Origin: Bacteroidetes bacterium HGW-Bacteroidetes-14
GTDB taxonomy: Bacteria > Bacteroidota > Bacteroidia > Bacteroidales > UBA932
Assembly (NCBI GenBank): GCA_002842655.1
Contig: PHDP01000007.1
Location: forward strand, 1 to 37,049
Direction of reading: 5' to 3'
DNA length: 37,049 nt
Shown piece by piece: positions 1 to 37,049 of this stretch. The notes under the pieces were generated by a model that saw only the letters and a list, made by a program, of their open reading frames with translations, had not been told where the DNA came from and did not search any database. Position 1 is the first letter of the stretch. Each line of letters opens with the position of its first letter. The translations under genes were made by a program, and so were the position numbers.

Positions 1-1
1 G

Positions 2-1996
2 CTATTCAGCTTTAATAACCCGCTGGGGGCATGTCCGGAGTGTTCCGGATACGGAAAGGTGCTTGGAATTGACGAAAATCTTGTTGTTCCCGACACTTCG
101 CTCTCAGTCTACCAGGAGGCGATTGCTGCATGGCGCGGTGAGACAATGAGTGCATTTAAAGACAAACTGATTTTGAATGCAGAGAAATTCGGCTTTCCCA
201 TTCATAAACCATATTACCAGCTCTCCTCAGAGCAGAAGCTGCTTCTGTGGACGGGCAATGAATATTTTGAGGGGCTAAACGATTTTTTCAAGGTTCTGGA
301 CGAAAACAAATACAAAGTTCAGTACAGAATCATGAAGAGCAGGTATACAGGAAAAAGTGTCTGCCCTTCTTGCAGAGGTGCGAGATTAAGAAAAGAGGCA
401 CTTTATGTAAAAGTGGGAGGGAAGACAATCAACGATCTTCTTGAAATGAATATTGGCGACCTGAGAGTCTTTATCAGGGAGCTAAACCTTGACGAATACG
501 ACAAAAAGGTTGCAGAGAGGGCATTCAAAGAGCTTTCAGACAGACTCGATTATATCTGTTCTGTAGGGCTGTCGTACCTTACTCTCAACAGACCATCAAA
601 TACTCTAAGCGGAGGAGAGAGTCAGCGAATAAATCTTGTAAGCTCCCTGGGCAGCAGTCTTGTCGGCTCACTTTATGTACTGGACGAACCCAGCATCGGC
701 CTTCACCCCAGAGATACAGACAGACTTATATCTGTAATAAACCGCCTGAGAGATCTAGGTAATACTGTTCTTATTGTTGAACATGATGAGGAGATTATTC
801 TCTCTGCAGACCAGTTAATTGATATTGGACCCTTTGCGGGAGTTCACGGCGGGGAGCTTGTATACCAGGGAAAAGCTGTGCAGAATGCCTCTGAAGAGGA
901 TTGCAAAAAGAGCCTTACACTTGCATTTCTGGCAGGCAGGGAGAAGATAGCACTTCCTGCCAGAAGACGCGACTGGAGCTGCAGTATTGAGGTAGTTGGA
1001 GCTTATGAGCACAACCTCAGGGAGATAGATGTAAAGTTTCCTTTAAGGGTTCTTACTGCAGTTACCGGAGTAAGCGGTTCGGGGAAATCTACCCTGGTAA
1101 AAGATATTCTTTATCCTGCACTCTACAGGAGAATACATCAGCTTGGAGATAAGCCGGGAGCACACAAGGAGCTGAGGGGCGATCTTGACAGAATCACGGC
1201 TGTGGAGTATATTGACCAGAATCCAATTGGTAAATCGACCAGGTCAAATCCGGCAACCTATCTCAAGGTTTATGACGAAATAAGAAAACTTTATTCTGAA
1301 CAGCCGTATGCAAAGGCAAACGGCTACGGACACTCACATTTTTCATTCAATATTGACGGAGGGCGCTGTCCTGAATGTCAGGGAGAGGGTGTAATTAAAA
1401 TTGAGATGCAGTTCATGGCAGATGTACAGATGGTCTGCGATTCGTGTCACGGAAAGAGGTTCAAGGAGGATATTCTTGAGGTGCGTTACAAGGATAAGAA
1501 TATCAATGATGTCCTCAATATGAGTGTAGAGGAGGCAATTGATTTCTTCTCGGGTCAGAAAGAGGCTACAGCAAGAAGAATAGCAGAGAAGCTCGGTCCT
1601 CTTAAAGCAGTCGGTCTTTCATATGTTCAGCTGGGTCAGAGCAGCAGCAGTCTTAGCGGAGGCGAGAGCCAGAGGGTAAAACTGGCTTCTTTTCTGAGCA
1701 AGGAGAGCAGTTCCGGCTCAATCCTTTTTATTTTTGACGAACCTACTACCGGACTCCATTTTTACGATATACGGAAGCTGATGGATGCGTTCAATGAGCT
1801 TATCGCAAGAGGGCATACAATTGTTGTTGTGGAACACAATATGGATGTAGTTAAGTGTGCCGACTGGATTATTGACCTCGGCCCCGATGCAGGCGATGCG
1901 GGCGGCGAGGTTGTATTTGCAGGCAAGCCGGAGGATCTCGTTGAACTTAAAGGGAATCACACTGCAAGAGCACTCGAAAAAAAGATAAAAATATGA
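2..1996 (+). CDS. uvrA: UvrA-family excinuclease ATPase, 5'-truncated by window edge
   Basis: The reading frame is open from base 2, so the gene begins before the window; the GTG at 59 is internal. UvrA is the damage-recognition ATPase of nucleotide excision repair and loads UvrB. What remains is the last two thirds: a CPEC half-finger near base 32, a second CPSC pair near 362, an ABC signature LSGGESQR near 606, DEPSIGLHPRD, then the second ATPase half with Walker A GVSGSGKST near 1066, a CPEC/CDSC zinc finger (1369-1452), LSGGESQR near 1650 and DEPTTGLHF. The linker before CPSC is unlike my recollection of E. coli UvrA, so this may be the second UvrA paralogue found in many Bacteroidota rather than the canonical enzyme. 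The stop overlaps the next start by 4 bp (ATGA). Family is secure; which paralogue is not. Confidence 0.93.
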   Translation, partial: LFSFNNPLGACPECSGYGKVLGIDENLVVPDTSLSVYQEAIAAWRGETMSAFKDKLILNAEKFGFPIHKPYYQLSSEQKLLLWTGNEYFEGLNDFFKVLDENKYKVQYRIMKSRYTGKSVCPSCRGARLRKEALYVKVGGKTINDLLEMNIGDLRVFIRELNLDEYDKKVAERAFKELSDRLDYICSVGLSYLTLNRPSNTLSGGESQRINLVSSLGSSLVGSLYVLDEPSIGLHPRDTDRLISVINRLRDLGNTVLIVEHDEEIILSADQLIDIGPFAGVHGGELVYQGKAVQNASEEDCKKSLTLAFLAGREKIALPARRRDWSCSIEVVGAYEHNLREIDVKFPLRVLTAVTGVSGSGKSTLVKDILYPALYRRIHQLGDKPGAHKELRGDLDRITAVEYIDQNPIGKSTRSNPATYLKVYDEIRKLYSEQPYAKANGYGHSHFSFNIDGGRCPECQGEGVIKIEMQFMADVQMVCDSCHGKRFKEDILEVRYKDKNINDVLNMSVEEAIDFFSGQKEATARRIAEKLGPLKAVGLSYVQLGQSSSSLSGGESQRVKLASFLSKESSSGSILFIFDEPTTGLHFYDIRKLMDAFNELIARGHTIVVVEHNMDVVKCADWIIDLGPDAGDAGGEVVFAGKPEDLVELKGNHTARALEKKIKI

Positions 1997-2754
1997 CTGT
2001 AAAAGGTGCCATACTCCTTGTATTAACCACATTGCTGCTGGATATCAATCTGTTTGCCCAGCAGGAGCCGGTGGTGAGATGGAGTTTTGCACCACAGGTA
2101 GGAACAGATATTGGTGTTACATTACCATATCCCATAAGCAAAATTGAGGGCACTTTCAATCCATATCCCGATATTCTCCCATCCCTGGGGGCTAGAACTA
2201 CTTTCAGATTCCGAGAAGGGTGGTCATTTGCCGCTGAAGTGACATACAAAACCGTTGCAATGACTGCAGATGCAAGGGTCACCAACCAGAAGATGAGAGG
2301 AGGCGAGGGAGGCACAGACCAGTACTTTACCGGAACAGCTTTTATGGAGAGTTCGTTTACCCAGCTTGAGGTACCACTCTATCTTAAATATATGTTCGGG
2401 AGAAGCCGCAGCCACAGAATTCTTCTTGGTGGTTACTACTCTTACATGCTTGATACAAAGTTTGTTTCTGAGGCACGGAAAGGATTCATTGGTGCAGCTC
2501 CTGACAATGCAGATGACCTGATAACCCCTGACAATCCAAGAAGAATGGACTTTTCTCAAGATCTTTCTGGCTGGGATGCAGGAGTTGTGCTGGGCTATGA
2601 ACTGGGTATAAACTCAAAACTCAATATGGGAATAAGAGTAATGACCGGTCTTAAAGATATTTTCAAAGGAGAATCACCCTTTGAAAACAGTATGATTCAC
2701 CTGAGGGGCACTCTGGTTGTAAGTTATAATATCTTTGAAACAGGGAACAGATAA
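1993..2754 (+). CDS. Outer-membrane beta-barrel protein, PorT-like
   Basis: This 253-residue protein starts with a hydrophobic signal segment ending in LFAQQ, a typical Bacteroidota signal peptidase site. The mature part alternates aromatic and polar residues and has the strand-turn pattern of a small 8-10-stranded barrel (for example VPLYLKYMF, HRILLGGYYSYML, WDAGVVLGYELGI, LRGTLVVSYNIF at the C-terminus). This is the general 'outer membrane beta-barrel' family that includes PorT; no residue fixes a specific role. The start overlaps the UvrA stop by 4 bp, so the two are translationally coupled, although no functional link is obvious. It converges on the M28-like gene with an 18-bp gap. Barrel assignment is likely; function unknown. 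Confidence 0.7.
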   Translation: MTVKGAILLVLTTLLLDINLFAQQEPVVRWSFAPQVGTDIGVTLPYPISKIEGTFNPYPDILPSLGARTTFRFREGWSFAAEVTYKTVAMTADARVTNQKMRGGEGGTDQYFTGTAFMESSFTQLEVPLYLKYMFGRSRSHRILLGGYYSYMLDTKFVSEARKGFIGAAPDNADDLITPDNPRRMDFSQDLSGWDAGVVLGYELGINSKLNMGIRVMTGLKDIFKGESPFENSMIHLRGTLVVSYNIFETGNR

Positions 2755-2772
2755 AAGTCTGTTAAGATTTTC

Positions 2773-3732
2773 TCAGTAAGAGAGAGTCATGTGGTATATA
2801 TGATAGAAGAGAAGTCTCGTTCTCTCTGCCAGCACCGGATAGTTTATGAAATAGTGATCGTCTGTTGTCTTGTATGTATGCATGTGAATTCCGGATGTTA
2901 CAAGAACAGATGGAATTCCTTTTTTTGCAAAACTGTACTGATCGCTCGATCTGAAAAAGAGCTCTGCAAATGAAGGGCTTTTATAGAAAGAGTAATCAAG
3001 GTCAAATCCGGTTTCGTAGAATCTGTTAGCAGCATCAAGTTTTGTTGTGATAATATGTCTGTTTTTTCTCTCTCCCAAAACCAGCATGTACTTTTCATTT
3101 GTACCAGGAGGGGCAAAGGTGGTCCCAATCTGGTCAATGTTAATGTTGCATACTATTTTTTTTACCGGTACAGGCAATCTTTTCAGAAAATCTTCAGAGC
3201 CTGCCAGATTGTGCTCTTTGCCATCCAGCAGAAGAAAAATAATATTCTTCCTCAGGTGAACAGACGAGGTCTTGAGTCTAGAAAAGAGATTTGCAAGTGT
3301 CATAACTGCTGTAACTCCTGAGGCGTTATCGTCTGCACCGTTATAAATGTTACCGTTCATAACTCCAAGATGATCGTAGTGCGCAGATACTACAATGTAC
3401 TCCTCTGAATATCCGTTTGCCAGAATTACCCCTGCAATGTTTCTTCCGGTGAGAGTATCCATTTTAAATGTCTGGACATAACTTGAATTGTAGAATGGAA
3501 TAAGGTCCCATTTGGCAAAGAGATTATTAACAAGTGAAATAGTCAGGAGTGCCCCTTTACCATTGGATGCTCTTCCCTCCATTCTGTCGTCTGCAAAAAA
3601 TGAGAGAAGTCCTCTCTGATACTCCTCATCAAAAGATGAAGCTATCCGTTTCAGTTCAGATGTCTGTCCTCTCATGGGGAGCGAGAACACAAGCAGCAGC
3701 AACAATAAGAGGGGAGCGGAAGAGTACTTCAT
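2773..3732 (-). CDS. M28-family peptidase homologue with altered active site
   Basis: This 319-residue exported protein (signal segment ending MRGQ) has the M28 zinc aminopeptidase fold. Metal-ligand positions visible are H118 in SAHYDHLG, D134 in NGADDNASG, E173 and D200 in NINID. Two key positions are not standard. The usual Glu-Glu pair (catalytic base plus zinc ligand) reads K172-E173 in DGKEHNLAGS. An ungapped match to the family's C-terminal motif (GxHxxYHxxxD) puts Tyr287 where the last zinc-binding His is expected, although H283 and H285 are close by. The protein may therefore be a non-catalytic homologue or use an unusual site. It has its own promoter, back-to-back with that of mtgA. 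Confidence 0.85.
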   Translation of the reverse strand: MKYSSAPLLLLLLLVFSLPMRGQTSELKRIASSFDEEYQRGLLSFFADDRMEGRASNGKGALLTISLVNNLFAKWDLIPFYNSSYVQTFKMDTLTGRNIAGVILANGYSEEYIVVSAHYDHLGVMNGNIYNGADDNASGVTAVMTLANLFSRLKTSSVHLRKNIIFLLLDGKEHNLAGSEDFLKRLPVPVKKIVCNINIDQIGTTFAPPGTNEKYMLVLGERKNRHIITTKLDAANRFYETGFDLDYSFYKSPSFAELFFRSSDQYSFAKKGIPSVLVTSGIHMHTYKTTDDHYFINYPVLAERTRLLFYHIYHMTLSY

Positions 3733-3743
3733 TTAGAATTCGT

Positions 3744-3751
3744 TATATTTG
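3744..3751 (+). promoter_or_regulatory. -7 promoter box for mtgA
   Basis: TATATTTG matches the Bacteroidota -7 consensus TAnnTTTG exactly and lies 27 bp before the ATG at 3779. No clear -33 box is seen. The last three bases of this box form the TTG that would otherwise be read as an upstream start codon. Confidence 0.6.
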
Positions 3752-3752
3752 T

Positions 3753-3760
3753 CAAAAATA
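3753..3760 (-). promoter_or_regulatory. -7 promoter box for the M28-like gene
   Basis: On the minus strand this reads TATTTTTG, matching TAnnTTTG, 20 bp before the ATG at 3732. It lies directly next to the plus-strand box for mtgA, so the two promoters are divergent and overlapping, and one polymerase could occlude the other. Confidence 0.5.
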
Positions 3761-3778
3761 ATCTATTTAGAGATAACA

Positions 3779-4552
3779 ATGCAAAAGAAACGGGAGAGAA
3801 GATCGAAATCTTCAAAAAAAAGTTTGAAATCCAGATTATTGCGTTTTCTGAAATTCTTATTCGTATATCTTCCTTTATCATTCATACTGTTATCAGTCAC
3901 AATGATGTTTGCACTCAAATGGATTCCCGTTTACTATACTCCGCTTATGCTTGTAAGAACTGCTGAGAATATTGGCGACAGTTCGTTTAAAACTCACAAG
4001 AAGTGGCGTTCTCTTGATAATATTTCAGACAATATGGCAATGGCCGTTATGGCCTCCGAGGATACCCGCTTTCTTACCCACTGGGGATTTGACCTTGTTG
4101 AGATTGATAAGGCTGTTGCTGCAAGCAAAAGAGGCAAACGCCTGAGGGGGGCCAGCACTATCAGCCAGCAGACTGCAAAAAATGTTTTTTTATTTCCATC
4201 CCGTTCCTGGGTCAGGAAAGGATTTGAGGCATATTATACTCTTGGAATTGAGCTGATTTGGGGGAAAGAGAGAATAATGGAGGTATATCTGAATGTTGCA
4301 GAGATGGGCAGGGGAATCTACGGGGCCGAAGCTGCGGCACAGGAGTTGTTTGATAAACCTGCAGCAAAGCTTTCCAGAAGAGAGAGTGCCCTTATTGCTG
4401 CAGCATTGCCAAATCCAGTGAAAAGAAGGGCAAACTCTCCAACTGCATACCTTAGTTCCAGAGCTTATTCTATTGAGCGTATGATGGGTATGATTGAGGT
4501 TCCTGAATGGCTTGCAGACAAGAAGCCGGCTAAGAAGAAAAGTAAAAAATGA
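3779..4552 (+). CDS. mtgA: Monofunctional peptidoglycan glycosyltransferase
   Basis: MtgA polymerises glycan strands from lipid II on the outer face of the inner membrane. The 257-residue protein has a Lys/Arg-rich cytoplasmic tail, one membrane anchor (about residues 27-50) and a GT51 domain: the catalytic-Glu motif EDTRFLTHWGFD (about 94-105), RGASTISQQTAKNVFL, and KERIMEVYLNVAEMGRGIYGAEAAA. There is no transpeptidase domain, so it is not a bifunctional PBP. I chose ATG 3779. A TTG at 3749 would add ten residues but is part of a promoter box. The stop overlaps the next gene's start by 4 bp. Confidence 0.93.
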   Translation: MQKKRERRSKSSKKSLKSRLLRFLKFLFVYLPLSFILLSVTMMFALKWIPVYYTPLMLVRTAENIGDSSFKTHKKWRSLDNISDNMAMAVMASEDTRFLTHWGFDLVEIDKAVAASKRGKRLRGASTISQQTAKNVFLFPSRSWVRKGFEAYYTLGIELIWGKERIMEVYLNVAEMGRGIYGAEAAAQELFDKPAAKLSRRESALIAAALPNPVKRRANSPTAYLSSRAYSIERMMGMIEVPEWLADKKPAKKKSKK

Positions 4553-6558
4553 TGAACAGCAGAATGAAAATAAGAGCATTTACCCTTATTATTGCAGGGA
4601 TATTATCTACGGTCTCCCTCTTTGGACAGTATGACAAACAGCAGTTTTTCTACAGGGGCAGACAGTTTTTAATTGAGGGGAAGTATGTTCAGGCAATTGA
4701 AAATTTTAATATTCTCTCACAGCTGGATACAACGCTTTATGATGCATATTTCTTCAGAGGAATAGCCAAATACAATCTGGGCGATTTTCTCGGAGCTCAG
4801 ATTGATTTTGACAAGACACTCTCAATAAATCCTCTTTACACACCTGCTTACCATTACAGAGCAATTACACTAAGCCGCACAGGAAAGTACGACCTTGCCC
4901 TCAGAGACCTTGAAGAGGCAGTTGACCTCAGGCCAGGATATACAGGGCTCTACTTCAGCAGAGGAGTAACCTATTTTCTCTCTCAGCAGTTTGACAAGGC
5001 TGTGCAGGATTTTAACCGTTTTCTCAGATTTGAACCCAAAGTTCCTGATGCATATCTTAACCGCGGAGCATCCTATCTGTTTCTTGGAGACACACTCAAG
5101 GCACTTGGCGATTATAACACGGCCATTTCGCTCAACAGATTTGATCCAGAAGGGTATATCAGACGCTCCAGAATTCATGTTTTAAGGAATGACAACGAAA
5201 AAGCCATTGATGACCTTAACCATGCTGTCAAACTTGACTCAACAAACTCGTTCGCACTCTTTAACAGAGCCCTGGTGAGGTATAATGCCAAAGATATAAT
5301 GGGAGCACTGGGAGATCTAGAAAAGGTACTCACCAACGATCCCGGAAATGCTCTTACCCTCTACAACAGAGCACTCATAAGGTCACAGATAGGAGACTAC
5401 AATAATGCTCTCGAAGATTATGACAGAGTTATCTCCATCAATCCAAACAATGTACTTGCATATTACAACAGAGCGGCCCTCTTCATGCAGCTGGGCAGGT
5501 ACAGGGATGCCATGGATGACTATTCTCAGGCCATTAACCTTTACCCTGATTTTGCAAACGCATACATCAACCGCTCATATGTAAAAAATCAGCTTGGTCA
5601 GTTTAATTCAGCCAAAAGTGACTACGATATTGCACAGAAGAAGATCAGGGATTACAAATCGAGGGTAGGGGACACAACAATGGCATCTGCCCTTGCAGAT
5701 ACTACCAAAAAGTTTGACAGGCTTTTAACCCTTGATGCAGACTTTGCAAAAAAAGATTTTAACAATGAGCTGCTTCAGTACAGAGATGTGGATATAAGGC
5801 TAAAGCCTCTCTTTAAATTCAGGGCAGCTCCAGAGGGAGAGATGCTTATGGCTTTGCAAAACCGTTATGAAGACAAGGAGATGCAGAGTTTTATCTCCTC
5901 TTTGTCCCTTCCTGTAAGGCTGACAGACTCTCAGCCTTCAATTGAACCAAAACTGCTTCAGGAGATGAGAGATCTTGTTGACGGACTGCTGAAAAACAGA
6001 CAGGACGGGAAGAGCCTCTTTGCAAAAGCTCTTATTGAGTCTGGCGGAAAGCAGTTCAATACGGCTCTTGACTGTTACAACAGAGCAATAGGGCTAGAGC
6101 CTGACCAGACATTTTACTACATAAACAGGGGGGCACTTCAGTCTGAGATGATTGACTTCATATCCTCAATTGAGAGCAATGTTCAGGTGCTTACACTTGA
6201 CAATGCCGGAGCAACCCGTGCAAAGGTTCAGGACCAGGCAACCAGAAGCTATGACTATACTCCTGCTATTCACGACATGAAGAAAGCAGCAGCACTCTCG
6301 CCTGAATTCCCTTACACATATTACAATCTGGGAAATCTCTACTGTATGTCCAATGATATTCCTGAAGCCATAGTCCAGTATACAAAGGCAATAGAGCTGT
6401 ATGCGGGCTTTGGGGAGGCATATTATAACAGAGGTCTTGTTCTTATCTATCTCAGAGATAAGGAGAAGGGCTGTATAGACCTGAGTAAGGCCGGAGAGCA
6501 GGGTATCAAGGATGCATACCCGGTAATTAAGAAATACTGTGTAAAGGAGCAGCCTTAA
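4549..6558 (+). CDS. Exported tetratricopeptide-repeat protein
   Basis: This 669-residue protein has an N-terminal signal segment (ending SLFGQ) followed by two TPR arrays. The first covers about residues 28-350 as consecutive 34-residue units with recurring phrases such as AYYNRA, ALEDYDRAI and GDYNNAL. A linker of about 130 residues without clear repeats follows, then a second array of about three units to the C-terminus (for example YYNLGNLYCMSNDIPEAIVQYTKAIELY). TPRs form a superhelical scaffold for protein binding; partners cannot be read from the sequence. It overlaps mtgA by 4 bp, so it is probably co-translated and acts at the cell envelope. A role in organising peptidoglycan synthesis is an inference from this position only. 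Confidence 0.88.
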   Translation: MMNSRMKIRAFTLIIAGILSTVSLFGQYDKQQFFYRGRQFLIEGKYVQAIENFNILSQLDTTLYDAYFFRGIAKYNLGDFLGAQIDFDKTLSINPLYTPAYHYRAITLSRTGKYDLALRDLEEAVDLRPGYTGLYFSRGVTYFLSQQFDKAVQDFNRFLRFEPKVPDAYLNRGASYLFLGDTLKALGDYNTAISLNRFDPEGYIRRSRIHVLRNDNEKAIDDLNHAVKLDSTNSFALFNRALVRYNAKDIMGALGDLEKVLTNDPGNALTLYNRALIRSQIGDYNNALEDYDRVISINPNNVLAYYNRAALFMQLGRYRDAMDDYSQAINLYPDFANAYINRSYVKNQLGQFNSAKSDYDIAQKKIRDYKSRVGDTTMASALADTTKKFDRLLTLDADFAKKDFNNELLQYRDVDIRLKPLFKFRAAPEGEMLMALQNRYEDKEMQSFISSLSLPVRLTDSQPSIEPKLLQEMRDLVDGLLKNRQDGKSLFAKALIESGGKQFNTALDCYNRAIGLEPDQTFYYINRGALQSEMIDFISSIESNVQVLTLDNAGATRAKVQDQATRSYDYTPAIHDMKKAAALSPEFPYTYYNLGNLYCMSNDIPEAIVQYTKAIELYAGFGEAYYNRGLVLIYLRDKEKGCIDLSKAGEQGIKDAYPVIKKYCVKEQP

Positions 6559-6562
6559 AAGA

Positions 6563-6961
6563 TTATTTTCTAAGTCTGTTTACCGATCTGACCATCGCCT
6601 CATCCCTTGCAATGTATCTGAATGCAAGCCATGTTAGAATTGCTGCAACTGCCGGAAAAACAGCAGTGGTAGTAAATGCAGATCCCTCAGGGCGGTCAAA
6701 AAAGAGATAGATAATCCACGCCTGGTAAGCTATCAGAATTATCATGTTAAAGATTGACAGTCTTATCTGAATGAGCCTCTTTCTGTAGAGGAAAATTGAG
6801 ATAAAAGAGATTGCAGTTGTTATTATATTGAAAAATAGGAGAGGATAAATCTCATTGTATTTCACCGTTTCCAGAGGTGATTTTGCCATTACTGCAAAGA
6901 AGAGAATGGTTAGCAATGTAGTGGATGCAAGCAGAAAAAGAGTCTGAATTCGTTGTAGCAT
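6563..6961 (-). CDS. DUF4293 family inner-membrane protein
   Basis: This 132-residue protein has four hydrophobic segments and begins MLQRIQTLFLL, the characteristic opening of the DUF4293 family found in Bacteroidota. The C-terminus is basic (RSVNRLRK), consistent with a cytoplasmic tail. Function is unknown. It converges on the TPR gene with a 4-bp gap and diverges from the nucleoside phosphorylase gene; a -7 box lies 17 bp upstream of its ATG. Confidence 0.8.
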   Translation of the reverse strand: MLQRIQTLFLLASTTLLTILFFAVMAKSPLETVKYNEIYPLLFFNIITTAISFISIFLYRKRLIQIRLSIFNMIILIAYQAWIIYLFFDRPEGSAFTTTAVFPAVAAILTWLAFRYIARDEAMVRSVNRLRK

Positions 6962-6977
6962 AGCTCTGATTTTTTTA

Positions 6978-6985
6978 CAAAAGTA
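6978..6985 (-). promoter_or_regulatory. -7 promoter box for the DUF4293 gene
   Basis: The minus strand reads TACTTTTG, an exact TAnnTTTG match, 16 bp before the ATG at 6961. It sits back-to-back with the plus-strand box at 6998-7005 in a 63-bp divergent gap. Confidence 0.5.
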
Positions 6986-6997
6986 TAAAATAAAGCT

Positions 6998-7005
6998 TAT
7001 TTTTG
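6998..7005 (+). promoter_or_regulatory. -7 promoter box for the nucleoside phosphorylase gene
   Basis: TATTTTTG matches TAnnTTTG and ends 19 bp before the ATG at 7025, giving a very short leader. Confidence 0.5.
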
Positions 7006-7024
7006 TTGTTTAAACATTTCAAAT

Positions 7025-7897
7025 ATGAGTCAAATTCCATCATCAGAACTGATCATCAACAGTGACGGTTCAATATTTCACCTGCACATCAAACCCGAGG
7101 AGCTGGCAGATACAGTAATTTTGGTAGGGGACCCGGGCAGAGTGGAACTCGTGGCTTCTTTTTTTGACAGCCGCGAATTTATTCGCTCTTCGAGGGAGTT
7201 TGTGACTGTTACAGGAAGTTACAAAGGCAAAAGAATAACAGTTCTCTCAACAGGAATTGGTACAGACAATATAGATATTGTAATTAACGAGCTTGATGCG
7301 CTGGCCAATATTGACCTGCAAACCAGGGAACCAAAGAAAGAGCACAAAAAACTGACGGTCCTCAGAATTGGAACATCGGGAGCAATTCAGCCTGAAATTC
7401 CTCTGGGTTCATTTGTATTTTCACACATCTCCGTTGGCTGCGACGGTCTGCTTAACTGGTACGCAAACAGAGATTCTGTCTCACTGCTCGATATGGAGCA
7501 TGCCTTTACCAAACACGTAAACTGGCCGGAGCAGCTCCCTGCCCCATATTTTGCCAAGGCTTCGCAATCTCTGATATCACTTTTTGAAGATGTAACCGTA
7601 AAGGGAGTAACAATCTCTGCTTCGGGATTCTACGGCCCGCAGGGAAGGGTTCTCAGATTGCCTCTTGCTATGCCGGACATGGTACATAAGTTTGAGTCAT
7701 TCCGTTTTAACGGAGAGAAGATTACAAATTTTGAAATGGAGGGTTCAGCTATTGCAGGACTTTGTGGTCTGCTTGGTCATGATGCTGCCACTGTATGCTG
7801 CATAATTGCAAACAGACACCTGCACGAAAGTCAGCCGGACTATAAACCATATATTAAAAAGCTTGTAGAGCTTTCGCTGGAGAGACTAACTCAATGA
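7025..7897 (+). CDS. Nucleoside phosphorylase, uridine phosphorylase-like
   Basis: The 290-residue protein belongs to the PNP/UDP phosphorylase family, which splits nucleosides with phosphate into base and (deoxy)ribose-1-phosphate in the cytoplasm. Visible motifs are VGDPGRVEL near residue 35 (phosphate site), STGIGTDNIDIVINEL, LRIGTSGAIQPEIPLG near 115, and the ribose-binding EMEGSAIAGLCG near 238. The spacing and the FYGPQGRVLRL insert fit uridine phosphorylase-type enzymes better than trimeric PNP, but substrate cannot be fixed by eye. It overlaps the following SirB1-like gene by 4 bp (ATGA). Confidence 0.88.
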   Translation: MSQIPSSELIINSDGSIFHLHIKPEELADTVILVGDPGRVELVASFFDSREFIRSSREFVTVTGSYKGKRITVLSTGIGTDNIDIVINELDALANIDLQTREPKKEHKKLTVLRIGTSGAIQPEIPLGSFVFSHISVGCDGLLNWYANRDSVSLLDMEHAFTKHVNWPEQLPAPYFAKASQSLISLFEDVTVKGVTISASGFYGPQGRVLRLPLAMPDMVHKFESFRFNGEKITNFEMEGSAIAGLCGLLGHDAATVCCIIANRHLHESQPDYKPYIKKLVELSLERLTQ

Positions 7898-8751
7898 AAA
7901 CAGATCCAAACCTGAAATCGCTGCTGTCGCTTATGGACGATCCCGACTCAATGATACGGGATGCTGTCCAGAAGAGACTGTTCGATATGGGGGAGGAGGC
8001 ATTTGGAGAGATGGAGAGGCTTATGCCTGAGTTTTCCGACAGGATAGACCCGGATTATTATCTCTCTTATATCAATAACCTGAGAAGAGAGTATGTATTC
8101 TCCAAACTGAACGAGTATAATTCAAATCCGGACCCCTTGCTTATTGACGGACTGCTGCTTGTTTCACAGGCACTTGAACCCTCTCTTGACAGACAATTCT
8201 ACAAGGATTCAATTCAGGAGATGTCAGATGAGATGCTGCTTGAGTTAAGCGACAACCGTACTGCAATTGAGAATCTTGAGATCTTTAACTACATTTTTTT
8301 CAGAAGGTTCGGGTTCAAACATGTAGATGAGAGTGTTACACATGTAGAGAATGCACTTATTACGAAAGTAATTGATTCAAAGAGGGGAAACATATTTACA
8401 ATTCCCCTCTGCTACTTTTTACTTGCCAGACATACAGGACTGCCGGTCTATCCGCTGATTGTTGCTAAGTCATTCACGCCTGCCTATATAGACAACGACG
8501 ATAATATCCTCTTTTACATCAATATTTACAAAGAGGGGATAATATTTTCGGATGATCAGCTCAGAAAGAACCTTCCTGCAAATGAGGGGGGAGATCCCTT
8601 CAAGTTTGCCAGAATAGGGACAGACAAGGCTCTTGTGTCAATATATGCAGAGCATTTAAGTTATCTGTACGGTGCTGTAAAGGATAATGAAAGCCAGAAG
8701 GTAATGCAGAGGGTAATGGAGTGCTTCGGGGATGAGAGGTTTATAAACTGA
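7894..8751 (+). CDS. SirB1-like transglutaminase-fold protein
   Basis: This 285-residue cytoplasmic protein has a helical N-terminal half and a C-terminal half resembling the SirB1/Transglut_core2 domain. The clearest part is KRGNIFTIPLCYFLLARHTGLPVYPLIVAKSF around residues 165-195, which fits the family pattern G-N-P-x-x-L-x-x-x-Y-x-L-L-A-x-x-x-G-L-P-V. No catalytic Cys is evident at the usual transglutaminase position, in keeping with this subfamily. Family members in other bacteria often lie near translation-factor genes, but their biochemical role is unsettled. Here it is coupled by a 4-bp overlap to a nucleoside phosphorylase. Confidence 0.68.
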   Translation: MKTDPNLKSLLSLMDDPDSMIRDAVQKRLFDMGEEAFGEMERLMPEFSDRIDPDYYLSYINNLRREYVFSKLNEYNSNPDPLLIDGLLLVSQALEPSLDRQFYKDSIQEMSDEMLLELSDNRTAIENLEIFNYIFFRRFGFKHVDESVTHVENALITKVIDSKRGNIFTIPLCYFLLARHTGLPVYPLIVAKSFTPAYIDNDDNILFYINIYKEGIIFSDDQLRKNLPANEGGDPFKFARIGTDKALVSIYAEHLSYLYGAVKDNESQKVMQRVMECFGDERFIN

Positions 8752-8842
8752 AACCTCCATAATCTGGATTGATTACAGAGGCGATTCATAGTTTAGTCTT
8801 AGGTTAAGTAACGGATTACTCATAACAAATATAAGGAATATT

Positions 8843-10084
8843 TTGAATACAAATCTATTTATAGCAAAAACTTTATGGTCCGGAGGGTCAAAAAAGCATC
8901 CCGGAGGAAGAAATTCTTTCATTGCCGGACTTTCCGTTGCTGTAAGTATGATTGTAATGATTGTGGCTATAGCTGTTTCTGACGGATTCAAGAAAGAAAT
9001 AAGAGAGAAGGCAGCAGGGTTTTCAGGAAGTATAATCCTTAGCGCACCGGGGATTGAGGTTGTTAACAGTAAATACCCCATTAAGGGAAATCTGTCATAT
9101 CTGGACGAGATTTCCGCTATTGAAGGAGTAACCGGCCTGCAGAGCTACTCTTACTCATCCGGGATTATGAAATCCGGAGACGAGATTCAGGGAATAGTTC
9201 TAAAAGGTGTAGGCGCCGGATATAACCTGGATTTTTTTAAAAAATCGCTTTCAGAGGGAGAAGTTCCCAATTATGCCGATTCTCTCTCGCGCCGCAGCAT
9301 CCTTGTATCTTCCAGACTGGCGTCAATGCTATCAATAAGTGCCGGAGACAAAGTACAAATCTATTTCATAGGAGAGAGTGTGAAGGCAAGATCATGCACT
9401 GTAGCCGGAATTTACAATGCCCAGCTTGAGGAGATTGACAAGGCGCTTGTAATAGGTAACATTGATGAGGTTTCACGCATTAACGGCTGGTTACCGGGAG
9501 AGGTGAGCGGGATTGAAATAGGTACCCGAACATTTGATGAGAGCCGCGGAATAGCCACCGGGATTGAAGAGATAATCGGGAAGAGTACAAACGAAGATGA
9601 CAGTGATGTCTCTGTAACAACAGTTGAGGAGCTTTATCCTCATCTCTTTGACTGGCTCACTCTCCTTGATTTTAACGTTCTTATTGTAATTATCCTCATG
9701 GTAATTGTGGCAGGGTTCAATATGATTTCCGGCCTTCTCATAATTCTCTTTGAGAAGATATCAATGATAGGATTGTTAAAATCGCTCGGAATGAGAGATG
9801 GCTCAATTCACAGAGTCTTTCTATACAGGGCGCTGATGATTGTAATAAGAGGAATAGCCGCAGGGAATGCTGCAGCGCTTTTGCTTTTATGGCTTCAGCA
9901 CAGATATGGATTTCTCTCGCTCGACCCTGCAAACTACTTCGTTACCCAGATTCCGGTACACATTGACTGGATTAAGCTGGCAGTACTGAATGTTGTCTCG
10001 GCAGTGCTTATAACCCTTATATTGTATATTCCGTCTGTTTTTATAGCCGGAGTGGAGCCGGACAAAAGCCTCAGGGTAAAATAG
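8843..10084 (+). CDS. LolC/LolE-type ABC transporter permease (FtsX/MacB fold)
   Basis: This 413-residue inner-membrane protein has the four-helix LolCE layout: one membrane helix near residues 25-45, a periplasmic domain of about 225 residues, then three helices near 275-300, 320-350 and 375-400. The opening NTNLFIAKTLW and the VAGFNMISGLLIILFEKISMIGLLKSLGM stretch are typical of lipoprotein-releasing permeases. With a LolD ATPase it would extract lipoproteins from the inner membrane, but no ATPase gene is next to it. The start is a TTG at 8843 with an AAGGA sequence 5-7 bases upstream; there is no ATG that keeps the conserved LFIAK opening. Confidence 0.85.
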   Translation: MNTNLFIAKTLWSGGSKKHPGGRNSFIAGLSVAVSMIVMIVAIAVSDGFKKEIREKAAGFSGSIILSAPGIEVVNSKYPIKGNLSYLDEISAIEGVTGLQSYSYSSGIMKSGDEIQGIVLKGVGAGYNLDFFKKSLSEGEVPNYADSLSRRSILVSSRLASMLSISAGDKVQIYFIGESVKARSCTVAGIYNAQLEEIDKALVIGNIDEVSRINGWLPGEVSGIEIGTRTFDESRGIATGIEEIIGKSTNEDDSDVSVTTVEELYPHLFDWLTLLDFNVLIVIILMVIVAGFNMISGLLIILFEKISMIGLLKSLGMRDGSIHRVFLYRALMIVIRGIAAGNAAALLLLWLQHRYGFLSLDPANYFVTQIPVHIDWIKLAVLNVVSAVLITLILYIPSVFIAGVEPDKSLRVK

Positions 10085-10087
10085 AGA

Positions 10088-11152
10088 TTACTTCTTTACA
10101 AAGTTTGTATAGGTTATATACCTGTCGTAAACTTCGTCCACAAATTTAAATGTTTCATGTCCCTTAAAAGGGCCAAGCTTAAGAACTCCCGGAGGTATAT
10201 TCTCTCTTTTTCGCATTTGCGGAATAAGATCCTTAAGGATGTTCCAGTCATTTGGATCAACTCCGTTATGCCTGGCAAGGCTGCGCATGTCAATAACCCT
10301 TCCTTCGCCTGCATTATATGCTGCCAGTACAATCTTAATTCTGTTGACAGAATCTATTCCGGGGTCGTCAAACATTTTCTGGAGGCGTTTAATAAGAAGA
10401 GTGCCAGCCTTTATGTTCTGTTCAGGATCAAATACATTGTCTATGTTAAACTGTTTGGCAGTGGCAGCCTTAACCTGCATGAGGCCGTGAGCCCCGCGGG
10501 AAGAACTTACATTCATGGAGAATTTGCTCTCCTGGTAAATGAGAGAGGCAAGCAATCTCCAGTCCCAGCCAATGGTTTTTGAATATTTCTTAATGAGGTC
10601 ATCATACGGAGAGAGAACAGATGTGCTTGCAGACATTGAGAATGGGATACGAGTATACCTTTTGAAGTATTTTGTGATGAGCGCACCATACTCCTTTGAC
10701 TGTTTAAAGAAATTAATCCAGTAGTTGAGTTGCTGGAGAAGGTTGAAATCTTCCCTGCGGACCACCCATACCTGCTCACCGTCATTTATTGCAACACTTG
10801 AGATAAGATTGCCCGATAATTCATCGGGAATAACCTCCTTGTCTGCATCAATAACAAGGATATCCACACTGCCAGAGATGAGTTCATCCCATTTGTCGCT
10901 GTCATTTTTTGGAAGGAGGTTCAGTTTGCACTTTTCGTTTTTTGCAAACTTGTTGAGAATATCATAGTGAAATCCCGAAGGGTGTCCCTGTCTGATATAT
11001 ACACCACCTTCAACTGCAATTCTAACATCCAGAGTATCACCTTCAAGAAAATAGAGAGGAGAGGACTCTTTCCGTATCTTGGTGCTGCCTGCCAGAATGA
11101 TTATTATCACCAGAACAAACAGAGCCGCAAAATATTGAATTGTCTTTATCAT
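10088..11152 (-). CDS. MltF-like membrane-bound lytic transglycosylase
   Basis: This 354-residue envelope protein has a single N-terminal membrane or signal segment (about 5-21, no lipobox Cys), a short periplasmic solute-binding-like domain (about 40-165; LDVRIAVEGGVYIRQGHPSGFHYDI) and a C-terminal SLT lysozyme-like domain. The catalytic Glu is E208 in LIYQESKFSMNVSSSRGAHGLMQV, followed by AYNAGEGRV. That order is that of MltF, which cleaves peptidoglycan glycan strands to 1,6-anhydroMurNAc ends. The binding domain is shorter than in E. coli MltF. It lies 17 bp downstream of the porin gene and is probably co-transcribed with it. Confidence 0.87.
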   Translation of the reverse strand: MIKTIQYFAALFVLVIIIILAGSTKIRKESSPLYFLEGDTLDVRIAVEGGVYIRQGHPSGFHYDILNKFAKNEKCKLNLLPKNDSDKWDELISGSVDILVIDADKEVIPDELSGNLISSVAINDGEQVWVVRREDFNLLQQLNYWINFFKQSKEYGALITKYFKRYTRIPFSMSASTSVLSPYDDLIKKYSKTIGWDWRLLASLIYQESKFSMNVSSSRGAHGLMQVKAATAKQFNIDNVFDPEQNIKAGTLLIKRLQKMFDDPGIDSVNRIKIVLAAYNAGEGRVIDMRSLARHNGVDPNDWNILKDLIPQMRKRENIPPGVLKLGPFKGHETFKFVDEVYDRYITYTNFVKK

Positions 11153-11169
11153 CTGCCCTTTTTTTACTG

Positions 11170-13209
11170 CTATTTAATATAGAACGGCCAGTTAATTCCA
11201 AACTGGATCGCTGTGCGGGGAGCAGTATAATGGTATGCAGAAAAATAGTCGCCTGTTGGCCACCCCTGGGCGGCATTAAGGTATTTCACGAAAATTGCTG
11301 CCTTTTTCCACTGGATGTTGGCAAAAAGGTCAATGTATGGTGTGTTTCCAATCTCTCTCTCATTCTGGACATGGAACTGTCCGGATGCAGGATTGTATGC
11401 CGGTGCATAGTATTTCGTGTTGTAGGTCATGTCTGCTCCAAGCTGAATTGACATTACATTTTTGACAACAACAAACTGGAAGAACCAGCGTGCATTTGCA
11501 GTCAAAAGCGGAAGAGGAAGTACCGAACTGTTTGATGTAAGCTGAAGCAATCCGCGGTTATGGAAATGGAACTGCCATAATCTGAAGTTGAAGTTAAGCG
11601 ATGCCGCCATTACATTCAGAAGTTCGTTGTTCTGGCTTACAGCCCCTGTATTGTTGTAATATATATAATTGTCTATTAGTGAATATCCAAAAGTAGCCTT
11701 TAATTTATATGCAGGAATATCCAGATCGCCCTCAATTCTGGTCTCTGTACTTCTGCCGTAGTTATTGTTCCAGGCAAAGTGATTTGAGTAGTAGTACCTC
11801 TCAAGCGGCTCCGGAGTTTTGTTTTCCAGTCTGAATCTTGCAGTAAGGTGGATCCCTTCCCGTACAGGATATGCAGAGAACCTTGCTTTTGCATTTACCG
11901 AAAAGTCTCCGGCACAGTATCCTGTAAGTCCGATTTTTCCAAGACCTTCCCACTGGAAATATTTTCTGAAGATCCCTGATGCGCCAAAGTATGCATAGGT
12001 ATTGTTCAGCCTTTCATTAGCACCTTCGCCGTCAAGCTCCTGCCTCTGCCTGAAATAGGACATATACTGATGGCCAACTCCTCCCTCAAGTTTTGATACA
12101 ATTGCATCTGCAGCCCAGGGCTGAAGTCTTATGAAGAAGCGGTTTTCAATTTTGTTAAGCCTTGTTGAGTCGCTGCTTGCAAGAGGGTCAATGTAGAACC
12201 TGTTACCAAAGTAGTTTCTGGCAACTGAATCAGTGAGCGAAATATTATCTGTGTACTTGCGGTAGTGAGTTGAGAACTCAAACGAATGGCCAAGGTATGC
12301 CATTGTCCCCTCTCCAACCTTTGATGAATCTTTTTTGGAGAATCTGATTGGAATTCCGTAAGAGTGAGTCAAAAATATTGAGTTTCTCTTTAACCTGTTG
12401 TATGCCTCTTTAAGAGTATAGTTTACCTCTCTTGGATTAATAAGGGTATCCAGGATTTCAGTATCATCAGTTACACCTCCGTTCTCCTCCCTGCGAATTG
12501 ACTGGAAGATGTATCCGGCATGCATTACATACCTTTTTCCAAGATAGTTGGATGTAAATGAGAATGTTCTGTTGTCGGTTGATTCTTTGTTAAGGATTCC
12601 CTTGCCGCCCCATCTGTCGTACAAGAGCGTAACATTCAGAGCAGGAGAGAGGTTCTGGGTTGTGAGAACATGAATATTGCTCTCCTCTTTGGCTCTCTCT
12701 GCCAGGATGGTTCCCCTGTATGCAAGTTCGGTGTGGGGCGTTTTTACATTGTAAAAAGGGTGACTCTCCTTTGAATAGCTGTAGATAAGATATGGGTCAA
12801 ACGGAGTAAAGTCTTCTGATTTTACCCTCTTAAAAAAGTTTCTGCTTTGTGCAGCTGAACCTGCAACTCCAAGGTATTCGGCCCCAATGTCATTTTTTGT
12901 GAATGGCAGGAAGTGGAAGTTGTAGTCATATGTAGTATCCTGCTTAAGCATCCCTGTGATTCTGTTGAGATAGCTGTCGTGGTTCCAGAGAATAATCCGT
13001 TTGAATTTGAGGGAGTCCGGAATGTAGTAACTCTCAAGAAACATTGGTTTTGCATTGCTGATACTATCCTTTACAGCCTCAATTGAATCTCTCTGGGCAC
13101 GGGTAAGATTTCTCTTCTGTGCATATGACTGATTAAAGCAGAGCACTGCAGCCATAAGCGCTGCAATGCCCGCAGTAATCTTTATGATATTGTATCTGTG
13201 TTTGCTCAT
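11170..13209 (-). CDS. Large outer-membrane barrel, 'putative porin' family
   Basis: The 679-residue protein has a signal peptide ending SYAQKR and then a charged stretch (NLTRAQRDSIEAVKDS) common to this Bacteroidota porin family. The rest is a long series of amphipathic strands with many aromatic residues, for example YVMHAGYIFQSIRR, FNFRLWQFHFHNRG and TAIQFGINWPFYIK at the C-terminus, which ends on an aromatic-rich strand as outer-membrane barrels do. Substrate is unknown. It has its own -7 box and probably heads a two-gene operon with the lytic transglycosylase, close downstream of the SIS/MFS/ROK genes. Confidence 0.82.
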   Translation of the reverse strand: MSKHRYNIIKITAGIAALMAAVLCFNQSYAQKRNLTRAQRDSIEAVKDSISNAKPMFLESYYIPDSLKFKRIILWNHDSYLNRITGMLKQDTTYDYNFHFLPFTKNDIGAEYLGVAGSAAQSRNFFKRVKSEDFTPFDPYLIYSYSKESHPFYNVKTPHTELAYRGTILAERAKEESNIHVLTTQNLSPALNVTLLYDRWGGKGILNKESTDNRTFSFTSNYLGKRYVMHAGYIFQSIRREENGGVTDDTEILDTLINPREVNYTLKEAYNRLKRNSIFLTHSYGIPIRFSKKDSSKVGEGTMAYLGHSFEFSTHYRKYTDNISLTDSVARNYFGNRFYIDPLASSDSTRLNKIENRFFIRLQPWAADAIVSKLEGGVGHQYMSYFRQRQELDGEGANERLNNTYAYFGASGIFRKYFQWEGLGKIGLTGYCAGDFSVNAKARFSAYPVREGIHLTARFRLENKTPEPLERYYYSNHFAWNNNYGRSTETRIEGDLDIPAYKLKATFGYSLIDNYIYYNNTGAVSQNNELLNVMAASLNFNFRLWQFHFHNRGLLQLTSNSSVLPLPLLTANARWFFQFVVVKNVMSIQLGADMTYNTKYYAPAYNPASGQFHVQNEREIGNTPYIDLFANIQWKKAAIFVKYLNAAQGWPTGDYFSAYHYTAPRTAIQFGINWPFYIK

Positions 13210-13217
13210 ATATTATG

Positions 13218-13225
13218 CAAACATA
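13218..13225 (-). promoter_or_regulatory. -7 promoter box for the porin gene
   Basis: The minus strand reads TATGTTTG, an exact TAnnTTTG match, 8 bp before the ATG at 13209, implying a very short leader. It separates the porin-mltF pair from the pncB...SIS run upstream. Confidence 0.5.
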
Positions 13226-13254
13226 CAAAAAAATGGAATAAGGCTCTCTCAGGA

Positions 13255-14016
13255 CTAGATTCCTGCTACTCTCTCCTTGTATTTGGCAAGGCATTCATCC
13301 AGTCTCTGGTGAGCTGTTTCGTCACCCGGAATATTGTGTGAAGGGTGAATGTAAAGTTTGACACCTCTATCTGCAAGTATCTCGGCAACAGTTGTTACTG
13401 TCATCCATACAAGAGTGATAAAGGCCATTGTTGAAACAGGCCCTACTTTGTCATAATGGTTCTTGAGAGGCACGCTGGCATCTACCAGCGGAGCGCATGA
13501 GTCAACAACAATGTCTGCAAGGTCAAAGATGGTTTTTCCGCATGAGTGGCGGGTTTTCTTACCAATTGACTCCTTTGCAGATCCAAAAACCACCAGTTTC
13601 ATTCCAAGTTCCTTTGCTCTGAGAGCCACGTCAATATTAACATTGTTAATACCTGTGTGGGAGAATATCCACATAGTATCCCTGCTGTCGAAGTTGTAAG
13701 ACTTCATGATGGCATTTCCGTATCCCTCTGCTCTTTCAAGATAGAGAAACTGGTGCACTCCCATCTCGCCTGTGATTCTTGTGAAGAATGTAAGCGGAAG
13801 CTCAACTATAGGGTGAAATCCAACAAATCCGCCAATTCTCGGGTACATCTCCTCAACCGGGATTGTAGCGTGTCCGCAACCAAAGGTGTGAACCCATCTG
13901 CCTGCCTCAATACTGTCTGCCATAACGGTGGCAGCCTTTTTAATGTTTTCGAGCTGAGACTCTTCAATAGAGTTCATTACGGCTCTGGCATTGTTTAACC
14001 ATTCAAGTACTAACAT
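13255..14016 (-). CDS. SIS-domain protein, UPF0309-like
   Basis: This 253-residue cytoplasmic protein has the sugar-isomerase (SIS) fold: an N-terminal helix pair, WVHTFGCGHATIPVEEMYPRIGG (about 42-64) as the phosphosugar-binding loop, and DTMWIFSHTGINNVNIDVALRAKELGMKLVVFGS (about 113-146) as the second Ser/Thr loop. Overall order resembles the UPF0309 group of SIS proteins, which bind phosphosugars but lack an assigned reaction. It is the last gene of the tight pncB-pncA-ROK-MFS-SIS run (3-bp gap to the MFS gene). An isomerase or etherase acting on the product of the ROK kinase is the natural inference. Confidence 0.75.
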   Translation of the reverse strand: MLVLEWLNNARAVMNSIEESQLENIKKAATVMADSIEAGRWVHTFGCGHATIPVEEMYPRIGGFVGFHPIVELPLTFFTRITGEMGVHQFLYLERAEGYGNAIMKSYNFDSRDTMWIFSHTGINNVNIDVALRAKELGMKLVVFGSAKESIGKKTRHSCGKTIFDLADIVVDSCAPLVDASVPLKNHYDKVGPVSTMAFITLVWMTVTTVAEILADRGVKLYIHPSHNIPGDETAHQRLDECLAKYKERVAGI

Positions 14017-14019
14017 AAT

Positions 14020-15174
14020 TTAATTTTTTGAACGTATGTATTTTGTGTTAAAATAGAAAATCACAGGAACCGCCAGTGAGATGGCAGCTATGAGAATTGT
14101 GAGGGAGCTGAGCCCCAGAACTCCAACCATAAGATTGATAAGGGTATTTCCAATAAGTGCTATGGTAAGGGCAAAGCTGAATGCTGTTCCGGATACCTCC
14201 CTGAATTTATCTCCAATTACTGAGAAAACTACAGGGAATGTGGCTGCAGAGCCCATACCTGTCAGGAAGGTTCCAACTGAAACCCACAGGTTGTCTGAAG
14301 TAAGTCCCACTATTGTGATACCGGCAGCAGCAACGGTCATACTTAGGGTAAGCAGAAGAGACTTCGAGAAGATTCTGAGCAGCACACCCAGGAGGATTCT
14401 TCCGGTTCCCATACCAAAGACCATAAAACTAAGGGCATAAAGTGCATTCTCTGATGAGAATCCCTTTACCTTTTCAAGAAAACTTGGTATCCAGTTGCTT
14501 GCAAGACCTTCGGCACCGCTCTGCAGAAACAGGGTGAAGGCAAGCAGCAGCATAGCCGGCTCCTTTGCGAGGGCAAGCATCTTCTTAACAGGAAATCCCC
14601 CTTCGAATTTTCCCTCAGGAAACTTTACAAAGAGGTAATACAGAACAGAGCAGGCCATGATAACACCCGCTGCCGAAACAATATGCGTATATGTGTAGAT
14701 ATGCTTTAAAGATGCAAAAATTAGCGGGATTGTAATGGCGCCAACTGTGTAGAATACACCCAGAATACTAAGGTTAGAGGCTCTTGCCTTGTCCGAAGAT
14801 GCATCTGAAATAAGAGCACTTGTAAGACCGTTCAAAATTCCTCCTCCCAGTCCAATAAAGAAGATAGCTATCCTCACCAGACTTACAGAAGGTGCAAAGG
14901 CGAGCAGCTCCATTCCAAATACTGCTGCAAGAGTGGCTGCTATCAGAAGCTTTTTATATCCGTATCGGTCTACAACCGGACCAAACACAAGCGAACCAAG
15001 CATCAGCCCAAGCGGAAGAAGGCCTGCAATTGTGGAGGCGCCGGCCGTGTCAAGTGAAAATTTCTCAATCAGGGATGGTAAAACGGAGCCCATCACCACC
15101 AGTGACACTCCAAAGAAGACCATACCAGAGAAACCGGCAGCCAGAACGGCAAAGTTTCCTTTATGTGAATTCAT
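14020..15174 (-). CDS. MFS transporter, probable sugar permease
   Basis: This 384-residue protein has 12 predicted membrane helices and the major-facilitator loop motif GPVVDRYGYKKLL between helices 2 and 3. It resembles the fucose/glucose permease branch and simple 12-helix sugar symporters rather than drug exporters, but the substrate cannot be read from sequence. Gaps of 2 and 3 bp to the ROK kinase and SIS genes imply one transcript and one pathway: uptake, phosphorylation, then isomerisation or cleavage. There is no outer-membrane SusCD pair here; the porin gene just downstream could supply entry. Confidence 0.82.
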   Translation of the reverse strand: MNSHKGNFAVLAAGFSGMVFFGVSLVVMGSVLPSLIEKFSLDTAGASTIAGLLPLGLMLGSLVFGPVVDRYGYKKLLIAATLAAVFGMELLAFAPSVSLVRIAIFFIGLGGGILNGLTSALISDASSDKARASNLSILGVFYTVGAITIPLIFASLKHIYTYTHIVSAAGVIMACSVLYYLFVKFPEGKFEGGFPVKKMLALAKEPAMLLLAFTLFLQSGAEGLASNWIPSFLEKVKGFSSENALYALSFMVFGMGTGRILLGVLLRIFSKSLLLTLSMTVAAAGITIVGLTSDNLWVSVGTFLTGMGSAATFPVVFSVIGDKFREVSGTAFSFALTIALIGNTLINLMVGVLGLSSLTILIAAISLAVPVIFYFNTKYIRSKN

Positions 15175-15176
15175 GT

Positions 15177-16157
15177 TTATTTATTGTTTAGGTTATTCAT
15201 ACAGCTTAGTATCGCAATAGCGCCGGCGCCGTACAAACCGGCATCATTGGGAAGTTCGGTGGCTACAAAGCGGCACTGTTTTATTGCTACAGGCTGAGCC
15301 CACTTGGCAGCCTCACGGTAAATGTTATCAATAAATCTGGTGGCCGGACCAAAGATGCCTCCTCCAAAGATAACCATCTCCGGATTAAAGAGGCTGACCA
15401 TGTTTGCAGCTGCCATTCCCCACATTTCAATTGCAGTATCAAGAATCTTTTTTGCAATGGCATCGCCCTTTTCAAATGCTTCAAAAACATCTCTTGAACT
15501 AACTGTTTCCGGACTCTTTTCCTGCAGAAGAGAGTAACCTCTCTTTCCCGCTTTCTCAAGTTTTCTTAGTTCAATGGCAGCCTGCATTGCAATGCCTGTT
15601 CCGGAGGCGTGGCTTTCAAAACATCCGCAGGCATCCCACTCTTTCCTGTACATTGGTTTAAGGGCCATCCAGCCGGTTGCTCCAACAATGTCAGATGCAC
15701 CATGAAGAACCCTGCCGTCAATGAGAATTCCGGCACCTATGCCTGTTCCGACTGAGATGAAGATAGCATTGTTACACCCTTTTGCAGCACCCATGCTCAC
15801 TTCACCAAGAATATATGCAGTACGGTCACTTTCAACAGTTACTCTGGAATTTGGAATCTGAGACGAGATTTCATCTCTCAGGGGATAGTTTTCCCACCCG
15901 GGTATGTTGGGGCACCATACATTTCCTGTTTTGGAATATGCTATCCCGGGAACGCATACTCCTATGCATTTCTGAACATCATCCCCGACACCTCCCTTTA
16001 AAAGGAGCGTTTTACAAATTTCAGAAATCAGTTCTCCCACCTCGCTGCCCTCTCTCCCCTCCAAAAGTACAGTTTCACGAATCAACACAGAGTTGTTTTC
16101 ATGAAAAAGGGCACCTGATATCTTTGTGCCCCCAAGGTCAATCCCCAGATAGATCAT
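15177..16157 (-). CDS. ROK-family sugar kinase lacking the usual zinc motif
   Basis: The 326-residue protein has the ROK ATPase phosphate-1 motif GIDLGGTK (5-12), the phosphate-2 stretch ISVGTGIGAGILIDG (134-148) and catalytic Asp111 in VESDRTAYILGE. Most ROK kinases carry an E-x-G-H sugar/zinc motif followed by CxCGxxGCxE. Here the first reads GATGW (159-163), without Glu or His, and the second keeps only CGCFE (177-181). Kinases of this kind phosphorylate hexoses or amino sugars. The altered motif suggests a different sugar or zinc-free folding. It lies 1 bp after pncA and 2 bp before the MFS gene. Confidence 0.87.
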   Translation of the reverse strand: MIYLGIDLGGTKISGALFHENNSVLIRETVLLEGREGSEVGELISEICKTLLLKGGVGDDVQKCIGVCVPGIAYSKTGNVWCPNIPGWENYPLRDEISSQIPNSRVTVESDRTAYILGEVSMGAAKGCNNAIFISVGTGIGAGILIDGRVLHGASDIVGATGWMALKPMYRKEWDACGCFESHASGTGIAMQAAIELRKLEKAGKRGYSLLQEKSPETVSSRDVFEAFEKGDAIAKKILDTAIEMWGMAAANMVSLFNPEMVIFGGGIFGPATRFIDNIYREAAKWAQPVAIKQCRFVATELPNDAGLYGAGAIAILSCMNNLNNK

Positions 16158-16158
16158 A

Positions 16159-16749
16159 TTATATAAGAGTTACATTGTATTCCTCCAGTTTTTTGAGTGT
16201 TTCCAGATGTCCGTCATGACTCACATACCCAAGGGCATCTTTAATCAAAACAACTTTATATCCTGCCTTTAAAAGGTCTTTAACAGTTTCATTTATACAG
16301 AACTCGGTAGCGATCCCGCTAACATAAACAACAGGTGAATCTATTGTCCCGGGTTTACCTATGTAGTCAAAGAGAGTTTTTCCATCATTTCTAATCCCTT
16401 CAAAGCCCGAATATTGTTCGCTTTTGGGATCTTCTCCCTTTAAAAACATATTCTCCGGCGATGGGGCAGCCTCTCTGTTTTTTAGTCCGGTGTAATAGAG
16501 ATTATGAATGCTTCCTCCATGTGTTCCCTGAATACAGTGCGGCGGCCAGATCCCACCCTGATCAATGAATGAGCAGTGGTTTGCCGGGTGGTGATCGCAA
16601 ACGTATGCTATCCTCATTGGATTTTCGTTGATGAATTTAACGGAATTGTAAACAGCCTCCTCTGAGTTCAGGCAGGCAAGGGTTCCGTCAATAAAATCGT
16701 AAAGCATGTCAACAACAACGTGAACGGGGTTAGTGCTGTCAATTTTCAT
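16159..16749 (-). CDS. pncA: Nicotinamidase
   Basis: PncA hydrolyses nicotinamide to nicotinate in NAD salvage. The 196-residue protein has the full isochorismatase-fold triad: Asp14 (VVVDMLYDF), Lys104 (MFLKGEDP) and Cys151 (SGIATEFCINETV). The metal site is D52, H54 and H58 in CDHHPANHCSF, plus H71 in IWPPHCIQGT. These are all characteristic of nicotinamidase rather than other isochorismatase-like hydrolases. The start overlaps the end of pncB by 11 bp, so the two consecutive Preiss-Handler salvage enzymes are co-translated. Confidence 0.94.
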   Translation of the reverse strand: MKIDSTNPVHVVVDMLYDFIDGTLACLNSEEAVYNSVKFINENPMRIAYVCDHHPANHCSFIDQGGIWPPHCIQGTHGGSIHNLYYTGLKNREAAPSPENMFLKGEDPKSEQYSGFEGIRNDGKTLFDYIGKPGTIDSPVVYVSGIATEFCINETVKDLLKAGYKVVLIKDALGYVSHDGHLETLKKLEEYNVTLI

Positions 16750-18208
16750 CGAAGTGCTTTATTTCGTTTATAAGTGATTCAATAAGCCTGTTTTTAAGGT
16801 CGTAAAGGTCGTCGGAGATATCTGCCTTATAATAGTGTGGGTTTATAATTCTCCTCTGAGTCTCATTAAAACCTTGCAGATTGCTAAGGTAGTAATTTCT
16901 TTTATCCTTTATGTTCTTCTCTTCCCAAATAATTACACCCTTCTTCATCACCTGCTTCTGCAGTGGTTTTGCCTCGTATGAGCCGGCTTCAAATGAGGTA
17001 ACTTTTGTGTCATCAAATTCATCTCTGATAGTGATTGCTTCGCGGGCAAAAATCTTCTTTTCCATTGAGTCACCCCTCAGGCAGGTAACATCTCCCCTGA
17101 ACATTCCGCTGCAAACCAGCCTGTAGGTTATCTGAAAGCCGGGGTTAATTGCCTTGCTTTTATCTTCAGATCTTTTGAGAACTCCGGTGCCATCAATCTC
17201 AACAAGTTTGTAGACATTTCCAAAACATGGATTATGCTTGCTTGTGGCAATCGCATCACCAACTCCGTATGCATCAATTTTTGCACCCTGTCTCTCAATT
17301 TCAGAGATTATATATTCATCAAGCGCATTTGTGGCAAAGATTTTACACTTTGTAAATCCCGCCTCATCCAGCATCTCTCTTGTTTTGATTGAGAGATAGG
17401 TAAGGTCACCACTGTCGAGCCTTATTCCGTAGCTGTTAGGGTAGTTGTCGTCAACACCGTTTTCACGAAAGGCCTTTATAGCATTTTTAACACCGCATCT
17501 GAGGGTGTCATATGTGTCAACCAGCAATATTAAAGGCTCCCCGAAGTGAGTCGAAATGTATGTATTGAAAGCCTTAAGTTCACCGGCAATAGTGCAGCCA
17601 AATGCTGTTACAAAGCTGTGCGCCATTGTTCCGGAAACAGGAAGGTCAAAAATTGTGGCAGTTAGCACATTGGATGTATTAAGACATCCGCCTATATAGG
17701 CTGCCTTTGCACCATAAGTGGCCGCCCAGGGGCCGTGAGCCCTTCTTGAGCCGAATTCGCTGATGGGCTTGGATGTGCTTCTTGATACCCTGGAGGCTTT
17801 TGTGGCAATTGCCATCTGATGGTTCATAATGGTAAGAAGGGGAGTTTCAAGAACCTGAGCCTCAATTAACGGCCCCTCAACAATAATCACCGGCTGGGTT
17901 GGAAAGGCTATCTCTCCCTCCTCCATTGCGTAGATGTTTCCGGTAAATTTCATCTGAGCAAGAAACTTTCTGTACTCGCGGTACTCCTCTCCCGGAAGAA
18001 ATTTCTCGAAGAACTCCTCGTTTTCGCTGCCCAGTCCGGAAACCATCTGCAGAGCCTCACGGGTACCAGATACAACAGCCCAGTTGTTTTTGTCGGGAGC
18101 ACTTCTGTAAAAGAGGTTGAAAATTGCCTTCTTGTCCTGCAAACCCTTGTCATAAAAGGATTTGCCCATGGTATACTGATACTTGTCTGAGCAGTAGGAA
18201 ATGTTCAT
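16739..18208 (-). CDS. pncB: Nicotinate phosphoribosyltransferase
   Basis: PncB joins nicotinate with PRPP, with ATP hydrolysis, to give nicotinate mononucleotide, the next step after PncA. The 489-residue length and the motifs EFGSRRAHG (151-159), GTMAHSFV (193-200, with the autophosphorylated-type His197), YGIRLDSGDL and the late GVGDAIATSKHNP are those of the long bacterial NAPRTase. The Hpt gene ends 15 bp upstream, so read-through from the envelope-transport genes is likely. Together with pncA it makes a complete nicotinamide-to-NaMN route. Confidence 0.95.
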   Translation of the reverse strand: MNISYCSDKYQYTMGKSFYDKGLQDKKAIFNLFYRSAPDKNNWAVVSGTREALQMVSGLGSENEEFFEKFLPGEEYREYRKFLAQMKFTGNIYAMEEGEIAFPTQPVIIVEGPLIEAQVLETPLLTIMNHQMAIATKASRVSRSTSKPISEFGSRRAHGPWAATYGAKAAYIGGCLNTSNVLTATIFDLPVSGTMAHSFVTAFGCTIAGELKAFNTYISTHFGEPLILLVDTYDTLRCGVKNAIKAFRENGVDDNYPNSYGIRLDSGDLTYLSIKTREMLDEAGFTKCKIFATNALDEYIISEIERQGAKIDAYGVGDAIATSKHNPCFGNVYKLVEIDGTGVLKRSEDKSKAINPGFQITYRLVCSGMFRGDVTCLRGDSMEKKIFAREAITIRDEFDDTKVTSFEAGSYEAKPLQKQVMKKGVIIWEEKNIKDKRNYYLSNLQGFNETQRRIINPHYYKADISDDLYDLKNRLIESLINEIKHFDEN

Positions 18209-18223
18209 TATATAAATTGGTAT

Positions 18224-18625
18224 TTATTTCATGATGAGCAGAAGTTGTTTCCACTCATCATTTAATATCAGGTCGAGTTTAATAAGTCTCTCCCTGTAGT
18301 CTGTATTGTTTGTGTCTGTAATTAATGACCTTGTTGTGAATTCAATGGCTTTGGCAATATTGCCCATTCTGTGAAAACAGAGATTATATGCAGATCCTTT
18401 TATTGTGTGTGCAGCAGAGCGAAGTTTGTCAAGAACTGAAGCATCGGGGAAATTGCCGGCTTTGAAGACCTTAACTGCCTCACCAATATCTTCGAGATAC
18501 ACCGGAACCTGTGACTTCATGCTGTCGAAAAGAATTTCAAGAACCTCTTCGTCTCCGTCGACCTTATCGAGCAATTCGGTTTTATCAAACCGTTTGCCAT
18601 CAATTTCCCTGATTATGTCTTCCAT
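18224..18625 (-). CDS. Histidine phosphotransfer (Hpt) domain protein
   Basis: This 133-residue protein is a single Hpt four-helix bundle. The phospho-accepting His73 lies in AAHTIKGSAYNLCF, the classic H-x-x-K-G-S/A motif, and the helical pattern extends to the C-terminus. Hpt proteins relay phosphate between receiver domains and hybrid kinases. No histidine kinase or receiver gene is in the window, so it is an orphan. It lies 6 bp after the LolA-like gene and 15 bp before pncB, which suggests co-expression but not a clear job. Confidence 0.88.
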   Translation of the reverse strand: MEDIIREIDGKRFDKTELLDKVDGDEEVLEILFDSMKSQVPVYLEDIGEAVKVFKAGNFPDASVLDKLRSAAHTIKGSAYNLCFHRMGNIAKAIEFTTRSLITDTNNTDYRERLIKLDLILNDEWKQLLLIMK

Positions 18626-18631
18626 AAAATT

Positions 18632-19414
18632 CTATTTTTCAAGACTGGCAGGAGAAAACTGAGATTCAGACTTTGCAGAGCCTGATTTAAAGGAGTCGGT
18701 TACAAGTACAGATTTTCTGCCATTCTGTTCGTTTTTCATCTCCATATGATAGTAAAACCATTTTCCGCCGGAAATGTTTCTGTAGTCTCCAATTATTTGA
18801 GTTTTGAGTGGTTTACCCTTGAGATCAAAGTACTCTATTTTGTAACAGAGGTAGTTTTCTTTGTCTATGTATGAAATTTTTTTGCTGAATCCGTTTGAGG
18901 TTTTTGCCTCCTGAGAAACAGGGACAGCCTCTATTTTATAGCAACTTTTTCCGTTTATGGTTTCTGATGATAATACAGAGTAGGCAAAGTCATCTACATT
19001 AGGCTTGCTCATATCTGCATTAGTAAATTCAGAACCCATGAAATTTTTGCCCTTTTCGTTGCTCACAACCCGTCTGCTTTTCTTAAGTGCCGGCATGTAG
19101 ATCCACATATCATCAGGGCGCTCCTCATAGTCGTAAATAAGAATTGAGGTTCCTCTTACATCTGCCGGCTCGGTGAACTTCATGAGCATTTTGGTAATAT
19201 CACCAAATTTGCGGCTTGCCATTGTGATTTTTCTTGTTCGGGTACTTCCCTTTGCATCAATTATCTGCAGGGTGGTTTCCATCTCCATTGCTCCAAGTTC
19301 TATTGCATTTGCAGATTTTGTGCTGATATCCTTTGCATCCTGCGCAGAGGAGAGAATCGGAGCCATGCCCAGCATGGCGGCGAAAAGAATTGAAAACAGT
19401 GAACTCTTTTTCAT
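18632..19414 (-). CDS. LolA-like outer-membrane lipoprotein-sorting protein
   Basis: The 260-residue periplasmic protein has a signal peptide ending LSSAQ and the LolA-like half-barrel pattern of strands: TTLQIIDAKGSTRTRKITMASRKFG, DMWIYMPALKKSRRVVSNEKGKNFMGSEFTNADM, and YLCYKIEYFDLKGKPLKTQIIGDYR. This subfamily is usually encoded beside MMPL/RND transporters and is thought to carry a lipid-like ligand across the periplasm; it is distinct from the essential LolA chaperone. Its ATG overlaps the RND gene's stop by 4 bp, supporting a joint transport function. Confidence 0.82.
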   Translation of the reverse strand: MKKSSLFSILFAAMLGMAPILSSAQDAKDISTKSANAIELGAMEMETTLQIIDAKGSTRTRKITMASRKFGDITKMLMKFTEPADVRGTSILIYDYEERPDDMWIYMPALKKSRRVVSNEKGKNFMGSEFTNADMSKPNVDDFAYSVLSSETINGKSCYKIEAVPVSQEAKTSNGFSKKISYIDKENYLCYKIEYFDLKGKPLKTQIIGDYRNISGGKWFYYHMEMKNEQNGRKSVLVTDSFKSGSAKSESQFSPASLEK

Positions 19415-21678
19415 GACTGACTTTTTCTGTTGAGAAATCCTGGTTTAAATATAATACAAATTGCCGGTATTAGCAACAAAGCAGATATCAGGCAAAACAG
19501 CAGCGAGAGTATTATGAGCAGTGCAAAAGACTTAATAAGCGGAAAGGCAGAGAGAAAGAGAACAGAGAATCCCAGCATTACAGAGAATGCATTGATGGTG
19601 ATTCCCCTCCCGGTTGTTCTGAGAGCCGTTCTCGCAGCAGATTCGTATGAGAGTCCCATTGCAATCTCACTTTTCATCCTCCAGAACATGTGGATTGTGA
19701 AATCTACCCCAAGTCCTATTGAAATTGAAGAGAGGAGCGCAGTAACAATATTTAGTTCGATTCCGCTCCACCCCATAAAGCCAAATGTACAGAGCACTGC
19801 AAATATTAGCGGCAGCGACCCCAGCAAACCGGCTGTAAAGCTTCTGAAAATTATTGCAAGAAGAATGAAAATTGCGGCAAGTGCAAAGAGCAGAGAATTG
19901 TACTGCCCTTTAACGACAGACTCGCTCATCTCCATCTCTACCAGAGAGTATCCCCCTGCAACTGTTCTGGATGGGTCGCTGCCGGTTATCTCATTAACGG
20001 CAGAAATTACTCTTTTGGTATCCCTCATCCCGTCTGAAGTGTACTGAATTGTCATTGCAGCCTTTGTGTAGTCAAAATCTACAAAGGTTTCAAAATCTGC
20101 CGGGTCTCCGTTCATTGAGTATAACTCTATGTACTGAGCTACAGCGTCCCGGCTCTGCGGGATCCTGTTCCAGGCCGAATCAGCAGGGTCGTTCAGGGCT
20201 GTGCTCATCTTTTTTATGATAGTTGCAATTGAGGTGACACTTCCAATACCTTTAACCTGTTCCAGCTGCTTCTCATAGTTAACCATTCTGTTCAGGAGAT
20301 CCGGCTCCTTTATGTCACCCTCAAAAACCAGTGTTATCACCTTGCTGCCGCCAAATGAACTGTCTGCAATATCAATACTTTTATTAAACGGGTGGCTGGC
20401 AGGCAGAATCTCATTAAAATCCGATGCAACCCCAAACCTGAACAGACCTGCAACAGAAAGTAAAAAGAAAACAATGAAGATTCCCAGGGTTACTCCCGGT
20501 TTATTTACCAGAAAATGGCCTGTTTTGTCGAGCATGTGAATAATCAAACCTCTGTTCCCGCCCTCCGGGTGAAAATGGACCTTTCCCTTCTTCATGACCG
20601 AGAGCAGGGCCGGAATAAATGTAAGGCTCAGAAAAAGCGCGAGTGCAATTCCAATTGAAGATACAATTCCCATCTGGCTTGCAGGAAGAAGAATATGCAC
20701 AACAAGTCCAAGAATCCCCACAATAGTGGTAAGTCCGCAGAGAATTACCGGTTTCTTCAGGTAGGAGAGAGCCTCTGTTACAATATCGTCCATTGTGTCA
20801 TTGGGATCAAGTGCATTCAGCTCCTGATATTTTGCGATAAAGTGCACACCGTAGTTATTTGCAATGGCAATCATCATAATTGGGATCAGGATTCCAATAA
20901 TGCTAAGTTCCCAGCCCATAAGCGGAATAAGAGCCATTGAAACTATAATTGATATTACTACAACTGTGAACGGGAGCAGCATTCCCTTTACCTCCCTGAA
21001 GGAGACCCAGAAAAATATCAGCATAAGCAGCAATCCTATTGGCAGCAGAATCATCACATCCCGGCCTATCTTTTCATTCGCCTCCTTTCTGAGATAAGGC
21101 TGACCATTGATCAGAACCGACTCGTCCCCGGGGTACTTTGCAATAACCCCCTCAATAACCTCCATCAGTTTATAGTCATCAAGGCTTTTATCTGAGTTAA
21201 GTATAATAAGGGCGTTTCTGAAGTCCTCAGAAACAAGCATTTTGTAAACCAGATCATTCTTCTTAACAGATTCCCTTATTTGTTCTCTCTCCTGTGGTGT
21301 CCGGGGGTAAAAACCTACTGCAGGATTTACCACCATTGAACCCTCCATAGATTCAATGCTTCTTGCAGTTGAAAGGGAGAGGACAGGGGAGAGGCCTCCC
21401 ATATTTATGAACTCATTGGTGAGATTGTCAATTCTCTCAAGAGTTTCGGGTGCAAGAATATCGTCGCAGCTAATTACAAGAAGCACTTGCTCTTTGGTTC
21501 CAAAGAGTTCTCCAATCTTTTCATTGTTTATTCTGGAAGGAATATCGTCCGGGAGGTAGCTCTCCAGGTCCGGATTGATTTTTATTGAAAAGAGCGGGAG
21601 AAGAGCCGCCAGAGAGATAATTGCAGTTGCCGCGATAATGGGCCATCTGTACCTGATAAGTCTTGATCTTCCGTTCAT
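19411..21678 (-). CDS. RND-superfamily (MMPL-type) transporter
   Basis: The 755-residue inner-membrane protein has two repeated halves, each with one membrane helix, a periplasmic loop of 170-200 residues and a block of five helices (helices near 10-30, 205-345, 375-395 and 595-750). Its halves are shorter than drug-exporting AcrB types and resemble hopanoid/lipid exporters and MMPL proteins. Energy would come from the proton gradient. It is co-translated with the LolA-like gene and follows a DUF1302-like barrel by 22 bp, giving inner-membrane, periplasmic and outer-membrane parts of one export path. Cargo unknown, probably a lipid. Confidence 0.85.
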   Translation of the reverse strand: MNGRSRLIRYRWPIIAATAIISLAALLPLFSIKINPDLESYLPDDIPSRINNEKIGELFGTKEQVLLVISCDDILAPETLERIDNLTNEFINMGGLSPVLSLSTARSIESMEGSMVVNPAVGFYPRTPQEREQIRESVKKNDLVYKMLVSEDFRNALIILNSDKSLDDYKLMEVIEGVIAKYPGDESVLINGQPYLRKEANEKIGRDVMILLPIGLLLMLIFFWVSFREVKGMLLPFTVVVISIIVSMALIPLMGWELSIIGILIPIMMIAIANNYGVHFIAKYQELNALDPNDTMDDIVTEALSYLKKPVILCGLTTIVGILGLVVHILLPASQMGIVSSIGIALALFLSLTFIPALLSVMKKGKVHFHPEGGNRGLIIHMLDKTGHFLVNKPGVTLGIFIVFFLLSVAGLFRFGVASDFNEILPASHPFNKSIDIADSSFGGSKVITLVFEGDIKEPDLLNRMVNYEKQLEQVKGIGSVTSIATIIKKMSTALNDPADSAWNRIPQSRDAVAQYIELYSMNGDPADFETFVDFDYTKAAMTIQYTSDGMRDTKRVISAVNEITGSDPSRTVAGGYSLVEMEMSESVVKGQYNSLLFALAAIFILLAIIFRSFTAGLLGSLPLIFAVLCTFGFMGWSGIELNIVTALLSSISIGLGVDFTIHMFWRMKSEIAMGLSYESAARTALRTTGRGITINAFSVMLGFSVLFLSAFPLIKSFALLIILSLLFCLISALLLIPAICIIFKPGFLNRKSQS

Positions 21679-21700
21679 AAATTATCGTATTTGTATGTTG

Positions 21701-23059
21701 TCAGAATGATGCTTTGAGTTCAAGAAAGATTCCATTCATAACCGGTCCGGAATAGTCAAAAATTGACTCTTTTGGTCCGGCCATATAGTGTCCTCCTGCA
21801 GAGAGGGTAAGATTGTCTGATGCTTTCCATGAGAGTTTAGGTCTGATAAGATATTCACGGGATGTCAGGTTATAATATCCCGTAAGTTCTGCAGTTATTG
21901 TTTCGTATGCGAATGTTTTACGTGCAGTGAGGGAGAAGGCATGGTTTACTCTCTTCTGCTGATTGAATATTCTGCGGTTAAAGAGCCTGCTCTGATACCA
22001 GACCATATCCTGCATATATATAAGCATTTGTGTGGGGTCAGATGGATTGCCCATTACCGGTTCGTGAATCTCCCTGAAATCCGGAGTGAATTTACCAATG
22101 TACTGGAAAATGGTGAGGTACCCGCCAAAATCCTTTTCGGCAGCGACTACCCAGGATAATGAGGAGGCGGGAGTATAGATGAATACCTCTTCTCCCTTTG
22201 TAATGTTATATCCGGCCTCTGCCCGGAATATCCAGCTCCCTGCCGGGATTGCAACATCTGCCCCTATGGTTTGCTTCATATATGAGGACGAAGTGTATAG
22301 AATTTCGGGCGCAGGCTCGGGGGAATTCATATTGAGCCCGATACTTTTGATATCGAAGCCGTGGTACGGGTCAAACCCTCTGAAATATGAGAGGGAGAAG
22401 CCTGCGCCCGGCAGTTCAAAATTGATTTTTCCAGCAAGTGTTGCATTTGAGAACTTTCTTTCCGGTAAAGTCTCTTCACCAAAGGATGCATATTCGCCCA
22501 TATCAAACAGGTTAAATCTGTATGAAGATGGCTTGTAAAATGGAATTGCTATGAATTCAAAGTCAACTGACGGAGAGATTCTCCATTTTGCCCTTGCCAT
22601 GAAGTTTGAGCGGAGCTGGTCGTCTGTATCTGATGTGAGAAAAAAGTAGTCGCGCGGGCAGATGTTATCTGTTGGGCTGAACCCATCTGTACGTCCCCAT
22701 TTTACTATCTGATTTCCCGCCAGAAAATCGAATTTGTCAGAAACATATCCAGCATAGGCTTCGATTATGTGCATCTGATTGTAGTACTCGCCAAAATGCT
22801 GACCGCCCAGGAACCAGACCTCGGCATTGAGAAGCGTATGCTTTCCGGCATATTTCCCCTTAAGGGCAAACTGTGCAAAGATATTGCTGAAGTCATATTT
22901 TTTTGAAAATCCCTGAAAAGAGCCGCGGACATATCCGCTCAGCTCCACTTTCCGGTTCTCATCACCATCTGTGCCGGAAGGTATCTGAGTGCTGTCGCTC
23001 TCCTGACCGTACAGAATCACAGAGGAGAGAAGTGCTATTGTCAAAACCAACTTTTTCAT
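21701..23059 (-). CDS. DUF1302-like outer-membrane barrel
   Basis: From ATG 23059 the protein is 452 residues and begins MKKLVLTIALLSSVILYGQ, a clean signal peptide. A GTG at 23110 would add 17 residues in front of it and is unlikely. The mature chain is a barrel with GNQIVKWGRTDGFSPTDNICPRDY near residue 125, matching the W-G-R-x-D-x-x-x-P-T-D-x-x-x-P-x-D phrase of DUF1302-type proteins. Those are repeatedly encoded with LolA-like and RND genes, as here. The likely role is the outer-membrane component of the same lipid export path. A TATCTTTA sequence 24 bp upstream is one base off the -7 consensus. Confidence 0.75.
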   Translation of the reverse strand: MKKLVLTIALLSSVILYGQESDSTQIPSGTDGDENRKVELSGYVRGSFQGFSKKYDFSNIFAQFALKGKYAGKHTLLNAEVWFLGGQHFGEYYNQMHIIEAYAGYVSDKFDFLAGNQIVKWGRTDGFSPTDNICPRDYFFLTSDTDDQLRSNFMARAKWRISPSVDFEFIAIPFYKPSSYRFNLFDMGEYASFGEETLPERKFSNATLAGKINFELPGAGFSLSYFRGFDPYHGFDIKSIGLNMNSPEPAPEILYTSSSYMKQTIGADVAIPAGSWIFRAEAGYNITKGEEVFIYTPASSLSWVVAAEKDFGGYLTIFQYIGKFTPDFREIHEPVMGNPSDPTQMLIYMQDMVWYQSRLFNRRIFNQQKRVNHAFSLTARKTFAYETITAELTGYYNLTSREYLIRPKLSWKASDNLTLSAGGHYMAGPKESIFDYSGPVMNGIFLELKASF

Positions 23060-23137
23060 AGCGTTCAATATTTGCTTTCGTAAAGATAGATTTTGATACC
23101 GGAGAATCACAACCGGAGTTGTCCGGATTCGGAGAAT

Positions 23138-24244
23138 TCAGACATCTTTTTTCGAAAGCACCTTCGTACGGTATTCAAGAGGGGTTACTCCCTCACTTTT
23201 CTTAAAGAATGAGTAGAATGAAGAGCGGCTGCCGAATCCGCATTCAGCTCCCATAGCCTCAATGGAGTATCTGCTGTATTCATTTGCCAGCATCTCCTTT
23301 GCAGCCTCTATTCTGTATCTGTTTACAAGCTGATAGAAGTTACTTCCTATAGTTTTGTTAATAACCTCTGTAAGCTGATACCTCGGGAATCCTGTCTCCC
23401 TGGAGAGCATCTCCATACTCAGCTGTGGATTTTTGTATCCCTTGCGTATTCCCAAAAAGCTTTCCACAGCCTCTTTAATTTTCTGCTCCTGTTCAGGAGA
23501 GATCTTCTGCTCTTTAGCTGCAGCCTCCTTTTGATTTGAATAGCTGTATCTTGAAGGGCTGAAAAATTTTCTGATTTCGCTTTGTCTTACACCATAGTAG
23601 GTTATTATGAATACAAGTGCCAGCATTACCGAGTAGTTGAAGTAGTGCGGCATAGGGTTGTCGGCCTTAACCAAAACAATAAAGAGCGATAAAAAAAGCA
23701 GAATAATCCAGTAAACAGTATAGAAGACTGTGATAAAGAGAATCCAGCTCAGTTTGTCTGCAGATTCAATGGTTGAAAGGCGGTTTTTAAGCTCCATTCT
23801 GTGTCTGTGAACCCTTATGAGTGTGAGAGGTGAATAGATTGCCCATGAAGCAAGGTTTGCAGCGGCAAAAACTAACCGGAAGGTGAGGTCAGAATCTTTT
23901 TCAAGAAAGAGATGAGGATTAAACCCTGTTGCAGAGATATGGGAAAAGAGCTCAAAAAACAGGAATGGAATCAGATGAAGCAGATGAACTGGTTTAAGGC
24001 TGAAACCCTCTGTGGTAAGAGAAATTACATACAGGTAAAGTGCGGGGTTGAATAAAAGGAAAGAGCTTGTTAGCAGAGGAGCAGAGTATACCTTCAGGTC
24101 AATCCCGAAAGAGAGAAAAACAACAGAGAGGAGACAGAGCCATACGGCAAGGATCTTCTCCGGAGCCGACGCTGAATGTTTGGTCCCTACCAGAATTGCC
24201 CCGAACAGACTTTGAGCCAGTCCTATCCAGGCAATTGTTTCCAT
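23138..24244 (-). CDS. Membrane-anchored AraC-family regulator
   Basis: This 368-residue protein has about seven hydrophobic helices in the first 215 residues and an AraC/XylS double helix-turn-helix at about 260-365. Recognisable pieces are LSMEMLSRETGFPRYQLTEVINKTIGSNFYQLVNRYRIEAAKEML and the second HTH YSIEAMGAECGFGSRSSFYSFFKKSEGVTPLEYR. Such proteins bind DNA from the membrane and may sense a membrane or small-molecule signal. Its ATG directly abuts the NhaD stop, so it is co-transcribed with NhaD, and it ends 79 bp before the DUF1302-like start, so it may control the envelope export genes downstream. Confidence 0.88.
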   Translation of the reverse strand: METIAWIGLAQSLFGAILVGTKHSASAPEKILAVWLCLLSVVFLSFGIDLKVYSAPLLTSSFLLFNPALYLYVISLTTEGFSLKPVHLLHLIPFLFFELFSHISATGFNPHLFLEKDSDLTFRLVFAAANLASWAIYSPLTLIRVHRHRMELKNRLSTIESADKLSWILFITVFYTVYWIILLFLSLFIVLVKADNPMPHYFNYSVMLALVFIITYYGVRQSEIRKFFSPSRYSYSNQKEAAAKEQKISPEQEQKIKEAVESFLGIRKGYKNPQLSMEMLSRETGFPRYQLTEVINKTIGSNFYQLVNRYRIEAAKEMLANEYSRYSIEAMGAECGFGSRSSFYSFFKKSEGVTPLEYRTKVLSKKDV

Positions 24245-25651
24245 TTACAAAAACTTGTCAATCAATATAAATGCAGCCCCGCCTGCCAGGTATCCGGCAG
24301 CAGCTATGAGCGTTATATTCTTAAAGTACCAGCTGAATGTAATTCTCTCAATACCCATTACCACTACTCCGGCAGCAGAACCAATGATGAGCATGCTTCC
24401 GCCCACACCTGCGCAATAGGCAAGGAAGAGCCAGAAACTGCCATCCATTACAAAATTCTGTAAAAAGAGCGGGTCTGCAGAGGCAGCAATAGTAGCAGCA
24501 TCTGCCAGCGGATACATTCCCATTGCAACAGCAACCAGAGGCACGTTGTCTACTATTGCAGAAAGTCCTCCAATTATCAGATTTATAAGGTATACATTAT
24601 GAACCTCCTTATTCAGATAATCTCCAAGGGTATTAAGAACTCCGGTACCCTGCAGGGCACTTACCGCGAGCAGAATTCCAAGGAAAAAGAGAATAGTGGC
24701 CGTGTCAATCCTTTTCAGGACTCTGGTGACACGGTGTTTCATATCTTCGTTGCTCTTGTTTTTTGCATAAATCAGTTCTGTGTATATCCACAGAATACTA
24801 AGCCCAATCAGAACCCCCACAAAAGGAGGCAAGTGAGTCAGGTATTTAAATACCGGAACCAATATAAGAGCAGCAACACCCATTATAAAGAGAATAAATC
24901 TCTCCTTTTCACTTAGAATATTTGCAATATGGTGTGCCGACATATGTTTTGAAGTTCCCGAGACGGACCCTTTAAGCATTCTGCCGGCCATTGCCAGAGG
25001 AACCAGCATTGAGATTAAACTTGGAATAAACAGGGTGGAAATTGTAGGCCAGCTGCTGATTTTTCCCTTAATCCAGAGCATAATTGTAGTTACGTCACCA
25101 ATAGGAGAGAATGCTCCGCCGCTGTTTGCAGCAATAATAATCATACTTCCGTAAACCCACCTCTCCTTGTAGTTTGGGATGATTTTTCTGAGCATCATCA
25201 CCATAACGATAGATGTGGTAAGGTTATCAAGAATTGCAGACATAAAGAAAGTAATGAATGCAATTACAACAAGAAGCTGCTTTTTATTTTTAGTGGTTAT
25301 TCTGTTGGTGATAATATAAAATCCTCCGTGAACATCCACAAGCTCTACTATAGTCATTGCACCAATGAGAAAGAAAAGCGTTCCGGATATCTCACCAAGA
25401 CTCTCAATTATCTGATAATTTACAATATAGCTGCGGCACTGCTCCAGCAGGGTGAGTTTCGCAACATTTGGATTCTCGAGCAGATATTCGTGGAAATGCA
25501 AGGGAAATATATCAGGCACGGCAAGGGGTGCAATTAAGGTATACAATACCCATAGAACTCCGCCGGTTAGTAGTGCAATTGCCGCCTTATCAATTCCAAC
25601 TTTGTGTTCAAGAGCTATAAATGCATAGCCTACAATGAACAAAACCACCAT
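24245..25651 (-). CDS. nhaD: NhaD-type sodium/proton antiporter
   Basis: The protein (468 residues from ATG 25651; a GTG at 25660 adds three) has about 12 membrane helices and the NhaD/ion-transporter signature. FFMSAILDNLTTSIVMV (about 135-151) holds the D-N pair, NSGGAFSPIGDVTTIMLW (about 176-193) the G-D-V-T-T motif, and a second-half counterpart GGLSAIVDNVPLVAVAMG carries the repeat D-N. NhaD exports Na+ (or Li+) in exchange for H+. Its presence fits a marine, saline or alkaline-tolerant lifestyle, although it is also common in gut Bacteroidales. The GTG is closer to the promoter, but both starts are possible. Confidence 0.9.
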   Translation of the reverse strand: MVVLFIVGYAFIALEHKVGIDKAAIALLTGGVLWVLYTLIAPLAVPDIFPLHFHEYLLENPNVAKLTLLEQCRSYIVNYQIIESLGEISGTLFFLIGAMTIVELVDVHGGFYIITNRITTKNKKQLLVVIAFITFFMSAILDNLTTSIVMVMMLRKIIPNYKERWVYGSMIIIAANSGGAFSPIGDVTTIMLWIKGKISSWPTISTLFIPSLISMLVPLAMAGRMLKGSVSGTSKHMSAHHIANILSEKERFILFIMGVAALILVPVFKYLTHLPPFVGVLIGLSILWIYTELIYAKNKSNEDMKHRVTRVLKRIDTATILFFLGILLAVSALQGTGVLNTLGDYLNKEVHNVYLINLIIGGLSAIVDNVPLVAVAMGMYPLADAATIAASADPLFLQNFVMDGSFWLFLAYCAGVGGSMLIIGSAAGVVVMGIERITFSWYFKNITLIAAAGYLAGGAAFILIDKFL

Positions 25652-25689
25652 TATTTCCACTCAGCCTGTTATTTATAAATTATGGACTG

Positions 25690-25697
25690 CAAAGTTA
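25690..25697 (-). promoter_or_regulatory. -7 promoter box for nhaD
   Basis: The minus strand reads TAACTTTG, an exact TAnnTTTG match, 38 bp before ATG 25651. It lies just past the stop of the upstream hydrolase gene. Confidence 0.5.
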
Positions 25698-25708
25698 CAA
25701 CTAAAAAG

Positions 25709-26803
25709 TTAAAATCCGTAAGCAGCTTTACGCATTTCTTCTGCATTTTTAAACGGTTTCGCAGGACTCAGGTATCTTTCAAGAAACTTGTAAATTGTAA
25801 AGCGAATGTCTGTAGCCTCCTTAGTGTCAATACGGTCAAAGCTATGTCCGCCTGCCGAATTCTGGAAAACCTTGTATTCAAAAACTTTTTTGTGTGCCTT
25901 TAATGAATCAATCATGAGCATAACTTCTTCAACATAGACATCATTGTCATTCGTGTTTGTATGAATGAGAAGAGGTTTCTTCAGATCTTTTGCATATGAA
26001 GACGGTGAACGTCTTTTGTATTCTGCGGGATTATCCTTGATTGATTCCCCAATATGGTATTTGGCCGTAAAATAATCATTGTAGCTCTTGTCGTGAGATG
26101 CCAGCCTGTTTGCAAGGTCACTTACAGGAACACCTGCAAAGGCACATTTGAACTGGTCCGGATACCTGAGGATATTCATAAGGGAGATCATTCCCCCGTG
26201 GCTCCAGCCAATTATACCTACATTATCTTTATCTATAAATGAGTAGTTCTGCAGCATATAGTCACGGCTTACCATCACATCTTCGTTTTCCAGCCCTCCG
26301 TAATCTATGTTTTCATAAGTGTCGCGGCCGTAACCTGTAGACCCGCGGTATTCGGCAGAGACCACAACATACCCCTGAGCAATAAGCTCTCTCACAATAT
26401 GAGCGTAGTATGTAGAGAAATCTGCATGAATTCCGCTGTGAGGCAATACTATAAGCGGGTATTTTTTTGAAGTGTTTATATCTTTTGGTATGAAAACATA
26501 GGTATAAAACTGAAGCGGATTTCCTGCAAATTTGTCATCGGCTTTTTTTGCCTTCCACCTTGGAGGGCCGGTGAGCCTCACTTTGTCAATGAAGGCAATA
26601 TCTCCGAGCATTTCATGCCACATAAGATCATCTACCTTTTTAATAATAATATCGTGAGTATGGCCAAATCCTTCAAGCTGCCTCTTAAGCGATGCAATCT
26701 CTTTTAGCAGAAGTGAATCCGGTGTGTTAAGCCTGCTGTTGTCCTGAGCAGAGAGGGATGCACCCAGAATAACAATCAGGAGAGTTATAATGGTTTTTTT
26801 CAT
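25709..26803 (-). CDS. Secreted S9-like prolyl-oligopeptidase-fold hydrolase
   Basis: This 364-residue exported protein (signal peptide ending SLSAQ) has an alpha/beta-hydrolase domain from about residue 95. The nucleophile is Ser201 in GWSHGG, the Asp lies in TNDNDVYVEEV (about 306), and the His in GGHSFDR (about 339). VVSAEYRGSTGYG is the oxyanion-side motif of S9 dipeptidyl peptidases. There is no beta-propeller, so it is a short, single-domain relative acting on peptides or esters; substrate unknown. Its upstream gap holds an unusual pair of 18-bp inverted repeats (26918-27038), which could bear on its expression. Confidence 0.85.
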   Translation of the reverse strand: MKKTIITLLIVILGASLSAQDNSRLNTPDSLLLKEIASLKRQLEGFGHTHDIIIKKVDDLMWHEMLGDIAFIDKVRLTGPPRWKAKKADDKFAGNPLQFYTYVFIPKDINTSKKYPLIVLPHSGIHADFSTYYAHIVRELIAQGYVVVSAEYRGSTGYGRDTYENIDYGGLENEDVMVSRDYMLQNYSFIDKDNVGIIGWSHGGMISLMNILRYPDQFKCAFAGVPVSDLANRLASHDKSYNDYFTAKYHIGESIKDNPAEYKRRSPSSYAKDLKKPLLIHTNTNDNDVYVEEVMLMIDSLKAHKKVFEYKVFQNSAGGHSFDRIDTKEATDIRFTIYKFLERYLSPAKPFKNAEEMRKAAYGF

Positions 26804-26839
26804 GTTAAGTTGAGGTTATTTTAGTGATTTTACTATTTG

Positions 26840-26847
26840 TAAAGATA
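26840..26847 (-). promoter_or_regulatory. Weak -7 box for the S9-like hydrolase
   Basis: The minus strand reads TATCTTTA, one base off TAnnTTTG, 36 bp before the ATG at 26803. It lies between the gene and the inverted-repeat-bounded segment, so if functional, transcription need not start inside that segment. Confidence 0.3.
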
Positions 26848-26917
26848 TATGATTTTGTATTTTAATTAATGCTGGTTTACTATGAGATTGGTCATAAATT
26901 TTGGTGAAATATTCAAC

Positions 26918-27038
26918 ATGTCAGCCTAATTTACAATATTTTATATATCAGTTATATACAATTTCTAAATCTATATTTTTAGAAATTACGTTGTAATTAA
27001 TGGCTTGTAAGACAGACGAATGTAAATTAGGCTGACAT
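26918..27038. repeat. 121-bp segment bounded by perfect 18-bp inverted repeats
   Basis: ATGTCAGCCTAATTTACA at 26918-26935 recurs as an exact reverse complement at 27021-27038. The right copy covers the last three codons and stop of the DUF3795 gene. The 85 bp between are AT-rich and hold a second perfect 10-bp inverted repeat (26960-26969 / 26978-26987) and a third of 6 bp (26984-26989 / 26993-26998). There is no T-run after the outer stem, so it is not a normal terminator. It could be an invertible promoter segment, a small MITE-like element, or an inverted duplication of the gene's end. Confidence 0.8.
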
Positions 27039-27377
27039 ATCGTTTAGTGCCAGTAAATTTGCCCGACCCTCCGGAACATACTTGAGCAGAGCTCCCACAA
27101 TTTCGCAGGTGTCAAGCAGGGCACAATCTCCGCATGTGTTGTAACCTTTTGATTTAACACAGTTTCTGATTTCGCATTCAAAACAGTGGGCAAAATTGAC
27201 TCCATCTGCACGGCAACCTGTACAGTTAATGGTTTCGGCAGTGATATCTGCAGAGTTGTACATCTCCCGCCACTTTGCGGCGGTCTGCTCACGAAGTGCA
27301 TTGTCGTTATTGAGCGTTGCTCTCCTTGCGTCACAGGTTGCGCAATCGATTCCGCAACAGGCAATTAAATTTTTCAT
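27027..27377 (-). CDS. DUF3795 cysteine-rich protein
   Basis: The 116-residue protein opens MKNLIACCGIDCATCDA and contains further Cys pairs (NCTGCRADG, HCFECEIRNCVKSKGYNTCGDC), the DUF3795 pattern. About 13 cysteines in Cx2-4C groups suggest zinc or another metal, but no reaction is known. The gene starts 4 bp after the S33 hydrolase stop and is probably co-transcribed with it. Its final codons (Met-Ser-Ala-stop) lie inside one arm of the 18-bp inverted repeat. Confidence 0.85.
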   Translation of the reverse strand: MKNLIACCGIDCATCDARRATLNNDNALREQTAAKWREMYNSADITAETINCTGCRADGVNFAHCFECEIRNCVKSKGYNTCGDCALLDTCEIVGALLKYVPEGRANLLALNDMSA

Positions 27378-27381
27378 TGGT

Positions 27382-28494
27382 TTACTTTTGTGAATCTGCT
27401 TTTATCTTTTCAAGTACTATTGAGTTAAACTTCTCAATCTCCTCCATTACAGGGCTATGGGCTGAGTTTTCAAATGTGAAGAACTCTTTTTCGGGTGCCT
27501 TCAGCTGCTCAAAGAAATCTTTGGCAACAATGTACGGAGTCTGGTAGTCATACTTGCCCTGGAAAATATAAACCGGCACCTGCATGCTGTCAATTTTTGC
27601 AGAGAGATTTGAATTCAGGACATCAGGCATCAGATATCTCAGAGAGAACATACTGCCTTTCATGTAGTTGATTTTGTCGCCCAGAGTATACTCTTTAGTG
27701 GTAAATATCAGCTTAACCACAGGCCACATTCCCGTAACTTCACGGGTTACTCCGCCGCCATATTTGGATACATAGAGTCTTTCATACATAAGGTGGTTAA
27801 TCCAGGTGTCAATAGATGCAAGTGTATCCGGGAAAGTCATTGCTGAGAGTTTCTTCAGAGATTTTTCGTCATTGTTTAGCTTAGCCTGCTCCTTAACCCA
27901 TTCAAAAGAGACCATCTCTCCCCTGTACTGGTCGCAAACCTGACCAATTCCAAAGTATGCATGATATAGCTCAGGGTGCTGGTAAGAGGTAAGAATTCCA
28001 AGGAACGAGCCCCATGAGTGCCCCATCAGATAGATCTTCTCCTGACCGAACCTTGCAGAAAGCATCTGGCTCAGCTCTCTGGTGTCAGAAATCATCTGAG
28101 CTAAAGTCATACTTTTAACATCGAGATCTTTCGAGTAAGATTTTCCGGCTCCGCGCTGCTCCCAGTAAACCATTACAAAATCCTTTTCCAGATCTGGATT
28201 GGTTGTTCTGATGAAAGGATACTCCGGACTGCCGGGACCTCCGTGGAGGAACAGCATTACCGGTTTTGTTGAGTCTGCCCCGCGGATTATCAGATATTGT
28301 TCAACTCCGCCAAGCATTACTTTTTCAATTGTTGAGATACTGCCCGGAATAACTTGTCCCTGAGAGTCAGTTATTGGCTGAGCTTTTCCCGGGCTCTTAA
28401 TCCAGATATATCCGGTTACCAGCAGAAGTAAAATCACTATTACAGCAATAATCCAGAGGATGATTTTCCCGATTTTTTTAAGTGTATTTTTCAT
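27382..28494 (-). CDS. Membrane-anchored S33 alpha/beta hydrolase (proline iminopeptidase-like)
   Basis: This 370-residue protein has an N-terminal membrane helix (about 8-31) and an alpha/beta-hydrolase domain. Visible are the oxyanion motif LHGGPGSPE (83-91), WEQRGAGKS (111-119), nucleophile Ser160 in GHSWGS, Asp in FQGKYDYQTP and His in FENSAHSP. HGGPG plus DQRGxGxS-type motifs are those of family S33 prolyl aminopeptidases, although this family also holds esterases. It is followed after 4 bp by the DUF3795 gene. It diverges from the small lipoprotein gene across a 187-bp AT-rich gap. Confidence 0.85.
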   Translation of the reverse strand: MKNTLKKIGKIILWIIAVIVILLLLVTGYIWIKSPGKAQPITDSQGQVIPGSISTIEKVMLGGVEQYLIIRGADSTKPVMLFLHGGPGSPEYPFIRTTNPDLEKDFVMVYWEQRGAGKSYSKDLDVKSMTLAQMISDTRELSQMLSARFGQEKIYLMGHSWGSFLGILTSYQHPELYHAYFGIGQVCDQYRGEMVSFEWVKEQAKLNNDEKSLKKLSAMTFPDTLASIDTWINHLMYERLYVSKYGGGVTREVTGMWPVVKLIFTTKEYTLGDKINYMKGSMFSLRYLMPDVLNSNLSAKIDSMQVPVYIFQGKYDYQTPYIVAKDFFEQLKAPEKEFFTFENSAHSPVMEEIEKFNSIVLEKIKADSQK

Positions 28495-28648
28495 GGTTTA
28501 CTCTATTACAAATCCAATGTTTTTATATCAGAAATTAAATGTTCTCCTAGATATATTTAATTAAATGTACAACAATTTATAATAAAATATTTACAATATG
28601 GTGATTAGATTTTTATGTTTTGAGGATTATCTGTTGTTAGTAATTCAG

Positions 28649-28656
28649 TAATTTTG
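28649..28656 (+). promoter_or_regulatory. -7 promoter box for the small lipoprotein gene
   Basis: TAATTTTG matches TAnnTTTG and ends 25 bp before the ATG at 28682. No well-placed -33 box is seen. The rest of the 187-bp gap (28495-28681) is AT-rich with no gene. Confidence 0.45.
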
Positions 28657-28681
28657 ATATAAATCATTAAAAATTAATCAT

Positions 28682-29065
28682 ATGAAATCAATTTTTAAAA
28701 TTTCGGGTGTCGTTTTACTAACCATTTTCATTACAATTTTTACTCCCGGGTGCGAAGAAGAAGATACACCTGATCAAATGGTAAGTATTACTGTTAAAAT
28801 GGTAAACAACTCGGGTGATTTTGCACATATGTGGGTTGATGGAGAGACAATTGGAGCTGGAAATAAATTAGCATCAGGAGCTTCCAGAGTTGTAATAGTT
28901 TCTCAAATGTCAGTTGCACTTAAATGGTTTGTCAAATGTGAAGCCGGAAGAAATGGTAATGTAATAGATCAGTCAATTTCTTCAGGAGTAATTACTAGAT
29001 CTCAAAGTGTTACTTACACCTTAGGTGCAGATAATAAGCTTTCCTACGCTTTAATTAAGTTGTAA
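28682..29065 (+). CDS. Small putative lipoprotein
   Basis: The 127-residue protein has a signal peptide with a lipobox-like FTPGC at residues 20-24 followed by an acidic EEED, as is usual for exported Bacteroidota surface lipoproteins. The remaining 100 residues look like a small beta-sandwich (alternating V/T strands) with no motif I recognise. The gene and its leader are more AT-rich than neighbours, and it is the only plus-strand gene between 10 kb and 35.9 kb, both mild hints of later acquisition. It converges on the OmdA-like gene with a 3-bp gap. Confidence 0.7.
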   Translation: MKSIFKISGVVLLTIFITIFTPGCEEEDTPDQMVSITVKMVNNSGDFAHMWVDGETIGAGNKLASGASRVVIVSQMSVALKWFVKCEAGRNGNVIDQSISSGVITRSQSVTYTLGADNKLSYALIKL

Positions 29066-29068
29066 CAA

Positions 29069-29326
29069 TTATCTGTGCTTACATCCGGGCCAGCAGCAGG
29101 GTCTGCGCTTACCGTTCAGTAAATCTGAATGGAGTCTGTCAATATGCTGCTCCCGGGTTTCTGCCCGCTTAACTGCCGTAACCCAGCAAATCCACTCATT
29201 CCTCGCCAGAGGAGTAAGGGAGTTCCATTTTGCGAGCAGAGTTTCATCAGAAAGGATTCTGTTGCGCATATCTTCCGGAATCTCATGAACAACGCCCTGG
29301 AGTATTTCTGTGTATTTATTCTCCAT
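29069..29326 (-). CDS. YdeI/OmpD-associated (OmdA-like) family protein
   Basis: From ATG 29326 the protein is 85 residues. The motif LTPLARNEWICWVTAVKRAETREQHIDRL matches the C-terminal helix pair of YdeI/OmdA proteins (L-x-P-x-x-R-x-x-x-x-x-W-I-x-x-A-K-x-x-x-T-R-x-x-R-I). It ends GKRRPCCWPGCKHR, a Cys-rich tail. A longer start at 29359 would add 11 residues (MRMERILRTLN) translated from a simple repeat tract and is less likely. It overlaps the preceding gene by 11 bp. Family members are linked to envelope stress or bacteriocin protection in the literature; the role here is unknown. Confidence 0.72.
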   Translation of the reverse strand: MENKYTEILQGVVHEIPEDMRNRILSDETLLAKWNSLTPLARNEWICWVTAVKRAETREQHIDRLHSDLLNGKRRPCCWPGCKHR

Positions 29327-29774
29327 ATTCAATGTTCTCAATATTCTCTCCATTCTCAATCATCAGTATTTTCCTCTCTCTGGAAAATGAATATGTGCTG
29401 CTTTTCAGATTGCACATATGATAAAGCTGCAGGGCCTTTATGGAATATGGATTGTTAAAGGCCGATTCCTCATCTGTTCCCATTTGCACGAGGCAATCGG
29501 CAAGGAGCTCGGTATTATCTATATTCATCCCCTTGATCTGACTCAGATACCTGTCAGTTTCAGCTGTATCCATCTGTAAAAAAGTATTCAGGTCGATTCC
29601 AAGTTCACTAAAATCAATCTTCAGATCCATCTCTTTTTCCGACTCGCTTCCGGCCGCTGCATCAGCCTCAGCAAAAGAAGAGCCGTCCCTTCCCCCGAAA
29701 AGTTTCCGGCGGATTGCAGTTAAAATCAGACCTATTTTCTCAATTTCCCTCAGGATGTAGTCGCGTTGTTCCAT
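29316..29774 (-). CDS. Uncharacterised cytoplasmic protein
   Basis: The 152-residue protein begins MEQRDYILREIEKIGLILTAIRRKLFGG, a basic helical opening, followed by an acidic linker and a mostly helical C-terminal half (LNTFLQMDTAETDRYLSQIKGMNIDNTELLADCLVQMG). I do not recognise a specific family, although small proteins with this opening exist in Firmicutes and Bacteroidota. Its last 13 residues (ENGENIENIEYGE) come from a degenerate ATTCTC-type simple repeat at about 29318-29356, so the C-terminus may vary in length between strains. It overlaps the OmdA-like gene by 11 bp. Confidence 0.7.
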   Translation of the reverse strand: MEQRDYILREIEKIGLILTAIRRKLFGGRDGSSFAEADAAAGSESEKEMDLKIDFSELGIDLNTFLQMDTAETDRYLSQIKGMNIDNTELLADCLVQMGTDEESAFNNPYSIKALQLYHMCNLKSSTYSFSRERKILMIENGENIENIEYGE

Positions 29775-29801
29775 GGCCCTAAATTACAAAGAAAAAATAT
29801 T

Positions 29802-29847
29802 GCCTCAGAGGTAAAGTGTCAGATTGTTGAAACTTTTCCTCTGAGGC
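29802..29847 (-). terminator. Intrinsic terminator, 46-bp hairpin copy 1
   Basis: The minus strand forms a 16-bp stem with one mismatch around an 18-nt loop and is followed by AATATTTTTTC. It lies 14 bp after the stop of the 597-residue protein gene. It is 44/46 identical to the hairpin at 31763-31808, including the loop. Confidence 0.8.
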
Positions 29848-29861
29848 GTAAGAGTTCTGCT

Positions 29862-31655
29862 CTACGGAATAATGGTTAAAGTAACAGTGTATTCAGTAAC
29901 AGTTACGGAATATCCGTCATCGGTTTTTACTTCGCCGGTAAAGGTCCAGCTTTTTGCAGAGACAGGGGATTTTACATAGTTTTCGAGATCTTCTGAGCTG
30001 GGGAATTTTAAAACAGCATCTGTACGGTCAAGTTTTATCAGGGGTGCAATTTTAACTCTGTCGGCATTCCATTTTTTAAGAAGGCAATCATATTGCTCGA
30101 CTGTTGTTGAAGGCCATGGTGCATTTGTGTGAACAGCAAATTCAGGACTGCCGGAAATTGTAAGGTGATATCGGCGACCGGATGAGATATCGCCATCCTT
30201 TGATGGTGTTAAGGTGGCCGCAATGTTCAGCATATATTTGTCAAGAGTCGCATTGCCTTTACTTCGGATAGTGGTTATAAGAGGCAGTTCGTCTTCGCAG
30301 TTCTTTGTTTTGGTGCGGAACTCCTCAGAGACTGTTACATTTCCGTCATCTGTTCCGGTAAAGAGCCAGCAGTTTGCAAATTCAGAACAGTTTTTCGCAT
30401 TTTCGGGAGACTTCTGAATGTACCATAATTTTGAGGCAACAAAATCAATATCAAGGTTTGCAGAGATTCTTGATATGTGAACTGTCTCAGAGTTATGAGG
30501 CTCGCCGGTTGTTGTTGTGGTTTTTCTGGTTATTGCTATTTTACTTTTCCACCCTGAATCGTATTCAAGTGTTAGAGCATCAATCGGGTTTTCCCGGGCA
30601 GTAACTTTGTATTTTTTGTAATTGACCTCTTTTCCCTCGGAGTTAAGATGGAACGGAAGAAATACCAGATAATTGGTTCCTGTGTAGAGTTCGGCATCTG
30701 CTGTAAATGTAGAGTCTCCTGTTAAAGTAGCGTCAAGATCCTTTTTGTCTGTGCCGTTTGATATAACTATCTGGATTTTTGTCACCTTGTCAAACTCGCC
30801 TGCCGGATTGCTTATAGAACCTTGAATTTTAATTTTCTGAGTCTTAACAGTCTCTTCATTTGAATGAGATTCTATGTTCAGGTCAAGTGTATCCCGGAGT
30901 TCATAAAGACCGCGATTACCCTCTGTTTCTGATTTTACGGGAAACCAGTACTTCTTCTTAAGTACATCTCTCTCGATTTTTGCCCTGCCGTCCTGAGTTG
31001 AATGAACTCCAAAAGAGTAGACCTTGTCTTCGTATCTCGCAGAAGCTGTCTCGTACCCTGCCTTCTCAACCATCTCTTTTGCCTTAACTCCTTTATCATA
31101 TTTTTCAGCCTTGAATCTAAGCTCTTTGAACCCTCCAATTTTAAGTGCCGGGTCCTCATAGGGTTTGGAAAGGGCAGATCCGTCAGGGGAGTAAACCACA
31201 TTTCCATCTGGTTTTAGCCCGTAAATATTCAGCTCCGGTAATTCTCCATCTGCCGAATACATTGTCAGATTGAGGTAGGGAATGTTAGCCGCTGTGCTGG
31301 ACACTTTCAGAGCAACCGTTTTTCCGGTTGCATCCTGAACTCTTTCAACCCAGTATTGCACCTTGTCGTTCGGGTTTTTATATGAAGCTGTATTTACGCC
31401 ATCCGGAAAAGAAAAATCTGCCATTATCTCGCCTGTACTGGGTTCTCCCAGGCTGATTCGTTTAACGACACAATGGGTACCCAGAGTTTTTCCGCCTATC
31501 TGATAGGCACTGTCCGGGATGTTTGTAAATTCTGTTTTGTAGACCCCTCCTGATGAGTTACCGCTCTGAGCATTGCAAAGATTTGTGCCAAAAAGTAAGA
31601 GACCCGCCGCCATAATAATGACCGGGACAAATTGCTTAAGAGAGATTCTTAGCAT
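29862..31655 (-). CDS. Large secreted protein of unknown function with an internal repeat
   Basis: The 597-residue protein has a signal peptide ending LCNAQ. No catalytic motif is visible; it is rich in Thr, Ser, Asp and Lys and predicted mostly beta, like an adhesive or structural surface protein. Two stretches resemble each other: near residues 420-450 (CWLFTGTDDGNVTVSEE) and at 566-593 (WTFTGEVKTDDGYSVTVTEY), suggesting duplicated domains. The protein does not carry a clear lipobox, anchor or type 9 secretion C-terminal domain. Upstream is a 107-bp AT-rich leader with no strong -7 box; downstream is a strong terminator. The gene sits between two near-identical hairpins. Confidence 0.8.
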   Translation of the reverse strand: MLRISLKQFVPVIIMAAGLLLFGTNLCNAQSGNSSGGVYKTEFTNIPDSAYQIGGKTLGTHCVVKRISLGEPSTGEIMADFSFPDGVNTASYKNPNDKVQYWVERVQDATGKTVALKVSSTAANIPYLNLTMYSADGELPELNIYGLKPDGNVVYSPDGSALSKPYEDPALKIGGFKELRFKAEKYDKGVKAKEMVEKAGYETASARYEDKVYSFGVHSTQDGRAKIERDVLKKKYWFPVKSETEGNRGLYELRDTLDLNIESHSNEETVKTQKIKIQGSISNPAGEFDKVTKIQIVISNGTDKKDLDATLTGDSTFTADAELYTGTNYLVFLPFHLNSEGKEVNYKKYKVTARENPIDALTLEYDSGWKSKIAITRKTTTTTGEPHNSETVHISRISANLDIDFVASKLWYIQKSPENAKNCSEFANCWLFTGTDDGNVTVSEEFRTKTKNCEDELPLITTIRSKGNATLDKYMLNIAATLTPSKDGDISSGRRYHLTISGSPEFAVHTNAPWPSTTVEQYDCLLKKWNADRVKIAPLIKLDRTDAVLKFPSSEDLENYVKSPVSAKSWTFTGEVKTDDGYSVTVTEYTVTLTIIP

Positions 31656-31762
31656 GGTATTGTGATTTGATTTACACTAGATTGACGAAATTTAAGAATT
31701 ATTTGTCAAAGAGGAGCAGAAAAGTTCACTAAAATTTGTATTGAGTGAAAAAGCAAAAAAAT

Positions 31763-31808
31763 GCCTCAAAGGAAAAGTGTCAGATTGTTGAAACTTTTCC
31801 TCTGAGGC
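31763..31808 (-). terminator. Intrinsic terminator, 46-bp hairpin copy 2
   Basis: The minus strand forms a 16-bp stem, with one G-U pair, then ATTTTTTTGCTTTTTC. It lies 35 bp after the methyltransferase stop. A second, smaller hairpin (GCGCAT/ATGCGC, 31819-31833) stands between the stop and this one, making a tandem terminator. Confidence 0.8.
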
Positions 31809-31843
31809 AAAACCAAATGCGCATATAATGCGCCGGAGCTACT

Positions 31844-32623
31844 CTACCTGTCCGACTTTCTGGCTATGTAAAATACATACCCATAGTAGTCACTGTATTT
31901 GTCGTACAGCACTTTTTCGTGACGGAGGTTTGCGATAAGATCTTCTGCCATTTTATTGCCGGGATATTTCAGCAGGAACCTCTTCTGAGCCTCCACCTGG
32001 GGAGCAAAGAAGTTATCCTGCCAGCAGTATTCAGGCAGCATAAAAGAGGCAAGCGGAACATATCCGGCCTTTTCCAGTTTTGAAATGTGGTTTGGGATTG
32101 TATCAATCTGCGGATATGCATCCATCCAGAAGTCCTCAATCTCTTTTGGCCTATCTGCCTTAAACCATGCAGCCTCAGTGACCGCAAGGTATCCGCCCGG
32201 TTTCAGGTACTCCCGCCAAAGGCTGATTCCCTTTTCAAAGCCGATATTGTAAATTGCTCCCTCGGACCAGATCAGGTCGAGTTCCCCCTTTTCAAAGGGA
32301 AGATCATCCATTGAGCCTACGATTCCCTTTACTCTCTCCTGCAGGCCGAGTTTTTCGGCATTCCTGTTAAAGAGATTTATAAAATCGGGAAAGAGATCTA
32401 TACCGGTGATGTGACCGGGAGTGTTCTGCCCAAGAATCATTGTCTGACCGCCTGTTCCGCAGCCAAGGTCTGCTATTCTGGAGTTTGGGGTGAGGTTATC
32501 TATAAAGCTGAGTGCCTTAAGTGTTGCCTCTGGGCTGCCGGGGCCCTGTCTCTCTACGTTAGAAAAATATTCGCAGATTAAATTGATGTCGAATTCGTGA
32601 ATTGAAGAGTTTTCTTTACTCAT
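31844..32623 (-). CDS. Class I SAM-dependent methyltransferase
   Basis: The 259-residue cytoplasmic protein has the SAM-binding motif [16 protein letters not shown] (50-64), motif II acidic residue in [12 protein letters not shown], and the later [46 protein letters not shown], typical of the ubiE/methyltransf_11 group. Substrate cannot be inferred; the group methylates small molecules, quinones or lipids. It has a leader with two hairpins (32654-32673 and 32688-32716), the nearer followed by a T-run, so transcription may be attenuated before the gene. It ends in tandem terminators. Confidence 0.88.
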
Positions 32624-32653
32624 GATGTTTAAAATTTGGATATGAAAAACTAT

Positions 32654-32673
32654 TCAGGCAATAGGTTGCCTGA
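32654..32673 (-). terminator. Terminator-like hairpin ahead of the methyltransferase gene
   Basis: A perfect 8-bp stem (TCAGGCAA/TTGCCTGA) with a 4-base loop is followed on the minus strand by ATAGTTTTTC, 31 bp before the ATG at 32623. It could end the 99-residue gene's transcript or act as an attenuator in the methyltransferase leader. Confidence 0.6.
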
Positions 32674-32687
32674 GTTTGAATAAAGGG

Positions 32688-32716
32688 ATAACTGAAGAGA
32701 GCGGCTCCTCAGTTAT
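32688..32716 (-). other. Second hairpin in the same leader
   Basis: A 12-bp stem with one mismatch and a 5-base loop, 15 bp upstream of the terminator-like hairpin. There is no T-run directly after it. Two tandem hairpins, the second with a T-run, are the usual shape of a cis-regulated leader, but I recognise no known riboswitch class. Confidence 0.5.
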
Positions 32717-32795
32717 TTACTTCACGGACTCCAAATTCGTTTTAAACATAGGTCACAAATGTAATGGATTTTTTTATTTCTGACAAGGCTGATAA

Positions 32796-33095
32796 TCAAA
32801 CCTCCAGGTATGCCCAGTTAAGCTGACTCATCTGTCTGATTTCTGATGCCCGGTATAGTTTGTACATAATCTGATCTACTTCGGCAGGATCTGATGGATT
32901 TTCTGAATTGCAAAGTCTGAAATTTTCGCGGCTCTCGTCCAGCCCGGCAAGGTCAAGGATTCTGTATTTCACATCTGAATATTTGAGGTTAAGCAAACCA
33001 TTTTCCCAGTTTCCGGCACCGCCGTTGCTATCAATTTCCTCCTGCAGCCAAAGCATCTTTGCAATGAGTTCTCTAAGTATATCGTAAGTTTCCAT
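32796..33095 (-). CDS. Uncharacterised 99-residue protein
   Basis: The protein is acidic and helical (METYDILRELIAKMLWLQEEIDSNGG...) with no signal peptide and no motif I recognise. It has no close partner gene. Its upstream region is the interesting part: a 17-bp element (33139-33155) and near-consensus -7 box (33121-33128) match, with identical spacing, the promoter of the vWA gene 2 kb away, so the two are probably co-regulated. The IS30 element lies only 83 bp upstream but leaves this promoter intact. Confidence 0.65.
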   Translation of the reverse strand: METYDILRELIAKMLWLQEEIDSNGGAGNWENGLLNLKYSDVKYRILDLAGLDESRENFRLCNSENPSDPAEVDQIMYKLYRASEIRQMSQLNWAYLEV

Positions 33096-33120
33096 AATGC
33101 TGTGTTTTTAAATTATGATG

Positions 33121-33155
33121 CAAAGATGGGGTGTGAAATTGACAGGTTGTGACAA
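33121..33155 (-). promoter_or_regulatory. Promoter with 17-bp operator-like motif, copy A
   Basis: The -7 box CATCTTTG (minus strand of 33121-33128) is one base off consensus. Ten bases upstream stands TTGACAGGTTGTGACAA (plus-strand reading, 33139-33155), with arms near-palindromic. The match to copy B at 35249-35265 is 15 of 17, and the distance from motif to -7 box and to the ATG agrees within one base. Confidence 0.65.
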
Positions 33156-33177
33156 TGAGGATTTTTTTTAAAGCTGA

Positions 33178-33198
33178 ATTCAAATAGTAAACGCAACT
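33178..33198 (+). repeat. IS30 left terminal inverted repeat
   Basis: Reads ATTCAAATAGTAAACGCAAC plus one T. It matches the reverse complement of 34299-34319 at 19 of 21 bases and includes the transposase stop codon. Confidence 0.8.
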
Positions 33199-34169
33199 TT
33201 TTGATTTTTGCCGGTTAAATAATTAAACATTTCGTTAGGTGTTGAGAACTTATATCTTTTTCTTGGTCTGTTGTTAAGTTTTGCTTCAATTTCTTCCAGA
33301 TCAGCAATAGTAATATTCTTGAATGATGTTCCTTTCGGTATGTATTGGCGAATGAGTCCGTTTGTATTTTCATTTGAACCTCGTTCCCAGGAGTGGTATG
33401 GTGTAGCGAAGAAGAAGTCTGCGTTGAGTTCTTTTGCTATTTCCTGATGGTAGGCAAATTGTATTCCGTTGTCTGATGTTATTGTCTTCACCAGACCGTT
33501 ATCTGACATTGGCTTCAGGGCCTTTACGGCCTGTCTGAGGGCTTCTGCTGCACTAGCGTTGAGCATTTTTCTTATCCTCACTATACCTGTAGCTCTGTCG
33601 TTGATAGTGAGTATGTGTTCTGAGTGAGAGGCGCCTATTATGGTGTCCATTTCGAAGTCTCCGAATCGGGTTCTTTCATCTACTATGCTTGGTCTTTGAG
33701 ATATATCTACGCGGTTTTGGATGGCTCCTCTTTTCTTGCTTTTGCGACCTCGTTTTCGATATCTTCTCTGTTGGTGTCTCAGATAACGGAATAAGTATCC
33801 GCCATTTTTCTTGTCATTCCAGATCCATTGGTAAATGGCTTCGTGAGATACCATAGCCACGCCCTTTTTCTTACAGTCTCCGGCTATCTGTTCTGGGCTG
33901 TAATGCTCTTCCATAAGCAATTCTTTTGCTTTTTCGAGCATTTCCCCTTTAAGTTTTCTGGGCAGCTTGCGATGGTTCCAGCGGTACTCTGCTCTTCGTT
34001 GTGCTTCTTTTGACTTGTAGGTACGGTATCTGCCGTAACCGTTACGTTCGATTTCTCTGTAAATTGTTGTTTTGTTTACGCCAAGGAGATTGGCGATTAA
34101 AGGCTTTGAAAGTCCAGCTCTTAAATAAGCAGAGATTTCGTACCTTCGTTCAACGGTAAGGTGTTTCAT
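33180..34169 (-). CDS. IS30-family transposase
   Basis: From ATG 34169 the protein has 329 residues (MKHLTVERRYEIS opening). An N-terminal HTH (GLSKPLIANLLGVNKTTIYREIERNG) precedes an RNase H-fold catalytic core. Counting from the TTG at 34202, the triad is D186 (FEMDTIIG), D244 (TSDNG) and E278 (ERGSNENTNGLIRQY), a spacing of DD33E, the hallmark of IS30. PKGTSF and the basic C-terminus follow. The reading frame is intact, so the enzyme may be active. The upstream TTG start is not supported. Confidence 0.93.
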   Translation of the reverse strand: MKHLTVERRYEISAYLRAGLSKPLIANLLGVNKTTIYREIERNGYGRYRTYKSKEAQRRAEYRWNHRKLPRKLKGEMLEKAKELLMEEHYSPEQIAGDCKKKGVAMVSHEAIYQWIWNDKKNGGYLFRYLRHQQRRYRKRGRKSKKRGAIQNRVDISQRPSIVDERTRFGDFEMDTIIGASHSEHILTINDRATGIVRIRKMLNASAAEALRQAVKALKPMSDNGLVKTITSDNGIQFAYHQEIAKELNADFFFATPYHSWERGSNENTNGLIRQYIPKGTSFKNITIADLEEIEAKLNNRPRKRYKFSTPNEMFNYLTGKNQKVAFTI

Positions 34170-34227
34170 CATGTGACTGATTTTTGGCGATTTCGGGAAC
34201 AAGTTAGAAATTATCTGCCGGTTTCCG

Positions 34228-34257
34228 GAGGGTCATTAGTTTCTGCTGGTGACCCTC
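34228..34257. other. Hairpin inside the IS30 right end
   Basis: An 8-bp perfect stem (GAGGGTCA/TGACCCTC) with a 14-base loop lies 59-88 bp upstream of the transposase ATG, inside the element. Such structures in IS ends often hide the start site from transcripts entering from outside. No T-run makes it a clear terminator on the minus strand. Confidence 0.55.
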
Positions 34258-34298
34258 TTTGTTGATAACTCCTTAGTGATCCTTAGTTACAAATCATC

Positions 34299-34319
34299 AG
34301 TTGCGTTTCCTAGTTGAAT
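34299..34319 (-). repeat. IS30 right terminal inverted repeat
   Basis: The reverse complement reads ATTCAACTAGGAAACGCAAC plus one T, 19 of 21 the same as the left end. Confidence 0.8.
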
Positions 34320-34413
34320 CTAAGAAAATGTACCGTCAGCTTGCTGCCGGTGGAGGTGCAGCGCTGAGCGCGCATTTATTGTCTGGATAAGCTTTTCCGG
34401 TGATTTTCATTGA

Positions 34414-34528
34414 CACCCGTGCGGCTGTAAGTTGCATATTATGAGCACTTAGCCCGTTAATCTGACATCTCAGATGTCAGATTAACGGGCTAAGCTCTAT
34501 CAATCAATTAATTACAGCCGCACGGGTG
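34414..34528. repeat. Nested palindromes: 47-bp perfect palindrome inside a 17-bp inverted repeat
   Basis: CACCCGTGCGGCTGTAA at 34414-34430 is repeated as an exact reverse complement at 34512-34528. Inside lies a 23-bp arm (34448-34470), a single C at 34471, and its exact reverse complement (34472-34494). The whole covers 115 bp and starts 14 bp beyond the vWA stop. The gap 34320-34541 otherwise holds no gene; 34320-34413 is G+C-richer than its surroundings and shows no ORF. There is no T-run for a classical terminator. Recombination site, replication or hairpin-based element, or a repetitive extragenic unit are possible. Confidence 0.85.
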
Positions 34529-34541
34529 CTTGTCTGAAGTC

Positions 34542-35204
34542 TTATGAAACTGTTTTGTCGTTTGGATCCTCAGGAATAAAATAGCTGGTATTCATATTCT
34601 CATTCATGTGGATTTTGCGGTTGTAATTTACGCGGGCGTCATGGTCTTTTTGGAACATCTTTTTGATGTCGGCCTCATTCTTCTCAAAAACGAGTGTGTT
34701 GGTGATTGAGAGGGAGAGGGCGATTTTTTCGACATCGTGGTCTGTGCCAATGTAGGTGAAGGTCCAGTTTCTCGGCTTCAGCTCATCTATTAGAAATTTT
34801 ATATCAAAGGCGGAGTGCTCTCTTGAGGCATTCTCTTCGCCGTCTGTGAGGATTGTTACCAGCACATTGTAGTTGTTCTGCCTGGCAAGTGCGTAACTGA
34901 GCTTGTTTATGGCAAATGCCATTGCGTCATATAGCGGAGTGGTGGCTTCGGGTTCGTAGCTCTTGTCGTTAATCTGTTGTAGCTTGCTTGCGGGGTCAAT
35001 AAAATGGAGAACTTTCTGACCAAGGCCGTTGAAAGTTATAAATGAGATATAGTGTTCCTGTTCGGGGAACTGTTTCTCAATACCGTGAATTGTCTGGACC
35101 AGTTCGTTGAATCCTTGAATTATGGTGGATTTTATACTCTCCATTGATCCGCTTTCGTCAAGGATAATCAGGTTATGCACCTGATGTTTTTGTTCTGTTG
35201 TCAT
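34542..35204 (-). CDS. Cytoplasmic von Willebrand factor A-domain protein
   Basis: The 220-residue protein is almost entirely one vWA domain with a complete metal-ion site: D16-x-S18-x-S20 (ILDESGSM), Thr near 88-89 (EATTPLYDA) and Asp121 (ILTDGEENAS). There is no signal peptide or membrane anchor, so it works in the cytoplasm, typically as a metal-dependent protein-binding or assembly factor. Such stand-alone vWA proteins occur in chaperone, stress and tellurite-type clusters, but no partner is next to it. It shares an operator-like element with the 99-residue gene across the IS30 element, and the 3' end adjoins the nested palindromes. Confidence 0.88.
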   Translation of the reverse strand: MTTEQKHQVHNLIILDESGSMESIKSTIIQGFNELVQTIHGIEKQFPEQEHYISFITFNGLGQKVLHFIDPASKLQQINDKSYEPEATTPLYDAMAFAINKLSYALARQNNYNVLVTILTDGEENASREHSAFDIKFLIDELKPRNWTFTYIGTDHDVEKIALSLSITNTLVFEKNEADIKKMFQKDHDARVNYNRKIHMNENMNTSYFIPEDPNDKTVS

Positions 35205-35230
35205 AGTGATGTTATTAGTTGGTAATGAGA

Positions 35231-35265
35231 CAAAGGTAGGGCGGGGGATTGTCAGGTTTTGACAA
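35231..35265 (-). promoter_or_regulatory. Promoter with 17-bp operator-like motif, copy B
   Basis: The minus strand has TACCTTTG (35231-35238), an exact TAnnTTTG match. Ten bases upstream is TTGTCAGGTTTTGACAA (plus-strand reading, 35249-35265), a perfect inverted repeat TTGTCA/TGACAA around five bases. The motif would cover the -33 region, so a bound dimer could block or recruit polymerase. Confidence 0.65.
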
Positions 35266-35266
35266 A

Positions 35267-35566
35267 CTAGTAAATTGTAAGATTGATTTTGCGTCCAAGA
35301 CCAAATTCGATAAGTTTGTACAATGTTGAAAGCTGTATATCGCTGTGTCCGTTTTCAATTCTTGATATAAAGCTTTTTTTTGCTCCAATTTTTTGTGCAA
35401 GTTGTTCCTGTGTAAGCTTTGCCAGTTTTCTCTCTTCTTTTATGATTACACCTATGGCAAATGCTTTTGCCTTAATCTCAAAGTCTGTCCGGCTTTTAGT
35501 TCCAATTTTGCCATACTCCTTGTCGAGGTGTTGAGAGAGTGTTGTTATGCTGTTATTGGTTTTCAT
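35267..35566 (-). CDS. Orphan XRE-family HTH protein (antitoxin-like)
   Basis: This 99-residue protein has a helical N-terminal part and an XRE helix-turn-helix at about 44-90: KLAKLTQEQLAQKIGAKKSFISRIENGHSDIQLSTLYKLIE. Its size and layout resemble HigA- or HipB-like antitoxins. No toxin ORF lies upstream (35567-35930 is non-coding), and the downstream gene is the vWA protein 62 bp away, not HipA. So it is either an antitoxin that lost its toxin or a stand-alone regulator. A -7 box with a -33 TTTG at 18-bp spacing precedes it. Confidence 0.85.
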   Translation of the reverse strand: MKTNNSITTLSQHLDKEYGKIGTKSRTDFEIKAKAFAIGVIIKEERKLAKLTQEQLAQKIGAKKSFISRIENGHSDIQLSTLYKLIEFGLGRKINLTIY

Positions 35567-35588
35567 TATGATGCCTGAATGTTTGAAG

Positions 35589-35618
35589 CAAAGTTAACTA
35601 ATAATGGTACAAAACAAA
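35589..35618 (-). promoter_or_regulatory. Promoter of the XRE gene
   Basis: The minus strand has TTTG (35615-35618), an 18-bp spacer, and TAACTTTG (35589-35596), 22 bp before the ATG. Both match Bacteroidota sigma-factor boxes; this is the best promoter in the window. Confidence 0.6.
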
Positions 35619-35811
35619 ATAAATTTCATTTTAAAGCTAATGGTAGTTGCAATGATTTATTAAGTTGATTATTAAGTTTATCTGATTCCAGAAAATGATT
35701 TTGCGATTACAGAAATGAAATTCAAAAATTTTCCATAATCATTTTCATTATGCATTTTATGACAACAGTGATTTAATGGTGAGATTGTTGATTTTCTTTA
35801 GCTGTGAATGC

Positions 35812-35890
35812 AAAAATCGTCAGTGTACTGACTGAATTAACGTAAAAATCGTCAATGAACTGACTGAATTTACGTAAAAATTGTCAATGG
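35812..35890 (+). repeat. 32-bp tandem repeats next to the ATPase promoter
   Basis: Two and a half copies with a 32-bp period: 35812-35843, 35844-35875, and a decayed partial copy from 35876. Each begins AAAAAT(C/T)GTCA. The first contains GTCAGTGTACTGAC, a 6-bp inverted repeat around GT; later copies lose symmetry. There are no spacers, so this is not CRISPR. The last copy runs into the -33 region of the ATPase promoter. The rest of 35567-35811 is AT-rich and holds no gene that I can support. Confidence 0.8.
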
Positions 35891-35903
35891 ATAGGGTAAA
35901 TGT

Positions 35904-35911
35904 TATATTTG
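35904..35911 (+). promoter_or_regulatory. -7 promoter box for the DUF4143 ATPase
   Basis: TATATTTG matches TAnnTTTG exactly and ends 19 bp before the ATG at 35931. The TTG at 35881-35883, inside the partial third repeat, is 20 bp upstream and could act as the -33 box. Confidence 0.6.
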
Positions 35912-35930
35912 CATAGAAATAATTATTGAT

Positions 35931-37049
35931 ATGGAGCCGGTTAAAAGATTCCTCGAAGAAAGAGTCCGTACTAAAATATTACCAAATAAGGCAGTCCTGA
36001 TATTTGGTGCAAGACGGGTTGGTAAAACTATATTATTACGCCAGATTATTGACAAATTTGAAGGAAAGGTACTGTTGCTAAATGGTGAGGATTTAGATTC
36101 TGTTTCTATTCTTAATGAGAAGAGTATTTCAAATTACAGTCATATTCTGGATGGTGTAAATTTACTGGCTATTGATGAAGCGCAAGCCATTCCGGATATT
36201 GGATCAAAACTAAAACTGATTGTTGACGAAATACCGGGTATCAGTGTTGTTGCTACCGGATCATCTTCTTTTGACCTTTTGAATAAGGCCGGGGAGCCAC
36301 TGGTTGGCAGAAGTGCTCTATTTTATCTAACACCTTTCTCACAGCGAGAAATAGGGCAAGTTGAGAATGCGCTGGAAACAAGACAAAATCTGGAGTCCAG
36401 GCTTATTTACGGATCTTACCCGGAGGTCGTGACAATGTCAGGATATGATAATAAAGCACAATATCTTGGGGATATTGTCAATACCTATTTATTAAAGGAT
36501 ATTCTTTCTATAGACGGACTTAAAAATTCAGGAAAAATGAAAGATTTACTCAGGCTTATTGCTTTTCAGGTTGGGAATGAAGTTTCCTATGATGAACTGG
36601 GCAAGCAACTTGGAATGAGTAAGAACACTGTTGAAAAATACCTTGACTTGTTATCAAAAGTATTTGTGGTTTTCAGGCTGGGCGGATTTTCAAGAAATTT
36701 AAGAAAAGAGGTCGTAAAAGCCGGTAAATGGTATTTTTATGATAATGGGATAAGAAATGCAATTATTGGAAACTTTGGCCCTGTTTCAATCAGACAGGAT
36801 GTTGGGTCACTCTGGGAAAATTATCTTATTAGTGAAAGAGTAAAGCAAAACTTAAATGAGAGGTTAAATAAGGAGTTTTATTTCTGGAGAACTTATGACG
36901 GACAAGAGATTGATCTGATTGAAGAATCTTCAGATTCACTTACTGCTCTCGAGTTTAAATGGGGTGATAAGACTCCTGTTGTTCCTAAAGCATTTGGTAT
37001 TGCTTATCCGGAGGCATCGTTTTCTGTTGTTAACAGGGATAATTATCTT
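35931..37049 (+). CDS. AAA_14/DUF4143 ATPase, 3' end beyond the window
   Basis: The reading frame is open for 373 codons from ATG 35931 to the window's end. Walker A is GARRVGKT (26-33) and Walker B LLAIDEAQ (78-85), followed by the sensor-like VVATGSSSFDLL. A winged-helix part (EVSYDELGKQLGMSKNTVEKYLDLLSKVFVVFRL, about 220-255) leads to the DUF4143 domain, whose DGQEIDLI ... LEFKWG spacing recalls a PD-(D/E)xK nuclease-like core. Proteins of this kind are common and variable in Bacteroidota and archaea; their role is not established, with DNA repair and defence proposed. It is the only plus-strand gene after 29 kb, has tandem repeats at its promoter, and may be part of an acquired unit. Confidence 0.9.
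   Translation, partial: MEPVKRFLEERVRTKILPNKAVLIFGARRVGKTILLRQIIDKFEGKVLLLNGEDLDSVSILNEKSISNYSHILDGVNLLAIDEAQAIPDIGSKLKLIVDEIPGISVVATGSSSFDLLNKAGEPLVGRSALFYLTPFSQREIGQVENALETRQNLESRLIYGSYPEVVTMSGYDNKAQYLGDIVNTYLLKDILSIDGLKNSGKMKDLLRLIAFQVGNEVSYDELGKQLGMSKNTVEKYLDLLSKVFVVFRLGGFSRNLRKEVVKAGKWYFYDNGIRNAIIGNFGPVSIRQDVGSLWENYLISERVKQNLNERLNKEFYFWRTYDGQEIDLIEESSDSLTALEFKWGDKTPVVPKAFGIAYPEASFSVVNRDNYL

Follow-up and report, generated by a model that had tools for sequence, protein, structure and literature searches.

A dispersed 113-bp palindromic repeat with conserved ends and variable paired cores in a Bacteroidales genome, probably a REPIN-like element dependent on a RAYT transposase

What is the long palindrome that lies between a vWA-domain gene and an IS30-family insertion sequence in the 37,049-nucleotide stretch of DNA analyzed here (the window), and what put it there? 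As the preliminary description of this locus had it, a near-perfect 47-bp palindrome is nested in a 17-bp inverted repeat. A palindrome scan gives 23-bp arms that are perfect around a single C at 34471, so that the core palindrome (23+1+23, no strand, core type TCTGACATCTCAGATGTCAGA) spans 34448–34494. It is enclosed by two forward-strand arms, delimited from the sequence and the alignment of copies, at 34414–34430 and 34512–34528, perfect complements of each other, the left one consisting of the conserved end ACCCGYACGGCTGTAA plus one more paired base. The full structure reads 57+1+57 with 81% complementarity, and the element as it recurs elsewhere occupies 34415–34527 (113 bp, 56+1+56, no strand). 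In 40 first-order Markov shuffles of the window the longest arms were at most 10 bp (mean 8.2) versus the 23 bp observed; palindrome and enclosing inverted repeat are far above chance expectation. When folded as single-stranded DNA, the window copy reaches −46.2 kcal/mol, whereas 200 shuffles average −10.5 (sd 2.4), which corresponds to z −14.9.

An ordinary intrinsic terminator, with a G+C-rich stem and a T-run, was dropped as a candidate because the T-run is absent at the window copy, and a terminator scan of 34100–35300 returned four sites, none of them the palindrome, in agreement with the earlier view that this is not an ordinary terminator. An integron attC-like site was set aside because the ends of the palindrome, compared by eye, mismatch the core-site consensus, and the sole Rfam match in 34000–35000 (RF04130, 27 bits where the gathering score is 119) is taken as chance. 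The two neighbors lie where they had been placed: the vWA-domain gene (34542–35204, minus strand, PF00092) is outside the element and ends about 15 bp from it, with its stop at 34542, and the IS30-family insertion sequence (33178–34319, approximate borders, minus strand; NF033563, 7e-82) has its best inverted-repeat end at about 34318–34320, some 95 bp away, with no clear target duplication seen at its ends.

A repetitive element had been one of the readings proposed for this locus, with a single-copy sequence as the result that would tell against it, and a search of the host genome decided for the former. In this genome (G000), a 2.14-Mb metagenome-assembled genome (MAG) of 202 contigs that is 82.5% complete, a BLAST search with the 115-bp unit found further copies, and a core-pattern search found more copies with a second core. 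Using a covariance model (R1), we located the element at no fewer than 25 places in G000 and at least 34 in G011, a relative assembled as one contig; with 150 candidates scored per genome these counts are lower bounds, and the weakest places may represent related families. The length is exactly 113 nt in 49 of the 59 places listed for the two genomes, and a scan of named genomes for outer ends spaced 112–114 bp apart found 12 stretches, all 12 at 113 bp, with 11 in the MAG HGW-Bacteroidetes-10 and one in Gw_SlPrim_bin_240 (Bacteroidales). Eighteen copies (15 from G000 and three from G007) align gap-free over 113 columns. Their equal length is partly built into the alignment (centre ±56), and independent evidence on length comes from the R1 listing and the spacing scan. 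Within the genus, 12 of 25 genomes have R1 matches (both strands: G007 69, G011 65, G000 47, G024 36, G022 16, G021 6 and six others 1–2 each), with copy number differing strongly between species. This overstates the spread of the element family, since the weak hits in G001, G017 and G023 seem to belong to the repeats of other families of RAYT, the REP-associated (Y1) transposases considered below. Across the order, an R1 scan with stricter filters gave 2 of 247 genomes, namely the own genome and one marginal hit, while plasmid and phage collections held no match at E 1e-5 and a scan of viral contigs yielded 0 stretches.

We examined 50 of these copies for their position relative to genes (22 of the 25 places in G000 and 28 of the 34 in G011, nine mostly weaker ones being excluded), and 48 have no overlap of more than 20 bp with an ORF of at least 100 aa, which makes the element extragenic. 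Such placement raises the question of a structural or regulatory intergenic element, e.g. a bidirectional terminator, an mRNA stabilizer or a protein-binding site, selected at each site and non-mobile. The position of the window copy 15 bp beyond a gene would suit this, as would the 18 of 42 classified copies that lie between convergent ORFs and one convergent site where two relatives carry a T-run terminator and G000 has the element. The same 42 copies include 14 in tandem and 10 in divergent context, however (six more were unclassed), the T-run is missing, copy number shifts strongly within the genus with 13 of 25 genomes having no match, and the repeats are associated with RAYT genes, so that we regard a regulatory origin as very unlikely.

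The copies share their outer half-sites (consensus ACCCGtAcgGCTGTAAc), followed by a less conserved spacer and then the core, whose centre is mostly G or C and stands between T and A in all 66 copies. Several core types are found, among them TCTGACATCTSAGATGTCAGA, CCTGACAGATSACCTGTCAGG, CCTGTCAGGTSACCTGACAGG, CCCCGCGGATSATCCGCGGGG and TCCGAGGGGTSACCCCTCGGA, and the core differs between copies while its pairing is retained. Two-sided changes were seen in 17 of 35 pairs, a count that by itself is not above shuffles (89 of 500 reach it), but the number of cells with two-sided changes, 71, was reached by none of the 500, and covariation scored 0.315, higher than in any of these shuffles (mean 0.162) or in any slid control (maximum 0.083). 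Paired cells amount to 92.6% in the inner helix versus 78.4% in the outer. This last difference would suit the view that the paired cores are kept by hairpin-templated mutation, in which one arm corrects the other and transposition has no need of a core palindrome. Such hairpins do seem to form and be processed: G011 and G024 share a region with about 97% identity outside indels, and there two of three G011 elements are without DNA starting, within a base, at the palindrome centre; we infer that G011 lost this DNA. Arm-to-arm correction alone leaves dispersal, near-constant length, conserved outer ends and the RAYT link unexplained and is highly improbable as the full account, though it can act alongside transposition as a source of the covariation.

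Core deletion recurs among these elements, between sister species, and the window site itself offers a case. At the same site beside the vWA gene, G007 has no IS30, and its copy is a remnant of 70 bp in which the two outer ends are kept and the core is deleted; a repeat with ends ATGTCAGCCTAA adjoins it. The window copy thus probably predates the split from G007, and the suggestion of a recent arrival finds no support for this copy, a remnant being present at the same place in this sister species. The vWA gene of G007 at this site (L079, G007:C7:149942–150358) has an in-frame TGA and may be broken. Conservation at this position in relatives lacking IS30 had been named in advance as an observation that would count against a mobile element, and it is found as a remnant in one relative, G007.

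The same remnant bears on the earlier suggestion of a link with IS30-family transposases, which favour palindromic targets. When the window's IS30 protein was compared by tblastn with 44 element-bearing sources, the only match was in the window itself (1 of 44). Since IS30 is near one source only and is absent from the orthologous G007 site, we judge it incidental to the element, and both IS30 targeting and an IS30 derivative were dropped in view of copies without IS30 in the other 43 sources.

In a broader form of this idea, the repeat would be MITE-like, and a DDE transposase (of IS30, IS3 or another kind) would move it as double-stranded DNA by acting on its terminal inverted repeats. The perfect 17-bp terminal repeats and the dispersed copies are compatible with it, and an IS3-family insertion sequence with ends TGTGCCGTCCTGAAATAGG accompanies 6 of 132 element ends, 6–7 bp outward (L087:11824, L155, L156, L157, L166 and L037). 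Those IS3 ends are unlike the element ends ACCCGYACGGCTGTAAC, and 3-bp duplications were seen in four IS3 copies; IS3 therefore looks like an insertion sequence that landed beside the element, and it may preferentially target the edge of the repeat. The other IS3 ends in G000 are not beside an element. Besides the rarity of IS30 near the sources, a self-paired core would be superfluous for a DDE element, and no clear target duplication was found at the 113-bp edges of 66 copies for k=2 to 8 (at k=3, one versus 0.45 on re-pairing), which tells against DDE transposition unless the moving unit is larger. All told, we give a DDE origin very little credence. The lack of duplications is likewise weak evidence for a single-strand mechanism, because the moving unit may exceed 113 bp: of 161 outward flanks, 118 are similar in register to the flank of another copy, which implies that larger mosaic units often carry or surround the repeat. 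Recurring modules do accompany the elements (GGTGCCGG hairpins, CGCGCGCAGCGCTGCACC and TTCGCAAAAATCATCTGCCGAATGGCC), and mosaic intergenic clusters occur, e.g. at L262, L264, L103 and L152. A search for precise empty sites found only approximate ones. RAYTs are described as cleaving single-stranded REPs at CT (PMC8266576); the dinucleotide just outside the element ends is CT in 19 of 132 cases (0.14; background 0.063), not above AT or TT (22 each).

A direct link to a transposase comes from G011. Its RAYT gene (L087:13429–14244, 271 aa) scores 36.8 bits with PF01797 (cut-off 23) and 47.7 bits, 1.4e-12, with REP_Tyr_transpos (cut-off 80). A 113-bp element lies 8 bp beyond its stop and a second at 14591, while before the gene there are elements at 11236 and 11705 with an IS3-family insertion sequence in between. 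The outer ends of these elements are those of the window element and the cores differ; among the RAYTs examined, only this one has window-type outer ends. HUH/Y1 features are present, with PF01797 above its cut-off and NH(V/W)H and Y119-I-x-x-N-P invariant in all seven aligned RAYT proteins, whose tyrosine motifs read YILQNP, YILSNP, YIINNP and YILNNP (RAYT lengths about 245–277 aa).

An association of RAYT genes with inverted repeats extends beyond this gene. Among 48 RAYT loci of the genus (from 52 listed matches to the G011 protein, with four short or second-part fragments excluded and a few flanks cut by contig ends), 33 have an inverted repeat scoring at least 15 within 350 bp and 21 have one on both sides, the left and right ends being the same by eye in 20 of these 21; the remaining 15 have no palindrome within 350 bp. 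Random positions gave 0/300 and 0/1000 (window's first 26 kb), which is too easy a comparison, and the fairer control of ordinary ORFs gave 12 of 49, the sequences concerned being dispersed copies of such repeats; four of these 12 are in R1-picked loci and two are the window element counted for both its neighbors. The three best matches of the G011 RAYT among those listed are all from G021 (46, 44 and 42% identity), and each adjoins a central palindrome of 37–43 bp. The repeat beside one of them occurs at 21 places in G021 with 0 matches in G000, G007 and G011, and the RAYT at G021:C6:275180 shares synteny with the G011 gene to either side. In a tree, the four core-type RAYTs need two changes, as low as none of 500 shuffles, and so are clustered; as a single supported clade they appear in 0% of bootstrap trees.

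Y1_Tnp matches are present in 22 of the 25 genus genomes. The search for RAYT/Y1_Tnp in the own genome, with its 82.5% completeness, gave 0 matches, and nothing close to the G011 RAYT turned up in element-rich G007 (best match 41%). A protein scan of the named genomes found no relative either, and a PDB sequence search with the G011 RAYT returned 0 at E 0.1. In the region syntenic to the G011 RAYT, an element is followed by the end of the sequence, at a contig end in G007 (C37) and inside an IS3 copy in G000 (C117); as these regions break off after the element, the own genome may either have lost its RAYT, which would make the element an orphan there, or carry it in an unassembled stretch. The lead to a REP-associated (Y1) transposase in the preliminary description is borne out in relatives, through the elements flanking the G011 gene and the inverted repeats near 33 of 48 RAYTs.

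Other repeats in the window have counterparts beside other RAYT genes of the genus. Two 46-bp hairpins (GCCTCARAGG...CCTYTGAGGC) at 29802–29847 and 31763–31808 flank a gene at 29862–31655; their ends match palindromes GCCTCAGAGGAAAAGTGTC beside a different RAYT family, and they look as if they were core-deleted copies of that family's palindromes. A 121-bp inverted repeat at 26918–27038 has ends ATGTCAGCCTAATTTAC, which also flank a RAYT in G007 (L096) and occur at the G007 counterpart of the window palindrome site.

Several intergenic sites are common to species, with similar outer ends and differing cores, in a raw list of 32 rows that has several rows per site. The clearest is G000 C123:1396 versus G007 C42:39688, where the flanks match from the element edge outward and the cores differ. 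At a site we call lspA/rpoE-like (signal-peptidase-like and sigma-factor-like genes, named by eye), the G000 copy is poor at its left end, the G007 copy has the G000 core and is interrupted by about 90 bp, G021 has its own core type, G011 and G024 have a T-run terminator and G022 has nothing. These differing cores may be due to in-place core exchange, repeated hot-spot insertion or copying of a larger unit. A bolder proposal is that the core palindrome is an exchangeable cassette, such that the RAYT of a species rewrites old copies in place, with outer ends and 113-bp length kept, and each species would come to have a core of its own at the intergenic sites in question. The lspA/rpoE-like site, two more common to G021, the RAYT locus and the C123/C42 pair can be cited for it; we consider it rather unlikely, and if true it would mean that a RAYT renews an entire population of bacterial repeats in concert.

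Taking these results together, we believe that the window palindrome is probably a non-autonomous, REPIN-like repeat of the TIR type that depends on a RAYT, an HUH/Y1 tyrosine transposase. In single-stranded form the 113 nt would fold as one long hairpin, whose conserved outer ends the RAYT would recognize in their inverted orientation; it would then cut and transfer the strand, and so scatter copies across intergenic space. The core would have to pair with itself, for which many sequences would suffice. The binding and moving of these elements by a RAYT, acting on single-stranded DNA, is inferred, the mechanism being taken mostly from known RAYTs and the evidence here being sequence.

Like REPINs (Bertels and Rainey 2011, PMC3116915), which have preferred spacings of 71 and 110 bp, these repeats have inverted conserved ends, a preferred spacing, a folding spacer with compensatory changes, an extragenic position, several families in one lineage and, in G011, a link to a specific RAYT. 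Unlike REPINs as described there, the window-type ends have no GTAG-type motif and no hairpin of their own (by eye, neither a GTAG motif nor a stem with a loop of at least 3 in the half-site ACCCGtAcgGCTGTAAc), the long core palindrome is separate and changes in sequence, and the host belongs to the Bacteroidales. A RAYT in the same genome, as REPINs have, accompanies the elements in G011 and was not found in G000, which is 82.5% complete. TIRtrons are RAYT-like (TIRYT) genes flanked by long inverted repeats rather than REPs, and some of their repeats are dispersed, self-complementary and in dimers or clusters (PMC3733652). The 33 of 48 RAYTs near a long inverted repeat, 21 of them on both sides, resemble this, with window-type ends at one gene; the published description consulted makes no mention of a fixed 113-bp unit with interchangeable cores. 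Among the systems compared, the TIRtron description appears to fit best. In subclass 2.6 of TnpA_REP in Bacteroidetes, the Y1 genes are bordered by ‘atypical secondary structures’ that recur elsewhere in the genome (PMC6006769), and the Y1 genes of the present genus likewise stand beside structured repeats with genome copies, but have YIL/YII-x-NP and about 245–277 aa instead of YIH[QN]NP and a median of 179 aa. A literature search, with subscription journals thinly covered, found no title or abstract on repeats of this type in Bacteroidales.

Intergenic repeats of the ERIC type are imperfect palindromes of about 100–130 bp between genes. The element is like them, by description, in its size and in being an intergenic palindrome; ERIC is not known to be linked to a RAYT.

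The window element thus appears to be a variant of an already known kind, the REPIN-like, RAYT-associated repeats of the TIR type, whose 113-bp geometry and differing paired cores we have not found in print. This reading would account for a long palindrome in this chromosome, and the remnant in G007, a sister species, illustrates their decay through deletion of the core. It would further point to a lineage with many parallel pairs of RAYT and repeat, in which a near-constant 113-bp geometry is kept while cores vary and yet remain paired, and would thereby offer a natural experiment that distinguishes what a RAYT reads, the outer ends, from what only folds, the core.
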